Below are positions 1-64,000 of a stretch of DNA of 64,000 nt, piece after piece. Below the pieces are notes generated by a model that saw only the letters and a list, made by a program, of their open reading frames with translations, was not told where the DNA came from and did not search any database. The position numbers and the translations under genes were made by a program. Numbering within the stretch: position 1 is the first letter of the stretch; every line of letters begins with the position of its first letter. The DNA comes from Variovorax sp. (GTDB lineage: Bacteria; Pseudomonadota; Gammaproteobacteria; Burkholderiales; Burkholderiaceae_C): positions 1 through 64,000 of the forward strand of contig JAGIAI010000024.1 of NCBI GenBank assembly GCA_017744935.1, written 5' to 3'.

Positions 1-1115
1 CCCAGCTCGTTCGGTTGCTTCATCACCTGCCCGCCATAGAGCGTGGTGCAGCGGATGGCTTCCATGGGCGTGAAGCCCAGGTACTTCACGAAGAACTCCA
101 GGTCGCGCGCGTTCTGGCAATGCGGCGTGAAGGCGAACCCGTAGTCCCCGCCCGGAAGAATGCGCACGCCGCGCCGGTGCATGGCCTTGAGCGATTCGAG
201 CGCGTTGTCCCACTCGATCTGGTAGCCCATCGCGCAGGCCTTCTCGTAAGTGATGCCGTAGGCCTCGGCCTCGTACAGCATCGCGTAGAGGATCGCGATG
301 CCGGGCGCGACGAACACGCGGTCCTTCGCAGCTTCGAGCATGTCGAGCGTTTCCTCGTCAGTGAAGCTCGCGTGGTAGATCACGTCGATGCCGTGCCGCA
401 GCGCCTGCTTGACCGAAGCGGCCGAGCGCGCGTGCGCGGTGCCGCGCTTGCCGCGCACACGCACTTCCTCCATCGCGGCATGGACTTCGGCGTCGCTCAT
501 CCAGGTGGTCTCGGCGGGCGAGTCGGGCGTGAAGTTGTCGCCCGAGAGGTTGAGCTTGATGGAATCCACACCGTACTTCAGGAACATGCGCACCGCCTTG
601 CGCATCTCGTCGGCCGAGTTGACGTTGACGCCGAAGCTGAATTCCGGGAAGGGCAGATGCGGCAGCGTTTCGTCGCCGAGCCCTCCGGGGACGGTGATCT
701 CCTGGCTCGCCGCGAGGTAGCGCGGGCCGGGGATCTGCCCCGAGTTGATCGCGTTACGAGTCACCACATCGAGCCGGGGCTTCGCGCAGGCTGCGCCGAC
801 GCATGACGTGAAGCCGGCCTGCAGGTAGCGACCTGCCACCTTCGCGCACCACAGCACATGCTCTTCGAGTGGCATACGCTGGATGGCCGCCAGCGTGGCC
901 GCGTCGTTCCATGAGAAGTGCGTGTGGGCCTCGCACATGCCTGGCATCAGCGTGGCGCCTGCGCCGTCGACCACCATGGCGCCACTTGGCGCGATCGGCG
1001 CGGTGCTGCGGCCGACCTGCCGGATGCGGTTACCGCGCACCAGCACGCTGCCGGCGTACGGGTTCTGCCCGGTGCCGTCGAGGATGCGGACGTTGGTGAA
1101 GACAACATCGGCCAT
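1..1115 (-). CDS. Amidohydrolase (imidazolonepropionase-like), 3' end cut by window edge
   Basis: A metal-dependent hydrolase of the amidohydrolase superfamily, which typically opens cyclic amides or removes amino groups; the substrate is unknown. 371 codons are visible, and about 60 C-terminal residues are probably missing when it is compared with the next gene. The first metal ligands are H64 and H66 in EAHTHFSWND. Further conserved blocks are the TAHARS histidine and RILPGGDYGFAFTPH. The start ATG at 1115 opens MADVVFTNVR, matching the paralogue just upstream, with a 19-bp gap between the two genes. It is probably the last or next-to-last gene of the FAH-hydrolase operon. The family is firm and the substrate unassigned. 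Confidence 0.85.
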   Translation of the reverse strand, partial: MADVVFTNVRILDGTGQNPYAGSVLVRGNRIRQVGRSTAPIAPSGAMVVDGAGATLMPGMCEAHTHFSWNDAATLAAIQRMPLEEHVLWCAKVAGRYLQAGFTSCVGAACAKPRLDVVTRNAINSGQIPGPRYLAASQEITVPGGLGDETLPHLPFPEFSFGVNVNSADEMRKAVRMFLKYGVDSIKLNLSGDNFTPDSPAETTWMSDAEVHAAMEEVRVRGKRGTAHARSAASVKQALRHGIDVIYHASFTDEETLDMLEAAKDRVFVAPGIAILYAMLYEAEAYGITYEKACAMGYQIEWDNALESLKAMHRRGVRILPGGDYGFAFTPHCQNARDLEFFVKYLGFTPMEAIRCTTLYGGQVMKQPNEL

Positions 1116-1134
1116 GTCGTTCTCCTTGGTCTTG

Positions 1135-2424
1135 TCATGCGGCCCAGCGGGTCGTGTGTGCGCGGCGCACGGGTGGCGCGCGGTGGAATTCGCCGTCCTT
1201 CATGACGGCCAGGATGCGCGCCTTGTCCTGCAGCACCGTGATGTCGGCGAGCGGATCGCCGTCGATCAGGAGGATGTCCGCGAGATAGCCCTCGCGGATG
1301 TAGCCGAGCACCTTGCCCATGCGCATCATCGGCCCGCCCCATGCGGTCGCGGAGAGAAGCGCTTCCATGGTGCTCATGCCCACGTACTTCACGAAATATT
1401 CGAGGTCCTTCGCGTTGGTGCCGTGCGGCGTCCACGCAAAGCCGTAGTCGCCGCCAGGCAGGATGCGGATGCCGCGCTTGCGCATCGCTTTCATGCTTTC
1501 GATGGCGGCTTCGAGCTCGCGGTGGTAGCCCATCTGGCGCGTCACCTCGGGCGTCAGTCCCCATTCGCTCGCGTGATAGCTCGTGTTGATGAGCCATGCG
1601 AGGCCGGGCGCAATGTAGTGCTCGAACTTGTGCGCCTCCAGCATGTCCAGCGCTTCCTCATCGGTGAAGCTCGCGTGGTAGATCACCTCGATGCCCTGCT
1701 TGACGCACTGCTTGATCGACCATGTCGAGCGCGCATGCGCCGCGACGCGCTTGCCCCAGGCTTTGGCTTCCTGCACGCAGACGGCCACTTCCTCCTCGGT
1801 GAACTGGCTCATCTCGCTGGGCATGCCGGTGATCGATTCGCCCGAGAGATTGATCTTGAGCGAATCGACGCCGTACTTGGCGAACATGCGCACGCAGCGG
1901 CGCATCTCTTCGACGCCACTCACGACTGCGCCGAAAGCGAATTCGGGCTGCGGCAGATGCGGCTGCGTGGTGTCGCCGAGGCCGCCCGGCACGGTGATCT
2001 CCTGGCTCGCTGCGAGGTAGCGCGGGCCGATGATCGTGCCGTCAGCGATCGCATTGCGGATCACCACATCGAGCCGCGGCTTGGCGGTGGCCGCGCCGAC
2101 GCAGCTCGTCCAGCCCATGTCCAGATAGCGCTTCGCGACTTCGGCGCACCAGAGGATGTGTTCTTCCGGCGGCATGCGCTGGATCGCATCGAGGCTGGGC
2201 TGGTCGTTCCACGAGAAATGCGTGTGCGCCTCGACCATGCCGGGCATCAGGAAGGCGCCCGCGCCGTCGATGACCTGCGCACCCGCCACCGGCATCGAGG
2301 GCACTCCGTAGCCCGTCTTCACGACGCGCGCGATGCGGTTGCCTTGCACCAGCACATCGCCGGTGAACGGCGTTTCGCCGCCGCCGTCGAAGACGCGAAC
2401 GTTGGTGAACAGCACGTCGGCCAT
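1135..2424 (-). CDS. Amidohydrolase family protein (paralogue of the downstream gene)
   Basis: 429 residues, a normal length for imidazolonepropionase-type amidohydrolases. Metal ligands H67 and H69 lie in VEAHTHFSWN, with later conserved blocks AAHARS, VIYHASFTDEE and ILPGGDYGFAWTPHG. The C-terminal GYIREGYLADILLIDGDP is the beta-strand that closes the small sandwich domain of this superfamily. An in-frame extension to 2475 exists, but MADVLFTNVR at 2424 aligns with the paralogue's start and sits directly after the TGA of the upstream hydrolase (2427-2429). It shares long identical blocks with the gene at 1-1115, so the two arose by tandem duplication. Likely a cytoplasmic catabolic hydrolase; substrate not inferable. 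Confidence 0.88.
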   Translation of the reverse strand: MADVLFTNVRVFDGGGETPFTGDVLVQGNRIARVVKTGYGVPSMPVAGAQVIDGAGAFLMPGMVEAHTHFSWNDQPSLDAIQRMPPEEHILWCAEVAKRYLDMGWTSCVGAATAKPRLDVVIRNAIADGTIIGPRYLAASQEITVPGGLGDTTQPHLPQPEFAFGAVVSGVEEMRRCVRMFAKYGVDSLKINLSGESITGMPSEMSQFTEEEVAVCVQEAKAWGKRVAAHARSTWSIKQCVKQGIEVIYHASFTDEEALDMLEAHKFEHYIAPGLAWLINTSYHASEWGLTPEVTRQMGYHRELEAAIESMKAMRKRGIRILPGGDYGFAWTPHGTNAKDLEYFVKYVGMSTMEALLSATAWGGPMMRMGKVLGYIREGYLADILLIDGDPLADITVLQDKARILAVMKDGEFHRAPPVRRAHTTRWAA

Positions 2425-2426
2425 GT

Positions 2427-3224
2427 TCAGTTCCTCGCTTGTGCGGCCAGGAAGTCGCGCAGCTCGCGCTGGCATTCCTCGGGCCTTTCGATGGGCGTCC
2501 AGTGGCCGCAGCGCGGCAGGACCACCACGCGCTTTTCTGCTGCGCGATGCAGTCGGTCGGCCATGGCGCGTACTGCCTGCGGTGGCGCGACGCCATCTTC
2601 GTCGCCGGTGACCAGGAGCACGGGGGCTTCGATGCGCTCCACCTGCGCGGCGGGCGCACCGGCGAGCGCCTCGCAGCTACGCGCATAGGCTTCGCCGTCC
2701 TGGCGCATCAGGCTTTCGCGTACATAGGCGACGGCGACCGGCAGGCGCTGACGCGTGTCGGCGGAGATCGCGGCTTGCAGCAATCCCAGGGTGATCTCCT
2801 GCATGCCCGAGGCACCTTCACGCGCTTTCGCCGCGCGTGCCTTCATCGCGGCGCGCGCCGCGTCTGGCGGTGCGATCAGCGGGCCGAAAAGCGCCATGCT
2901 CGCCACGCACTTCGGATGGTCGGCCGCGATGTGCTGGCAGACGATCGTGCCCATCGAATGGCCGATCCAGTGCGCGCGCGAAACACCGAGCCGCTCGCAC
3001 ACACGCAGCAGTACCTCGACGTAGCGCGCGATGCTCAACTCACCCTCTGCGCGCTGCGAACGCCCGCTGCCTGGCAGGTCCGCGCGAATCACGCGATGCC
3101 GCGCCAGCGCCGGCATCAGCGGTGTGAAGGTGTTGCCGCTGCCGCCCAATCCGTGGACGCAGACGACAACGGGGCCTTCGCCTTCGTCCTCGACTGCGAT
3201 GCGATCGATGGTCTGGAATGCCAT
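2427..3224 (-). CDS. Alpha/beta hydrolase
   Basis: 265 residues with a clear alpha/beta-hydrolase fold: oxyanion segment VHGLGGSGNTF near residue 24, nucleophile S90 in IGHSMG, acid residue in VTGDEDG and catalytic His in RCGHWTPIERP. The start at 3224 (MAFQTIDRIAV) is preferred over an upstream in-frame ATG because that one lies inside the FAH gene. The gap to the FAH stop is four bases, so the two are almost certainly co-transcribed. In this setting it may hydrolyse an ester or C-C bond in the same degradation route as the FAH protein and the amidohydrolases. It resembles 3-oxoadipate enol-lactonase and meta-cleavage hydrolases in outline, but the substrate cannot be read from sequence. Confidence 0.87.
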   Translation of the reverse strand: MAFQTIDRIAVEDEGEGPVVVCVHGLGGSGNTFTPLMPALARHRVIRADLPGSGRSQRAEGELSIARYVEVLLRVCERLGVSRAHWIGHSMGTIVCQHIAADHPKCVASMALFGPLIAPPDAARAAMKARAAKAREGASGMQEITLGLLQAAISADTRQRLPVAVAYVRESLMRQDGEAYARSCEALAGAPAAQVERIEAPVLLVTGDEDGVAPPQAVRAMADRLHRAAEKRVVVLPRCGHWTPIERPEECQRELRDFLAAQARN

Positions 3225-3228
3225 GGCT

Positions 3229-4095
3229 TCACTCGAAACGGTTTTCGATGACACCGACGCCATCGATCTCGATACGCACCACGTCGCCCGACTTCAGCCA
3301 GCGCGGTGGATCGAATCCCATGCCGACGCCTGCGGGCGTGCCGGTCGCGATGACGTCGCCCGGATGCAGCGTGATACCGCGCGAACAGGTCTCGATCAGC
3401 GTGGGGATGTCGAAGATCATGTCCTTCGTGAGCCCGTCCTGACGCGGTTCGCCGTTGACCCAGCCGCGCACGCGCGTGGCGCGGCCATCGAGTTCATCGG
3501 CGGTCACGATCCAGGGACCCATCGGGCAGAAGTTGTCGAAGCTCTTGCCGAGGTCCCACTGCTGGTGGCGCATCTGCACGTCGCGTGCGGTCACGTCGTT
3601 GACGATCGTGTAGCCGAAGACGTGGTCCATCGCACGCGAGCGAGGGATGTCGCGACCGCCGCGTCCGATGACCACGGCGAGTTCGGATTCATAGTCGACC
3701 TGGATCGTGGTGGAGGCGGAGGGCATGCGTACCGCTTCGAACGGGCCGATCACGCACTCGCCGAGCTTGCCGAAGACGATCGGCCACGGATCGCTCGTGG
3801 GCATCGTCTCGCGAAACACCGTGCCGGCAAGCTCCTGCGCATGCGCGCGGTAGTTGCGACCCACGCAGAAGAGGCTTCGCAGGGGTCGGGGCAGTGGGGC
3901 GCGCAGGGTGACGACGTCGACCGGCAGTCGCGTTCCGGAAGGCTGTGGGAGTGGTTCGCCGCGTGCCAGCGCCTGGATCAGCGGGAGTGCACCGCGGGAT
4001 GCATCGACGGCGGCGAGCGGCGTAGCCTCGCGCCCGTCGGCCGAAATCGTGCCGACGTGCTCGCGTCCACCCCAACTCCAGCTGGCCAAGCGCAT
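3229..4095 (-). CDS. Fumarylacetoacetate hydrolase (FAH) family protein
   Basis: 288 residues, the usual size for the family that includes FAH, 2-hydroxyhepta-2,4-diene-1,7-dioate isomerase and acylpyruvases. The N-terminal part (MRLASWSWGGREHVG) is a typical short cap. The catalytic domain carries GRNYRAHAQE, the metal-binding DYESELAVVIG, FGYTIVNDVTARD and GTPAGVGMGFDP. The start at 4095 gives the family-typical N terminus; the open frame continues upstream over the operator region and into the regulator's antisense strand, which is not credible coding. It is first in the minus-strand operon and divergent from the TetR-type gene, with a perfect palindrome between them, so repression by that regulator is likely. 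Confidence 0.88.
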   Translation of the reverse strand: MRLASWSWGGREHVGTISADGREATPLAAVDASRGALPLIQALARGEPLPQPSGTRLPVDVVTLRAPLPRPLRSLFCVGRNYRAHAQELAGTVFRETMPTSDPWPIVFGKLGECVIGPFEAVRMPSASTTIQVDYESELAVVIGRGGRDIPRSRAMDHVFGYTIVNDVTARDVQMRHQQWDLGKSFDNFCPMGPWIVTADELDGRATRVRGWVNGEPRQDGLTKDMIFDIPTLIETCSRGITLHPGDVIATGTPAGVGMGFDPPRWLKSGDVVRIEIDGVGVIENRFE

Positions 4096-4168
4096 GCCGT
4101 TGTCTCCGGGTTGTCTCGCGAGTCCGTGGGACGTGCGTCCGATGCCGCGAGATCTGGATTTTCCGATT

Positions 4169-4188
4169 TTTGAGACTTGCGTCTCAAA
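4169..4188. promoter_or_regulatory. Candidate operator: perfect inverted repeat between divergent genes
   Basis: TTTGAGAC at 4169-4176 and GTCTCAAA at 4181-4188 are exact reverse complements separated by TTGC, so this is a 20-bp dyad with perfect 8-bp arms. It lies in the 171-bp space between the FAH gene (start 4095) and the TetR-type regulator (start 4267). Size and position fit a TetR-family operator acting on both promoters. Binding is inferred. Confidence 0.62.
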
Positions 4189-4266
4189 TCGGGACCGGTG
4201 CATCATACGTGCCGTCCTCGGACCTTCACAAGACACGTCAGGCCAATCAGAACCCGTACAAACCCC

Positions 4267-4995
4267 ATGGCTCGACTGAAGCACAAGCTGAGCGAACCCC
4301 CCGTGCCTCCGGAGCGCGGAGTGAGGGCTGCAACTTTCAAACTCCTGCTCGAGACTGCGATCGACATCATCCAGAAGAGCGGCCACATTCCCTCGGTGGC
4401 CGAAGCCGCGGCGCGTGCGAAGGTGTCGCGCGCGACGGCCTACAGGTATTTTCCGAGCCGCAGTGCGCTGGTGACAGCCGTTGTCGACAGTTCGCTCGGC
4501 CCGGTGCGCAAGCTGGCTTCCGATACGCCGGGCGGGCGCGAGCGTGTACATGAACTCTTTCTCCAGACCTTTCCGCGCTTCAAGGAATTCGAGGCACCGA
4601 TGCGTGCTGCGGCGCAACTTTCACTGGAGCAGTGGGGGCTGGAGCGGGCGGGCCTGCTTGAAGAGGAGCCCTATCGCCGGGGGCATCGGGTGCGGATTCT
4701 TGAACACGCGATCGCGCCGCTGGTGCCGCAGCTTCGGCCTGCTGTGCGAGACAGGCTGCATCGTGCGCTGTCGGTCGTCTACGGCATCGAGCCGTACGTC
4801 ATCCTCAAGGACATCTGGGGACTGAGCGACCGGGAGGTGGAACGCACTGCGCTGTGGATGGCGGATGCGTTGATCGATGCGGCGCTACGGGAATCGGAGC
4901 ACAAGCCGGCGGCGCGAGGCAACGGCGCGGCCGGCGAGGCCCGGAGCAGCACCAGCAACGGAGCGCGACGTCCAGCCGCGACTTCCAAGCGTTGA
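4267..4995 (+). CDS. TetR-type transcriptional regulator
   Basis: 242 residues. The N-terminal helix-turn-helix is evident in VAEAAARAKVSRATAYRYFP (about residues 45-64), the tetra-helical TetR pattern ending in the AYRYF recognition helix. The remaining ~170 residues form the variable ligand-binding domain, and the last ~30 residues are a basic, low-complexity tail (AARGNGAAGEARSS onward) likely disordered. An in-frame open stretch begins at 4177 but overlaps the palindrome, so ATG 4267 (MARLKHKLSE) is taken. Its divergent position suggests local repression of the degradation operon, with a pathway intermediate as inducer. Confidence 0.87.
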   Translation: MARLKHKLSEPPVPPERGVRAATFKLLLETAIDIIQKSGHIPSVAEAAARAKVSRATAYRYFPSRSALVTAVVDSSLGPVRKLASDTPGGRERVHELFLQTFPRFKEFEAPMRAAAQLSLEQWGLERAGLLEEEPYRRGHRVRILEHAIAPLVPQLRPAVRDRLHRALSVVYGIEPYVILKDIWGLSDREVERTALWMADALIDAALRESEHKPAARGNGAAGEARSSTSNGARRPAATSKR

Positions 4996-5033
4996 TCGAT
5001 CCGGCCGAAGTGGCGCCGGAATCTGGTCGAAGT

Positions 5034-5837
5034 TCAGCCTTGTGAGAGGGCCTGAAGCTCTTCGTCGGTGAATCCAGCCCTGGCACGTGCTTCGAGATTG
5101 AAGGGCGCCTTCAGGCGCGGCGCCTCGTGGCGACGGTAGAGCACCCGGTAGTGGGAGATGGGATCGAGTCCATCTCGCTCGCAAAGCCAGCGATACCAGC
5201 GGTTGCCGATTGCGACATGGCCGACTTCGTCGCGCAGGATGATGTCGAGGATCGCGCACGCGGCGTGTGCATCCGGCGTGTTGACGCGCCGTAGCTTGGC
5301 CTGGATGAGCGGCGTGGCATCGAGCCCGCGCGCTTCGAGTGTGCGCGGCACCAGCGCCATGCGCGCGACGATGTCGTCCTTCGTCTTCTCGCACATGCTC
5401 CACAGGCCGTCGTGGCCGGCGAAGTCGCCATAGCGGTTGCCCCTCTCCTGCAGATGCGCGTGGAGGAGGGTGAAGTGCTGGGCTTCCTCGTTGGCGATGC
5501 GGAGCCACTCGCGGTAGAAGTCCTCGGGCATGCCGTCGAAGCGCCAGGCAGCGTCGAGCGCGAGATTGATCGCGTTGAATTCGATGTGGCAGATGGAGTG
5601 AATCAGCGCCGCGCGGCCTTCAGGTGTGAAGGGCGAGCGCTTCCCGACCGCAGTGGCGGAAACGCGCAGCGGCCGTTCCGGTCGGCCGGGTACGCCGATG
5701 TCGTCTCCGGATGTGCGCACTGGCTGCAGGGAAAGGGGCTCATCGCCCAACTGCGCGAAGAGTGCACGGGTGGTGGCCACCTTCTGTTCGGGGTCTGTGA
5801 GGCGCAGCGCGGCAAGGGCGCGAAGGCGGGGGTGCAT
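5034..5837 (-). CDS. DUF455 ferritin-like protein
   Basis: 267 residues, matching the DUF455 family of diiron ferritin-like four-helix-bundle proteins, distantly related to the tRNA hydroxylase MiaE. Likely iron ligands are visible: the Glu of [12 protein letters not shown], the ExxH pair in [10 protein letters not shown], and the second ExxH in [14 protein letters not shown]. The biochemical role of the family is not established as far as I know. The start ([11 protein letters not shown]) at 5837 leaves only 39 bp to the divergent carbonic-anhydrase gene, so the two promoters must overlap. The open frame continues upstream through the antisense of that gene, which I discount. Confidence 0.83.
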
Positions 5838-5876
5838 CCCTACAATTCTAGGTTTTCGACCTCTGGAGACTCCGCG

Positions 5877-6401
5877 ATGGCCTTGTATGAACTCGATGGC
5901 GTGGCGCCGCAACTGGGAGAGGGCGCCTGGGTTGCCGACAGTGCGCAGGTGATGGGCAATGTCGTGCTGGCCGAAAACGCCAGCGTGTGGTTTGGCGCGG
6001 TGCTGCGCGGTGACACGGAATCGCTCCGGATCGGCCGCAACAGCAACATTCAGGACCTCTCGGTGCTGCATGCCGACCATGGCTGTCCGCTGAACATCGG
6101 GGAAAACGTCACCGTCGGGCACCAGGTCATGCTCCACGGCTGCACCGTCGGCGACAACTCGCTGATCGGCATCCAGGCGGTGGTCTTGAATAACGCGAAG
6201 ATCGGCCGCAATTGCATCGTCGGCGCCGGCAGCGTCGTGACCGAAGGCAAGGAGTTTCCCGACAACTCGCTCATCATCGGTTCGCCGGCCAAGGTGGTCC
6301 GCACGCTGGACGAGGCCGCGGCCGCCAAGCTGCGCCAGAGCGCTGAACACTATGTCGAAAACGCCCATCGCTTTGCGAAGGGACTGAAAAAGATTGCTTG
6401 A
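5877..6401 (+). CDS. Gamma-carbonic anhydrase family protein
   Basis: 174 residues forming a left-handed parallel beta-helix of hexapeptide repeats ([20 protein letters not shown] and following). The gamma-class metal histidines are present in LHADHG and in GHQVMLHGC. The C-terminal helix [16 protein letters not shown] is typical. Members are cytoplasmic trimers; many are of uncertain carbonic anhydrase activity. The TGA stop overlaps the hslO ATG by one base (6401), so the two are probably translationally coupled. The start at ATG 5877 gives the family-standard MALYELDG N terminus. Confidence 0.9.
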
Positions 6402-7399
6402 TGTCTGAACTTCACAAGTTCCTGTTCGAAGGCCTGCCGGTGCGCGGGATGATCGTGCGCCTGACCGAGTCCTGGCAGGAAGTGCTGGCGCGCCGTGCGT
6501 CGAACTCCGAGACGGGCGCGTATCCGCAGCCCATGGCCGAGCTGCTCGGCGAGATGACCGCCGCAGCCACGCTGATGCAGGCCAACATCAAGTTCAATGG
6601 CTCGCTGATCCTGCAGATCTTCGGCGACGGACCGGTCAAGGTCGCGGTGGCTGAAGTGAAGCCCGACCTGAGCCTGCGCTCCACGGCCAAGGCCATGGGC
6701 GAGATCGCCGCGGACGCGAAGCTGTCGGAAATGGTCAACGTGCACGGGAAGGGCCGCTGCGCGATCACGCTCGACCCCAAGGACAAGCTCCCGGGCCAGC
6801 AGCCCTATCAGGGCGTGGTGCCGCTCGTCGACGAAAAGGGCAGGAAGCTCGAACGGATGAGCGAAATCCTCCAGCACTACATGCTGCAGAGCGAGCAGCT
6901 CGACACGACCCTGGTGCTTGCTGCGGACGACAAGATCGCGGCCGGGCTGCTGATCCAGCGCCTGCCGGTCAAGGGCGAAGCCAATCTTGAAGGCACGGCC
7001 GAGGGCGGTCGCGAGCAGGTGCAGCAAGACCAGATCGGCCACAACGAGGACTACAACCGCATTTCGATCCTCGCGTCGAGCCTGACGCGCGACGAGTTGC
7101 TGACGCTCGATGTCGACACGATCCTGCGCCGCTTGTTCTGGGAAGAGAAGGTGCTGCGCTTCGAGCCGCAGACCGGCATGCTGGGCCCGCACTTCGCCTG
7201 CACTTGCGGTCGCACCCGCGTGGAGAGCATGATCCGCGGCCTTGGCCGGGAAGAGGCCGACAGCATCATCGCGGAGCGCGGCAACATCGAAGTCGGATGC
7301 GACTTCTGCGGCAAGCAGTACCACTTCGATGCGGTGGATGCGGCGCAGATATTCACCGCGCCGGGCGATCAGATGCCGGGCACCGCGGTCGTCCAATAG
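6401..7399 (+). CDS. hslO: Hsp33 redox-regulated chaperone
   Basis: 332 residues. Hsp33 is a cytosolic holdase activated by oxidation: in the reduced state four cysteines bind zinc, and on oxidative stress they form disulfides and expose the substrate surface. Those cysteines are visible as C267-x-C269 and C300-x2-C303 (FACTCGR and GCDFCGKQYHFD). N-terminal core motifs include the VRLTESWQEV region and ATLMQANIKFNGSLILQI. The ATG at 6401 overlaps the preceding stop (TGATG). Somewhat longer than the roughly 290-residue E. coli protein. Nothing unusual in composition. Confidence 0.93.
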   Translation: MSELHKFLFEGLPVRGMIVRLTESWQEVLARRASNSETGAYPQPMAELLGEMTAAATLMQANIKFNGSLILQIFGDGPVKVAVAEVKPDLSLRSTAKAMGEIAADAKLSEMVNVHGKGRCAITLDPKDKLPGQQPYQGVVPLVDEKGRKLERMSEILQHYMLQSEQLDTTLVLAADDKIAAGLLIQRLPVKGEANLEGTAEGGREQVQQDQIGHNEDYNRISILASSLTRDELLTLDVDTILRRLFWEEKVLRFEPQTGMLGPHFACTCGRTRVESMIRGLGREEADSIIAERGNIEVGCDFCGKQYHFDAVDAAQIFTAPGDQMPGTAVVQ

Positions 7400-7417
7400 T
7401 CGCGCAGCGCGCGGCGA

Positions 7418-8401
7418 TCAGTTGCGCCGCGCGGTGTCGAAGTCGCTGAAGCGGATGTCCGGCGCGCTGGTGTTGTGGCGCGACGGCGTGGTCCGTGCAA
7501 ACCGGACCTGCGCAGCTTCGATCGATGAAATCTCGGGCAACGGTTTCGTCTCCGGCGTGGCGGAGCGGGTCGATTGCCACGTGAGTTCGCTCACGTCCGC
7601 GTTGTCCGCCGCCACGTACATCGAGCGAAGCACCGCAAATGGCCGCGATTTCTGCGTGGCCGGGTGAAGCGACACGTCGAGCGCAGTGCGTTCCTCGCTG
7701 ATCTCCGCGACCTTGATCGAGGCACTCTCGCCGTTGGCGAAGCGAAGACGGAACGAGAGCGGCTGCGTCTGAATCGCGATCGACGAGATATCGACCACTG
7801 GCCGGCCAGCATCCTCGACCGGCCCCATGAGGAACGATGAGCCGTACACGCCATCGCCGAAGCGCGCCAACGGCAAAGGCTTGAGTCGCCAGTAGCCGTC
7901 AGCGGGGTAGAGCACCAGCGCCTCCATCGGCTTCTTGCCCTTTTCCTTGCCCTTCGCGAATACCTGGACCAGATGGAAGTCATTGCCCGAACGGGCGCCG
8001 ACGCGGACCGGCACGCGGTTCGGCCGCCAGAAAGTTGGTAGCGTCATGCCGACGATCGTCCATTGCGGGCCGTCGTACAGCACCACGCGACGCGCCTTGA
8101 ACTTGTAGCTCGGGTCCGTCGGGTGGGCGCCGCCATCGAAGTTGCAGGCCGAGAAGTCGGGCGCGGTGACGTCTTTCTCGATCTTGTCGATGTAGGAAGG
8201 CTGGAGCGCCTCGACGCGGAAACTCGTGATGCCCTGACCGCGGAGAACCATCGAAACGTTGTCCTCCTCAGCGCAGGCCGTGGGGCGGGTCTTGTTTTCG
8301 ACTGTCGCTGTCGCCGGCGCCGCGAAGGCCGTGAATACGGAACAGGAGAGGGCGAGGATGCTGGATGTTGCGAGGAGCCTGCGGTGCTGTGTACGTGCCA
8401 T
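7418..8401 (-). CDS. Conserved hypothetical exported protein
   Basis: 327 residues. The N-terminus MARTQHRRLLATSSILALSC is a charged region followed by a hydrophobic segment, most likely a Sec signal peptide cleaved after an AFA-like site. The mature part is soluble and beta-rich with KARRVVLYDGPQWTIVGMTLP and VLYPADGYWRLKPLPLARFG, and contains two cysteines (ACAEED, SACNFDGG) that could pair in the periplasm. I do not recognise the family. It follows the P-loop ATPase gene by 28 bp on the same strand and converges on hslO. The frame is open upstream to 8782, but that part is the antisense of the ATPase coding region and lacks a signal peptide. Confidence 0.75.
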   Translation of the reverse strand: MARTQHRRLLATSSILALSCSVFTAFAAPATATVENKTRPTACAEEDNVSMVLRGQGITSFRVEALQPSYIDKIEKDVTAPDFSACNFDGGAHPTDPSYKFKARRVVLYDGPQWTIVGMTLPTFWRPNRVPVRVGARSGNDFHLVQVFAKGKEKGKKPMEALVLYPADGYWRLKPLPLARFGDGVYGSSFLMGPVEDAGRPVVDISSIAIQTQPLSFRLRFANGESASIKVAEISEERTALDVSLHPATQKSRPFAVLRSMYVAADNADVSELTWQSTRSATPETKPLPEISSIEAAQVRFARTTPSRHNTSAPDIRFSDFDTARRN

Positions 8402-8429
8402 GGGTTGTGCGTGCGGAGAACCGCTTCCG

Positions 8430-9080
8430 CTAGGTACGGCCGGCGATGAGATCGCGGAAAAGCCGATGCTCGCAGGCTGGATCGGAGCACTTGTCGCAGG
8501 GCCAGAACCATGCGCGTTCGCCCGAAGCGGTCCGGCCCGAGCTTGAGCTGACGCCCGCATCCTCGGCGCGGGCGTTGATTGCGTTCCATGCGCTCGCGAG
8601 CCGCTCAGGCCCGCGGCCGTGTATGACTGCGAACGGCGACCCGGCGCGTGCAAGCGTGGCGCGCAGCAGCGCATCGGCCCGTTCCGCTTCGGCCTGTGCG
8701 GCAGGATCCGAGCCCCCGGCTTGCGGAAGATCCAGCGCCATGAGCAGCGTGATTGCGTGACTGCGGTGCGCGGCCAATGCATGGTCGTAGAGGGAGGAGT
8801 CGCCGAACCGCATGTCGGCTTCGACGGCGCTCATCAGCGCGGTCGAATCCGCGACCACCACACCGTGCCGGGCAGCGGCTGCGATGCGATTCGTCAACTC
8901 GAAGGCGGCTTGGGCGTGTTCTTGATGGGTCGGCGATCGCAGTGCAGGACCGGCCACCAGCGCCGCGGCGACGCCACGCTGCGAGAGGCGCGCGGCGAGC
9001 GCATTCGCGAGCTCCGTCTTGCCGGTCCCCGGGGCACCCAGCACCGCAATCACGCAGCCGACAGGCAGAACAGGTGTCAT
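8430..9080 (-). CDS. Small P-loop ATPase (NadR/AAA-like) with C-terminal Cys/His cluster
   Basis: 216 residues. Walker A is GAPGTGKTE (about residues 15-23), and VVVADSTALM around residue 75 is a plausible Walker B strand. Overall it resembles the kinase-like AAA ATPases related to the NadR ribosylnicotinamide kinase domain. The C terminus carries C195, C198, C203 and H205 (PCDKCSDPACEH), a spacing compatible with a zinc knuckle and not part of the basic P-loop fold. The start MTPVLPVGC at 9080 is preferred because upstream in-frame sequence is the 92-bp repeat. The substrate is unknown. It lies 3' of ftsB, separated from it by repeat copy 1. Confidence 0.75.
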   Translation of the reverse strand: MTPVLPVGCVIAVLGAPGTGKTELANALAARLSQRGVAAALVAGPALRSPTHQEHAQAAFELTNRIAAAARHGVVVADSTALMSAVEADMRFGDSSLYDHALAAHRSHAITLLMALDLPQAGGSDPAAQAEAERADALLRATLARAGSPFAVIHGRGPERLASAWNAINARAEDAGVSSSSGRTASGERAWFWPCDKCSDPACEHRLFRDLIAGRT

Positions 9081-9100
9081 TGGAGGTGGTACAGCCCACC

Positions 9101-9192
9101 CCAGGAATCCCGCGGATCCGGCTCCGCCGGGCTGCCGGGATTGCCCCCTGAAAGGGGGTGCCCGAGCCACACGAAGTGGGCGAGGCTGGGGG
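9101..9192 (-). repeat. 92-bp intergenic repeat, copy 1
   Basis: First of three exactly 92-bp copies in the window (others at 9499-9590 and 22486-22577), all in the same orientation relative to the upstream gene. It begins at the base next to the ftsB stop codon. It differs from copy 2 at about 11 positions, while the 29 bases nearest the stop are identical in all copies. Two stem-loops can be drawn: CCCCCT/AGGGGG and an outer AATCCC/GGGATT stem enclosing CCGGC/GCCGG. Confidence 0.85.
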
Positions 9193-9468
9193 TCATTTCG
9201 TAATTTGCACGAAGACTTCGTTCGGCTTGACCATCCCGAGTTCCTGCCGGGCTCGCTCCTCGACCATTTCGAGCCCTTCCTTGAGGTCATTGACCTCGGA
9301 TTCCAGTCGCTCGTTGGCCAGCGCGGCGCGCGCGTTGGCCTGCTTCTGCTCGGTGAGCTTTTCCTGCAGTTGCGCCACGTCGCGCACGCTGCCGCGCCCG
9401 GTCCAAAGCTGCCACTGGATGATCAGCAGCAGCAGGACCAGGATGATCGGGACGATGCGGGAGCGCAT
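9193..9468 (-). CDS. ftsB: Cell division protein FtsB
   Basis: 91 residues, the expected size. FtsB is a bitopic inner-membrane protein of the divisome that pairs with FtsL through a periplasmic coiled coil and with FtsQ, and helps trigger septal peptidoglycan synthesis. The topology is clear: short basic start MRSR, one transmembrane segment IVPIILVLLLLIIQWQLW, then a coiled coil from LQEKLTEQKQANARAALANE to VNDLKEGLEMVEERARQELG. The end ELGMVKPNEVFVQI is the characteristic FtsB/DivIC tail. It lies downstream of eno on the same strand, the usual gammaproteobacterial and betaproteobacterial arrangement, flanked on both sides by copies of the 92-bp repeat. Confidence 0.93.
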   Translation of the reverse strand: MRSRIVPIILVLLLLIIQWQLWTGRGSVRDVAQLQEKLTEQKQANARAALANERLESEVNDLKEGLEMVEERARQELGMVKPNEVFVQITK

Positions 9469-9498
9469 AGTGCTCGATTAAGCCCCTGCCAGCCCATG

Positions 9499-9590
9499 CC
9501 AGAAACCCCGCGGAACCGGCTTTGCCGGGCCGCTGGGGTTGCCCCCGGAGAGGGGGTGCCTGAGCCACACGAAGTGGGCGAGGCTGGGGG
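9499..9590 (-). repeat. 92-bp intergenic repeat, copy 2
   Basis: Starts six bases after the eno stop codon and fills most of the eno-ftsB gap. It differs from copy 3 at only three positions. The outer stem reads AACCCC/GGGGTT where copy 1 has AATCCC/GGGATT, so both arms changed together. Inner stem CCGGC/GCCGG and the second hairpin CCCCC/GGGGG are retained. Confidence 0.87.
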
Positions 9591-9596
9591 TGAGCG

Positions 9597-13768
<4,172 letters not shown>

Positions 13769-13781
13769 TTAAACTGGCCCG

Positions 13782-15023
13782 ATGCAACAAGACCTCACGG
13801 GCAAACACATCGTTCTGGGACTGACGGGTGGGATCGCCTGCTACAAGTCGGCCGAGCTATGCCGGCTTCTGGTCAAGGCGGGCGCCACGGTGCAGGTCGT
13901 CATGACGGAAGCGGCGGCGCAGTTCATCACTCCCGTCACGATGCAGGCGCTCTCCGGGCGGCCTGTCTATACCTCCCAGTGGGATGCGCGCGAGAGCAAC
14001 AACATGCCCCACATCAACCTGAGTCGCGAGGCCGATGCGATCGTGCTGGCGCCAGCCAGCGCTGATTTCATCGCGCGGCTGGTCCAGGGCCGTTCCGACG
14101 AACTGTTGAGCCTGATGTGCCTTGCGAGGCCGATCGAGCGGGTTCCGCTGCTGATTGCACCCGCAATGAACCGCGAAATGTGGAGTCACCCCGCGACCCA
14201 GCGCAATCTGCGCCAGGTCGATGCCGATGGCGCACGCGTACTGGGCGTTGGCAATGGCTGGCAGGCCTGCGGCGAAACCGGTGACGGCCGCATGCTCGAA
14301 GCCGAGCAGCTCTTCGAGGAAATCGTCGCCCAGTTCCAGCCCAAGGTGCTCGCGGGCCAGCATGTGGTGGTGACAGCCGGGCCGACCTTCGAGGCGCTCG
14401 ATCCGATCCGGGGCATCACCAACCATTCGTCCGGGAAGATGGGCTTTTCGATTGCGCGCGCCGCGCGCGACGCAGGCGCGGAAGTCACGCTGGTTGCCGG
14501 CCCGGTGCACCTCCCGACACCGCGCGGCGTGCGCCGGGTTGATGTCAAGTCGGCCCAGGACATGCTCGAGGCGACGCTCCAGGCGGTGCAGTCCGCATCG
14601 ATCTTCGTCGCGACGGCTGCGGTGGCCGATTGGCGCCCGGCCACGCACAGTGCGCAGAAGATCAAGAAGGACGGAAGCGGCAAGCCGCCCGTGCTGCATT
14701 TCGTCGAGAACGAAGACATCCTGCTCACCGTTGCGCAAGGCGCTCGCGCCAAGGGCGGCGAGCTTTTTTGCGTCGGCTTTGCCGCGGAGAGCGAAAACCT
14801 CGTGGAGCACGCGAAGGCTAAGCGCGAGCGCAAGGGCATTCCGCTCCTGGTCGGAAACATCGGCCCGCTGACCTTCGGCCAGGATCACAACAGCCTGCTG
14901 CTGGTCGATGCCAAGGGCGTTCGTGAGTTGCCGCGTGCGCCCAAGCTCACGCTGGCGCGGGAACTCGTGGCCGAGATCGCGGCGCGTGTGCCGGACTACG
15001 TGCGTTCGGCAAAGAAACAATGA
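13782..15023 (+). CDS. coaBC: Bifunctional phosphopantothenoylcysteine decarboxylase / phosphopantothenate-cysteine ligase
   Basis: 413 residues, full length for CoaBC (Dfp). It carries out two consecutive steps of coenzyme A synthesis: CTP-dependent coupling of cysteine to 4'-phosphopantothenate, then FMN-dependent decarboxylation. The N-terminal flavoprotein CoaC half shows [18 protein letters not shown], the PAMNREMW motif and the [10 protein letters not shown] substrate flap. The C-terminal CoaB half has [38 protein letters not shown], the lysine-rich KIKKDG loop and FCVGFAAES. It is followed 28 bp later by dut, a common pairing. Confidence 0.96.
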
Positions 15024-15051
15024 AATTTCCAAACACTCAAGGACCCATTCA

Positions 15052-15498
15052 GTGAAAGTCGACGTTCGAATCCTCGATCCCCGCATGCAGGACCAGTTGC
15101 CTGCCTATGCCACGCCCGGTAGCGCCGGATTGGACCTGAGGGCTTGCCTCGACGCGCCGATCACGCTCGAACCGAACGGCTGGCAGCTCGTGGGGACGGG
15201 CATCGCGATCCACCTCGCAGATCCGGGCTACGCGGCGCTGATCCTTCCGCGCTCGGGGCTGGGGCACAAGCACGGCATCGTGCTCGGCAATCTGGTCGGC
15301 CTTATTGATAGCGACTACCAGGGCGAGCTCAAGGTCAGCGCCTGGAACCGAAGCAATACGCCGTTCGTGCTGCAGCCCATGGAGCGGCTTGCGCAATTGG
15401 TGATCGTGCCGGTGGTGCAGGCGCAATTCCGCGTGGTGGCGGAGTTTCCGCCGAGCGAACGCGGCGAAGGCGGTTACGGCTCGACCGGCAAGCACTGA
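15052..15498 (+). CDS. dut: dUTP diphosphatase
   Basis: 148 residues with a GTG start. It hydrolyses dUTP to dUMP, keeping uracil out of DNA and feeding thymidylate synthesis; it acts as a homotrimer. Motifs 1-5 are in order: [16 protein letters not shown] [53 protein letters not shown] and the C-terminal [13 protein letters not shown] that closes over the active site. The GTG at 15052 is preferred as it follows an AAGGA-like site and gives the family N terminus VKVDVRIL; the frame is open earlier, inside coaBC. Confidence 0.95.
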
Positions 15499-15692
15499 AA
15501 CGACGGACGCGTAGGACGCCGCTCGCAACGTGTTGCGGCTGCGTTTCGCGCGCGTAAAGACAGGAACCCGACGCCAGACTGCTGCTCGAAGGTGTCAATA
15601 TGTGACCGGTGTCATCGCATGCGTCGATCGTGCGTTGTCAGGTCCATGAGAGCGCGTTTTCCAGCGCGCCATTTTTGAGAAAGCCATCCAAC

Positions 15693-16187
15693 ATGAAGAT
15701 CTCGATTCGTCCCTTGGCCATCGCCGCTTCGGTCGTCGCACTTTCGGCCCTGACCGCGTGCGTGGCGCCGCAACCGGTCTATGAGACCGCCCGCTATCCC
15801 TACCAGCCGCCGCAGCAGCAGATGGCGCCTGGGGCCTACGTGGAATACGGCCGTGTCGCCAATATCGAGGTGATCCAGAGCCAATCCTCCGGCGCGCCGA
15901 CGACCGGCGCCGGCGCGGTCGCCGGTGGCGCTGTCGGCGGCGTACTCGGCAACCAGATCGGCCATGGTAGCGGCCGCGCGGCGGCGACCGCGCTGGGACT
16001 CGTGGGCGGTGCATTGCTGGGCAACAGCATCGAGGCGAACAACAACGCACCAAGGACCTACCAGACGTACCGCGTGTCGGTCCAGACGGACAATGGTGGC
16101 TACCGCGCATTCGATGTGCCGTCACCCGGCGATCTGCGCATCGGCGATCGCGTGGTCATCAACAACGGCCAGATTTCCCGCTACTGA
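15693..16187 (+). CDS. Glycine-zipper (2TM) outer-membrane lipoprotein, SlyB-like
   Basis: 164 residues. The signal peptide MKISIRPLAIAASVVALSAL ends in a lipobox LTAC, so it is predicted to be lipidated. The middle has the double glycine-zipper signature GAGAVAGGAVGGVLGNQIGH and ATALGLVGGALLGNSIEANN, as in SlyB/Pcp/17-kDa surface-antigen proteins, followed by a short beta domain RVSVQTDNGGYRAFDVPSPG. ATG 15693 is used because the upstream in-frame part has no signal peptide. Likely an envelope-stabilising protein. It ends just before a strong rho-independent terminator. The 194-bp leader contains no other gene that I can support. Confidence 0.88.
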   Translation: MKISIRPLAIAASVVALSALTACVAPQPVYETARYPYQPPQQQMAPGAYVEYGRVANIEVIQSQSSGAPTTGAGAVAGGAVGGVLGNQIGHGSGRAAATALGLVGGALLGNSIEANNNAPRTYQTYRVSVQTDNGGYRAFDVPSPGDLRIGDRVVINNGQISRY

Positions 16188-16203
16188 GTGCGGGCGCCCA
16201 TTG

Positions 16204-16231
16204 AAAAAGCCGGGCATTGCCCGGCTTTTTT
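16204..16231. terminator. Rho-independent terminator, probably bidirectional
   Basis: GCCGGGC/GCCCGGC stem with an ATT loop, flanked by A5 and T6 runs. It lies between the convergent glycine-zipper lipoprotein (stop 16187) and slyD (stop 16252), and the A/T flanks serve both directions. Confidence 0.9.
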
Positions 16232-16251
16232 GCGTCTGAAGGTCGATCGCC

Positions 16252-16776
16252 TCAGTGGAGGAGGTCGTTGCCCGGCGCGGTCGTCGGAATCTTGAAGAAG
16301 CCGGTGCCTGCGGTACCGCGGCCGACTTCCTCTTCGGTTGCTTCGCGCACCGAGTTGACCGTGATGTCGAGACGGATCGCGATGCCCGCGAGCGGATGGT
16401 TGCCATCGAGCACGAGGTGCTCCGGGTAGATCTCGCTCACCGTGTAGAGCACGTCCTTCGGCATGTCCGGATTCACGCCTTTGGGCAGAGCCGCGCCGTC
16501 GAAGGTCATGCCTTCCTCGACGCCTTCGGGAAAGAGCGAACGCGGTTCGAGAAAGAGCAACTGGTCGTTGAAGTCGCCGAATGCCTGCTCGGGTTCCAAC
16601 TGAAGCTGCACCTTCGCACCAGGTCCATGGCCGAGGAGGGCTGCTTCGATGGCGTCGAAGAGGTCGTCGCCGCCGATGAGGAATTCGACCGGTTCATCGA
16701 GCACGTCGAGCACTTCGCCGAGCGTGTCCTTGAGGGTCCAGGTGAGGCCGACCACGCATTGTTCAGAGATTTCCAT
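16252..16776 (-). CDS. slyD: SlyD-type FKBP peptidyl-prolyl isomerase
   Basis: 174 residues. It is a cytoplasmic prolyl cis-trans isomerase and chaperone with an inserted-in-flap domain. The FKBP part is split: residues ~1-65 (VVGLTWTLKDTLGEVLDVLD, LIGGDDLFDAIEAALLGHGP) and ~125-150 (LDGNHPLAGIAIRLDITVNS), with the IF domain between. The His-rich nickel-binding tail of E. coli SlyD is absent; this version ends after TGFFKIPTTAPGNDLLH, so a nickel role is unlikely. It is divergent from roxA with only 14 bp between starts. Confidence 0.9.
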   Translation of the reverse strand: MEISEQCVVGLTWTLKDTLGEVLDVLDEPVEFLIGGDDLFDAIEAALLGHGPGAKVQLQLEPEQAFGDFNDQLLFLEPRSLFPEGVEEGMTFDGAALPKGVNPDMPKDVLYTVSEIYPEHLVLDGNHPLAGIAIRLDITVNSVREATEEEVGRGTAGTGFFKIPTTAPGNDLLH

Positions 16777-16790
16777 ACGAGAATTCTCCC

Positions 16791-17930
16791 ATGGAGATTG
16801 ATCAACCCTTGCCCCTGCTCGGCGGCCTGACCGCCCAGCAATTCATGCGACGCCATTGGCAGAAGAAGCCGCTGCTGATTCGGCAGGCGATACCCGCGAT
16901 GGTGCCACCAATCGCCCGCGGCGACCTGTTCGACCTGGCAGCGCGTGAGGATGTCGAGTCGCGCCTCATCCGGCACGGCACCAAGGGGTGGTCCCTTCGG
17001 CATGGTCCATTCGCCCGGCGCGCCTTGCCTTCGTTGCGTCAGGCGGAGTGGACGCTGCTGGTGCAGGGTGTCGACCTGCATCACCAAGGCGTACACGAGC
17101 TGCTTTCGCGTTTCCGGTTCGTGCCCGATGCGCGGCTCGACGATCTCATGATCAGCTATGCCAGCGATGGCGGTGGCGTGGGGCCGCACTTCGACAGCTA
17201 CGACGTGTTTCTCCTGCAGGCGCACGGAACGCGCCGCTGGTCCATCGGGCGGCAGCGCGACCTGCGCCTCCAGCCGAACGTACCACTCAAGATCCTCGCG
17301 CAGTTCGAACCTGAAGAGACCTTTGTGCTAGAGCCGGGCGACATGCTGTACCTGCCGCCTCGCTATGCGCACGACGGGGTGGCAGTCGGTGGCGATTGCA
17401 TGACCTATTCCATCGGCCTGCGTTCGCCGGCGGCTGCGCCGCTGGGCGCGGATCTGCTGGCCCGCATCGCCGAGGCACGCGCCGACGAGTTGCAGGATGC
17501 CGTGGGACACGCGGCTGTGCACTACCGTGATCCTTCGCAGCCTGCATTGCAGCACCCCGCGGAGATGCCGTCCGCGCTGCAGGCTTTCGCGCGCGACGCG
17601 GTGCTCGCCATCATGCGCGACGGCGACATGATCGACCGTGCACTGGGCGAATCGATGACCGAGCCGAAGCCTACGGTCTGGTTCGACCAAGGCGAGCCGC
17701 TTTCGGAACTGAACGGCGTCGCGCTCGACCGTCGCACGCGCATGCTGTATGACGCGCGTCATCTCTACATCAACGGAGAGAGCTTTCGCGCGTCGGGCCG
17801 CGATGCCAAACTGATGCGCCGATTGGCGGATCAGCGCATGCTCGGTCCGCGCGATCTGACAGGTGCAAGCGAAGATGCGCTGGCACTCCTGAGCGACTGG
17901 TGCGAAGCGGGGTGGCTGCATGCAGACTGA
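16791..17930 (+). CDS. roxA: JmjC-type ribosomal protein oxygenase (YcfD/RoxA family)
   Basis: 379 residues. This family of 2-oxoglutarate- and Fe(II)-dependent oxygenases hydroxylates an arginine of ribosomal protein uL16 in E. coli. The cupin iron triad is visible as H133-x-D135 (GPHFDSYD) and H194 (RYAHDGVA). The N-terminal LTAQQFMRRHWQKKPLLIRQA is the typical lead-in, and the C-terminal ~150 residues form the winged-helix dimerisation part. The 3' end overlaps the next gene by 11 bp. The family is firm; the exact target residue here is inferred from homologues. Confidence 0.87.
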   Translation: MEIDQPLPLLGGLTAQQFMRRHWQKKPLLIRQAIPAMVPPIARGDLFDLAAREDVESRLIRHGTKGWSLRHGPFARRALPSLRQAEWTLLVQGVDLHHQGVHELLSRFRFVPDARLDDLMISYASDGGGVGPHFDSYDVFLLQAHGTRRWSIGRQRDLRLQPNVPLKILAQFEPEETFVLEPGDMLYLPPRYAHDGVAVGGDCMTYSIGLRSPAAAPLGADLLARIAEARADELQDAVGHAAVHYRDPSQPALQHPAEMPSALQAFARDAVLAIMRDGDMIDRALGESMTEPKPTVWFDQGEPLSELNGVALDRRTRMLYDARHLYINGESFRASGRDAKLMRRLADQRMLGPRDLTGASEDALALLSDWCEAGWLHAD

Positions 17931-18426
17931 AGACGATTCACGTATTGAATTGCCGGAAGGCCCGTTCGACGGACGTCACGCCTTCGATGCGCATTTGCGA
18001 AGTGCGTTTGCCGCGGCATCCCAGCAGAACTGGCGGGAGTTCGTGTGGAGCGATCCTGATTTCAGCGACTGGCCGCTCGGTGAACGCAGTGTCATCGATG
18101 CGCTGCAGGCATGGGCTTCAGCGGGTCGCCAACTCGTCATGGTTGCACAGCGTTTCGATGTGTTCGAGCGCGAACATGCGCGGTTCGTGCATTGGCGGAG
18201 GATGTGGGGGCACATCATCGATTGCCGCGTCTGTGACGGCCAGGGCATGCCGCAGGTTTCAAGTGCAATCTGGACGCCGTCATGGTTTCTTCACCGTATC
18301 GACATCGATCATGGGCGAGGCGTCTGCGGCCACAGTCCCGAGAGCCGGCGCGCGGTGCGCGAGCGCATTGACGAATGCCTTCGCCATGCGAAACCGGGCT
18401 TTCCGACTTCGACATTGGGCTTGTAA
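17920..18426 (+). CDS. Conserved hypothetical protein coupled to roxA
   Basis: 168 residues, overlapping the 3' end of roxA by 11 bp, so translation is probably coupled. No signal peptide or membrane segment. The sequence is acidic and aromatic-rich at the start (WREFVWSDPDFSDWPLGERS) with a conserved-looking cysteine pair DCRVCDGQG and a C-terminal SWFLHRIDIDHGRGVCGHSP. I recall such proteins as unnamed conserved proteins of Burkholderiales, but I cannot assign a function. It may be unrelated to hydroxylation despite the coupling. Confidence 0.75.
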   Translation: MQTEDDSRIELPEGPFDGRHAFDAHLRSAFAAASQQNWREFVWSDPDFSDWPLGERSVIDALQAWASAGRQLVMVAQRFDVFEREHARFVHWRRMWGHIIDCRVCDGQGMPQVSSAIWTPSWFLHRIDIDHGRGVCGHSPESRRAVRERIDECLRHAKPGFPTSTLGL

Positions 18427-18518
18427 GCCAATGCCGCGAATCGCACCTTGAAACAGCTTCACCCGAGGATGCAGGTCTAGAATTTTTTGACCGTGACCCT
18501 CACCAAAGGAGCCGTGAA

Positions 18519-18785
18519 ATGAATAAGCACGTATTGCTTGCGTCGCTGGTCGCCGCTGCCGCGTTGACTGCATGCGGAAAGAAGGAAGAGCCTCCGCCGG
18601 CTGTCGTGGCGCCGCCAGCCGCACCGGCACCGGCACCGGCACCAGCACCAGCTGCGCCTGCATCGCCCTCATCGGATGCGACGACAACGACGCCGTCGCC
18701 CAACGCGCAGTCCGCACTCGATGCTGCGAATGCTGCGACCGAGGCAGCGAAGAAGCAGCAAGAGACGCCACCGGCAAAGCCCTGA
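18519..18785 (+). CDS. Small proline/alanine-rich lipoprotein
   Basis: 88 residues. The signal MNKHVLLASLVAAAALTAC ends in a lipobox LTAC, so it is predicted to be exported and lipidated. The mature part is low-complexity: KKEEPPPAVVAPP, a run of Ala-Pro dipeptides encoded by a hexamer repeat (18621-18650), a Thr/Ser stretch and an Ala/Gln-rich helix. A good Shine-Dalgarno (AAAGGA) precedes ATG 18519, and a TAGAAT -10-like box lies at 18478-18483. It is a single-gene unit closed by a terminator. No function can be read from such composition. Confidence 0.82.
   Translation: MNKHVLLASLVAAAALTACGKKEEPPPAVVAPPAAPAPAPAPAPAAPASPSSDATTTTPSPNAQSALDAANAATEAAKKQQETPPAKP
18621..18650 (+). repeat. Hexanucleotide tandem repeat inside the lipoprotein gene
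   Basis: Five consecutive GCACCG/GCACCA units encode alternating Ala-Pro. Unit length is six, so copy-number changes would lengthen or shorten the linker without a frameshift. Confidence 0.8.
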
Positions 18786-18804
18786 GCGCATTGACTGCAT
18801 AAGC

Positions 18805-18829
18805 AAAGGCCGCCCACGGGCGGCCTTTT
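18805..18829. terminator. Rho-independent terminator, probably bidirectional
   Basis: AAAGGCCGCCC/GGGCGGCCTTT, an 11-bp stem with a two-base loop and T-run on either side. It separates the convergent small lipoprotein (stop 18785) and the MBL-fold hydrolase (stop 18854). Confidence 0.88.
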
Positions 18830-18853
18830 GCTTTTCCCATCTGACTTGAAGAG

Positions 18854-19630
18854 TCAGACGTCGAGCCAGGGCGACCCGTCCGCGGCGTTGGCGGCGAGCA
18901 TCTCGTCCTCTCGTGCGCCGAGTGCCTCGGCCATGATCCGACGAACGATCTCCGGCTTGTTGTTCTGCTCGCTGAGATGCGCCGCGAGCACATGGCGGAG
19001 TCCGGCGTGGGTCACGGTGCGGGCAATCTCAGCGGCCGCTGTGTTCGACAGATGCCCGTATTTGCCGCCGACGCGCTGCTTGAGAAAAGGCGGATACCGA
19101 GAGCCCGCGAGCATGTCGCTGTCGTGATTGAACTCGAGCAGCAACGCATCAAGGCCCATCAGGCGGGCGAGTACATGCGGTGTCGCGTGTCCGAGATCGG
19201 TCAGGACCCCGAGAGCGCGCGCGCCATCGGTACAACGCACTTGAAGGGGTTCGCGCGCGTCGTGCGGCACGGTGAAGGGTTGGACGAGCATGTCGCCAAC
19301 CACGATGTCGGCGCCATCATGCGCGAGATGAAGACGCCCCTCGAAATCGCGCCCACCGGTCGCGAGCCAGGTGCCTTCGCTCATCCACACGGGAATACGT
19401 TCGCGGCGCGACAGCGTGTGCGCGCAGCCGATGTGATCGGCATGCTCGTGCGTGATGAAGACGGCGTCGATGTCGGCCGGCGCCAGCCCTACCCGCGCGA
19501 GCCGGGCTTCGAGATGACGCAGCGTGAAGCCGCAATCGATCAGAAGCCGGGAGGTCCTGCCGCCGCTGGTCGCCTCGACCAGCGTGGCATTGCCCGTGCT
19601 GCCGCTGCCCAGGCTGCGGAAGCGCAGCAT
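18854..19630 (-). CDS. MBL-fold metallo-hydrolase (YycJ/WalJ-like)
   Basis: 258 residues. The metallo-beta-lactamase signature is FITHEHADHIG, preceded by GSGSTGNATLVEA and followed by VPHDAREPLQV and LEFNHDSDML. The layout matches the YycJ/WalJ group, which in Firmicutes has been linked to DNA repair or cell-wall control; in Proteobacteria the substrate is unknown. The start MLRFRSLGSGSTGN at 19630 is family-typical. It follows bamC by 17 bp in the dapA-bamC-MBL line. Cytoplasmic, no signal peptide. Confidence 0.87.
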   Translation of the reverse strand: MLRFRSLGSGSTGNATLVEATSGGRTSRLLIDCGFTLRHLEARLARVGLAPADIDAVFITHEHADHIGCAHTLSRRERIPVWMSEGTWLATGGRDFEGRLHLAHDGADIVVGDMLVQPFTVPHDAREPLQVRCTDGARALGVLTDLGHATPHVLARLMGLDALLLEFNHDSDMLAGSRYPPFLKQRVGGKYGHLSNTAAAEIARTVTHAGLRHVLAAHLSEQNNKPEIVRRIMAEALGAREDEMLAANAADGSPWLDV

Positions 19631-19647
19631 CGGTGGGCCTTTGCTCT

Positions 19648-20736
19648 TTACTTCAGATCGTCGGCGATGACCTGAACGATCCGCTTGGCGTTTGCCGAGC
19701 TGTCAGGTGCGCCCGAACCATCGAGCACCGACACCGTGCTCGTGTTGCCCGAGCCCTTGACCTGGATCCGGAACTTGAGCGGACCTTCGGTCTTGCTCGA
19801 ACCGAAGGTGAACAGCTTGCCGAAGAAGCCCGGCTCGCTCTTGTTCGGGTTCGGCGGAACGTAGCGCACGAAATAGGTGCCGGCCGTGCGATCGCGGTCT
19901 TCCACAGTGAAGCCGGTGCGGTCGAGTGCCAGGCCGACGCGGCGCCATGCGCGCTCGAAGCCTTCGCTGATCTGGACCACGGGCTGGCCGTTGACGTCGG
20001 CAATCTTGGCGGTCTGGATGGGTGCGCCGGCCGCGACGAGGGCCTTGGACTGCTCTTGCGAAACGCCGAGCTTGACCATCAGGCGACGGAGGAACTCGGC
20101 TTCGAGTTCGGGGTCGCTCGGGCGCGGCTGCCACATCGTGGAGTCCTGGCGGGCGGTGCTGTAGACCTCCTGCATGCCGCGATGGCTGATGAAGATCTCG
20201 GTCCCGTTGGAGGTGCGCTCCATGCGCGTGCGGAAGCGGTCGAGTTCGCCGGTCGAATAGAGCGAATCCATGAACTTGCCGATTGTGCCGCGGATGATGT
20301 CCTGCGGGAGCTTGGCCCGGTTTTCCGCCCAGTCGGTTTCCATGATGCCGAGGTTGCGTTGCTCGGTGGTGATCAGGAAGCCGCTTTCCTGCCAGAAGTC
20401 CTTGACGGGATCCCAGAGCTGCTCTGCGGGGCGGTTCACGACCAGCCAGCGCTGCGAGCCCGCGCGTTCCATGCGGACGTCGCCCATCGAGGTGGCAGCC
20501 GTCGGGACGCCCGGTGCATTGGCGAGGCCGGCCTGATACGTGTTGGCCGACACCGCGCCGCCGGGGATGGCGTAGCGGTTGTCGCGCGAGAGCTGAGTCA
20601 GGTCGGGCGGCACTTCGAGCGTGGGTGCCTTGCCGGCGCTCTTGTAGTCGATCTTGTCGCTTTCGAGGGCCGAGCATGCCGCAAGGCTGACGACCACGGC
20701 CAGCAGTGCGAATCGCGAAATGGTGTTCAACGTCAT
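19648..20736 (-). CDS. bamC: Outer-membrane assembly lipoprotein BamC
   Basis: 362 residues. BamC is a lipoprotein of the BAM complex that inserts beta-barrel proteins into the outer membrane. The signal ends in the lipobox LAACSA with C21 as lipidation site. The unstructured N-terminal stretch that contacts BamD is seen as KIDYKSAGKAPTLEVPPDLT, followed by two helix-grip domains; LVVNRPAEQLWDPVKDFWQE starts the first and VQISEGFERAWRRVGLALDR the second. It lies downstream of dapA, the same order as in E. coli (dapA-nlpB). Confidence 0.92.
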   Translation of the reverse strand: MTLNTISRFALLAVVVSLAACSALESDKIDYKSAGKAPTLEVPPDLTQLSRDNRYAIPGGAVSANTYQAGLANAPGVPTAATSMGDVRMERAGSQRWLVVNRPAEQLWDPVKDFWQESGFLITTEQRNLGIMETDWAENRAKLPQDIIRGTIGKFMDSLYSTGELDRFRTRMERTSNGTEIFISHRGMQEVYSTARQDSTMWQPRPSDPELEAEFLRRLMVKLGVSQEQSKALVAAGAPIQTAKIADVNGQPVVQISEGFERAWRRVGLALDRTGFTVEDRDRTAGTYFVRYVPPNPNKSEPGFFGKLFTFGSSKTEGPLKFRIQVKGSGNTSTVSVLDGSGAPDSSANAKRIVQVIADDLK

Positions 20737-20792
20737 CTTCTTTCTGGGAATGTCTAGCTCAATGGATGGGCTGCATCGCCCGCAGTTTCAGA

Positions 20793-20834
20793 GCGCAGTC
20801 CGAGCAAAAGGTTGCCCGCATTCGCGGACTGCGC
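20793..20834. repeat. Inverted repeat between dapA and bamC
   Basis: GCGCAGTCCG at 20793-20802 and CGGACTGCGC at 20825-20834 are exact reverse complements with a 22-base loop. It lies 13 bp past the dapA stop and has no T-run, so it is more likely an mRNA-processing or stabilising hairpin than a full terminator. Confidence 0.55.
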
Positions 20835-20846
20835 GGTAAAGATGGA

Positions 20847-21737
20847 TCAACCCTTGAGCAGACCGGTCGCTCGCAGCGCGGCTTCGACGGCCGGGCGGCT
20901 GGCTTCGGCAAGCTCGGTGAGTGGCAGGCGCAATGCGCCGCCGCACAGCCCGAGCCGTGCCATGGCCCACTTGACGGGGATGGGATTGGGTTCAACGAAG
21001 AGGTTGCGATGCAGCGGCATGAGCTCGAACTGGATCTGCATGGCGCGCTTCACGTCGCCCGCGATGGCGGCCACGCACAACTCGTGCATCTTGCGTGGCG
21101 CCACGTTGGCCGTGACGCTGATGTTGCCTTGGCCGCCGCACAGCATGAGCGCAACGGCCGTCGGGTCGTCGCCCGAATAGACGGCGAAGTTCTTCGGAAC
21201 GTCGCGGATGAGCCATTGGGCGCGTTCGATGTTGCCGGTCGCTTCCTTGATCCCGATGATGCCGGGCACCTTCGCGAGGCGGAGTACCGTGTCATGCGCC
21301 ATATCGGCGACGGTGCGGCCGGGCACGTTGTAGAGCACGATCGGAAGGTCGCCCACTGCTTCGGCGATCGCCTTGAAGTGCTGGTACTGGCCTTCCTGCG
21401 TCGGCTTGTTGTAGTAGGGGACCACCTGCAGCTGGCAATCGGCGCCCACGCTCTTGGCGAATTTGGCAAGTTCGATTGCCTCCTTGGTGGAGTTGGCGCC
21501 ACAGCCGGCCATGACGGGAACGCGGCCTTTGGCCTGCTCGACCGAGACGCGGATGATCTCGCAATGCTCTTCGACGTCGACCGTCGGCGACTCGCCGGTG
21601 GTGCCGACCACGCCGAGGCAGTCCGTGCCTTCGTCGATGTGCCAGTCGATCAGCCGGCGCAGGGCGGGATAGTCGACGCTGCCGTCGTCGTGCATCGGCG
21701 TGACTAGTGCGACGATGCTGCCTGTGAGTTGCTCCAA
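20847..21737 (-). CDS. dapA: 4-hydroxy-tetrahydrodipicolinate synthase
   Basis: 296 residues. It condenses pyruvate with aspartate semialdehyde at the first committed step of lysine and diaminopimelate synthesis. The Schiff-base lysine is K164 in [10 protein letters not shown], the catalytic Tyr is Y136 in VLYNVPGR, and the threonine pair is in [11 protein letters not shown]. Normal length, class I aldolase TIM barrel. It precedes bamC by 110 bp, a gap that holds an inverted repeat. The start [15 protein letters not shown] is the family N terminus. Confidence 0.96.
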
Positions 21738-21816
21738 GGGAATCTCTTCTGTCGGTGGACGAAAGCGAACATTCTACTGATCCGCCGTTGCATGCGGCTC
21801 AGGGCCGCCCCGGGGC

Positions 21817-22371
21817 CTAACGGGCCGCAAGCGGGTGGCGGGGCGGCTGGCCGGCCGGCTGCGAGGCCGGGCGCACGGCCGCGACTCGCTGGACGAAGCG
21901 GTCCGGCTCGGCGAGAAAACCGTTTTCGTAAGCGACCACTCGCAGGTCGGTGCAGGCGGTCAGCAATTCACCCGGCTGCAGGAGGAAGTCGGGCCGGGAG
22001 GGCTTTCCGACCGTTTCGTTGCCGGCCGCGAAGGTTTCGTAGAGAAGAACGCCACCCGGCGCCACCGCTGCCACGATGTGGGGGAGCAGGGGACGCCACA
22101 GGTAGTTCGTGACGACCACGCCGCCGAACTTCTGGTCAGGGAAAGGCCATGGCCCGTTTTCGATATCGGCCAGAAGCGTCTGTCCATAGGTGGCCGCGGC
22201 GTCCAGCGCTTCCTGCGCCCGATCGACGCCGGTGGCGGCGTGACCCCTTTCGGCCGCGAAACGCATGTGCCGACCCGACCCGCATGCGACGTCCAGCACC
22301 GTGGCGCCCGGCATCAGAAGGTGCCACCAGCGTTCGATCCAGGGCGACGGCGCGAGGGAGGCGTGGCTCAA
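21817..22371 (-). CDS. Class I SAM-dependent methyltransferase (TTG start)
   Basis: 184 residues if begun at the TTG at 22371. Motif I VLDVACGSGRH (residues 25-35) is the SAM-binding glycine loop, followed by ATGVDRAQEAL (acidic end of strand 2) and a PDQKFGGVVVTNYLWRPLLP motif IV region. The target is unknown; the length and shape fit small tellurite-resistance-like or generic methyltransferases. The frame is open further upstream with no ATG in reach, and the TTG overlaps the TGA of the small membrane-protein gene by two bases, so I infer coupled translation from TTG. The C-terminal tail is Gln/Pro-rich. Confidence 0.78.
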   Translation of the reverse strand: MSHASLAPSPWIERWWHLLMPGATVLDVACGSGRHMRFAAERGHAATGVDRAQEALDAAATYGQTLLADIENGPWPFPDQKFGGVVVTNYLWRPLLPHIVAAVAPGGVLLYETFAAGNETVGKPSRPDFLLQPGELLTACTDLRVVAYENGFLAEPDRFVQRVAAVRPASQPAGQPPRHPLAAR

Positions 22372-22586
22372 AAGCAGGCCCAGAGCTGGTCGATCATCGT
22401 CACGACGAAGACCGGTTGCGCATAAAGCGCGAAAACCCCCGCGAGCCCGATGGCCCCCAGAGCTAGCCAGCCGGCACGGGCGATACCAGAAACCCCGCGG
22501 AGCCGGCTTTGCCGGGCCGCTGGGGTTGCCCCCGGAGAGGGGGTGTCCGAGCCACACGAAGTGGGCGAGGCTGGGGGCGAGTTCAT
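22368..22586 (-). CDS. Small single-span membrane protein with repeat-derived N terminus
   Basis: 72 residues. Residues ~37-57 (ARAGWLALGAIGLAGVFALY) form one transmembrane segment, followed by AQPVFVVTMIDQLWACF to the stop. I recall this short C-terminal sequence ahead of methyltransferase genes in Comamonadaceae. The only ATG in frame is at 22586, directly after the MFS stop codon, and residues 4-34 would then be encoded by copy 3 of the 92-bp repeat. A start nearer the membrane segment would need a rare codon. The stop overlaps the methyltransferase TTG. Confidence 0.55.
   Translation of the reverse strand: MNSPPASPTSCGSDTPSPGATPAARQSRLRGVSGIARAGWLALGAIGLAGVFALYAQPVFVVTMIDQLWACF
22486..22577 (-). 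repeat. 92-bp intergenic repeat, copy 3
   Basis: Nine bases after the MFS stop codon and in the same orientation to the upstream gene as copies 1 and 2. Three mismatches to copy 2. Outer stem AACCCC/GGGGTT, inner stem CCGGC/GCCGG with loop TTT, second hairpin CCCCC/GGGGG. Unlike the others it overlaps a plausible reading frame. Confidence 0.87.
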
Positions 22587-23804
22587 CTACACGGGTTGGG
22601 GAGCAGGACGCGCGATCGCACCTTCCTTGACCGGCAGGTTGATCAACGCAGCGAACACGCCCAGCGCGATCGCGATGTACCAGACGATGTCGTAGCTGCC
22701 GGTGCGGTCGTAGAGGTAGCCGCCGAGCCAGACGCCCAGGAACGAGCCGACCTGGTGGCTGAAGAACACGATTCCGCCCAGCATCGAAAGATGCGCCACG
22801 CCGAAGATCTGGGCCACGATCCCGCTGGTCAGCGGAACGGTGGATAGCCACAGGAACCCCATCACGGCGGCAAATATGTAGACCGTGAGCGGCGAGATAG
22901 GCACGAGCAGAAACAGCGCGATCGCCACGGCCCGGGTGATGTAGATGGCCGCGAGCAGCTTGCGCTTGGCCAGCCGCGCGCCCAGCGAGCCGGCGACGTA
23001 GGTGCCGAAAACATTGAACAGCCCGATCAGCGCGAGCGCATAGCTCGCCACTTCGGGCGAAAGGCCCTTGTCACGCAGGTAGCTCGGCATATGCACCCCG
23101 ATGAACACCACCTGGAAGCCGCAGACAAAGTAGCCGGCCGTCAGCAGCATGAAGCTCGGATAGCTGAAAGCTTCGCGAATTGCCTGGCCGATAGTCTGGC
23201 TGCGCCGGACAGCCACCGAATCGTGCCGGGGTTCACGCAGCCCGAAGGCCAGCGGAATGATCATGAGCACCATGGCGGCGAGGACGACCAGCGCGGTTTG
23301 CCAACCGAGCCGGGCAATGAGCTGGCCCTCCACCGGCACCATGAGGAACTGGCCAAAGGAACCTGCCGCGGCCGCCACACCCATGGCCCAGGACCGCTTT
23401 TCGGCCGAGATCTGTCGGCCGATGACGCCGTATATCACCGCATAGGTGGTGCCGGCCTGCGCCGCGCCGATCAGGACGCCAGCCGTCAGCGCGAACATGA
23501 AGGGCGTGGGCGAAAACGCCATGCCGAGCAGGCCCAGGCCATAGAGCACCGCCCCGGCGATGAGCACACGGAAGGCCCCCAGCTTGTCGGCCAGCATGCC
23601 GGCGAACACGCCGATCAGGCCCCAGGAAAGGTTCTGCACCGCGATGGCGAACGAGAAAGCCTGCCGCGACCAGCCCTGTTCCTGCGTGATCGGCTGGAGC
23701 CACAGCCCGAAGCCATGCCGGATACCCATCGACAGCGTGACGATCATGGCCCCGCAGACGAGGACCTGCTTGAGGCTGAGAGGCTGGCTGGCGTTGGGAT
23801 TCAT
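22587..23804 (-). CDS. MFS transporter
   Basis: 405 residues with about twelve hydrophobic segments. Features of the major facilitator superfamily are GIRHGFGLWLQPITQEQGWS near the start, the loop 2-3 motif GMLADKLGAFRVL and the mid-protein cytoplasmic loop. The charged HGFG entry and the QEQGWSR helix resemble the monocarboxylate/oxalate-formate antiporter group, so an organic acid is a fair guess; the substrate is not determined. ATG 23804 is used because the upstream extension is highly charged and unlike a membrane start. Divergent from parE. Confidence 0.85.
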   Translation of the reverse strand: MNPNASQPLSLKQVLVCGAMIVTLSMGIRHGFGLWLQPITQEQGWSRQAFSFAIAVQNLSWGLIGVFAGMLADKLGAFRVLIAGAVLYGLGLLGMAFSPTPFMFALTAGVLIGAAQAGTTYAVIYGVIGRQISAEKRSWAMGVAAAAGSFGQFLMVPVEGQLIARLGWQTALVVLAAMVLMIIPLAFGLREPRHDSVAVRRSQTIGQAIREAFSYPSFMLLTAGYFVCGFQVVFIGVHMPSYLRDKGLSPEVASYALALIGLFNVFGTYVAGSLGARLAKRKLLAAIYITRAVAIALFLLVPISPLTVYIFAAVMGFLWLSTVPLTSGIVAQIFGVAHLSMLGGIVFFSHQVGSFLGVWLGGYLYDRTGSYDIVWYIAIALGVFAALINLPVKEGAIARPAPQPV

Positions 23805-23943
23805 GGCGGGCAATGTACCGAAAACCCGCTTGCGGCGCCGGCCTGAGGCCAAAACCGATTATTGATATTTGCGCATCGAATTGATGAGGTGAAAGCAGCG
23901 GCTCGTCCCGGCGGGTCGGATCGCCGCCCTAGAATCCCGCGCC

Positions 23944-25941
23944 ATGGCAAGCAAGGAACCAGGCAGTTACGGCGAGGCGTCGATTCGCGTCCTCAAGGGC
24001 TTAGAGCCCGTCAAGCAGCGGCCGGGCATGTACACCCGGACCGACAACCCGCTGCACATCATCCAGGAAGTGCTGGACAACGCCGCCGATGAGGCGCTCG
24101 CGGGGTACGGCAAGAAGATCAAGGTCGTCATCCACACCGATGGGTCGGTGAGCGTGGAAGACGACGGCCGCGGCATTCCCTTCGGCCTGCATCCGGAGGA
24201 AAAGGCGCCGGTCATCGAACTGGTCTACACGCGGCTGCACGCGGGCGGCAAGTTCGACAAGGGATCGGGCGGCGCGTACAGCTTCTCGGGCGGCCTGCAC
24301 GGCGTGGGCGTCTCGGTGACCAACGCGCTGTCGAAGCGCCTCGAAGTCACTTCGTACCGCGAAGGCTCGGTCGCGCAGATCGCATTCGCGGCCGGCGACG
24401 TGGTCGACAAGCTCAAAGTGCGCCCGCAGGAAAGCGCGTCCGCCTCCAACGGCGACGGCCCGCGCGACCGCCGCCAGGGCACCACGGTGCGCGCCTGGCC
24501 CGACGCGAAGTATTTCGAATCGCCGGCACTGCCGATCCACGAACTCACGCACCTCCTGCGCAGCAAGGCGGTGCTGATGCCCGGCGTCTCGGTCACGCTG
24601 GTGGTCGAGAAGACCAAGGAAACCCAGACCTGGCTCTACAAGGGCGGCCTGCGCGACTACCTGATGCAGACGCTCACCGGCGACCCAGTGATCCCGCTCT
24701 TCGACGGTTCGGGCCATGCCGACAAGAACGCCGACAACTTCGCCGAAGGAGAGGGCGCCGATTGGTGCGTCGCCTTCACCGAAGACGGCCAGCCGGTGCG
24801 CGAGAGCTACGTCAACCTGATCCCGACCAGCGCGGGCGGCACGCACGACAGCGGGCTGCGCGATGGTCTCTTCAACGCGGTCAAGAGCTTCATCGACCTG
24901 CATTCGCTGCTGCCCAAGGGCGTGAAGCTGCTGCCCGAAGACGTTTTCGCGCGGGCCTCGTACGTGTTGTCGGCGAAGGTGCTCGACCCGCAGTTCCAGG
25001 GCCAGATCAAGGAGCGGCTCAACTCGCGCGATGCGGTGCGACTGGTTTCCAGCTTCGTCCGTCCGGCGATGGAACTCTGGCTCAACCAGCATGTGGACTA
25101 CGGCAAGAAGCTCGCCGAACTTGCGATCAAGGCCGCACAGACGCGCCAGCGCGCCGGCCAGAAGGTCGAGAAGCGCAAGGGCTCCGGCGTGGCCGTGCTG
25201 CCCGGCAAGCTCACCGATTGCGAAAGCCGAGACACCGCGCACAACGAGGTCTTTCTCGTCGAAGGCGATTCGGCCGGTGGCAGCGCCAAGATGGGCCGTG
25301 ACAAGGAATGCCAGGCCATCCTGCCGTTGCGCGGCAAGGTGCTCAACACCTGGGAAGTCGAGCGCGACCGGCTCTTCGCCAACACCGAGATTCATGACAT
25401 TTCGGTCGCGATTGGCGTCGACCCGCATGGTCCGGACGACACGCCCGATCTCTCGGGACTGCGCTACGGAAAAATTTGCATCCTGAGCGATGCCGACGTG
25501 GACGGCTCGCACATCCAGGTGCTGCTGCTCACGCTGTTCTTCCGCCACTTCCCGAAACTCATCGAAGCAGGGAACGTGTACGTGGCGAAACCGCCGCTTT
25601 TCCGCGTCGATGCGCCCGCGCGCGGCAAGAAGCCCGCGTCGAAGGTCTACGCGCTGGACGAAGGCGAACTCACGGCCATCCTCGACAAACTGCGCAAGGA
25701 CGGCGTGCGAGAGAACGCCTGGAGCATCAGCCGCTTCAAGGGCCTGGGCGAAATGAGCGCCGAACAGTTGTGGGAAACCACGCTGAATCCGGACACGCGG
25801 CGCCTGCTCCAGGTGCGGCTCGGCCGTTTCGACGTGCAGGGCACGCAGGGCGAGATCACCAAGCTCATGGGCAAGGGCGAGGCTGCGGCGCGACGCGAGT
25901 TGATGGAACTGCGCGCCGACGAGGTCGAGGTGGATATCTAG
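23944..25941 (+). CDS. parE: DNA topoisomerase IV subunit B
   Basis: 665 residues. ParE is the ATPase subunit of topoisomerase IV, which decatenates replicated chromosomes. The GHKL ATPase domain has VLDNAADEAL, DDGRGIPFG and the glycine-rich lid HGVGVSVTNALS. The TOPRIM domain has the metal Glu in LVEGDSAGGSAKMGRD and the DxDxD-like DADVDGSHI. It lacks the ~170-residue insert of many GyrB proteins and pairs with the parC gene 1 kb downstream, so ParE rather than GyrB is right. ATG 23944 follows a TAGAAT box by only a few bases, suggesting a very short leader. Confidence 0.95.
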   Translation: MASKEPGSYGEASIRVLKGLEPVKQRPGMYTRTDNPLHIIQEVLDNAADEALAGYGKKIKVVIHTDGSVSVEDDGRGIPFGLHPEEKAPVIELVYTRLHAGGKFDKGSGGAYSFSGGLHGVGVSVTNALSKRLEVTSYREGSVAQIAFAAGDVVDKLKVRPQESASASNGDGPRDRRQGTTVRAWPDAKYFESPALPIHELTHLLRSKAVLMPGVSVTLVVEKTKETQTWLYKGGLRDYLMQTLTGDPVIPLFDGSGHADKNADNFAEGEGADWCVAFTEDGQPVRESYVNLIPTSAGGTHDSGLRDGLFNAVKSFIDLHSLLPKGVKLLPEDVFARASYVLSAKVLDPQFQGQIKERLNSRDAVRLVSSFVRPAMELWLNQHVDYGKKLAELAIKAAQTRQRAGQKVEKRKGSGVAVLPGKLTDCESRDTAHNEVFLVEGDSAGGSAKMGRDKECQAILPLRGKVLNTWEVERDRLFANTEIHDISVAIGVDPHGPDDTPDLSGLRYGKICILSDADVDGSHIQVLLLTLFFRHFPKLIEAGNVYVAKPPLFRVDAPARGKKPASKVYALDEGELTAILDKLRKDGVRENAWSISRFKGLGEMSAEQLWETTLNPDTRRLLQVRLGRFDVQGTQGEITKLMGKGEAAARRELMELRADEVEVDI

Positions 25942-26017
25942 TTCGGGACGCGAGCGCCCTGAACAATTTGTGACCGTACGGGCCATGTACGTTTACGCGT
26001 CGCGGGCATAGTGCCGC

Positions 26018-26893
26018 ATGGCGAAATCGATGAGATTTTCCGGATGGATCGTTGCATTGCTGTCAGCCGTCGTGCTGGCGGCTTCGCCGCAAGCCGCCCG
26101 GGCGACGGACATCTTCGGCTACGTCGATGAGAAGGGCGTGGCGCATTTCGCGTCGGAGAAGGTCGACGAACGCTACCAATTGTTCTTTCGCGGCGGACAG
26201 AGCTTCGACACTGCGAGCGGCCTCGGCGGGGGACGCGGCGGCCAGATCAATGGCAAGGTGCCACGGGCCTCGCAGGCGCTGGTCTCGATGTTCGAGGCCT
26301 CGCCGAGCTACAAGCCCGCGCAGGGCGCGATGCGCGAAGCCTCGCGCCGTCATTCGATCGACTACGAACTCCTGCAGGCGCTGATCGCGACCGAGTCGGG
26401 CTTCGATGCGCAGGCCGTGTCCCCCAAGGGCGCGCTTGGTCTGATGCAGGTGATGCCAGCGACTGCGGAGCGCTATGGGGTGGCGGCCGACAAGCGCACC
26501 TCGATCGAGAAGAAGCTCTTCGATCCGCGCGTCAATATCGCCACCGGTTCGCGCTACCTGCGCGACCTCATGGTGATGTTCCCCGGCGATCTCGAACTCG
26601 CGCTGGCTGCCTACAACGCCGGCGAAGGCGCGGTTCAGCGCGCGGGCAACAAGGTGCCGAACTACCGCGAGACACAGAACTACGTGAGCACGGTGCTCCA
26701 GCTCTACGCCTACCTCAAGCCATCTGCCGCGATCGGGCGGGGCAAGGTGCCGACGCGCATCCGCATGGAAATGGGTGTGCCGGCTGGTGGTGCCCTGGGT
26801 CGTGGCAATATGCCGCCCGACGCGCGCAACCGTCCGGCCATGCCGGAATGGCCTGATGCGCTGACAACCGCACCCAAAGAGCCAGCGCCGTGA
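26018..26893 (+). CDS. Lytic transglycosylase (SLT domain) with DUF4124-like N terminus
   Basis: 291 residues. It cleaves the MurNAc-GlcNAc bond of peptidoglycan with 1,6-anhydro formation. A Sec signal ([21 protein letters not shown]) precedes a DUF4124-like strand pair [19 protein letters not shown]. The SLT domain starts near residue 110; the catalytic Glu is E126 in [10 protein letters not shown], followed by [17 protein letters not shown] and [11 protein letters not shown]. Similar proteins occur near type IV or secretion genes, but here it lies alone between parE and parC on the same strand, which suggests co-expression with chromosome segregation genes. Confidence 0.88.
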
Positions 26894-26966
26894 CCCGGCA
26901 GATTCCCTGAATGGGTGGTTTCGCCGAAGCGAGCCGACCCGACATCTTTTTCACTTTCTTGTTCCC

Positions 26967-29348
26967 ATGGACCAACCCACGCTCGATCTCCAGAGCCCCG
27001 ACGAAGACGGCGCGCTGACGCTGGCCGACTACGCGCAGACCGCGTACCTCGAATACGCGCTGAGCGTCGTCAAGGGCCGCGCCTTGCCCGATGTGAGTGA
27101 CGGCCAGAAGCCGGTGCAGCGACGCATCCTCTATTCGATGTCGCGCATGGGGCTGGGCTTCGGCGGCGCCAACGGCACCGTCGGCGCCAAGCCCGTGAAG
27201 AGCGCGCGCGTGGTCGGCGACGTGCTCGGCCGCTTCCACCCGCACGGCGACCAGGCCGCGTACGACGCGCTGGTGCGCATGGCGCAGGATTTCTCGCAGC
27301 GCTATCCGCTGGTCGATGGCCAGGGCAACTTCGGCAGTCGCGACGGCGATGGCGCCGCGGCGATGCGCTACACCGAAGCGCGCCTGTCGCGCATCACCAG
27401 CCTGCTGCTCGACGAGATCGACGAAGGCACGGTTGATTTCGTCCCGAACTACGACGGATCGACCGACGAGCCTCGCCTGCTGCCGGCTCGCCTGCCTTTC
27501 ACACTGCTCAACGGTGCGAGCGGCATTGCGGTCGGCCTCGCGACGGAGATCCCGAGCCATAACCTGCGCGAAGTGGCCGATGCCTGCGTGGCACTGATCA
27601 AGTCGAACGGCAAGCTGAGTGACGAAGAGCTGTTCACGCTCGTGCCGGGCCCGGACTATCCGGGCGGGGCGCAGATCATCAGCAGCGCGGTGGAAATCGG
27701 TGAGGCCTATCGCACCGGTCGCGGCTCGCTCAAGGTACGCGCGCGCTGGAAGATCGAGGAGCTCGCCCGCGGCCAGTGGCAAGTGGTGGTCAACGAACTT
27801 CCGCCGGGCGTGAGTTCGCAGAAGGTGCTCGAAGAGATCGAGGAACTCACCAACCCGAAGGTACGCACGGGCAAGAAGGCGCTGACCGCCGAGCAGACAC
27901 AGCTCAAGGCCGCGGTGCTCGCAGTGCTCGATGGCGTGCGCGACGAGTCGAGCAAGGATGCGCCGGTGCGCCTCGTGTTCGAGCCGAAGACGTCGCGCAT
28001 CAGCCAGGAGGAATTCATCGGCACGCTGCTCGCGCAGACCTCGCTGGAGACTTCGTCGTCGATCAACCTCACGATGGTCGGCATCGATGGCAAGCCCACG
28101 CAGAAGTCGCTACGGCAGATCCTTAGCGAGTGGATCGCCTTCCGCGAAGTCACCGTAGAGAAGCGCTCGCGGCATCGCCTGGGCAAGGTGCAGGACCGCA
28201 TCCATATCCTCGAAGGCCGGCAGATCGTCCTGCTGAACATCGACGAGGTGATCGCGATCATCCGTGCTTCGGACGAGCCCAAGGCGGCGCTGATCGCGCG
28301 CTTCAACCTCAGCGACCGGCAGGCCGAGGACATCCTCGAAATCCGCCTGCGCCAACTGGCGCGCCTCGAGGCGATCAAGATCGAGCAGGAGCTCAAGAGC
28401 CTGCGCGAAGAGCAGAAGAAGCTCGAAGACATCCTCGGCAGCCCGGCCGCATTGCGCCGCCTGCTGGTGAAGGAGATCGAAGCCGATGCCAAGAACTTCG
28501 AAGACCCGCGTCGCACGCTGATCCAGGCCGAGAAGCGCGCGGTCGCCGAAGTGCGCGTGGTCGACGAACCGGTGACGGTGATCGTGTCGCAGAAGGGCTG
28601 GGTCCGGACGCAGAAGGGCTGGGCCAGCGAGCGTGCTGCAGGGGCCGCGGCACCCGAGTACAGCTTCAAGTCCGGCGATGCGCTTTACGGCGCGTTCGAG
28701 TGCCGGTCGGTCGACACGCTCCTGGTCTTCGGCACCGCCAAGGACAAGAGCGTGCGTGTCTACAGCGTGCCGGTGGCGTCGCTGCCCGGCGGGCGTGGCG
28801 ACGGGCAACCGGTCACCACGCTGATCGATCTCGAAAGCGGCACGCACGTGGCGCACTATTTCGCGGGCCCGCTGGGTGCGAACCTGCTGCTGTCGAGCAG
28901 CGGGGGCTACGGCTTCATCGCGGCGGTCGAGAACATGATCTCGCGTCAAAAGGGCGGCAAGGCCTTTGTCGACGTGGGCGAGGGTGAACAGCTCTGCCAG
29001 CCATCGCTGGTTGGCGGTGGGGGTGGCGCAGAGCCGCTGCCCGCGGCCACGCATGTGTGCTGCGCATCCACCGGCGGACGCATCCTGACTTTCGAGATCG
29101 GCGAACTCAAGGCGCTGCCGAAGGGCGGCCGAGGGTTGACGCTGATCGATCTCGAAGCCAAGGACACGCTTGCAGGCGCGGCGGCCTACACGCGCAGCGT
29201 GAGCATCAGGGGCGTCGGCCGCGGCGGCAAGGACCGCGAGGAGACGCTGGAGATCCGCTCGCTCAACAATGCGCGCGCCGCGCGTGCGCGCAAGGGCAAG
29301 GCGGCCGACCTCGGGTTCAAGCCGGCAAGCGTCACGCGCGTGCAGTAA
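26967..29348 (+). CDS. parC: DNA topoisomerase IV subunit A
   Basis: 793 residues. ParC is the DNA-cleaving subunit partnering ParE. The N-terminal breakage-reunion domain has [20 protein letters not shown] and the catalytic tyrosine Y135 in [10 protein letters not shown]; a long coiled coil follows around residues 390-500 ([20 protein letters not shown]). The C-terminal beta-pinwheel is degenerate with few blades, as in ParC rather than GyrA, and the GyrA-box is absent. At the quinolone pocket, positions equivalent to E. coli S80 and E84 are Q96 and D100. Preceded 74 bp upstream by the transglycosylase gene. Confidence 0.95.
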
Positions 29349-29371
29349 CGAGAGCGGCCGGAGAGACACAT

Positions 29372-29557
29372 ATGGAAATCGGCATCCTCGGCCTCGTCAT
29401 CGCGATCGTGAGCGGGATCGCGAGCTTCGCGCTCGGTCGCTGGCTGTCCAGGCGGCGGCGCGAGAAGAGTGCGCACAAGGCGCGCGCTGCGGAATACGCA
29501 TCCCAGAGCCGCCAGGTGCGACGGGCGCGCGAGCGTCAGCAGCAGCGGCGGGGCTAG
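29372..29557 (+). CDS. Small single-span membrane protein
   Basis: 61 residues, 23 bp after parC. One N-terminal transmembrane segment (MEIGILGLVIAIVSGIASFA) is followed by a strongly basic cytoplasmic tail rich in Arg, Gln and Ala (RWLSRRRREKSAHKARAAEY onward). A GAGAGA Shine-Dalgarno precedes the ATG. No family recognised. It could be a small membrane-anchored basic protein or an adventitious short frame; the clean hydrophobic/basic split and the ribosome site favour real. Confidence 0.6.
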   Translation: MEIGILGLVIAIVSGIASFALGRWLSRRRREKSAHKARAAEYASQSRQVRRARERQQQRRG

Positions 29558-29578
29558 AGACAGCTTGCCCGTTGCGGG

Positions 29579-30706
29579 CTACCTCAAGCCCGCCCACCAG
29601 CGCGCGTTGGTGCGCGGCTGGCCGACCGTGAGCGGCTCGCCGATCATCGGCGTCGCGAGCACGAGCTTCTTGCGCTCGGCCAGATCCGCGATTCGGTCGA
29701 GCGGGTCGTGCCAGGAATGGAAGGCGAGGTCGAAGGTGCTGTTGTGCACCGAGAACAGCACCTTCGCGCACAGATCCTCGAAGGACTGCACGCTCTGCTC
29801 GGGTGTCATGTGCACGGAGGGCCAGTAGGCGTCGTACGCGCCGTTCTCGATCATCGCGAGGTCGATGCCGCCGAAGCGCTCGCCGATCTGCGCGAAGCCC
29901 CGGAAGTACCCCGAGTCACCGCTGTAGAAGATCCGCTGGCTGCCGCTGTCGATCACCCACGAGGCCCACAGCGTCTTGTCGCGGTCGTTGATCGTGCGCC
30001 CCGAGAAATGCTGCGCCGGGGTCGCGGTGAGCTTCACGCTGCCTTGCTCACCCGCCTGCCACCAGTCGAGTTCGGTGACCCGATCGGGCGCCACGCCGAG
30101 TTCGACCAGACGCGCCTTCACGCCCAATGGGACGAAATAGTGCTGCACGCGCTGCGCGAGGTATTCGATCGTCGCGGCGTCGAGATGGTCGTAGTGGTCG
30201 TGCGAGAGGATCAGGCCTTCGATGGGCGGCAGTTGTTCCAGCGTGATCGGCGGCGGGTGAAAGCGCTTCGGTCCGACCCATTGAAAGGGCGAGGCACGCT
30301 CGCTGAACACGGGGTCGATCAACCAGTACTTGCCGCGCAGCTTGAGCAGATGCGACGAGTGCCCGAGCCGGATCACATGGTTGGCCTGCGGGTCGAGCGC
30401 ATCGAGCTGCTGCGGCGTGAGTAGCCGGACCGGGATCGGATCGACCGGCACCGTGTCCTTCTTGCTCGCGAAGATGAAGCGCGTCCAGATGTTCCACGCG
30501 CCTTCGGAGGGGCGCGCATCCGGATTGGGCGCGTTGCGGAAGCCGCATCCCTTGAACTGCGGCGAGGCGACATAGGGGGACTCGCAGGTGCCGCCAGTGT
30601 TGCTCGCGCAGCTCGCGAGAAGGCCGAAAGCGATCAGGGCCAAGCCGAAGCGAAGCACCCGCAGAAGCGGCCGGACGCACTGTTCAGTGGGTGTCGTGAG
30701 CGTCAT
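29579..30706 (-). CDS. MBL-fold lipoprotein hydrolase, NAPE-PLD/UlaG-like
   Basis: 375 residues. The N terminus FGLALIAFGLLASC has a lipobox with C33, so the protein is predicted to be exported and lipid-anchored. The catalytic domain has GHSSHLLKLRGKYWLIDPVF, the zinc motif H169-D-H171-Y-D173-H174 (LSHDHYDHLD), AQHFSGR, FYSGDSGYFRG and FHSWHDPLDR. This arrangement is that of the N-acyl-phosphatidylethanolamine phospholipase D group, also annotated as UlaG-like metallo-hydrolases. A phosphodiester or lipid substrate in the periplasm is plausible but not shown. It diverges from the patatin gene (108 bp apart) and converges on the parC unit. Confidence 0.85.
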   Translation of the reverse strand: MTLTTPTEQCVRPLLRVLRFGLALIAFGLLASCASNTGGTCESPYVASPQFKGCGFRNAPNPDARPSEGAWNIWTRFIFASKKDTVPVDPIPVRLLTPQQLDALDPQANHVIRLGHSSHLLKLRGKYWLIDPVFSERASPFQWVGPKRFHPPPITLEQLPPIEGLILSHDHYDHLDAATIEYLAQRVQHYFVPLGVKARLVELGVAPDRVTELDWWQAGEQGSVKLTATPAQHFSGRTINDRDKTLWASWVIDSGSQRIFYSGDSGYFRGFAQIGERFGGIDLAMIENGAYDAYWPSVHMTPEQSVQSFEDLCAKVLFSVHNSTFDLAFHSWHDPLDRIADLAERKKLVLATPMIGEPLTVGQPRTNARWWAGLR

Positions 30707-30762
30707 GCGGTCGCGACTTTAACCAATCGCCCGCCCGAAGCCATAGACCTTTCGCTCCATTG

Positions 30763-30797
30763 CTGCGCGGCGCAAGGCATGAAATATTGCGGCGCAG
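30763..30797 (+). promoter_or_regulatory. Bulged inverted repeat just upstream of the patatin gene
   Basis: CTGCGC-gg-CGCAA at 30763-30775 and TTGCGGCGCAG at 30787-30797 pair over 11 bp with a two-base bulge and an 11-base loop. It ends 16 bp before ATG 30814, next to the Shine-Dalgarno. It could be an operator or an RNA hairpin affecting translation; no factor is identifiable. Confidence 0.4.
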
Positions 30798-30813
30798 AAC
30801 GACGAGGAGCGGC

Positions 30814-33800
30814 ATGGACGAAACCATCCAGCAGCTGGTAGGCGAGCGCCGCCGCGCGCTCCACGGCGTCGACGATGGTCACCGCCCATGGGGTCTCGCC
30901 TTGTCCGGTGGAGGCATCCGCAGTGCCACCTTCTGTCTCGGTCTGCTCAAGTCGCTGGCCGAGCGTCGGCAACTGCTGAAGTTCGACCTGATCTCGACCG
31001 TCTCGGGCGGGGGCTACGTCGGCGCCACGATCGGTCGCCTGTGCACCGACGCCAAGTCGCCGGACGATGTTCGCGAAATCGAGCGGGCGCTGGGCGACGT
31101 GGATCGCGCGCGCTTCGGTTGGTGGCTGCGCGCCAACGGCCGCTATCTCATTCCGGGCGGGCTGCGCGACACGCTCTTCGCCGTGGCGCTCTATCTGCGC
31201 AATCTGCTGGGTACGCACATCGAACTCGCGATCGCCGCAAGCCTCATCGGCATGGTGCTTGCCGCGACCAACCTGCTGCTGTGGGATGCGGTGTTCCGCG
31301 CGGTGGACCTCAACAGCGTACCGCCCGACTCGGTCAGCAGCGTCACCGACCTCGATGCGACGCAGTACGTGCGACTGCTGGTGGAATGGGCGACGCAATG
31401 GCCGACGTTGTGGTTCACGCTGGTGGGGCCCTTCATTGCTTCAGTCGTGCTCGCGTGCGCCTACTGGTCGGTGCGCGACAAGCCGTCGAACGCGTCGATG
31501 CTGCTGCAGATCGGGATGTGGCTCGCACTCGGCATCGGCGCGAGCCTGATCGGCGGGCCACTGGTCAAGCGCTACAGCGGGCCGGTGTGGATCACGCCGG
31601 CCTTCGTGGGCTTTTCGATGTGCTGGGTGGTCGCGCTGGTCTGGGTGCTGTTCAAGAGCCACCGGAAGGCGCCGGCCGCGATGCGCAACGAGCTCACCGA
31701 CAGGCTGGCCTCGGTCATCAATACCGCGCTGCTGATCGTGATGCTGGGCCTGCTCGACCGCAGCGCCTGGTGGCTTGCGGCGGAAGACTCTCAGCAGCGC
31801 GTGTCCTACGGTGCCGTGCTGCTGGTCCTGGCGGCCGCGCTGCGCGGCGTGCTGCCGATGCTGCTGTCGCACCGGCAGGAGATCCCGGGCGTCGGGAAGT
31901 CGCTCATGCTGACCATCGCGAGCCTGCTCGGCCTGACGCTCGCCTTCTGCCTCGCGGCATGGTGGATCGGCGTGGTCTACACGGTGACCTTGTTGCCCGT
32001 GTTCACCCCGGCGGGGCTCGATTTCACACGCGGCTGGGCGTGGCTTGGCACCATCGCGGTAATCATCGGCAGCTATGCGATCGTGACGGGGCGCAACTTC
32101 GCATTCCTCAACGTCTCGTCGCTCCACATGTTCTACAAGGCGCGCATCGTGCGTGGCTACCTTGGCGCTGCGAATGCGCGGCGGCTCGGCGCGAGCCCGG
32201 TCGACCAGGTCTCGGGGCTGGAGCCGCCGCAGGTGCCGGTGGGCGAGGTGGACCCGCACGACGACATCTCGCAGTTGCGCTACGCGCCTCACGTGCACGG
32301 CGGTCCGGTGCACTTGGCAAACATCTGCATCAATCAGACGCACAGCACCAAGGACAAGCTCTTCAATCGCGACCGCAAGAGCCAGCCGCTCACCGTGGGG
32401 CCGCTCGGCTGGATGCAGGCCGGAGGCGCGCACTGGACGCAGGCGCATGGCGACGGCGCGCTCACGCTCGGCGCGTGGACTGCGATCTCAGGCGCGGCCT
32501 TCGCGCCCGGGCTCGGGCGCTTGACGAAGCGCGGGCTCGCGACGCTCTCGGTGTTCGCCGGATTGCGGCTCGGCTACTGGTGGAACAGCGCGGACGCCGG
32601 TATCGTGCAGCGCGGCGCGGTGGTGCATTCGAGCCCGCTGCTGATGAAGTCGCGCTTCCTGCTGCTCGAATGCTTCGGCGCGTTTCCGGGCAGCAGCTCG
32701 GCCAACTGGTATCTGAGCGACGGTGGGCATTTCGAAAACACCGCCGCGTATGCGCTGCTGCGGCAGGAGGCCGCGCTGATCGTGATCGCGGACTGCGGCG
32801 CCGATCCCGACTACCGCTTCTGCGATCTCGAGGTCCTGATTCGTCGCGCGCGCATCGACCTCAATGCCGAGATCACCTTCATGAAGCCGCGGCCAGGTGC
32901 CGACTGGAAGCACCTGGAGGCCTTCGGCTCGCTCAACGACCTCGCATCTCCCAGCAGCCAGGCCTGCCTTGCGCTCGCCCAGGTGCGCTATGCGAGCGGC
33001 GCCACCGGGCAGATCGTGCTGGTGAAGCCGAACGTCTCGGCCTCGCTGCCGGTGGACCTGGTGAACTTCAAGGCGGCCAATCCGCTGTTTCCCCAGCAGC
33101 CGACCACCGACCAGTTCTTCGACGAGGCCCAGTGGGAGAGCTATTTCCGCCTCGGCGCAGAAATCGGCAATCGCCTGGAAGAGGAAATGCTCTCGCACGT
33201 CGCGTCGGGCGCCGTCGGCCTTTTCGTGCCCGACGACGGGCAGCCGGACTCGACACCACACGCGGTGAAGAGCGGCGACAAGGACAGCGCGACCGCAGCG
33301 GCAGTGGGCTCGATGAGCCGATTGCAGGCGCGCGTGCTGAAGGCCGGCGCGGTGACCGCCTCGATCGGCATCGGCACTGCCGCGACCTTTGGCGTGGCCG
33401 CGTGGCAGGGCATCGACAGCTGGCGCGCGCAACGGGCGGACCAGGAGAAGTCGGAAAACGGCGCCTTCAAGGATCTGACCGAACGCTGGGCCCACCTGCA
33501 CAGCGGCAACGGCAGCGGCGATGCGCCCGCTCTGCTGGCTGCGGAGCTTCTGCGCACAGGCGACCTGCTGTGCCGCGAGGGCAGCGACAACTTCATGGCG
33601 AGGTTCCGCCTGTCGGTGCGCATCGTCGATGACGCGAAGCAGGCTTGCGGCAACGAGGTGCCGGGCCAGCGCTCGCCCGCGTGCTTGCGGCTGCTCGATC
33701 CGGGCAACGGCATCGATTGCCTGCAACCCGCGCAGGCGCCGCCGTGCGCTCCGCGCTACTGGGCGCGTGACTACTCCGGACAGACCGGCTCGAAGCAGAA

Positions 33801-34371
33801 CTGCAGCGGCACCTTGCCCGAGCCCTGGCCGGTGGCTGTCTGGGTGCGCGACGTGCTGACCGGTCGACGGGGCGAAGAAACCCAGGTGGCGACTGCGCCT
33901 CCGCCTCCGCCTCCGCCGCCGCCCGTGGTGCTCCCTGGCGAGGCAACGCCGCCGACCTACGGGCCTGCGGCGCCCGGTGGCGGCAGCGTACCTACGCCCG
34001 CGCCTGCAACGCCGCCACCCGACGTCTGCGCGGGCGCGGTCATCTACATCCAGACCTACGGCACCGCCTTGCGCGACAAGGCGCGCAACTGGCGCGGACC
34101 CTGGCGTGCACTTGGCGCATCGGTGCCGCCGATCGAAGACGTGCTCAGCACCTCTCGTCGTGCAGGGCGCGCACCGCCGGTTGGCCATCCCGATCCGACG
34201 GTGGTCATCCGCGAGGAGTCGTCGCGCGCTTGCGCGCAGGCGCTCATCCAGACGGCGAATTCGCCCACCGGCCAGCCCTGGGTCATCAAGTTGCTTCCGC
34301 GATCGATCAAGGCCGAGCCGGGCGCGATCGAAGTCTGGCTGCCGCGGACCCGAGATGCGTCCGGGAACTGA
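30814..34371 (+). CDS. Giant membrane-embedded patatin-like phospholipase
   Basis: 1185 residues. Patatin-type lipid acyl hydrolase motifs are complete but far apart: oxyanion loop SGGGIRSATF at 31-40, nucleophile S64 in STVSGGGYVG, and the catalytic Asp D636 in YLSDGGHFEN. Between them lie about eight transmembrane segments (roughly residues 118-430). A further hydrophobic segment is near 842-860 (ASIGIGTAATFGVAAW), followed by a ~300-residue tail with a proline run at ~1027-1070 and several cysteines, likely periplasmic. ATG 30814 has a good GAGGAG site. The two catalytic halves would both be cytoplasmic. The substrate is unknown; phospholipid is the family expectation. Flanked by an MBL-fold lipoprotein and a CorA-like gene. 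Confidence 0.85.
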   Translation: MDETIQQLVGERRRALHGVDDGHRPWGLALSGGGIRSATFCLGLLKSLAERRQLLKFDLISTVSGGGYVGATIGRLCTDAKSPDDVREIERALGDVDRARFGWWLRANGRYLIPGGLRDTLFAVALYLRNLLGTHIELAIAASLIGMVLAATNLLLWDAVFRAVDLNSVPPDSVSSVTDLDATQYVRLLVEWATQWPTLWFTLVGPFIASVVLACAYWSVRDKPSNASMLLQIGMWLALGIGASLIGGPLVKRYSGPVWITPAFVGFSMCWVVALVWVLFKSHRKAPAAMRNELTDRLASVINTALLIVMLGLLDRSAWWLAAEDSQQRVSYGAVLLVLAAALRGVLPMLLSHRQEIPGVGKSLMLTIASLLGLTLAFCLAAWWIGVVYTVTLLPVFTPAGLDFTRGWAWLGTIAVIIGSYAIVTGRNFAFLNVSSLHMFYKARIVRGYLGAANARRLGASPVDQVSGLEPPQVPVGEVDPHDDISQLRYAPHVHGGPVHLANICINQTHSTKDKLFNRDRKSQPLTVGPLGWMQAGGAHWTQAHGDGALTLGAWTAISGAAFAPGLGRLTKRGLATLSVFAGLRLGYWWNSADAGIVQRGAVVHSSPLLMKSRFLLLECFGAFPGSSSANWYLSDGGHFENTAAYALLRQEAALIVIADCGADPDYRFCDLEVLIRRARIDLNAEITFMKPRPGADWKHLEAFGSLNDLASPSSQACLALAQVRYASGATGQIVLVKPNVSASLPVDLVNFKAANPLFPQQPTTDQFFDEAQWESYFRLGAEIGNRLEEEMLSHVASGAVGLFVPDDGQPDSTPHAVKSGDKDSATAAAVGSMSRLQARVLKAGAVTASIGIGTAATFGVAAWQGIDSWRAQRADQEKSENGAFKDLTERWAHLHSGNGSGDAPALLAAELLRTGDLLCREGSDNFMARFRLSVRIVDDAKQACGNEVPGQRSPACLRLLDPGNGIDCLQPAQAPPCAPRYWARDYSGQTGSKQNCSGTLPEPWPVAVWVRDVLTGRRGEETQVATAPPPPPPPPPVVLPGEATPPTYGPAAPGGGSVPTPAPATPPPDVCAGAVIYIQTYGTALRDKARNWRGPWRALGASVPPIEDVLSTSRRAGRAPPVGHPDPTVVIREESSRACAQALIQTANSPTGQPWVIKLLPRSIKAEPGAIEVWLPRTRDASGN

Positions 34372-34458
34372 GCTGCTGCGCCACGCAATTCACCTGCCGT
34401 GGTGATGACAGCGCATCGAACGGCGCGCCCAATCGTCCGCATCCCCAGGAGGACGGCC

Positions 34459-34776
34459 ATGGACACATCACCGATTGCAGGCCTCGTGGCCGCTTGCGCA
34501 TTGATCGCCGCGTGCGAGTCGCAACCCGCGGTGACCTTCGTCGCAAACGGCAGCCAGTTCAATGTGCTGAGCCTCACCGACGAACGGGACACGTGCGATG
34601 CGCCGGCGCGTCTCGGCTACCTGACGTGGTGGGACGGCGCCACGCTGCGCGGCTGCTGGGTGCGTGACGGCGCGTACATCCGCATCCGGATTACGGACAT
34701 GGACGACCTTCGCATCCCCGTCGGCGACTTTCGCAGCACCGAGATCGCGGACTACCGCAATCGCACGCTGGACTGA
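34459..34776 (+). CDS. Small predicted lipoprotein
   Basis: 105 residues. MDTSPIAGLVAACALIAAC is a short signal with lipobox IAAC (C19). The mature part contains FNVLSLTDERDTCDAP and YLTWWDGATLRGCWVRDGAY, with two cysteines that may pair, and reads as a small beta-sandwich. An AGGAGG Shine-Dalgarno lies nine bases before ATG 34459, one of the strongest in the window. It follows the patatin gene by 87 bp and ends 6 bp from the convergent CorA-like gene. No family recognised. Confidence 0.75.
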   Translation: MDTSPIAGLVAACALIAACESQPAVTFVANGSQFNVLSLTDERDTCDAPARLGYLTWWDGATLRGCWVRDGAYIRIRITDMDDLRIPVGDFRSTEIADYRNRTLD

Positions 34777-34782
34777 GCGGGC

Positions 34783-36477
34783 CTAGTCTCCGCCGGGTCG
34801 CCACACGCGCGCGAGCACGCCCAGCTTGGCGCGGAAGGTGGCGCGCTCGTCGGACAGCACGTCGATGAAGTCCGACAGCCGCTTCGACTTGACCATCGTG
34901 TAGACCGTGAGCCAGGTGGTGAGCACGAAGACGATGCCGAACCACGCGAGCTTGCGCCACATCGGCGAGTCTGCCTCGGCGAGCAGGTTCATGCCGAGGA
35001 AGCCGGTCGTGATGGTGCCGACCAGGCCGAAGAGCGTCACCACGGTGAGCCGCACCACCGTATTGGCCTGTCGGCGGAGGCTGTCGGCGTCGAGGTAGGT
35101 GTTCATGTCCGCGATGCGCTCCTTGACCTCCGCGTAGAGCGGATCGAGGCCGAGATGCGTGGTGCACAGGTGCGACAGCGCACGCACCTGCGCCTGCTCG
35201 GAAATCTCGTGGAACCAGTAGCGGTGCGTGAAGCGCAGGAAGCCTTCGAAGCACGCGCGGATCGCGCGCTTGAAGCGCTTGACGCTGGCCACGTCGTGGA
35301 TGTCGAGCCGGCGCAATGCCTCGACCAGCCGGTCCGAATACATCAGCAACGAGGCCTTCTGGAAGTGCGCGATCAGGAACAGCAGGAAATGCTGGTGACG
35401 AAACTGCGCAAGAACGCCGCGGTCGCGGCAGCAGAAGAAGTCAGAGTCCGCCTGGCCCACCACGACGAGTGCGCGCCCATTGCACAAGTAGCGCGTGTTC
35501 GGAGCGGCTCCAGCGTTGACCCAGAAGCGGTCGTAGCAGTAGCGCTGCTCGAAGTCGAGCATCAGGTCTTCGCCGAAGGGCAGGGGGCCTGTGCCTGATA
35601 CCGCCGGTTCGGCCGCGCCGGAGACCAGCGCAAGGCGTACGAAATCCGCCCGCGACAGCCGGCGCGGATCGTCGAGCGCGAGATAGGCCATCACCGGCAT
35701 GCGGTAGTACTCGATCTGGCGGTAGCGCAGCTCGCCGGCCTCGTCGGAATGGTCGAGCACCAGCGGCTGCATGAGCCACGCCCAGTGCGCCGCGATGCGC
35801 GGCGCGCGGTGTTCGGCCACGTGCGACAGAAAGGACTCGCGCTGCTGCGCATCGGACGCGGCCAGTACTTGCCCATCGGCGCCGAGCCACTCGACGCTGT
35901 GCATGCAGTGCAGCGCTTCGCCGTTCGCGTCCCAGCCGCCGGGATAGGCGCGGCCGAATCGGTAGAGGATCTCGTGCGCTATCGGCAGGCTGAGCATGTC
36001 GGCACCGACCTCGACATTGAGCATCACCACATCGACGTCGAAGAAGAAGTAGAGGTCGACATGCACCACCTGCAGCGTGATGGGTGCGTCGCCCGCATGC
36101 GGCCTCACGCGCACCGCAGCCACGTCGCTGCGACGGAAGACGCGCATCGGCGAATCGCCCCCAGGGTTTGCCGCACGGCCCCGGCGGCCATCGCCATACA
36201 GGAAGCGCTGCACGTAGGGCAGGAAGCTCACGAACTCGTTGTAGTGGCGCTCGTGAAAGCGATCGCTGCTGCCGGTGTATTCGTCGATCTCTTCGCGCCA
36301 CGGCGATGCATCGCCCATGTCGCGCAGCACTTGCCACGGGCCTCGCCTTGAAGGCTGGGCCTCGCGCGTCGTCATCAGGCGAACGGGCCACAGCAGGTTC
36401 TGGCGCAGGTGGTGCACCGTGGGGGCGCTCTCCTTGTCTGCCTGCTGTGCTCTTGCTTCTGTTGTTGTGTCCAGCAT
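34783..36477 (-). CDS. CorA-like (2-TM-GxN) membrane protein with long N-terminal domain
   Basis: 564 residues. The C terminus has the CorA-superfamily layout: a long helical region, first transmembrane helix ending in GFLGMN (G495-M496-N497), a short acidic loop (AEADSP) and a second helix LAWFGIVFVLTTWLTVYTMV. The GMN triplet forms the selectivity filter of CorA magnesium channels. The N-terminal ~430 residues are much larger than in ordinary CorA and show VVHVDLYFFFDVDVVMLNVE and HWAWLMQPLVLDHSD. Likely a homomeric inner-membrane divalent-cation channel or a regulator built on that scaffold. It converges on the patatin unit and diverges from the kgu operon. Confidence 0.75.
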   Translation of the reverse strand: MLDTTTEARAQQADKESAPTVHHLRQNLLWPVRLMTTREAQPSRRGPWQVLRDMGDASPWREEIDEYTGSSDRFHERHYNEFVSFLPYVQRFLYGDGRRGRAANPGGDSPMRVFRRSDVAAVRVRPHAGDAPITLQVVHVDLYFFFDVDVVMLNVEVGADMLSLPIAHEILYRFGRAYPGGWDANGEALHCMHSVEWLGADGQVLAASDAQQRESFLSHVAEHRAPRIAAHWAWLMQPLVLDHSDEAGELRYRQIEYYRMPVMAYLALDDPRRLSRADFVRLALVSGAAEPAVSGTGPLPFGEDLMLDFEQRYCYDRFWVNAGAAPNTRYLCNGRALVVVGQADSDFFCCRDRGVLAQFRHQHFLLFLIAHFQKASLLMYSDRLVEALRRLDIHDVASVKRFKRAIRACFEGFLRFTHRYWFHEISEQAQVRALSHLCTTHLGLDPLYAEVKERIADMNTYLDADSLRRQANTVVRLTVVTLFGLVGTITTGFLGMNLLAEADSPMWRKLAWFGIVFVLTTWLTVYTMVKSKRLSDFIDVLSDERATFRAKLGVLARVWRPGGD

Positions 36478-36527
36478 CGCGCCAGTGTAGGCATCCGCAT
36501 GACTTAGGGGAATCCCTATGACGGTTC

Positions 36528-36541
36528 TGAAACCGGTTTCA
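36528..36541. promoter_or_regulatory. PtxS-type operator palindrome
   Basis: TGAAACCGGTTTCA, a perfect 14-bp palindrome with the central CG typical of LacI-family operators. As I recall, the identical sequence is the binding site of PtxS, the 2-ketogluconate repressor of Pseudomonas. It lies two bases upstream of a -10-like box and controls an operon whose last gene is LacI-type, so binding by that protein is the natural inference. Confidence 0.75.
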
Positions 36542-36543
36542 CA

Positions 36544-36549
36544 TATACT
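36544..36549 (+). promoter_or_regulatory. -10 element of the kgu operon promoter
   Basis: TATACT, five of six matches to the sigma-70 -10 box, immediately 3' of the palindrome; the -35 region (around 36521, ACGGTT) is poor. A repressor on 36528-36541 would occupy the -35/-10 spacer. Transcription would begin near 36556. Confidence 0.5.
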
Positions 36550-36558
36550 GACCCGGCC

Positions 36559-36581
36559 CGCGATGAAGTGCGTTCATCGCG
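36559..36581 (+). promoter_or_regulatory. 5'-leader hairpin of the kgu operon
   Basis: CGCGATGAA/TTCATCGCG, a perfect 9-bp stem with loop GTGCG. It sits only a few bases after the predicted transcription start and 43 bp before the GTG of the first permease gene, so it would cap the mRNA with a stem-loop. It could alternatively be a second protein site. Confidence 0.5.
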
Positions 36582-36624
36582 AAATGCACCAACTGCGAAC
36601 ACGCACTCCAGTCCTGTTTCCTCC

Positions 36625-37296
36625 GTGAAATACCAATTCCAGTTCGACGCCGTTTTCGCCGCGTGGCCGCTGCTGCTGAAGGGCACATGGATCACGATCC
36701 AGCTCTCCCTCGTGGCGACGCTCCTGGGCCTGGTGGTGGCCATCTTCTGCGCCTGGGGCAAGGTCTCGGGGCCCAAGTGGCTGCGCTTCATCGTCAACGC
36801 GTACATCGAGGTCATCCGCAATACGCCGTTCCTGGTGCAGCTCTTCTTCTTTTTCTTCGCGCTGCCTGCAGTGGGCCTGCGGTGGTCGCCGTACACCGCT
36901 GCGTTGACGGCGATGGTCGTCAACCTCGGCGCGTATGCGGCAGAGATCGTCCGTGCCGGCATCGAGTCGATTCCCAAGGGCCAGATCGAGGCGGGCAGGG
37001 CGCTCAACCTCAAGAGCTGGGAGATCTTCCGCTTCATCATCATCAAGCCCGCGCTGAAGGCGATCTATCCCGCGCTCACCAGCCAGTTCATCCTGCTGAT
37101 GCTGAGCTCCGCAGTGGTGTCGGTGATCTCGGCGGACGACCTCACCTCGGTCGCGGCGAACCTGCAATCGCAGACCTTCCGCAGCTTCGAGATCTACATC
37201 GTGGTCGCGGGCATCTACCTCGCGCTGGCGCTGTCGTTTTCAGCGCTGTTCAAGCTGATCTATCGGCGCACCCTCAACTATCCGGACCGGCGCTGA
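36625..37296 (+). CDS. ABC transporter permease, polar-amino-acid type (1 of 2)
   Basis: 223 residues from the GTG at 36625; the frame is open to an earlier GTG at 36568, which lies in the leader hairpin loop. There are about five membrane segments and the EAA loop EAGRALNLKSWEIFRFIII near residue 140 that contacts the ATPase. It belongs to the His/Glu/Gln/Arg/opine permease family (GltJ/HisM group). It is the first gene of the kgu operon; the preceding operator and downstream kguEKD genes suggest the real cargo is 2-ketogluconate or a related sugar acid. The exact start is the least certain point. Confidence 0.85.
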   Translation: MKYQFQFDAVFAAWPLLLKGTWITIQLSLVATLLGLVVAIFCAWGKVSGPKWLRFIVNAYIEVIRNTPFLVQLFFFFFALPAVGLRWSPYTAALTAMVVNLGAYAAEIVRAGIESIPKGQIEAGRALNLKSWEIFRFIIIKPALKAIYPALTSQFILLMLSSAVVSVISADDLTSVAANLQSQTFRSFEIYIVVAGIYLALALSFSALFKLIYRRTLNYPDRR

Positions 37297-37301
37297 ACAC
37301 C

Positions 37302-37955
37302 ATGCGTACCTTCGGCTTTCCAGAATTCCTGTTCATCCTCCAGGCGGCCCAGTGGACGCTGGCGCTGTCAGCTATCGCCTTCATCGGTGGTGCGATCCTG
37401 GGGCTCGTCATTGCCCTGGCGCGGACTTCGGAGAACAGGGTGGCGCAGGTGCTGTCCACCGGCTTCATCCAGATCTTCCAGGGCACGCCGCTGCTGCTGC
37501 AGCTCTTCCTGATCTTCTTCGGCGCGCCAGTGCTGGGCTTCGACATCAATCCGTGGATTGCTGCCGGCGTGGCGCTCATCCTCAACAGCGCAGCTTTCCT
37601 TGGCGAGATCTGGCGCGGTTGCATCCAGGCGATTCCGCGCGGCCAGTGGGAGGCGGCGCATGCGCTCAACCTCAGCTACACCTCGCTCATGCGCGACGTG
37701 GTGCTGCCGCAGGCTTTCAAGATCGCGCTGCCGCCGACGGTGGGCTACGTGGTGCAGATCATCAAGGGTACTTCGCTCGCGGCCATCATCGGCTTCACCG
37801 AAGTCACGCGCGCCGGACAGATCATCAACAACGCGACCTTCCAGCCGCTGGAGGTGTTCACGACGGTGGCCGCGATCTACTTCGTCATCTGCTGGCCGCT
37901 GTCACTGCTGGCGGCGCGCATGGAGCGTCAACGCGCTCGTGCACTGGCCCGCTGA
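37302..37955 (+). CDS. ABC transporter permease, polar-amino-acid type (2 of 2)
   Basis: 217 residues, five bases after the first permease. Membrane segments at WTLALSAIAFIGGAILGLVI, LLLQLFLIFFGAPVLGF and others; the EAA motif is in WEAAHALNLSYTSLMRDVVL. It would form a heterodimeric channel with the preceding permease. Same family as GltK/HisQ. The ATG 37302 is clear. Confidence 0.9.
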   Translation: MRTFGFPEFLFILQAAQWTLALSAIAFIGGAILGLVIALARTSENRVAQVLSTGFIQIFQGTPLLLQLFLIFFGAPVLGFDINPWIAAGVALILNSAAFLGEIWRGCIQAIPRGQWEAAHALNLSYTSLMRDVVLPQAFKIALPPTVGYVVQIIKGTSLAAIIGFTEVTRAGQIINNATFQPLEVFTTVAAIYFVICWPLSLLAARMERQRARALAR

Positions 37956-37998
37956 ACGCTTCACTTCATTTCCACGTTATCAACTCAGGAGACTTCGC

Positions 37999-38796
37999 AT
38001 GATCCGTATGACCACCCGCCGCGCTGCCGTCGCAGCCCTCGGCCTGGGCGCCGCACTCACCGTGTTTGCACCGCTCGCTTCCGCGCAGAGCGTCGCCGAC
38101 ATCAAGAAGAAGGGCGAGATCACCATCGGCATGCTGGTCGATTTCCCGCCCTACGGCACGACCAACGCGCAGAACCAGCCCGACGGCTACGACGCCGACG
38201 TCGCCAAACTGCTCGCCAAGGACTGGGGCGTGAAGGCCAACATCGTGCCCGTCACCGGCCCGAACCGCATTCCCTTCCTGCTGACCAACAAGGTCGACTT
38301 GCTCGTTGCCTCGCTCGCGATCACCCCCGAGCGCGCGAAGCAGGTGCAGTTCTCGCAGCCCTATGCGGCCGCGACCATCGTGCTCTACGGCAAGAAGGCC
38401 CTGCCGATCAAGAGCGCTGCCGACCTGAAGAGCGTGCGCGTGGGCGTGGCCCGTGCGAGCACGCAGGACGTGGCCGTGACCAAGGCCGCGCCTGAAGGCA
38501 CCGAGATCCGCCGCTTCGACGACGACGCGTCCGCCATGCAGGCGCTGATGTCGGGCCAGGTCGATGCGATCGGCGCGTCGACCACCGTTGCCGCGCAGAT
38601 CGCCAAGCGCGTGCCGGCCGACACCTTCGAAAACAAGTTCACCCTGGTGCAGCAGAACATGGGCATCGCGATGCGTCCCGGCCAGGACGACCTGCTCAAG
38701 AACGTGAACGAGTTCGTGCAGAAGAACACCGCGAATGGCGAGCTGAACAAGCTCTACAACAAGTGGCTGCAGACCGATCTGCCCAAGCTGCAGTAA
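37999..38796 (+). CDS. Periplasmic substrate-binding protein, family 3
   Basis: 265 residues. A signal peptide (RRAAVAALGLGAALTVFAPL) ends at an ASAQ cleavage site. The mature protein shows the SBP_bac_3 pattern: KKGEITIGMLVDFPPYGTTN, PDGYDADVAKLLA, NKVDLLVASLAITPERAKQV and DAIGASTTVAAQIA. Such receptors mostly bind amino acids, but the operon context points to an acidic sugar. The Arg and Asp that usually hold the alpha-amino/carboxylate group should be compared with true amino-acid receptors to judge this. AGGAGA ribosome site before ATG 37999. Confidence 0.9.
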   Translation: MIRMTTRRAAVAALGLGAALTVFAPLASAQSVADIKKKGEITIGMLVDFPPYGTTNAQNQPDGYDADVAKLLAKDWGVKANIVPVTGPNRIPFLLTNKVDLLVASLAITPERAKQVQFSQPYAAATIVLYGKKALPIKSAADLKSVRVGVARASTQDVAVTKAAPEGTEIRRFDDDASAMQALMSGQVDAIGASTTVAAQIAKRVPADTFENKFTLVQQNMGIAMRPGQDDLLKNVNEFVQKNTANGELNKLYNKWLQTDLPKLQ

Positions 38797-38823
38797 GCAC
38801 CTAGGCCAACGCAGGGAACACCC

Positions 38824-39597
38824 ATGACCGACGCAGTCACGACACACGCAGGCACGGACACCATCATCCGGCTCGAGGCGGTGAACAAGTGGTACGGCAC
38901 CTTCCAGGTGCTGACCGACATCGACCTTTCGGTGCGCACCGGCGAACGCATCGTGATCTGCGGCCCCTCGGGCTCGGGCAAGTCGACGCTGATTCGCTGC
39001 ATCAACCGTCTGGAGACGGTGCAGAAGGGTCGCATCGAGGTCGACGGCATCGAGCTCACGGCCGGCGGCAAGAACGTCGATGCGGTGCGTGCCGAGGTCG
39101 GCATGGTGTTCCAGCAGTTCAACCTGTTCCCGCATCTCACCATCCTGCAGAACTGCACGCTGGCGCCGATGCGCTCGCGCGGCATGTCGAAGGCGCAGGC
39201 GGAAGAGGTCGCGATGAAGTACCTCACCCGCGTGCGCATTCCGGACCAGGCGCACAAGTACCCGAGCCAGCTTTCCGGCGGCCAGCAGCAGCGCGTGGCC
39301 ATCGCGCGTGCGCTCTGCATGTCGCCGAAGATCATGTTGTTCGACGAGCCCACTTCGGCGCTCGATCCCGAAATGGTCAAGGAAGTGCTCGACACCATGA
39401 TCGGCCTCGCCGAAGACGGCATGACCATGCTGTGCGTCACGCATGAAATGGGTTTCGCGCGGAGCGTGGCCGATCGCGTGATCTTCATGGCGGACGGCAA
39501 GATCATCGAGCAGGGCGCGCCGACCGAGTTCTTCGGCAATCCGAAGCACGAGAAGACCCGGCAGTTCCTTGGCCAGATCCTGAGCTCGCATCACTGA
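38824..39597 (+). CDS. ABC transporter ATP-binding protein
   Basis: 257 residues. Walker [11 protein letters not shown]-loop [10 protein letters not shown], signature LSGGQQQR, Walker [15 protein letters not shown] and H-loop [10 protein letters not shown] are all intact, as in GlnQ/HisP. It drives the two permeases just upstream. Its TGA overlaps the ATG of kguE by one base (TGATG), which ties transporter expression directly to the catabolic genes. Confidence 0.94.
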
Positions 39598-40349
39598 TGG
39601 CCACGCCGGTCCTCATTTCTCTTTCATCCTTCGGTGCTGCGGAGATCGGCCGCCACGGGCAGCTCTGGTGCGCGCAGCTTGCGAAGGCGGCTGGCGCGGA
39701 CAGCGTCGAGGTGCGCGGCGAGCTGCTGCGCGATCCCGCCGCCGAACTGCCGGCGCTGGCCGGTCTCGCAACTGTCTTTTCGAGCCCTGAAGGACTTTTC
39801 GCCCAGGGTGGTGACCTTGACGAAGCGGCGCTCGACCGGGGCATCGCGGCGGCAACCATGCTGGGTGCAGCACGGCTGAAGATGGCGATCGGTGACTTCG
39901 GTCCGTCGTCGCACGGACCATTGACCGGTCTCAAGGCCCGCCTGGCTGAAACCTCGATCGAACTCGTCATCGAGAACGACCAGACCGTATCCGCCGGCAC
40001 CTTGCCCGCGCTGCGGGCTTTCTTCGATGCAGCCGATTGCGTCGGGCTGGAGCTCGGAATGACCTTCGACATGGGCAACTGGCACTGGCTTGGCGAGTGT
40101 CCGCTGCAGGCCGCGCAGGCGCTGGGCCATCGAGTGCGCTACGTGCATTGCAAGGGCGTGCAGCGTCTGCCGGCGAAGTGGGTCGCGGTGCCGCTGGCCG
40201 ATTCGATCGCGCCGTGGCGCTCGGTGCTGCGCGCGCTGCCGGCGGATGTGCCGCATGCCATCGAATACCCGTTGATCGGCGATGATCTGCTCGCTGTCAC
40301 GCGCGACCAGATCGCGCACATCCGATCACTGCGATACACAACAACATGA
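39597..40349 (+). CDS. kguE: KguE-like sugar epimerase/isomerase of 2-ketogluconate catabolism
   Basis: 250 residues of the xylose-isomerase-like TIM-barrel family. Segments VLISLSSFGAAEIGRHGQ, LVIENDQTVSAGT, GMTFDMGNWHWLGECP, VRYVHCKGVQR and HAIEYPLIGDD match what I recall of Pseudomonas KguE. Metal-binding residues would be the Glu of VIEND, the Asp of TFDMGN, the His of VHCK and the Glu of AIEYP. The precise reaction in the pathway is unsettled. It overlaps both neighbours (TGATG in, ATGA out), so it is translated in a chain with the ABC ATPase and kguK. Confidence 0.82.
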   Translation: MATPVLISLSSFGAAEIGRHGQLWCAQLAKAAGADSVEVRGELLRDPAAELPALAGLATVFSSPEGLFAQGGDLDEAALDRGIAAATMLGAARLKMAIGDFGPSSHGPLTGLKARLAETSIELVIENDQTVSAGTLPALRAFFDAADCVGLELGMTFDMGNWHWLGECPLQAAQALGHRVRYVHCKGVQRLPAKWVAVPLADSIAPWRSVLRALPADVPHAIEYPLIGDDLLAVTRDQIAHIRSLRYTTT

Positions 40350-41296
40350 CTTCATCTGCCTTCGATGTCGCTCTGTTCGGCGAGGCCATGCTGCTGCTGG
40401 TCGCCGACCAGCCCGGCCCGATCGAGAACGCCACCGCTTTCCACAAGCGCACTGCCGGCGCTGAAACCAACGTGGCCATCGGCCTCGCTCGCCTCGGTCT
40501 GAAGGTCGGCTGGGCGAGCCGCCTCGGCACCGATTCGATGGGGCGCGCCCTGCTGGCCACGATGAAGGCGGAGGGCATCGATTGCTCGCACGTCATCAGC
40601 GACGCGACACAGCGCACCGGCCTGCAGTTCAAGGGCCGCGTGACCGACGGCAGCGATCCGCCGGTCGAGTCGCACCGCAAGGGCTCGGCTGCAAGCTACA
40701 TGGGTCCGGTCGATGTCGACGAAGACTGGCTGCGCTCGGCGCGCCACCTGCATGCCACCGGCGTATTCGCGGCAATCTCCGAGACGAGCCTTCAGGCCGC
40801 GATCAAGTCGATGGACGTGATGCGCGCAGCCGGCCACACCATTTCCTTCGATCCCAACCTGCGCCCGACGCTCTGGTCCTCGCCGGAGGTGATGCGGCAC
40901 TGGATCAACGACCTCGCTGCCCGCGCCGACTGGGTGCTGCCCGGCATCGAGGAGGGCCTGATCCTGACCGGCCACGACACGCCGGAAGCCATCGCGCGCT
41001 TCTACCGCGAGCGCGGCGCGAAACTGGTGGTGGTCAAGCTCGGCGCCAAGGGCGCCTACTACGACAGCGATGTCGCGGGCACCGGCATCGTGGAAGGCTT
41101 TCCGGTCAAGGAAGTGATCGACACCGTCGGCGCTGGTGACGGATTCGCCGCCGGCGTGGTCAGCGCCTTGCTCGAAGGCAAGTCGGTGCCTGAAGCCGTT
41201 CGCCGCGGCGCGTGGATCGGCGCGCGCGCAGTGCAAGTGCTGGGTGACACCGAAGGCCTTCCTACGCGCAAGCAACTCGAGGAGGCCAACCTGTGA
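40346..41296 (+). CDS. kguK: 2-ketogluconate kinase (PfkB family)
   Basis: 316 residues. PfkB-type sugar kinase: N-terminal substrate signature TAGAETNVAIGLARLGLKVG, and the C-terminal ATP/anion-hole motif DTVGAGDGFAAG with catalytic base D265. By fold it could also be 2-keto-3-deoxygluconate kinase (KdgK); the flanking kguE and kguD and the PtxS-type operator favour 2-ketogluconate, giving 2-keto-6-phosphogluconate. ATGA overlap with kguE and GTGA overlap with kguD. Confidence 0.82.
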   Translation: MTSSAFDVALFGEAMLLLVADQPGPIENATAFHKRTAGAETNVAIGLARLGLKVGWASRLGTDSMGRALLATMKAEGIDCSHVISDATQRTGLQFKGRVTDGSDPPVESHRKGSAASYMGPVDVDEDWLRSARHLHATGVFAAISETSLQAAIKSMDVMRAAGHTISFDPNLRPTLWSSPEVMRHWINDLAARADWVLPGIEEGLILTGHDTPEAIARFYRERGAKLVVVKLGAKGAYYDSDVAGTGIVEGFPVKEVIDTVGAGDGFAAGVVSALLEGKSVPEAVRRGAWIGARAVQVLGDTEGLPTRKQLEEANL

Positions 41297-42279
41297 CACG
41301 TAAGAAGATTCTCGTCTTTCGCGAGTTGCCCGACGACCAGCTCGAGCGGCTCAGGGCCGAGCATGAAGTCACCGTCGCCAATCCGCGCATCGACGCGCAG
41401 CGCGAGGCTTTCGATGCCGCGCTGCCTCTCGCGCAGGGCCTGATCGGTTCGAGCTTTCCCGTCGACGATGCGCTGCTGGCGCGCGCGCCGCAACTCGAAG
41501 TGGTCTCCAGCGTGTCGGTCGGCGTCGACAACTACGCGCTCGCCGCGCTGCATGCGCGCGGCATCATGCTGTGCCACACCCCAGGTGTGCTCGACGAGAC
41601 CGTGGCGGACACGGTCTTCGCGCTGCTGATGGCGACCAGCCGCCGGGTGGTCGAGCTTTCGAACCTCGTGCGCGAGGGCCGATGGACGCAGAACATCGGT
41701 GAAGACTTGTTTGGCTTCGACGTACACGGCAAGACGATTGGCCTGCTGGGCTTCGGCCGCATCGGGCAGGCGATCGCGCGCCGTGCCTCGCTCGGCTTCG
41801 GCATGCCGGTGCTCTATCACGCACGCCGGACTGTGGACCTTGCCGCGCAGGCGCCCGAGTTGCAGGGACGCGCGCTGCACACGCCGCAGGGCGAGCTTCT
41901 TGCGCGCGCCGATTTCGTGGTCGCGATGCTGCCGCTGTCGGACAGCACGCGCGGCATGATCGACGCCCGCGTGTTCGACGCGATGAAGCCGGGCGCGATC
42001 TTCATCAACGGTGGACGCGGCGCCACGGTGCGCGAAGACGCCTTGCTCGCCGCGCTCGACAGTGGCCGCTTGCGGGCCGCCGGACTCGATGTCTTCGCCA
42101 CCGAACCCCTGCCCAAGGATTCGCCGCTGCGCACCCACCCGCGCGTGACGCCGCTGCCGCACGTCGGCTCGGCCACGCACGAGACGCGCCATGCAATGGC
42201 CGAGCTCGCGACGACGAATCTGCTGCGTGCCCTGGCGGGCGAGCGTCCGCTGGCGGTCTACGACACGGCCGCCGCTTGA
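41293..42279 (+). CDS. kguD: 2-ketogluconate-6-phosphate reductase (D-2-hydroxyacid dehydrogenase family)
   Basis: 328 residues with a GTG start overlapping the kguK stop (GTGA). The NAD(P)-binding domain has GLLGFGRIGQAIARRASLGF. Catalytic Arg, Glu and His of the family are in INGGRGATVRE, FATEPLPKDSPL and LPHVGSATHETR. In the kgu pathway it reduces 2-keto-6-phosphogluconate to 6-phosphogluconate, feeding Entner-Doudoroff. Without the context it would be called glyoxylate/hydroxypyruvate reductase, and such side activity is common in the family. Confidence 0.82.
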   Translation: MTRKKILVFRELPDDQLERLRAEHEVTVANPRIDAQREAFDAALPLAQGLIGSSFPVDDALLARAPQLEVVSSVSVGVDNYALAALHARGIMLCHTPGVLDETVADTVFALLMATSRRVVELSNLVREGRWTQNIGEDLFGFDVHGKTIGLLGFGRIGQAIARRASLGFGMPVLYHARRTVDLAAQAPELQGRALHTPQGELLARADFVVAMLPLSDSTRGMIDARVFDAMKPGAIFINGGRGATVREDALLAALDSGRLRAAGLDVFATEPLPKDSPLRTHPRVTPLPHVGSATHETRHAMAELATTNLLRALAGERPLAVYDTAAA

Positions 42280-42293
42280 ACGCGAGAACACCC

Positions 42294-43313
42294 ATGCAGC
42301 GCTCGGCCCGCGCGACCATCGCCGATGTCGCCAAGGTGGCGGGCGTCTCCAAGGCCACCGTTTCGCGCTTTCTCAACCATCGCGAACGGCTGCTGAGCCC
42401 GGACATCGCCGCGCGTGTCGAAGCCGCCGTCGCCCAGCTCGACTACACGCCGAGCCCGATGGCCCAGGCGCTGAGCCACGGCCGCTCGCGACTCATCGGC
42501 CTGATCGTGGCCGACATCACCAATCCTTATTCGGTCGCGGTGCTGCGCGGCGCCGAGAAGGCCTGCCAAGACGCCGGCTACCTGGTGATGCTGTTCAACC
42601 TCGGCAACGACATCGATCGCGAACGCGAAGCCATCGATGCGCTGGCCGGCTACCAGGTCGACGGATTCATCCTCAACACGCTGGGCCGGGGGGTGGGTCT
42701 CGCCGACGCCGAGGCGCTGCATGGCAAGCCAGCGGTGCTGGTGGACCGTCGGCATGCGGGCATGCACACCGACTTCGTCTCCCTCGACAACGGCGCGGCC
42801 ATGAAGGCGGCCTGCGGTCATCTGGTCGAAGGCGGATTCCGCGAACTGCTCTACATCACGGAGCCGCTCAAGGGCGTGAGCTCGCGGCGCGAACGCGCGA
42901 CCGCCTTCGGTGGCTGCATGGCTGCGCACGAGCCGCGCGTGACCGGCGAGGTGTTCGAGTGCACGGGCGAAGACAGCGACAGCCTCGATGCGGCGCTGCG
43001 GGCGCTGCACAAGCGTGCCAAACGCGGCCGGCGCGTAGCAGTGCTCGCCGGCAATGCAGTCGTGACGCTGCGCGTCGCGAGTGCGATGGCAAGGCTGGGC
43101 CTGCGCTTTGGCACCGATATCGGCTTCGTGGGTTTCGATGACCCCGAGTGGGCGCCGCTCATCGGCCCCGGCCTGAGCGCCATTGCACAACCCACCGATG
43201 CGATTGGCCGAACGGCTGCGACCTGCCTGATCGAGCGCCTCCAGGGCCTCGAAGGGCCGCCGAGGCAGTTGCTGCTGCCGGGTGAGTTGATTGTTCGAGG
43301 TTCGTCAGGCTGA
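42294..43313 (+). CDS. ptxS: LacI-family repressor, PtxS-like
   Basis: 339 residues from ATG 42294; a TTG at 42276 overlapping the kguD stop would add six residues. The helix-turn-helix is at the N terminus (TIADVAKVAGVSKATVSRFL, residues 8-27), followed by the hinge helix SPMAQALSHG and a periplasmic-binding-protein-like sensor domain (LIGLIVADITNPYSVAVLRG onward). Being last in the operon, with a perfect LacI-type palindrome at the operon promoter, it is most simply an autoregulated local repressor responding to 2-ketogluconate or its phosphate. The name rests on operator and neighbours rather than on detailed sequence recall. Its 3' end overlaps the convergent cyclase gene by 9 bp. Confidence 0.78.
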   Translation: MQRSARATIADVAKVAGVSKATVSRFLNHRERLLSPDIAARVEAAVAQLDYTPSPMAQALSHGRSRLIGLIVADITNPYSVAVLRGAEKACQDAGYLVMLFNLGNDIDREREAIDALAGYQVDGFILNTLGRGVGLADAEALHGKPAVLVDRRHAGMHTDFVSLDNGAAMKAACGHLVEGGFRELLYITEPLKGVSSRRERATAFGGCMAAHEPRVTGEVFECTGEDSDSLDAALRALHKRAKRGRRVAVLAGNAVVTLRVASAMARLGLRFGTDIGFVGFDDPEWAPLIGPGLSAIAQPTDAIGRTAATCLIERLQGLEGPPRQLLLPGELIVRGSSG

Positions 43314-44102
43314 TCCGCCGACCGCTTCCTCTACCAGCGCCAGCACCCGCAACGGACTGCCCGAGCCTTCCTGGATCTTCAGCGGAGCCGACACGATGAG
43401 CGCGCCGGTCGGCGGCAGCTGATCGAGGTTCTTCAGGCATTGCAGCCCGTAGCGGTTGGCCCCGTGCATCAGCGTGTGGCACGGGTACGCCAGGGGCCAG
43501 GCATAAGACTGTCCCGCATCGGTGTTGATCGTCTCCACCCCGAAGCCGTGCACTTTGCGTTCGTGGATCAGCCATTCGACGGCGGCCTGCGTCGGTCCCG
43601 GCGTGTGCGCGCCGTCGTCGTGCATGTTGACGAAGGCAGCCGGGTCGGCGAGGCGCTTGGACCAATCGGTGCGCAGCAGCACCCAGGCGCCTTCGGGAAT
43701 GCGCCCGTGCGTGGCTTCCCATGCCTGGAGGAAGTCGACCGTCAGCAGCCAGTCCGCGTTCTGCGCGACTTCCGCGCTCGCATCGACCACGACGGCCGGC
43801 GCGATGAAGTTGTCGGGCGCGATGGTGTCGACGGTGTTGCGTTGATGGTCCTTGCCGGTGACCCAGTGCGCGGGCGCGTCGAAATGCGTGCCGGTGTGTT
43901 CGCCGCAGGAGAAGTTGTTCCAGTACCAGCCGGGGCCGGCTTCGTCGTAGTGGGAGATACGCTCCATCTTGAAGGCCGACACCTGCCCGAACTGCGGCGG
44001 GAGTTGCAAGGCGGGAAAGTCCTCGCTCAACGTGTGGGTGAGGTCGATGGTGCGAACGGTGCGGTTGCGCATTGCATGCGCGAGCTGGGTCAGGAGGCTC
44101 AT
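43305..44102 (-). CDS. Cyclase family metal-dependent hydrolase
   Basis: 265 residues of the kynurenine-formamidase/isatin-hydrolase-like cyclase family. The metal motif is GEHTGTHFDAPAHW (H69, H73, D75, H79). An upstream DLTHTLSEDFP and a downstream VETINTDAGQSYAW are typical. Members hydrolyse amide bonds of aromatic amides with manganese or zinc. It is the last gene of a minus-strand operon of PLP enzyme, START-like protein, Bug receptor and RidA homologue, so it probably acts on an amide or lactam intermediate of the same unknown pathway. No signal peptide. Confidence 0.86.
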   Translation of the reverse strand: MSLLTQLAHAMRNRTVRTIDLTHTLSEDFPALQLPPQFGQVSAFKMERISHYDEAGPGWYWNNFSCGEHTGTHFDAPAHWVTGKDHQRNTVDTIAPDNFIAPAVVVDASAEVAQNADWLLTVDFLQAWEATHGRIPEGAWVLLRTDWSKRLADPAAFVNMHDDGAHTPGPTQAAVEWLIHERKVHGFGVETINTDAGQSYAWPLAYPCHTLMHGANRYGLQCLKNLDQLPPTGALIVSAPLKIQEGSGSPLRVLALVEEAVGGSA

Positions 44103-44147
44103 CGGTGGGGTCCAGTCAAAGAGGAACAGACAAGGAAAAAGAAGGGG

Positions 44148-44537
44148 TCATGCAGCGCGACGCGCGGTCACTTCGATCTCGACCTTGGCGCCTTCCACCG
44201 CGAGCGGACTGCACACGGTGGTGTTGGCCGGGCGGTTCGCGCCGAGACGCCGGCGCAGCACCTGGCTGACGGCGATGACGTCATTGCGGTCCGGAACGTA
44301 GACCCGAACTCGGACGACATCTGCGAGGCTTGATCGCGCTTCGGCGAGCGCGCTCTCGATCGTGTCCAGTGCGAGTTCGCTTTGCCGCTCGACACTCTCG
44401 GGAAAGGTGCCCGTCTGGAAGTCCTGGCCGATCGTGCCGGAGACGAAGACCCATTCGCCATCGATCACCGCGCGCGAGTAGCCTGCCAGTTCTTCCCATT
44501 GCGATCCGCTCCGGATGAATTGCCGGGAGGCGGTCAT
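44148..44537 (-). CDS. RidA-family protein lacking the catalytic arginine
   Basis: 129 residues with the YjgF/RidA chorismate-mutase-like fold (VIDGEWVFVSGTIGQDFQTG, SLADVVRVRVYVPDR, VEGAKVEIEV). The arginine that true imine deaminases use to bind the substrate carboxylate (R105 of E. coli RidA) is Asn here (N105, in NRPANTTV), which places it in a non-canonical Rid subgroup. Start ATG 44537 is used; the longer open frame runs through the intergenic element. Function in the operon is uncertain: perhaps a binding protein or a different hydrolase. Confidence 0.82.
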   Translation of the reverse strand: MTASRQFIRSGSQWEELAGYSRAVIDGEWVFVSGTIGQDFQTGTFPESVERQSELALDTIESALAEARSSLADVVRVRVYVPDRNDVIAVSQVLRRRLGANRPANTTVCSPLAVEGAKVEIEVTARRAA

Positions 44538-44598
44538 TGGGCGCCCCCCGTGCGCCGCACTGCGGTGCGAGCCCCCTTCGGAGCGGCCGGGCGGGAAC
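44538..44598 (-). repeat. Possible intergenic repeat unit between Bug and RidA genes
   Basis: 61 bp filling the whole gap, C/G-rich, with the palindrome CCGCACTGCGG at its centre. It begins directly after the Bug stop codon and ends at the RidA ATG. I recall similar sequences repeated in Variovorax genomes, but only one copy is in this window. Confidence 0.4.
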
Positions 44599-45603
44599 TC
44601 ATGACGCCTTGAAGCCCGATTCGCGGATGACCTTGCCCCAGGTCGCGTTCGCATCGATGACCCATTGCTCGACTTCCTTGCCTGAGGCGGGGGTCACTTC
44701 GTTGCCCATCTTGGCAAGGCGTTCCTGCAGGTCCGGCTGCGCGAGCACCTCCTTCACCGCGCGCTCGAATGGCGCAATGAAATCAGCCGGCACGCCTTTC
44801 GGACCGAAGAACGCGAGCCACGGGTTCTTGTCGATGCCGTTGAAGCCCAGTTCACGGAAGGTCGGTATCTCGGGTGCGGTCTTGCTGCGCTCTTCACCCG
44901 AACTCGCGAGGATGCGTACTTTGCCGGCCCGGTGGTACTCGATCAATTCGGTCATCGACGCGATGCCGATGGGAACCTGGCCGGCGAGCAAGTCCTGCAC
45001 CATCGGAGCGCCGCCTTTGTACGGCACCGAGTTCATCGGTACGCCGAAGGACTTGCCGATCACATGCCCGATGAACTGCGGAACGCTGCCGGCGGCGGGC
45101 ACGCCGTAGTTGGCTTCGGAAGGGTGCGCCTTGAGCCACGCGCCAAGCTCCGCCATCGACTTCACGCCGGTGGCCGCGCTGACGGCGAGCACGTTGTAAT
45201 AGCCGGCCACGCCTGCGAGCGGCGTGAAGTCCTTGACCGGGTCGTAGCCCGCCGCGGCGACGGTCAGGGGAACGATCACCTGCGTATGGTCGATCGACAG
45301 CATGATCGTCGAGCCGTCCGCAGGCGCCGCTTTGAGCAACTGCGCCGCGATCTGTCCGCCCGCGCCGGGCTTGTTGTCGACGACGAAGACCTGCCCGTTC
45401 ATCGCCTTTCCGAGCTTGTCGATGATCGCGCGCGCCACCACGTCGGTCGCGCCGCCGGGCGGGAAGCCCACCAGCACGCGGATCGGCCCGCTGTAGGCCT
45501 TGGCGGCAGCGCTCAGTGGCGACGAGAGCGCCGGCGCGATCAGTGATGCGGCAAGAGCCTGGCTGAACTGGCGTCGATTCATGCGGAAAGTCCTCGTGGT
45601 CAT
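44599..45603 (-). CDS. Bug-family (tripartite tricarboxylate transporter) solute receptor
   Basis: 334 residues. Twin-arginine-like start MNRRQFSQALAASLIAPALS precedes the receptor. Bug signatures are IRVLVGFPPGGATDVVARAI, VFVVDNKPGAGGQIAAQLL, MLSIDHTQVIVP and VPYKGGAPMVQDLLAGQVPI. These periplasmic proteins bind small carboxylates or amino acids; in Burkholderiales many are orphan receptors without local membrane partners, as here. The ATG at 45603 overlaps the upstream stop (ATGA), which favours it over the internal ATG at 45582. Confidence 0.9.
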   Translation of the reverse strand: MTTRTFRMNRRQFSQALAASLIAPALSSPLSAAAKAYSGPIRVLVGFPPGGATDVVARAIIDKLGKAMNGQVFVVDNKPGAGGQIAAQLLKAAPADGSTIMLSIDHTQVIVPLTVAAAGYDPVKDFTPLAGVAGYYNVLAVSAATGVKSMAELGAWLKAHPSEANYGVPAAGSVPQFIGHVIGKSFGVPMNSVPYKGGAPMVQDLLAGQVPIGIASMTELIEYHRAGKVRILASSGEERSKTAPEIPTFRELGFNGIDKNPWLAFFGPKGVPADFIAPFERAVKEVLAQPDLQERLAKMGNEVTPASGKEVEQWVIDANATWGKVIRESGFKAS

Positions 45604-46049
45604 GATGAGTGATGGGATTTCGGATCGAGTTGCGACTGGATCAGCAGCACTTCAACTTCGTGGCAGCGCACGAGGCGCAGCCAACGGGCGTCGTCCATGT
45701 CGGGTGTGCGCGATGCATGCAGGCTGACGCGACAGCAACCATCGCCTTCGCCGAACGCCGTGCCGGGTTCGACCGTCGCATGGATGCGCGGGCTCAGTGT
45801 TTGGGGCGAGCCGCCCACGTGGTAGATGACCGTCATCCGCTCCGCATCGGCAACTGGGCGGACCCAGCCCGGCTGCCCGTCGAAGAGCGAATGGCCTTGC
45901 ACCACGCCGTTGCCGACATCGCGTGTCTGCCAGCAGCCGAGCGCCCAACGGCCGAGCTGCACGCCGTCGGCCAGGAAGGCGAGGGCGCGCGCCGCAGGGA
46001 CGTGGCAGATGACCGATGCGCTATGCGAGTTGGAGGGCATGCTGATCAC
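45600..46049 (-). CDS. START/SRPBCC-like protein (tentative)
   Basis: 149 residues. The pattern SVICHVPAARALAFLADGVQLGRWALGCW resembles the first strand and lid helices of SRPBCC (polyketide-cyclase/START) domains, but I cannot confirm the family. No signal peptide. GTG 46049 overlaps the PLP-enzyme stop in a GTGA; an ATG nine bases later is the alternative start. The 3' end overlaps the Bug gene. The tight coupling on both sides marks it as a pathway component, perhaps binding a hydrophobic intermediate. Confidence 0.7.
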   Translation of the reverse strand: MISMPSNSHSASVICHVPAARALAFLADGVQLGRWALGCWQTRDVGNGVVQGHSLFDGQPGWVRPVADAERMTVIYHVGGSPQTLSPRIHATVEPGTAFGEGDGCCRVSLHASRTPDMDDARWLRLVRCHEVEVLLIQSQLDPKSHHSS

Positions 46050-47182
46050 CGCGTCAGCCGCGCCAGTTCGCGCAGGGCGCCGACGACATCCTCAGCCGTG
46101 TTGTAGAAGTGCGGCGCGATGCGGATCACGTCGTTGCGCGCGGACACCACGTAGCCGGACTGCAGCATCCGCGCCTCGACCTCGGCGGCGTTCGGGATGC
46201 GAATCGCGGTGTTCGCGCCTTTCGCGCCAGGCGCCTTCGGGCTCACGACCTCGAGGCCGAGGCGCGGGGCCTCTTCGAGCGCGACCGCGGAGAGATGGCT
46301 CAGGTAGTCCTCGATGGCCGGTACGCCGATCTCGTTGATGAGGCCGATGCTCGCCCGCGCCACGCTTGCACACATCATGGGCGGTGTCCCGGTGTTGAAA
46401 CGCACGGCACCGTCTGCGAAATCCAGCTTGGCCGGATTGAATTCGAATGGGTTTACCCGGCCGAACCAGCCGGTCACGCTGGGCGTGAGCTGCCGCGCGA
46501 GCTCGGGCCGCACATAGAGGAAGGCGATGCCCGGAATGCCCAGCAAGTACTTCTGCGCACCGGCGGCAAGGATGTCGACCTGCTGCGCGCGCGCATCGAT
46601 CGCGATCGAGCCGGCCGACTGATAGGCATCGACGAACTGCACCGCACCGTGGTCGCGCGCCGCGCGCCCGGTGGCGGCGATGTCCACGATCTGGCCGTCG
46701 TAGAAGCAGGCCTGCGACACCGACACCAGCGCGGTGCGGCTGTCGATCGCGCCGATCACCTTGTGCGTCATATCGCTGGCACCGGGCTGCGCCTGTACGA
46801 AGCGCACCTGCGCGCCGCGCGCCTGCTGCGCCAGCCACACGTGGCAGATCGACGGGAAATCGAGGCTGCCAGTGACGATGTCGCGCCGCTCGCCGCCGAA
46901 GCGCAGCGCGGACGCGATGCTCGAAGCCGCATCCGACACGCTGCCGAGGACCGCGATGTCATCGGTATCGGCATGGATCATGCGAGCGAACTCGGCCCGT
47001 GCGAGCGCCACCTGGTCCATCCAGTAGCCCCAGTCGGCGCCGCGCCGCATCCAAACGTCCAGGTAGTCGTCGATCGCGCGCTTGACCGGCAGGCTGAGCG
47101 CGCTTTGCGAGCAACTGGACAGCTGGATGGTGTTCTCCAGAATGGGGAAGAGCTTTCGGTACGAAGAAAATGGATGTGTCAT
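46046..47182 (-). CDS. Class V PLP-dependent aminotransferase-fold enzyme
   Basis: 378 residues. The fold-type I class V signature includes QLSSCSQSALSLPVKRAIDD at the start, SVSQACFYDGQIVDIAATGR, and DILAAGAQKYLLGIPGIAFL with the PLP-binding lysine K211. The family includes cysteine desulfurases, kynureninases and isopenicillin-N epimerases; this one does not clearly match any. It heads a five-gene operon and is divergent from the Crp/Fnr gene by 35 bp. A role in cleaving or deaminating an amino acid taken up with the Bug receptor is an inference. Confidence 0.84.
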   Translation of the reverse strand: MTHPFSSYRKLFPILENTIQLSSCSQSALSLPVKRAIDDYLDVWMRRGADWGYWMDQVALARAEFARMIHADTDDIAVLGSVSDAASSIASALRFGGERRDIVTGSLDFPSICHVWLAQQARGAQVRFVQAQPGASDMTHKVIGAIDSRTALVSVSQACFYDGQIVDIAATGRAARDHGAVQFVDAYQSAGSIAIDARAQQVDILAAGAQKYLLGIPGIAFLYVRPELARQLTPSVTGWFGRVNPFEFNPAKLDFADGAVRFNTGTPPMMCASVARASIGLINEIGVPAIEDYLSHLSAVALEEAPRLGLEVVSPKAPGAKGANTAIRIPNAAEVEARMLQSGYVVSARNDVIRIAPHFYNTAEDVVGALRELARLTR

Positions 47183-47217
47183 GAACTTGCCTTGTGAAGC
47201 GACAAGGCCTTGAGGCG

Positions 47218-47910
47218 ATGAACAAGAATGCCGAAACGGCAGCTTCCCCTTCGGCGTGGATCGAAGTGCCGCAGTTCGGCTGGGAGGGATTGACCGCGTC
47301 GGGCGCGTCGACTGTGTCTTTCCGCAAGGGACAGACGCTCTTTTCGCAGGGCGATCCGGTCACGCATGTCCACGTGATCGAGCAGGGGCGCGTGAGATTG
47401 GTGCTGCTGTCCGAAGCCGGTCACGAAAAGCACATGGCGATCGTCGGCACGCATGGCATGGTCGGCGAGTGCAGTGCGTTCCTGGACGGCAGGCAGTCCG
47501 TCACGGCGGTGGCGTGTTCCGACGTGGTGACGCGACAGGTCGAGCGGGCGCACTTGCAGCGTTGCATGGAAAGCGATCCGGTCTGCATGCGGCAAGTGCT
47601 CTGGCTGATGAACGTGAAGCTGCGCGTGCTCGCCAACCAGAATCTGCTCCTGAGCCAGGCCACTGCCGCGCAACGGGTGATCCACCACCTCGTGCAGTTG
47701 GCTGGCACCTATGGCGAAGCACAGGCGGGAGGCATCGCCATCGGCATCTCGTTCACGCATCAGGAAATGGCCAACATCGCCGGGCTGAGCCGCGTCATGA
47801 CCTCGAACGTGCTGATCCAGCTGCAGGAGCAGGGGCTGATCGAGATGGTCCGGTCGCATTGCTTGATTCGCGATCTGCAGGGATTGAGGCGGCTCGCGCC
47901 GGGCTTGTAG
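47218..47910 (+). CDS. Crp/Fnr-family transcriptional regulator
   Basis: 230 residues. The N-terminal cyclic-nucleotide-binding-type beta roll is seen in VSFRKGQTLFSQGDPVTHVH, VLLSEAGHEKHM and GMVGECSAFLDGR. The C-terminal winged helix contains FTHQEMANIAGLSRVMTSNV with the recognition helix SRVMTSNVLIQL. There are no N-terminal Fnr-type iron-sulfur cysteines. ATG 47218 is preferred; a GTG at 47194 would add eight residues. Its start is 35 bp from the PLP-enzyme start, so it probably regulates that operon. Followed by 224 bp of non-coding sequence in which I see no other feature. Confidence 0.87.
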   Translation: MNKNAETAASPSAWIEVPQFGWEGLTASGASTVSFRKGQTLFSQGDPVTHVHVIEQGRVRLVLLSEAGHEKHMAIVGTHGMVGECSAFLDGRQSVTAVACSDVVTRQVERAHLQRCMESDPVCMRQVLWLMNVKLRVLANQNLLLSQATAAQRVIHHLVQLAGTYGEAQAGGIAIGISFTHQEMANIAGLSRVMTSNVLIQLQEQGLIEMVRSHCLIRDLQGLRRLAPGL

Positions 47911-48134
47911 AGAGGTGTTGTCGTCGAGTTGCGGGTCAGTTTAGGAATCGCTGCCACGGCCGTATGTCAACGGCTTTACAAGCGAAGAAATTTTCTGCGG
48001 GCCGCCATTTCGACCGGGCTCCTCGTCATTTCGTCGGGAAGGCTGTCGTCTTCGACGCTCTGGCGGCTTCCGGCCGGCCGCACTCCCTCCTAAAGTCATT
48101 CGCATCAGCAGCGAATTGCGCTCGGGAGAATCAC

Positions 48135-49331
48135 ATGGCAGCGCCAACCATCCGCAAGGTCCTCGTCCTCGGTGCCGGCAAGATCGGCGGCACGGTGGCC
48201 GACATGGTGGCCGAGTACCACCGCCTTCCCGTCACGCTCGCGGACCGGCAGCATGCACGGCACGAGCCCGACGACCGGCTGGTGACGCGGACCATCGTCG
48301 ATGTCGAGGGCGACGCATCGTTGGCCGCCGCGCTCGCAGGGCATGACGTTGTCATCAATGCGTTGCCGTTCTTCCTCGCGGCACGTGTTGCAGTCGCTGC
48401 GCGCCGTGCGGGCGTCCACTACTTCGACCTGACCGAGGATGTTGCGGCCACCACCGCGATTCGCGCACTGGCCGTGGGCTCGGACGCCGTCCTGATGCCG
48501 CAGAGCGGTCTCGCGCCCGGCGTGATCGGCATGCTCGGCGCGCATCTCGCGGAGCGCTTCGAGGAGCTCTACGACCTGCACCTGCGCGTAGGCGCGCTCT
48601 CGCGGCACGCGACCAATGGCCTGCGCTACAACTTCACGTGGAGCATCGACGGCGTCATCAACGAGTACTGCCATCCGTGCGCGGCCATTGCCCAAGGGCA
48701 ACTGGTGTCGGTACCGGCTCTGGAAGGCCACGAGACGCTCGTGCTCGACGGCGACACCTACGAGGCCTTCAACACCTCCGGCGGACTCGGGACGCTGTGC
48801 GAAACGCTCGCTGGCCGGGTGCGCAATCTCGACTACAAGACGATCCGCTATCCGGGCCATCGCGATGCGATGAAGCTGCTGCTGCATGACCTGCGGCTGG
48901 TCGAAAGGCGCGACCTCCTGCAGCAGATGCTGGAGAACGCGGTGCCGCACAGTCGCGAGGACATGGTGATCGTCTTCGCCTCCGCATCCGGCTTGCGGGG
49001 AGGGCGCCTCGAACAGGAGACACGCCTGGCCCGCATCCACGGCGGTCGCCTGCGCGGGGTGGACCGTACCGCAATCGAACTGGCGACAGCGGCCGGCGTT
49101 GTCGGCGTCTTCGAACTCCTCAGCACGGGTCGGCTGCCTTCGAGCGGCTTCGTGGGCCAGGAGCAGGTGGCGCTCGACGCCTTCCTTTCGACCCGCGTCG
49201 GAAGCTGCTATGCCCAATTGGCCGAATCGACGGCGGCCCGGACGTCCACCGCGTCTCACCACGGAAGCACCTTCGCTCATACTTGGCCACCCCAGGCGCG
49301 ACGCCGGACCCGGAAGGAGCCGCATCCATGA
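48135..49331 (+). CDS. Saccharopine/lysine-6-dehydrogenase family protein
   Basis: 398 residues. The Rossmann motif is VLVLGAGKIGGT (residues 9-20), followed by the family segments GHDVVINALPFFLA, ALAVGSDAVLMPQSGLAPGV and FNTSGGLGTLCETLAGRV. It belongs to the group holding both saccharopine dehydrogenase and lysine 6-dehydrogenase; I favour the latter because no lysine-ketoglutarate reductase is adjacent. Either way the product would be 2-aminoadipate semialdehyde, the substrate of the next gene, whose ATG overlaps this stop (ATGA). GGGAGA ribosome site before ATG 48135. Confidence 0.82.
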   Translation: MAAPTIRKVLVLGAGKIGGTVADMVAEYHRLPVTLADRQHARHEPDDRLVTRTIVDVEGDASLAAALAGHDVVINALPFFLAARVAVAARRAGVHYFDLTEDVAATTAIRALAVGSDAVLMPQSGLAPGVIGMLGAHLAERFEELYDLHLRVGALSRHATNGLRYNFTWSIDGVINEYCHPCAAIAQGQLVSVPALEGHETLVLDGDTYEAFNTSGGLGTLCETLAGRVRNLDYKTIRYPGHRDAMKLLLHDLRLVERRDLLQQMLENAVPHSREDMVIVFASASGLRGGRLEQETRLARIHGGRLRGVDRTAIELATAAGVVGVFELLSTGRLPSSGFVGQEQVALDAFLSTRVGSCYAQLAESTAARTSTASHHGSTFAHTWPPQARRRTRKEPHP

Positions 49332-50842
49332 ACGACGCGAACGATCTGCCCGCACTTTTCGATCGCTGCGGCATCGCCGCTTCCCAACGCACCGGTGGCA
49401 CGCTGGCCGTTCGTTCGGCCGTCGACGGGGCCGAACTGGCGCGATTGCACGAAACGCCGGAGGCATCGATGCCCGAGGTGATCGCGCGCGCCAAGGCTGC
49501 ATTCGCGCGCTGGCGCGAAGTGCCCGCACCGGTGCGCGGCGAACTCGTGCGCCTCTGGGGCGAGGAGCTGCGAAAGGGCAAGGCCGACATCGGCCGCTTG
49601 GTGTCGGTGGAGGTCGGCAAGATCGCCCAGGAAGGGCTTGGCGAAGTGCAGGAGGGCGTCGACATCTGCGAATTCGCGCTCGGGCTCTCGCGGCAGCTTC
49701 ACGGCAGGACCATCGTTTCGGAGCGGCCCGGCCACCGCATCATGGAGCAGTACCACCCGCTCGGGCCGGTGGCGATCATCACTGCGTTCAACTTCCCGAG
49801 CGCGGTCTTCGCGTGGAATGCTGCGATTGCACTGGTGTGCGGCGATCCGGTGATCTTCAAGCCTTCCGAGAAGGCGCCGCTTTCCGGCCTTGCCACCTTC
49901 AGGGCGCTGGAGCGCGCCATTGCATGCTTCGGCGATCGTGCACCGGGTGGCCTCGCGCAAATGGTGATCGGCCGCGCCGCCCAGGCGCAGGCGCTGGTCG
50001 ACAGCCCCGACATCCCGCTCGTCTCGGCCACGGGATCAACACGCATGGGGCGCGAAGTCGGCCCGCGCGTGGCGGCACGCTTCGGGCGTCGCATCCTCGA
50101 GCTCGGCGGCAACAACGCGATGATCGTGACGCCCCATGCGGACATCGACATGGCGCTACGGGCGATCCTCTTCAGTGCCGTGGGCACCGCGGGCCAGCGC
50201 TGCACGTCGCTGCGGCGGCTCATCGTGCATCGCTCGGTCAAGGATGCGCTGATTCCGAAACTGCTGGCGGCCTATGAAAGCCTGCCCATCGGCCATCCGC
50301 TGGAAGAGGGCACGCTCGTCGGCCCGCTGATCGACGAAGCGGCATTCGACACGCTGCAGCTTGCCATCGCGGAGGTCGAGGCCAACGGCGGCCGCATGCT
50401 CACCGGCGGCAGCCGCGTGCTGGCCGATCGCTTTCCCAAGGCCTTCTACGTGCGTCCGGCCATCGCGGAAATGACCGTGCAGACGGAGCTGGTCCGGCGC
50501 GAAACCTTCGGGCCGCTGCTCTACGTGATGGTTTACGACGATCTCGGTGAAGCGATCGAGATACACAACGATGTGCCGCAAGGGCTCTCGTCGTGCATCT
50601 TCTCGAACGACATGCGCGAGGTCGAGCGCTTCATCTCGGCCTCAGGCTCCGACTGCGGCATGGCGAACGTCAACATCGGGCCGAGCGGTGCCGAGATCGG
50701 TGGCGCGTTCGGTGGCGAGAAGGAGACCGGCGGCGATCGCGAAAGCGGCTCCGACGCGTGGAAGCAGTACATGCGGCGCACGACCAACACCATCAACTAC
50801 TCGACCGAGCTGCCGCTCGCGCAGGGTATCCAATTCGGCTGA
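49328..50842 (+). CDS. 2-Aminoadipate-semialdehyde dehydrogenase (ALDH7 family)
   Basis: 504 residues. Catalytic cysteine C292 in AGQRCTSLRR and general-base E258 in LELGGNNAM are intact. The Thr-Ser after the cysteine, LSRQLHGRTIVSERPGHRI and the end NYSTELPLAQGIQF match the ALDH7 (antiquitin) group that oxidises 2-aminoadipate semialdehyde to 2-aminoadipate in lysine degradation. ATGA overlap with the upstream dehydrogenase fixes the start at 49328. It converges on amrS with a 10-bp gap. Confidence 0.88.
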   Translation: MNDANDLPALFDRCGIAASQRTGGTLAVRSAVDGAELARLHETPEASMPEVIARAKAAFARWREVPAPVRGELVRLWGEELRKGKADIGRLVSVEVGKIAQEGLGEVQEGVDICEFALGLSRQLHGRTIVSERPGHRIMEQYHPLGPVAIITAFNFPSAVFAWNAAIALVCGDPVIFKPSEKAPLSGLATFRALERAIACFGDRAPGGLAQMVIGRAAQAQALVDSPDIPLVSATGSTRMGREVGPRVAARFGRRILELGGNNAMIVTPHADIDMALRAILFSAVGTAGQRCTSLRRLIVHRSVKDALIPKLLAAYESLPIGHPLEEGTLVGPLIDEAAFDTLQLAIAEVEANGGRMLTGGSRVLADRFPKAFYVRPAIAEMTVQTELVRRETFGPLLYVMVYDDLGEAIEIHNDVPQGLSSCIFSNDMREVERFISASGSDCGMANVNIGPSGAEIGGAFGGEKETGGDRESGSDAWKQYMRRTTNTINYSTELPLAQGIQFG

Positions 50843-50852
50843 TTCGCAATCG

Positions 50853-51925
<1,073 letters not shown>

Positions 51926-51929
<4 letters not shown>

Positions 51930-52726
51930 GCCTCGAAGGCGATCGCGCTGTAGCCGACGACGCGATCGTGATCGCCTGCGGTATCGCCGGAATTGCGCAG
52001 GTCGAGCAGGCGTGGCGTCAAGCCATGGTGACGCGCGGCCAGCAGCGCGCCGTTGATCGCCTCCGAGCCACAGGCTTCATGCGGCGTGAGCCCGGCATCG
52101 AAGCGCAAGATGCGCTGCACCGTCGCCTTGTCGGCAAGCTTCGCCTTCGCATAGGGCAGGTAGTGCGAGAGGTCCGAACTGATGACGATCAACGTCTCAT
52201 CCCCGCCCCAGAGGCGTTCGAGCACCTCTGCCACCGCAGCGCCGCTGGTATCGCCGACGACCAGCGGCACGAGCATGAACTCTCCCAGTGCGGCTTGCAG
52301 GAAGGGCAGGTGGACCTCCAGCGAATGCTCCTGCGCATGCGCCCGGTCGCTGCGGACGACCTGCGGGAGATCGGCGATGCGGTCGAGCAGTTCGCGATCG
52401 ACCGGAATCCGCCCCAGCGGCGTCTGGAAGGCGTTGGCTTCCGGCGCGGCCAAGCCATTGACCCACACCCGATGCGCAGGCCCCAGAAGCACGACGCGGC
52501 GAATCGGCGGTGCATCCCGAAGCCGGAGCAGGGCGTAGGCACTCGCGGCGATGGGCCCGGAATAGGTGTAGCCCGCGTGCGGCGCAATCAGCAGCTTCGG
52601 CCGTAGATGAGTTTCGACGTTTCCGTGGGCGCCATCACGCAGAAAGCCATCCACCTGTTCCCGCAACTCGCGTGGCGCGGAGGGGTAGAACAAGCCGCAG
52701 ACGGCGGCAGGGCGCACGGCAGGCAT
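51926..52726 (-). CDS. amrB: AmmeMemoRadiSam system protein B (Memo-like)
   Basis: 266 residues of the Memo family, related in fold to class III non-heme dioxygenases. Key segments are KLLIAPHAGYTYSGPIAASA, VVLLGPAHRVWVNG, EHSLEVHLPFLQ and VISSDLSHYLPYAKA, holding the histidines that form the metal-like site. Biochemical role unresolved. It is transcribed ahead of amrS with an overlap and lies 60 bp after the Lrp gene, so it may be read through from the operon above. Confidence 0.9.
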
Positions 52727-52786
52727 GAAGGCGACTCCAGCCCTTCAATTTGAACCTTCTGGAGCCGGAAATCAACCGGCGGTTAC

Positions 52787-53242
52787 TCAGTCGGAGGGAG
52801 GCGCAGGAACCGCGCTGCGGCGGTCCAGCTTGCGGCTGAGCACCACGGAGGTGTGCGTGTGCTGGATGCCTTCGATGAGCCCGATGCGGTCGAGCAGGGC
52901 GTCGAGCTGCTCGTTGGTTTCGCAGCGCAGCAGCACCATGTAGTCGAACTGTCCGCTCACGGCCGACACTTCCTCCACCTCGGGTAACCGTTCCAGTGCA
53001 CGCATCACTGCGGCGCCCGTTTTTGGTGCAACGCTGAGCCCGCAATAGGCGCGCACCGCCGCTTCGTCGAGCCGCTTGCCCAGTCGCACACCGTAGCCGG
53101 CAATCACTCCCTCGCGTTCGAGCCGGGCAATGCGCGCGACGATCGTGGTGCGCGCCACGCCGAGCTTGCGCGCGAGCAGCGCAGCCGACTCGCGCGCGTT
53201 GGCTTGCAGCAGGCTCAGCAGGTGGCGGTCGGTGTCGTCCAA
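52787..53242 (-). CDS. Lrp/AsnC-family regulator
   Basis: 151 residues. Winged helix-turn-helix at residues ~5-50 (LLARKLGVARTTIVARIARL), then the ligand-binding RAM domain (AVSGQFDYMVLLRCETNEQL). Such proteins sense amino acids and form octamers. It follows a RidA gene by 15 bp on the same strand and precedes amrB, so it may control the RidA/transglutaminase operon, the amr pair, or the convergently placed lysine genes 2 kb away. Confidence 0.88.
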   Translation of the reverse strand: MDDTDRHLLSLLQANARESAALLARKLGVARTTIVARIARLEREGVIAGYGVRLGKRLDEAAVRAYCGLSVAPKTGAAVMRALERLPEVEEVSAVSGQFDYMVLLRCETNEQLDALLDRIGLIEGIQHTHTSVVLSRKLDRRSAVPAPPSD

Positions 53243-53257
53243 CGCCTTGGCAATGCC

Positions 53258-53716
53258 TTATTCGACTTCGGCGATCAGCTCGATCTCGACGCAGGCGCCG
53301 AAGGGGATCTGCGCGACGCCGAATGCGCTGCGCGCATGCGCGCCCTTCTGGGCGCCGAACACCTCCGCGAAAAACTCGCTCGCGCCATTGGTCACCAGAT
53401 GCTGCTCGGTGAAGCTGCCGGTCGAGTTGACGAGGCTCATCACCTTCACGATGCGCTTGACCTTGTCGAGGTTGCCGATGGCCGCGTTCAGCGTGCCGAG
53501 CAGGTCGATCGCGATCGCGCGGGCGGCCTGCTTGCCTTCTTCGGTCGTCATGTTGGCGCCGAGCTGGCCAACCCACGGCTTGCCGTCCTTCTTGGCGATG
53601 TGGCCGGAGAGGAAGACCAGATTGCCGGTCTGCACGAACGGTACGTAGGCCGCGGCGGGAACGGAGACGGGCGGCAGCGTGATGCCGAGGCTCTTGAGTT
53701 TGTCCTGGATGCTCAT
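53258..53716 (-). CDS. RidA-family imine/enamine deaminase, coupled to the transglutaminase operon
   Basis: 152 residues. It has the longer YjgF-like form with YVPFVQTGNLVFLSGHIAKK and the substrate arginine R129 in HARSAFGVAQIP, so it should be catalytically competent. RidA proteins hydrolyse reactive enamines and imines released by PLP enzymes. Its ATG overlaps the stop of the transglutaminase gene (ATGA at 53713-53716), an unusual partner for this family, and it is followed by the Lrp gene. Confidence 0.88.
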   Translation of the reverse strand: MSIQDKLKSLGITLPPVSVPAAAYVPFVQTGNLVFLSGHIAKKDGKPWVGQLGANMTTEEGKQAARAIAIDLLGTLNAAIGNLDKVKRIVKVMSLVNSTGSFTEQHLVTNGASEFFAEVFGAQKGAHARSAFGVAQIPFGACVEIELIAEVE

Positions 53717-54705
53717 GGAATGTCCTTGTTGTCGGTTGGCTGGGAGTCGGATGGTGGATTGTCTTTTACCGGGCCGGCTTCGGCCCGCGCGGCGCTCGCG
53801 GCTTCATCGCGCCGTTCCTCGATGGGCTGCACCGTCACGCCGACGTTGAGCGTATGACGTGCGCCGCCATGCAACACGCCTCGCATGGGCGACACATCGG
53901 AATAGTCGCGGCCGATCGCGAGCGTCACGTAGTCTTCCCCGGGCTGGCGGCCGTTGGTTGGGTCGAAGTCGACCCAGTCACCCGGACCCTCCGCGCCGGG
54001 GAGGTAGACCGAGACCCACGCGTGCGATGCGTCCGCACCCACCAGACGCGGCTGGCCGGGCGGTGGCTGGGTGAGCAGGTAGCCGCTCACGTAGCGCGCC
54101 GGGAGGCCCATGGTGCGCATGCACGCGATCATGATGTGTGCGAAGTCCTGGCAGACCCCGCGGCGCTGCGCGAGCGCCTCGATCGCGGGTGTGCTGATCT
54201 CCGTGCTCTCGGCGTCGTAGTCGAAGTCGTTGAACATGCGTAGCGTGAGGTCCATCGCGACGTCGAAGGCTGGGCGGCCGGCGACAAGGCTCGGGCGCGC
54301 GTAGGCGGCGAAATCATCGTGGCGTGGCACGTAGCGCGACGGAAACAGGAATTCGGCCGCGGGGTCGTAGTGCGAATCCTTGACGTAGCGGAATCGCTCG
54401 CGCACCTCTTCCCACGGCAGTTCGCGTGCGACCGAGGCAGGCAGCTCCGGCACGGACGTCTCGACCACGCTCTCGGCGGTCACGAGCAGTTCCTCGTGCG
54501 TCGAATCGAGCGCGAAGAAGGTCCGCGAATTGCCATACACGTCGGGCGATTCGCTGCTCTGCGCCGGTGGCGGCGTGATCGTCAGCGCATGGCTCACCAG
54601 CCGCTGCGAAGCGGTGGTCATCGGCTTCAGGTGCGCGAGATGCTGCGCCGTATCGACAGGAGGCGTGTAGTCGTAGCGCGTGAAGTGCGTGACGTGAAGC
54701 AACAT
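53713..54705 (-). CDS. Transglutaminase-like cysteine peptidase
   Basis: 330 residues. An N-terminal transglutaminase-associated beta domain (LLHVTHFTRYDYTPPVDTAQ) leads to the papain-like core with the triad C185 (RRGVCQDFAH), H228 (ASHAWVSVYL) and D248 (DFDPTNGRQP). Such proteins act as cytoplasmic peptidases or amidotransferases and are found with ATP-grasp and alpha-E proteins. The start at 54705 is two bases from the previous stop. The tail (~40 residues) is Asp/Pro/Ser-rich and probably disordered. The long open frame upstream is the antisense-like reading of the ATP-grasp gene and is not coding. Confidence 0.88.
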   Translation of the reverse strand: MLLHVTHFTRYDYTPPVDTAQHLAHLKPMTTASQRLVSHALTITPPPAQSSESPDVYGNSRTFFALDSTHEELLVTAESVVETSVPELPASVARELPWEEVRERFRYVKDSHYDPAAEFLFPSRYVPRHDDFAAYARPSLVAGRPAFDVAMDLTLRMFNDFDYDAESTEISTPAIEALAQRRGVCQDFAHIMIACMRTMGLPARYVSGYLLTQPPPGQPRLVGADASHAWVSVYLPGAEGPGDWVDFDPTNGRQPGEDYVTLAIGRDYSDVSPMRGVLHGGARHTLNVGVTVQPIEERRDEAASAARAEAGPVKDNPPSDSQPTDNKDIP

Positions 54706-54707
54706 GA

Positions 54708-57413
54708 CTAGGCTCCAACGGACCGCAGGGACTCGGATGTGAGCGTGAAGTAGCGCGTGCCGATGGCGTCCGACACATGGTAGGACGCCGTCTCGCATGC
54801 GGTGCAGAGGTCGACCAGCGTGGCGTATTGCGACTCGGGGCCGGCCTCGCAGAGGTGCTCCAGCGTCCAGGTGTCGGGATCGGGCAGCTCGTACGACAGC
54901 GCCGAGAGCTTGCCCGGCGCGCTGCCCGCGAGCTTGGCGATCCGCTTGCGCAGGGTGTGGGTGACCCAGGCGAGCGAGCGCGGGTTGTCGCCGTCGAGCA
55001 CCAGCAGGTCGACCATTGTCGCGACGTCGCGCCGCTGCTGATAGCGCGCGTGGAAGGTGATGGTGCTGTCGAACAGCGCGACCATCGCCTCGAAGCCGGA
55101 CACCTCGTGCACCGCGCCGGTTTCGAAGCCCGCCGCGAGCGCGCTGGAAAGAAAAGCCAGCCGTTCGATGTGCCGCCCGATGGACAGCAGGCGCCATGCA
55201 TCGTCGCGCGTCATGCGGTCGGTCTGCGCACCGGTCATGGCGGCAAGCGCTGCGCTTGCGGATTCGAGCAGGCGCAGCGCAGCGCCGGACTCGTAGCCCG
55301 CTTCGCCTTTCTCGCCCGCCTGTTCGGCGCTGCGGCGCAGGAAGTCGGCCTCGGCACGCACGATCTGGTTCCAGTGGTCCTGCGACAGCCGCTCGCGCAC
55401 CGCGGCAGCGGCGCGCCGCACGCAGCGCAGGCTGAAGCCGACGCTGCCGCCACGCTCGACGTCGCCGAGTTCCGCGATCAGCGCGCGTTCGAACACGCGG
55501 CGCGACTTCGGCAGGCTTGGCACTTCGCGCGGCACGAGCGCGTTGCGTTCCGCGAGTTGGTGGAGCCAGTTGAGCAGCGCGCGGGAAGACACTTCCTCGC
55601 CGCCGAGCAGGTCGAGCGTGACGCGCGCGAGGCGCACTGCGTTCTCGGCGCGCTCGGTGTAGCGGCCGAGCCAGTACATGTTCTCCGCAGCGCGGCTGGT
55701 GACCGGCGCACGGTGCCGCGCCAGCGACGCCGGCGTCGCCTGCGAGTGCAGGCGCGTGGTCATGTCGACTTCGTCGAGCGTCTGCACCCAGACATCGGCG
55801 CTGCTGCCGCCGCGTTGCATCGAGGCGATCTGCGCGTCGGGCCCGGCGAGTCGTGCGAGGCCACCCGGCAGCACGCGCCACGACTGCGGGCCGTCGCTGA
55901 TCGCGAAGACACGCAGCAGCACGGCACGCGGCGCGATATGGCCCCGGTCGAAGTTCTGCGTCCACGTCGGCATCTGCGACAACGGGAGATAGCTCTGTAC
56001 CGTGTGCTCCTCGCCCCGGCGCATGATGCGGCCCGCCCATTCGTCGAGTCCGCGCTGGCCCATGCGGGTGCCGAGCACCGAGTCGAAGCTGGTGTGCGAA
56101 TCGTCGCCGGGGTAGGTGGCCTTGATGGCGCAGTCGGACAGCAGCGGCAGCACCGCTTCCATCGCGGCGCGCTCGCCGCACCACCAGGTCGGCAGCGCAG
56201 GCAGCTGCAGTTTTTCGTCGAGCAGGCGCCGCGCGAGCGCTGGAAGGAAGCCGAGCAGCGCTGGCGATTCGAGGAATGCCGAGCCCGGCATGTTGGCCAC
56301 GAGCACGTTGCCGGCGCGGATCGCCTGCAGCAGCCCGGGCACGCCCAGCGTGGAATCGGGGCGCAGCTCCAGCGGATCGAGAAACTGGTCGTCCAGCCGC
56401 TTGATGAGCCCGTGCACCGGGCGCAGGCCCTGCAGCGTCTTGAGGTAGAGCCGCTGGTCGCGCACCGTGAGGTCGCTGCCCTCGACCAGCGTGATGCCGA
56501 GGTAGCGCGACAGGTAGGCGTGCTCGAAGTAGGTCTCGTTGTACGGCCCCGGCGTGAGCAGCGCGATATGCGGCGGCTGGCCGGCAGGGCACATGCGCTG
56601 CAGCCCTTCCATCATCGCGTTGTAGGTCGCGGCGAGGCGCTGCACATGCAGGTTCTCGAAGGCCTGCGGAAACTGGCGCGCGATCGCGAGGCGGTTCTCC
56701 AGCAGATAGCCGAGGCCCGAGGGCGCCTGCGTGCGCTGCGAGACCACCCACCAGTTGCCGTCGGGGCCGCGCGCGAGGTCGAAGGCCGCGATGTGCAGCC
56801 AGGTGTCGCCGGGGGGCTTGACGCCGTGCATGGCGCGCAAATAGCCCGCATTGCCCTGCACCAGTGCCGGCGGCAGCAGCCCTTCGGAGAGCAGTTGCTG
56901 CGGCCCATAGACATCGGCCATCACGCGATCGAGCAGGCGCGCGCGCTGCTGCACGCCGGCCTCGATCTGCGCCCAGCTCTCGGGCGAGAGGATCAGCGGA
57001 AAGAGATCGAGCGACCAAGGCCGCTGCGGCCCGTTGGCCGAGTCGGCATAGACGTTGTAGGTGACGCCGTTGTCGCGGATCTGCCGTTCCAGGCTGACAG
57101 CGCGGCGCGGCAGGTCGTCGAAACCGCCGGGCCCGAGGTTCTCGAAGAATCCTGCCCAGGCCGGTGCAAGCGGCGCATGTTCGCCGGGCGCGAGATCGGT
57201 CTCGTCCGCGGCTGGTGCGGCGGGCGGCACCGCTGCGTCATACAGGAGTGCCGGTTGCGAAGGTGTGCCCTGCCGGGTGGTGGTCTGCGGCGTTGCGATG
57301 CCGCGCAGCTCGTCGAAATGCCCCGGCGCGGCCGGCGGCGCGATGGCGGATGCCAGCTCGGCGGGCGCCTCCAGCGCCTGGGCATCGAAGAGGGATGTGT
57401 TGTGTGAATCCAC
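54708..57413 (-). CDS. Circularly permuted ATP-grasp / alpha-E fusion protein
   Basis: 901 residues. After a Pro/Ala-rich leader of ~80 residues, the permuted ATP-grasp domain (DUF404/DUF407, to ~555) has LERQIRDNGVTYNVY, LHIAAFDLARGPDGNWWVVS and DSHTSFDSVLGTRMGQRGLD. The alpha-E domain begins at about residue 573 with SRAAENMYWLGRYTERAE and runs to the end. In many genomes these are separate genes; here they are joined. ATP-grasp members are predicted to ligate amino acids or peptides to a target, with the alpha-E part as a partner of unknown function. Middle gene of a three-gene operon. Confidence 0.87.
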   Translation of the reverse strand: MDSHNTSLFDAQALEAPAELASAIAPPAAPGHFDELRGIATPQTTTRQGTPSQPALLYDAAVPPAAPAADETDLAPGEHAPLAPAWAGFFENLGPGGFDDLPRRAVSLERQIRDNGVTYNVYADSANGPQRPWSLDLFPLILSPESWAQIEAGVQQRARLLDRVMADVYGPQQLLSEGLLPPALVQGNAGYLRAMHGVKPPGDTWLHIAAFDLARGPDGNWWVVSQRTQAPSGLGYLLENRLAIARQFPQAFENLHVQRLAATYNAMMEGLQRMCPAGQPPHIALLTPGPYNETYFEHAYLSRYLGITLVEGSDLTVRDQRLYLKTLQGLRPVHGLIKRLDDQFLDPLELRPDSTLGVPGLLQAIRAGNVLVANMPGSAFLESPALLGFLPALARRLLDEKLQLPALPTWWCGERAAMEAVLPLLSDCAIKATYPGDDSHTSFDSVLGTRMGQRGLDEWAGRIMRRGEEHTVQSYLPLSQMPTWTQNFDRGHIAPRAVLLRVFAISDGPQSWRVLPGGLARLAGPDAQIASMQRGGSSADVWVQTLDEVDMTTRLHSQATPASLARHRAPVTSRAAENMYWLGRYTERAENAVRLARVTLDLLGGEEVSSRALLNWLHQLAERNALVPREVPSLPKSRRVFERALIAELGDVERGGSVGFSLRCVRRAAAAVRERLSQDHWNQIVRAEADFLRRSAEQAGEKGEAGYESGAALRLLESASAALAAMTGAQTDRMTRDDAWRLLSIGRHIERLAFLSSALAAGFETGAVHEVSGFEAMVALFDSTITFHARYQQRRDVATMVDLLVLDGDNPRSLAWVTHTLRKRIAKLAGSAPGKLSALSYELPDPDTWTLEHLCEAGPESQYATLVDLCTACETASYHVSDAIGTRYFTLTSESLRSVGA

Positions 57414-57467
57414 AGTGCGCCGATTGTCACACTGTGGACACGCAATGCCGCTTCGCCGGCGAAGTGG

Positions 57468-60400
57468 CTAGCGCCGCAGATCCAGGGTAAATGGAAACTC
57501 GCGGCTGCCGCTGATCTCGATCGTCGCGGGCGGGGTGGTCATCAGCCCCGGCGTATGACCCATGCGCGTGAAGCGTGCATGGCGGCGGCTTTCCGCTTCG
57601 TAGGCATTGACCGGGAAGGTCTCGTAGTTGCGCCCGCCCGGATGCGCGACGAAGTACTGGCAGCCGCCGAGCGACCGCTTCATCCATGTGTCGACGATGT
57701 CGAAGGTCAGCGGTGCATGAACGCCGATGGTCGGATGCAGTGACGACGGCGGATTCCAGGCCTTGTAGCGCACGCCCGCGACGAACTCGCCCGCGGTGCC
57801 GGTGGGCTGCAGCGGCAGCACCTGGCCATTGACGGTGACGACGTGGCGGCTCTCGTTCATTCCTGTCACGCGTATCTCGACGCGTTCCAGCGATGAATCC
57901 ACGTAGCGCACCGTGCCGCCGGGTGCGCCTTCCTCGCCCATCACGTGCCATGGCTCGAGCGCGTTGCGCAGCGACAGCTCGACGCCCATCGCCTGCACCT
58001 GCCCGACCAGCGGGAAGCGGAACTCGAAGTGCGGCGCGAACCAGTTCGGATCGAAAGCGAAGCCGGCCTGGCGCATTTCGCTGATGACGTCCTCGAAATC
58101 CATCTGCACGAAGGTGGGCAGCAGGAAGCGGTCGTGCAGCTCGGTGCCCCAGCGGGTGGCCGGTGCGGTGTAGGGCGCATCCCAGAAGCGGGCGACGAGC
58201 GCACGCAGCAGCAGTTGCTGTGCGATGCTCATGCGTGCATGCGGCGGCATCTCGAAGGCACGCAGTTCCAGCAGGCCGAGGCGACCGGTGCTGGAATCGG
58301 GTGAGTAGAGCTTGTCGATGCAGAACTCGCTGCGGTGCGTGTTGCCGGTGACGTCGATGAGGATGTTGCGCAGCGAGCGGTCGACCAGCCACGCGGGCAT
58401 GTTCTGGCCGTGGATCTCGCGGTTGCGTGCGATTTCCTTGAGCGCGATCTCCAGCTCGTAGACCTGGTCGTTGCGTGCTTCGTCCACGCGCGGCGCCTGG
58501 CTGGTCGGGCCGATGAACATGCCCGAGAAGAGGTAGCTCAGTGACGGATGGTTGTGCCAGTAGAGCAGCAGGCTTGCGAGCAGCTCGGGTCGGCGCAGGA
58601 AGGGGCTGTCCGCCGGCGTTGCGCCGCCCAGCACGAAGTGGTTGCCACCGCCTGTGCCGGTGTGGCGGCCGTCGGTCATGAACTTCTCGGCCGACAGTCG
58701 CGTCTCGAAGGCCGCGTGATAGAGGAACTCGGTGTGCTGCACGAGTTCGCCCCAGTTGTGCGCGGGATGGATGTTGACTTCGATCACACCCGGATCGGGC
58801 GTCACCTGGAGCAGCTTCAGGCGCGGATCGCGCGGCGGCGGGTAGCCTTCGATGACGATCCTGACGCCCAGCTCTTCGGATGTGGCCTCGACGGCGGAAA
58901 GCAGGTCGAGGTAGTCCTCCAGCCGTGCGAGCGGCGGCATGAACACGTAGAGCACGCCCGAGGCGGTGCCGACCTTCTCCGCCGCCGGCCCGTTGGCGCG
59001 GCGCGGGTCCCGCACTTCGACGCAGAGGGCGGTGCGGGTGATCCAGTGGGCCGATTCGCCGCGGCGCGGCTGGCGCGTCGCGCTCGAATCCTGCGCGGCG
59101 TCGCGCAAGGCAGGGCCTTCGCCGGGCGACTGCATGCGCAGTGCGCTGGGCACGGCCTGTGGCGCGCCGAAGTCGTAGGGCACCGTGCTGCGATCGGCAT
59201 CGCCTGCGCTGAATGAGCCGGTGGCGCCGGCATAGCGAGCGCGGAGGTCGGCGGAGGTCGGCAGCCCGTCGCGCGGCGCGGTCGGATCGCGTTCGACGAG
59301 GTAGGGGTAGTCGCCCTTGCTTGCCCACGGCTGCGAGTCGAGCGGAAGCCGGTAGCCCATCGGCGAATCGCCAGGCACGAGATAGAGACGGTCGTCACGC
59401 AGGAACCAGGGGCCGGTCTTCCAGCCGGGGCCGGCGAGGGCGGGGGCATCGTTGTTGGCGTTCGAGGCTTCGATCGGCAGCATGTAGCCGATCACCGAAT
59501 CGAGCTTCTGCGTGAAGACGCGGCGCAGGCGCATGCGCTCCAGCTCGTCGTCGAGTTTCGAATCGAAGGGATCGACGTTCACCGGCAGTCGGCGTTCGCG
59601 CCAGAGGTAGTAGTAGACGTCCTCGTAGCCCGGCTGGATGTAGCGCTCGGTGAGCCCGAGGCGCTTCGCCAGTGCGTTGGTGAAGCGGCGTGCATCTTCG
59701 CTCGTGTAGTTCGTCGGATGCCGCTCGTCCGCGAACAGGTCGGGGTTGTGCCAGATCCGCTCGCCGTCCGCGCGCCAGAAGATCGACAGCGCCCATCGCG
59801 GCAATTGCTCGCCCGGATACCACTTGCCCTGGCCGAAGTGCAGGAAGCCGCCTTCGCCGTATTCGGCACGCAGCTTTTGCACCAGCTCGGTCGCGTAGCC
59901 GCGCTTGGTGGGGCCGAGCGCGTCGGTGTTCCACTCCGCCGCGTCGCGGTCGGTGGTCGCGACATAGGTCGGCTCGCCGCCCATGGTCAGGCGCACGTCG
60001 CCGGCCTTCAGGCGTTTGTCCACCGCTTCGCCGAGCGCGAGCACGTCTTCCCACTGCTCCTCGGTGTAGGGCTTGGTCACGCGCGGGGATTCGTAGATGC
60101 GCGTGACCTTCATCTCGTGGCCGAATTCGACCTTGGCCTCGTCCACCACGCCTTCGATCGGAGCGGCGCTCGACGGCGTCGGCGTGCAGGCGAGCGGGAT
60201 GTGGCCTTCGCCGGCCAACAGGCCCGACGTGGCATCGAGCCCGATCCAGCCGGCGCCCGGCAGGTAGACCTCGCACCAGGCGTGCAGGTCGGTGAAATCG
60301 ACCGTGGTGCCGCTCGGGCCGTCCAGCGATTTCACATCGGGTGTGAGTTGGATCAGGTAGCCCGACACGAAACGCGCCGCCAGGCCGCAATGCCGCAGGA

Positions 60401-60968
60401 GCTGCACCAGCAGCCAGCCGGAGTCACGACACGAGCCCGAACCCTTGGCGAGGGTTTCTTCCGGCGTCTGCACGCCGGGTTCCATGCGGATCAGGTAATT
60501 GACGTCCTGCTGCACCTGCTGGTTGAGCTGGACGAGGAAGTCGATCGTGCGCTGTTCCTTGCGGTCGATCTTGTCGAGATACGCCTGCACCAGCGGCGTG
60601 GGCGCATCGGCGACGAGGTAGGGCGCGAGTTCCTGCGCCTGCGCCTCGGTGTACTTGAAGGGGAAGTTCTCGGCCTGCGGTTCGAGGAAGAAGTCGAAGG
60701 GGTTGTAGACCGCCATCTCGACGACCAGATCGACCGTGACCTTGAAGGCCGTCGTCTTCTCGGGGAACACCAGCCGCGCAAGGTAGTTCGCGAAAGGGTC
60801 TTGCTGCCAGTTGATGAAGTGCTGCTCGGGCTCGACCCGGAGCGAATACGAGATCACGTTGCTCCGGCAATGCGGCGCAGGTCGCAAGCGGATGACCTGT
60901 GGGCCCAATTGCACCGGACGGTCGTACTTGTAGTGAGTGACGTGGTGGAGCGCGGCGTGAATGGACAT
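57468..60968 (-). CDS. DUF2126 transglutaminase-like protein
   Basis: 1166 residues. Residues ~1-290 are a transglutaminase domain with C180 (GSGSCRDSGW), H229 (DLHAWCEVYL) and D245 (GLDATSGLLA). The remaining ~870 residues are the DUF2126 domain (GEPTYVATTDRDAAEWN, VEVNIHPAHNWGELVQHTEF, DGRHTGTGGGNHFVLGG), which has a glutamine-synthetase-like (GCS2-type) fold and so may itself be a ligase. This two-domain layout is the standard one. First gene of the operon; the start MSIHAALHHVTHYKY at 60968 is chosen because the upstream residues are low-complexity. Between it and comEC lies a 103-bp divergent gap. Confidence 0.88.
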   Translation of the reverse strand: MSIHAALHHVTHYKYDRPVQLGPQVIRLRPAPHCRSNVISYSLRVEPEQHFINWQQDPFANYLARLVFPEKTTAFKVTVDLVVEMAVYNPFDFFLEPQAENFPFKYTEAQAQELAPYLVADAPTPLVQAYLDKIDRKEQRTIDFLVQLNQQVQQDVNYLIRMEPGVQTPEETLAKGSGSCRDSGWLLVQLLRHCGLAARFVSGYLIQLTPDVKSLDGPSGTTVDFTDLHAWCEVYLPGAGWIGLDATSGLLAGEGHIPLACTPTPSSAAPIEGVVDEAKVEFGHEMKVTRIYESPRVTKPYTEEQWEDVLALGEAVDKRLKAGDVRLTMGGEPTYVATTDRDAAEWNTDALGPTKRGYATELVQKLRAEYGEGGFLHFGQGKWYPGEQLPRWALSIFWRADGERIWHNPDLFADERHPTNYTSEDARRFTNALAKRLGLTERYIQPGYEDVYYYLWRERRLPVNVDPFDSKLDDELERMRLRRVFTQKLDSVIGYMLPIEASNANNDAPALAGPGWKTGPWFLRDDRLYLVPGDSPMGYRLPLDSQPWASKGDYPYLVERDPTAPRDGLPTSADLRARYAGATGSFSAGDADRSTVPYDFGAPQAVPSALRMQSPGEGPALRDAAQDSSATRQPRRGESAHWITRTALCVEVRDPRRANGPAAEKVGTASGVLYVFMPPLARLEDYLDLLSAVEATSEELGVRIVIEGYPPPRDPRLKLLQVTPDPGVIEVNIHPAHNWGELVQHTEFLYHAAFETRLSAEKFMTDGRHTGTGGGNHFVLGGATPADSPFLRRPELLASLLLYWHNHPSLSYLFSGMFIGPTSQAPRVDEARNDQVYELEIALKEIARNREIHGQNMPAWLVDRSLRNILIDVTGNTHRSEFCIDKLYSPDSSTGRLGLLELRAFEMPPHARMSIAQQLLLRALVARFWDAPYTAPATRWGTELHDRFLLPTFVQMDFEDVISEMRQAGFAFDPNWFAPHFEFRFPLVGQVQAMGVELSLRNALEPWHVMGEEGAPGGTVRYVDSSLERVEIRVTGMNESRHVVTVNGQVLPLQPTGTAGEFVAGVRYKAWNPPSSLHPTIGVHAPLTFDIVDTWMKRSLGGCQYFVAHPGGRNYETFPVNAYEAESRRHARFTRMGHTPGLMTTPPATIEISGSREFPFTLDLRR

Positions 60969-61071
60969 GTTGTTCAGTGCGTCGGTCGTGCCTCGGGTGA
61001 GACGCATACTAGCCGACACAGAAAGCAATTAGCGCGCCAAAAAAGTCGCGTGACAGGGAGCGAATTGAGGT

Positions 61072-63468
61072 ATGCAGGGATGGGATGTGCGCGGACTGAG
61101 GGTTCTGGCCGCGATGCTGGGTTTCGTACTTGGAACGGCGCTGCAGTTGCAGCAGGGCGCGTTGTGGCGGGAAGCGGTCTATGGGGCGCTCCTGGCGAGT
61201 GCAGTAGTCGGCGGATTCGTGTTGCGTCCGCTGGAGCGGCTGCGGTGGGGCACGCTCGTGCTGCCTGTGGCGCTGCTGCTTGGCGGAATGGCTGGTGCAG
61301 GTTCCTCGGGCTGGCGCTCGGTGGTCTTTGCGGCGGACGCCTTGCCGGCGGCGCTCGAAGGCCGCGACCTGGTGGTGACCGGTGTGGTCGCGCAGATGCC
61401 GCTGCGCAATGAAAGCGGGTTGCGGTTTGCACTCGAAGTCGAATCGGCGCGCTGGCCGGGCAACGCGGATGACAGCCGTGCGACGCCGGAAGTGCCACCG
61501 CGCATTTCGCTCGGCTGGTATGCCGACGCAGGCGGCGAACTCGCTGCGCAGCCGCACGCAGGTGAACGTTGGCGGTTGCCGGTGCGGCTGAAGGCGCCGC
61601 ACGGCAACCTCAATCCTCACGGCTTCGACTACGAGTTGCGCCTGTGGGAGCAGGGCGAGCAGGCCACCGGCTACGTGCGTGGCGGAATCCCGGCGCCAGA
61701 ACGCTTCGCGACGACATGGCGCCATCCGATCGAGCGCGCGCGGGAAGCGGTGCGCGATTCGATCCTGATGCGCATCTCCGACCGCCAGAGCGCCGGCGTG
61801 ATCGCCGCGCTGGTCACTGGCGACCAGAACGCCATCGAGCGGGGCGACTGGGATGTGTACCGCGCGACCGGCGTAGCGCACCTGATGGCGATCTCCGGGC
61901 TTCACGTGACGATGTTTGCGTGGCTCGCCGCGCAGGTGGTCGAAAAGCTCTGGCGGCGAAGTGGCAGGCTGATGCTTCGTTGGCCCGCGCAGCATGCGGG
62001 TCTCGCGGGCGGCGTGGCGCTGGCGGCGCTCTATGCGGCCTTCAGCGGCTGGGGTGTGCCGTCCCAGCGAACGGTGTGGATGCTCGCTGTGGTGGGTCTG
62101 CTCCGCCTCGGCGGGCGATCGTGGCCATGGCCCTTGATGTGGCTCGTGGTCTGCACGGCGGTGGTCGCGATCGATCCGTGGGCCCTGATGCAGCCGGGTT
62201 TCTGGCTCAGCTTCGTCGCAGTGGGGGTTCTCTTTGCCGCCGGCAACGGGGTGCCGGATGATGCGCCTGCCGGCATGACAGCGCGCTTTCATCGCCTTCT
62301 GCGTGAGCAGTGGGTCGTCACGCTGGCGCTGACGCCGCTCACGCTGCTGCTGTTCCAACAGATCTCAGCTGTCGGGCTGCCTGCCAATCTGATCGCGATT
62401 CCCTGGGTGACGCTCGTGATCACCCCGCTTTCCATGCTTGGCGTGTTGGTGCCTTTTCTTTGGAACGCTGCTTCATGGGCGGTCCAGGCGCTGTCCTGGG
62501 TGCTGGAATGGCTGGCAGGCTGGCCGTTCGCGACGCTGTCGATGCCCGCGCCGCCGCTCTGGATGGCCGTCGCGGGCGTTCTGGGCGGCATCGTGGTTGC
62601 CATGCGCCTGCCGTGGTCGGTTCGCGCGCTGGGGCTGCCGCTGCTGGTGCCGGCGCTGCTCTGGCAACCTCCGCGTCCGCCGGCGGGCGAGTTCGAGCTG
62701 TTGGCCGCGGACATCGGGCAGGGCAATGCGGTGCTGGTGCGAACCGCGTCGCACAGCCTGCTGTATGACGCGGGGCCCCGCTACAGCCTCGACAGCGATG
62801 CCGGCCATCGCGTGCTGGTGCCGTTGCTGCGCGCCTTCGGCGAGCGGCTGGACACCGTCGTCCTGAGTCATCGGGACACGGACCACACCGGCGGCGCACC
62901 GGCGGTGCTGGCGATGCAGCCGCAGGCGAAGCTCCTGAGCTCGATCGAGGCCAACCATCCGCTCCAGGCGCTGCGCAAGGCGGAGCGCTGTGTCGCGGGC
63001 CAGCGCTGGACCTGGGATGGCGTCGATTTCGAGATCCTGCATCCGGCCGACAGCGACTACAGCGCATTCACCAAGCCGAACGCGATCTCCTGCGTGCTGC
63101 GCATCGGCAACGGTCGCGCGACGGCGCTGCTCGCGGGCGACATCGAGCAGTTGCAGGAAACCGCATTGACCCTGCGCCACGCCGATCTGTCTGCGGACCT
63201 GCTGCTGGTACCGCATCACGGTAGCAAGACCTCGTCGACCCAGCGGCTTCTCGAAGCGGTGCGTCCGCGCCTCGCGATCGTCCAGGCGGGTTGGCGCAAC
63301 CGGTTCGGCCATCCGGCGCCGGACGTGGCGAAGCGCTACGCCGACCTGGACATCCGGCTCGTCGACACGCCCCATTGCGGCGCAGCCACCTGGTCCAGCA
63401 CTGCGCCGGGCGAAATGTTTTGCCACAGAAACACCGCGCGCCGCTACTGGCATCACCAGATGTATTGA
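61072..63468 (+). CDS. comEC: DNA uptake channel ComEC/Rec2
   Basis: 798 residues, full length. ComEC forms the inner-membrane channel for single-stranded DNA in natural transformation. An N-terminal DUF4131 part (residues ~1-210) is followed by the competence domain with ALVTGDQNAIERGDWDVYRA, THLMAISGLH-like VAHLMAISGLHVTMFAWLAA and many membrane helices. The C-terminal MBL-like nuclease domain has VLSHRDTDHTGG and LLVPHHGSKTSST. Complete motifs suggest a functional protein. It is the only plus-strand gene between the two ATP-grasp blocks. Confidence 0.94.
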   Translation: MQGWDVRGLRVLAAMLGFVLGTALQLQQGALWREAVYGALLASAVVGGFVLRPLERLRWGTLVLPVALLLGGMAGAGSSGWRSVVFAADALPAALEGRDLVVTGVVAQMPLRNESGLRFALEVESARWPGNADDSRATPEVPPRISLGWYADAGGELAAQPHAGERWRLPVRLKAPHGNLNPHGFDYELRLWEQGEQATGYVRGGIPAPERFATTWRHPIERAREAVRDSILMRISDRQSAGVIAALVTGDQNAIERGDWDVYRATGVAHLMAISGLHVTMFAWLAAQVVEKLWRRSGRLMLRWPAQHAGLAGGVALAALYAAFSGWGVPSQRTVWMLAVVGLLRLGGRSWPWPLMWLVVCTAVVAIDPWALMQPGFWLSFVAVGVLFAAGNGVPDDAPAGMTARFHRLLREQWVVTLALTPLTLLLFQQISAVGLPANLIAIPWVTLVITPLSMLGVLVPFLWNAASWAVQALSWVLEWLAGWPFATLSMPAPPLWMAVAGVLGGIVVAMRLPWSVRALGLPLLVPALLWQPPRPPAGEFELLAADIGQGNAVLVRTASHSLLYDAGPRYSLDSDAGHRVLVPLLRAFGERLDTVVLSHRDTDHTGGAPAVLAMQPQAKLLSSIEANHPLQALRKAERCVAGQRWTWDGVDFEILHPADSDYSAFTKPNAISCVLRIGNGRATALLAGDIEQLQETALTLRHADLSADLLLVPHHGSKTSSTQRLLEAVRPRLAIVQAGWRNRFGHPAPDVAKRYADLDIRLVDTPHCGAATWSSTAPGEMFCHRNTARRYWHHQMY

Positions 63469-63567
63469 CGGTGCGCAAGTCCGTCATCGAGACCCCTCGT
63501 TTCCCCCATCTGACGCCGAAGTTTGGCCTTGAACTTGCTAAGCTATGGTCAAGGAGATTGGTCGTCC

Positions 63568-64000
63568 ATGCACAAATTCGACGAGATGTATGAACAGGTT
63601 CCCTACACCGGCGCTGCCGTCCGGAACCACTACAAGCGATACGACCAATGGCTCGCGAAGCAACCCGAAGCGGTGATGCGTTCGCGACGCGAAGAGGCGG
63701 AAATGATCTTCCGCCGGGTCGGTATCACCTTCGCCGTCTACGGCGCGAAGGACGAGGACGGGTCGGGCACCGAACGCCTGATTCCCTTCGACCTCCTGCC
63801 ACGCATCATTCCCGCGCACGAGTGGGCATCGATGGAAAAGGGGCTGGTGCAGCGGGTGACCGCGCTCAACCGCTTCATCCACGACGTCTACCACGGGCAG
63901 GAAATCATCAAGGCCGGCGTGATCCCGGCTGACATGATCCTGAAGAACGCCCAGTACCGCCCCGAGATGGTCGGCCTGAAGGTGCCCAACGACGTCTACT
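63568..64000 (+). CDS. Circularly permuted ATP-grasp protein (partial at the right edge)
   Basis: 144 codons visible; the gene continues beyond the window. MHKFDEMYEQVPYTGAAVRN and LPRIIPAHEWASMEKGLVQR, VTALNRFIHDVYHGQEII are typical of the DUF404/DUF407 ATP-grasp family, the stand-alone form of the domain also found fused in the gene at 54708-57413. An AAGGAG ribosome site lies 11 bases before ATG 63568. In other genomes this gene is usually followed by separate alpha-E and transglutaminase genes, and often a proteasome-like peptidase. Confidence 0.85.
   Translation, partial: MHKFDEMYEQVPYTGAAVRNHYKRYDQWLAKQPEAVMRSRREEAEMIFRRVGITFAVYGAKDEDGSGTERLIPFDLLPRIIPAHEWASMEKGLVQRVTALNRFIHDVYHGQEIIKAGVIPADMILKNAQYRPEMVGLKVPNDVY

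Follow-up and report, generated by a model that had tools for sequence, protein, structure and literature searches.

The kgu operon of this Variovorax sp. is located at positions 36528 to 43313 of contig JAGIAI010000024.1, within a window that comprises the whole 64,000-nt stretch of DNA analysed. It begins with an exact PtxS operator, which is followed by the genes in the order permA-permB-receptor-ATPase-kguE-kguK-kguD-lacI. The eight same-strand genes that an earlier note had listed here (two permeases, a receptor, an ATPase, kguE, kguK, kguD and a LacI-family gene) were all found and are co-directional on the + strand. The first gene encodes permease A (36568–37296), of the amino-acid (HEQRo) type with matches to TIGR01726 (105 bits, above cut-off) and PF00528. 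Its true start is probably the GTG codon at 36625 instead of 36568, because the proteins of its relatives open with (M/V)NYQFQFD. The next gene encodes permease B (37302–37955) of the same type (TIGR01726, 98.5 bits, above cut-off; PF00528) and is followed by the gene for the periplasmic receptor (37999–38796), an SBP_bac_3 protein (PF00497) with an AlphaFold2 model of pLDDT 84.5. The ABC ATPase (38824–39597) is of the glutamine/ectoine, PAAT type (PF00005; NF007027 at 321 bits, under its cut-off of 379). The parts of the PAAT family are all present at the locus, with the SBP_bac_3 receptor, the HEQRo permeases and a matching ATPase.

The products of the remaining four genes were compared with those of kgu loci in other bacterial families. 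The kguE gene (39597–40349) encodes a KguE-like TIM-barrel protein with a weak match to PF01261, under cut-off, and 36–42% identity to its counterparts in those families. It is followed by kguK (40346–41296), encoding a predicted 2-ketogluconate kinase of the PfkB type (PF00294, 200 bits; 53–57% identity), and by kguD (41293–42279), encoding a predicted 2-keto-6-phosphogluconate reductase that is GhrB-like and belongs to the 2-hydroxyacid dehydrogenases (NF011938, 345 bits, under cut-off; 46–51% identity). No NCBIfam model was above cut-off for KguK or KguD, and their joint assignment as kgu enzymes of this operon is a prediction from sequence. The final gene (42276–43313) encodes a LacI-family regulator of the PtxS type (PF00356, PF13377), 38–46% identical to the regulators of the other families' kgu loci. 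The start/stop overlaps proposed from the ATPase through kguD measure 1 nt for ATPase/kguE and 4 nt each for kguE/kguK and kguK/kguD, and a further overlap of 4 nt, beyond those listed earlier, joins kguD to lacI. A consensus promoter scan found no sigma-70 consensus promoter, terminator-like matches were at chance level and an Rfam search gave no match.

The operator TGAAACCGGTTTCA occupies 36528–36541, with TATACT beginning 2 nt further downstream, and is the same as the P. aeruginosa PtxS palindrome given in PMC5902321, which agrees with the claim of a PtxS-type operator at this locus. It is the single exact match in the window. With up to three mismatches the window holds three matches, a number also reached in 10 of 100 shuffles and so not beyond chance; with 0–1 mismatch the operator is the sole match in its own genome, a tolerance at which the reversed control pattern also gives one. 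Eighteen scrambled palindromes used as controls gave 0–3 matches each at up to two mismatches in 530 kb. Within the genus, the exact operator is present in 15 of 16 genomes. Among 41 kgu loci that carry the ABC set of the window (type 1) with permA in view, the operator precedes these ABC genes with 0–1 mismatch in 35 (24/24 in a first locus set and 11/17 in a second), with two mismatches in two and is missing in four. Regulation by the LacI-family protein is therefore predicted to cover the ABC genes as well. Both loci with a second ABC set (type 2) also have the operator with 0–1 mismatch before these genes, and the exact operator is found in 78 of 80 loci retrieved by the receptor alone (best 80 of 419). 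Two-mismatch sites only were found in genomes G177 and G412. Genomes G303 and G141 gave no operator at up to two mismatches in the stretch examined, and genomes G123 and G291, in which kguK is present, have neither an operator at that tolerance nor an adjacent kguD. An adjacent kguD is also absent from genome G169. Of the four g88 genomes, two show neither operator nor kguD.

The recognition helix of the regulator reads VSKATVSR. Among 18 aligned regulators this helix covaries with the operator, TGAAACC occurring with VSKA(T/S)VSR and TGGAACC with TGKTS(V/I)SR. The VSKAT stretch plausibly corresponds to Lys-25/Ala-26 as named for PtxS in PMC5902321, which gives 2-ketogluconate as the effector of the PtxS system.

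The survey proposed in the earlier note, for the ABC set together with kgu genes in related genomes, was carried out on 397 genomes of the host's family, with the six best candidates per genome scored for the receptor and for kguE. Receptor orthologues were at least 69% identical (next lower match 50%), and of 53 initial kguE matches three weak ones (E above 1e-4) were dropped. This left kguE in 50 genomes, the receptor in 61 and both in 44. In 42 of these 44, receptor and kguE share a strand and the receptor gene comes first by 785–1111 nt; in the other two the genes are on different contigs. For the 17 receptor genomes without kguE, kguK directly follows the ATPase in 15, 12 of which have kguD as well. 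The co-occurrence was thereby borne out: in 57 of the 61 genomes the receptor lies just ahead of kguE or kguK, and the remainder are two contig-split cases, one locus that is cut off and one without kgu genes. A search with the receptor only (best 80 of 419 loci) gave kguE and/or kguK downstream in 78 of 80, and the sequence stops within 0.4 kb of the receptor in the remaining two. A chance neighbourhood of importer and kgu genes was rejected on the linkage in the family survey and the 80 loci. In genome G303 the ABC set is present but no kguK follows within 7 kb, and genome G024 has a second ABC copy (68–70%) adjoining a CoA-transferase, because of which close relatives of this ABC set may carry something else.

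The family names and the nearest solved structures would point to a true amino-acid importer that is merely upstream of the kgu genes, as a fold search with the AlphaFold2 model returned mostly amino-acid receptors and no sugar-acid ligand in the titles among the matches listed. This reading is given very little credence, since the 57/61 linkage, the operator common to most loci and the gene overlaps stand against it, as do the ligand-contact residues and the failure to find a KguT-type carrier. When these residues were compared with those of amino-acid receptors, the carboxylate-binding Arg112 was found to be kept, and both alpha-ammonium side chains were lost, with Ala107 in place of Ser/Thr and Ser194 in place of Asp. 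The same combination of Arg, Ala and Ser is present in 42 of 42 orthologues and in 79 of the 80 receptor-found loci (best 80 of 419), the first position deviating in one. The host genome has 16 further SBP_bac_3 matches, a number of them partial, and Ser/Thr plus Asp is found in 9 of these. These residues fit a carboxylate ligand without an amino group, and an ordinary amino-acid importer was rejected on the pattern in the orthologues and in the other SBP_bac_3 receptors of the genome. In the tree, the receptor falls within a 70-row branch (100/100) that is separate from the amino-acid receptors. The loss of the Asp by itself was rejected as proof of a sugar-acid ligand, because 9e2b likewise has Ser at that position in the alignment and yet was solved with L-tryptophan.

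The KguT permease was claimed to be absent and replaced by the ABC importer, and no KguT orthologue was found in the locus, in the own genome or, at E 1e-90 and among the top four candidates from each genome, in any of the 397 family genomes. Run as a control on 16 kgu genomes from other families, including the query's own, the search recovered KguT in 13, and the three misses belong to a single genus whose examined locus lacks KguT. The best-scoring match in the own genome is only 31% identical. Because this assembly is 88% complete, a gene could be hidden there; a hidden KguT was rejected on the own-genome search, the 397-genome survey and the 13/16 controls. A further explanation is that a distant MFS protein or other transporter elsewhere carries 2-ketogluconate while the ABC set imports a co-metabolite or co-inducer. 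Genomes of the genus do encode MFS proteins 24–33% identical to KguT, and in genus g70 of the host's family the kgu genes occur with neither ABC set nor KguT, a DctP-type TRAP receptor lying close to them in both loci checked by Pfam. However, the MFS identities are far under the 68–94% of KguT orthologues, and no KguT-like gene was found at E 1e-20 in the 80 receptor-found loci (best 80 of 419), leaving this explanation highly improbable.

The locus is thus best explained, with good confidence, as a kgu operon in which an importer of the polar-amino-acid ABC family takes the role of KguT, providing ATP-driven uptake, controlled by a PtxS-type repressor, of 2-ketogluconate or a closely related ketoaldonate. 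Both genomic tests, the search for KguT and that for the operator, support the reading first put forward in the earlier note; for the system itself we infer the ligand, direction, kinetics and effector. The 2-ketogluconate outside the cell would come from neighbours or, in some strains, perhaps from the cell's own gluconate dehydrogenase. The receptor would catch it by its carboxylate through the conserved Arg, and the core of two permeases and ATPase would bring it in at the expense of ATP. KguK is predicted to phosphorylate it and KguD to reduce the product to 6-phosphogluconate, which would enter the Entner-Doudoroff pathway (edd gave two matches above cut-off). The LacI/PtxS-type protein would occupy the one operator, ahead of the permease A gene, and be released on binding 2-ketogluconate, so that importer and enzymes would be induced together.

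It is unlikely, though less so than the two alternatives above, that importer and enzymes have as their main substrate another 2-ketoaldonate or a related sugar acid, such as 2-keto-gulonate, gluconate or 5-ketogluconate. KguK and KguD fall in broad families with no specific model above cut-off, and in Ketogulonicigenium vulgare, which is known for 2-keto-L-gulonate, a 52% relative has genes for a KdgK-like kinase and a 2-hydroxyacid dehydrogenase as neighbours. Another ketoaldonate could also be the substrate because the C. necator KguK, according to PMC6651773, additionally accepts 2-keto-D-gulonate and two 2-keto-3-deoxy acids. Against this, the regulator and operator match the PtxS system with its 2-ketogluconate effector, and KguE, KguK and KguD resemble those of KguT-bearing kgu operons.

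A division in which ABC-type species scavenge 2-ketogluconate and KguT-type species make it was also considered. The gluconate-dehydrogenase gamma subunit PF13618 is present in 6 of 26 kgu genomes of the family versus 15 of 22 kguE-bearing genomes from other families, KguT having been shown in 13 of these 22; within the genus it is found in 11 of 25 genomes, the own genome included. The data lean that way, but the division is not claimed, because ancestry confounds the comparison and PF13618 probably takes in more than gluconate dehydrogenases.

A second ABC set of the same family is found in the kgu operons of two other genera, with a receptor 43–46% identical and a different gene order, and this receptor groups in the tree with one from a mannonate operon. 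Several of the distant relatives adjoin sugar-acid genes and others do not. Taken together, this suggests that part of an importer family named for amino acids really carries sugar acids. With somewhat better than even confidence, an entire branch of the "polar amino acid" ABC importers can be read as importers of polyhydroxy carboxylates, marked by the lost ammonium-binding Asp and the kept carboxylate Arg. Such importers would have been recruited several times into sugar-acid operons, for 2-ketogluconate (twice), mannonate/fructuronate, tagaturonate-type, deoxy-sugar and arabinonate-type acids and perhaps quinate/shikimate. If so, many beta- and alphaproteobacterial genes annotated as amino-acid transport are misnamed. 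Annotation of transport relies on family names, and here the name says amino acids while the operon, operator, residues and repeated recruitment say sugar acid. If correct, the reading would put a name to the 2-ketogluconate carrier so far missing in Variovorax and related bacteria, give a simple residue rule to pick sugar-acid receptors among many "amino acid" ones, and supply a binding-protein importer for a compound that matters in soil and in industry.

No account of this ABC-kgu arrangement was found in titles or abstract openings among the matches listed. The Pseudomonas kgu operon (kguE, kguK, kguT and kguD with ptxS) shares kguE, kguK, kguD, the LacI/PtxS-type regulator and the identical 14-bp operator with the Variovorax locus, but its MFS KguT is replaced here by a four-gene ABC importer that comes first in the operon. 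The ABC-type loci also differ in having the regulator gene last or upstream and in lacking kguE in some genomes. The PAAT systems GlnHPQ, HisJQMP and ArgT share the SBP_bac_3 receptor, HEQRo permeases, GlnQ-like ATPase and carboxylate-binding Arg, whereas the receptor of the window has lost both alpha-ammonium side chains (Ser/Thr and Asp) and sits on a separate tree branch. NocT, OccJ, SocA and cyclohexadienyl dehydratase, with shifted ligand or function, have the fold in common with this receptor at 17–28% identity; presumably they either still bind amino-acid derivatives or act as enzymes. Sugar-acid uptake by TRAP (DctP) systems is binding-protein dependent too, with a receptor family that differs from SBP_bac_3 and no ATPase; DctP is encoded near kgu genes in g70, and none is encoded in the window. 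The kgu loci would therefore offer a natural example of a single catabolic pathway served by unrelated carriers of the MFS, ABC and possibly TRAP types.

The operon at 36528–43313 is composed of eight genes, and gene calls and profile matches in the window recover all eight in the same direction, as the earlier note had claimed. The start/stop overlaps described from the ATPase through kguD were also found, with one base shared by the ATPase stop and the kguE start and four bases at both the kguE/kguK and kguK/kguD junctions; kguD and the lacI gene overlap by four bases too. The first permease gene likely begins at GTG 36625. The exact palindrome TGAAACCGGTTTCA (36528–36541) lies 83 bases 5' of this likely start and is followed two bases downstream by TATACT. 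It is identical to the PtxS site given in PMC5902321.

A scan of genome contigs using receptor sequences alone identified 419 loci, of which the best 80 were taken (named loci). These belong to Variovorax, Xenophilus, Acidovorax, Simplicispira, a Comamonadaceae isolate and MAGs, one of them a Rhodoferax. In 78 of these best 80 of 419, kguE and/or kguK lie downstream of the receptor, and in the other two the sequence ends at most 0.4 kb from it. Downstream of the window operon, the other strand encodes a cyclase-family protein (PF04199), followed by genes that by eye resemble RidA and a Bug/TTT-type receptor (43305–44102 and 44148–45603). The cyclase neighbour is present in just five of the 80 named loci (best 80 of 419, within the fetched flanks), so it is probably unrelated to the operon.

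Co-occurrence of the importer and the kgu genes was surveyed in related genomes, a check proposed in the earlier note. In the relatives search, 34 of 37 genomes of the genus encode kguE (own genome counted). Among 397 genomes of the family, with the six best candidates scored per genome, kguE was found in 50, the receptor (at least 69% identity) in 61 and both in 44; the two genes are adjacent in 42 of the 44 and on separate contigs in the remaining two. All 17 receptor genomes without kguE were fetched for inspection of the locus. The kguK gene directly follows the ATPase in 15 of them, with kguD as well in 12 of these; of the two genes, kguK is thus the steady companion of the importer, and kguE can be dispensed with. 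The contig stops inside the receptor gene in G141, and G303 has no kgu genes within 7 kb downstream. Six kguE genomes lack a receptor of the window's type (type 1): two (G099, G438) carry a second ABC set (type 2), and four belong to genus g70, with no ABC gene in the fetched stretch.

The claim that the ABC genes stand behind a PtxS-type operator was borne out, with zero or one mismatch at the ABC start in all 24 type-1 loci of the first set fetched that have the first permease gene in view, and likewise in both type-2 loci. Among the 17 kguE-less loci, the operator was found with zero or one mismatch in 11 and with two in G177 and G412, and was not found in G123, G291, G303 and G141. In the same 530 kb, 18 scrambled palindromes gave 0–3 matches each at up to two mismatches. 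Of 16 genomes of the genus, 15 have an exact operator and the single miss is a 62% complete genome; a reversed control pattern gave 0–3 sites per genome at up to one mismatch (26 genomes searched). An exact operator lies by the first permease gene in 78 of the 80 named loci (best 80 of 419); one has no such gene in view, and one has no operator there at up to five mismatches. The operator occurs in two forms, TGGAACCGGTTCCA in loci L109–L111 and L115–L118 versus TGAAACCGGTTTCA in L112–L114 and the window. Among 18 aligned regulators, which do not include those of L111 and L115, the recognition helix contains TGKTS in TGGAACCGGTTCCA loci and VSKAT or VSKAS in TGAAACC loci. In the aligned loci the operator form tracks the helix (VSKA versus TGKT), tying the regulator to the operator.

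In kgu loci of other families, judged by gene order to be probably those of Pseudomonas, enterobacteria and Burkholderia relatives, an MFS gene sits between kguK and kguD. That of L113 was taken as KguT and used as the query; this type is present in 10 of 11 such loci (L113 counted), at 68–94% identity in the other nine. KguT was not found, in keeping with the earlier note: no orthologue turned up in the 397 family genomes at E 1e-90 (four best candidates scored per genome). Run on 16 kgu genomes from other families, the same search gave a match in 13 (query's own genome counted). The best-scoring match in the own genome is 31% identical, and no KguT-like gene was found at E 1e-20 in the 80 named loci (best 80 of 419). 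The three control misses are one genus (g172), whose one fetched locus, L119, encodes kguE, kguD and a LacI gene, with kguK and kguT not found there; an adjoining GMC/cytochrome/gamma-subunit set, by eye of gluconate-dehydrogenase look, suggests a different route. The g70 loci L098, L297, L298 and L299 contain kgu genes and no ABC or KguT gene in the fetched stretch. A DctP-type TRAP receptor lies nearby in L297 and L299 (by Pfam) and in L098 (by eye, beyond a shikimate-dehydrogenase-looking gene). Is this a third carrier type for the kgu pathway?

The receptor (37999–38796) was aligned with E. coli HisJ, ArgT and GlnH, the comparison with known amino-acid receptors proposed earlier. The Arg that corresponds to HisJ Arg77 is kept, Ser72/Thr70 is replaced by Ala and Asp161/Asp157 by Ser. 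In amino-acid receptors the first position holds the carboxylate and the other two the ammonium group; PDB titles of LAO mutants D11, R77, F52 and D161 agree that these are binding-site residues. The kept Arg and the Ala/Ser change are featured in 42 of 42 orthologues, and in 79 of the 80 named loci (best 80 of 419; the other was missed by the search pattern). In the own genome, 9 of 16 other SBP_bac_3 matches have Ser/Thr and Asp; the remainder includes partial and sensor-type matches. By alignment, Ser also takes the place of the Asp in 9e2b, which retains the other Ser and was solved with L-tryptophan; this cautions against over-reading the Asp loss. The AlphaFold2 model is of good quality (pLDDT 84.5), and its nearest structures are amino-acid receptors, as the family membership would lead one to expect.

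A tree of 79 receptors separates the canonical ones from a single branch of 70 rows (support 100/100), made up of the Asp-less receptors closest to the window's; Asp is absent and Arg kept in 27 of 27 sampled rows at 37–68% identity. Several of these receptors have sugar-acid genes as neighbours: a ManD mannonate dehydratase (760 bits, over the cut-off) with KdgK-like and fructuronate-reductase-like genes in L209, a tagaturonate-reductase-like gene in L205 and a 2,4-didehydro-3-deoxy-L-rhamnonate-hydrolase-like gene in L191. Other members have no clear partner, or peptidase- or dehydratase-looking neighbours by eye (L197, L203, L212), so a sugar-acid rule for the whole branch is not proven. 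A second importer copy (68–70%) in L190 (G024:C1) has Ser and Ala at the two ammonium positions and adjoins CoA-transferase, SDR and DUF993 genes. The type-2 set has a different gene order, with the receptor first; this receptor is 43–46% identical to type 1, and the tree joins it to the mannonate-operon receptor (100/100). Long branches are flagged in this part of the tree, L209 included, so the placement is good but leaves some doubt. That the kgu pathway captured this kind of importer on two separate occasions, each time behind the same operator, points to function and not accident.

Twelve plasmid regions were examined among 244 records. Variovorax paradoxus VAI-C carries an 81% relative with an arabinonate-dehydratase-like gene and a KguD relative (74%), Microvirga a 67% relative 3' of GMC oxidoreductase genes, and Azospirillum a 63% relative upstream of KguD-like and LacI-like stretches (unannotated record). 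In two Sinorhizobium, a Neorhizobium (which is annotated differently), Paracoccus and Ketogulonicigenium vulgare, relatives of 52–59% lie between a LacI gene and a 2-hydroxyacid dehydrogenase (35–38% to KguD); Paracoccus and K. vulgare have a sugar kinase there as well. Rhizobium has two relatives (42–48%) with dehydroquinate dehydratase genes, CP063167 a 79% receptor with no adjoining permease, and Agrobacterium a 46% set followed by just an unassigned oxidoreductase. The LacI gene, related importer, 2-hydroxyacid dehydrogenase, KdgK-like kinase and FAH-annotated gene of L306 (4500–11097, K. vulgare plasmid 2) and L308 (Paracoccus) form a candidate ketogulonate-type uptake operon. In L307, L309 and L310 the palindrome TTTAGATCGATCTAA lies 5' of the ABC genes; L306 and L308 have looser versions of it. 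Importer relatives in L311 and L312 (Rhizobium plasmids), L198 and L204 accompany dehydroquinate dehydratase, shikimate-dehydrogenase-like, Gfo/Idh or CoA-transferase-looking genes and may be quinate/shikimate importers whose family name points to amino acids.

The own genome has two edd matches over the cut-off, which gives 6-phosphogluconate a way into the Entner-Doudoroff pathway. We infer, with good confidence, that the importer carries 2-ketogluconate or a close ketoaldonate; the main rival is a different ketoaldonate as its substrate. No description of this arrangement was found among the open-access titles and abstract openings listed. The window operon would function like the Pseudomonas kgu operon, but it lacks KguT, a defining part there, and has an amino-acid-family ABC importer in its place.
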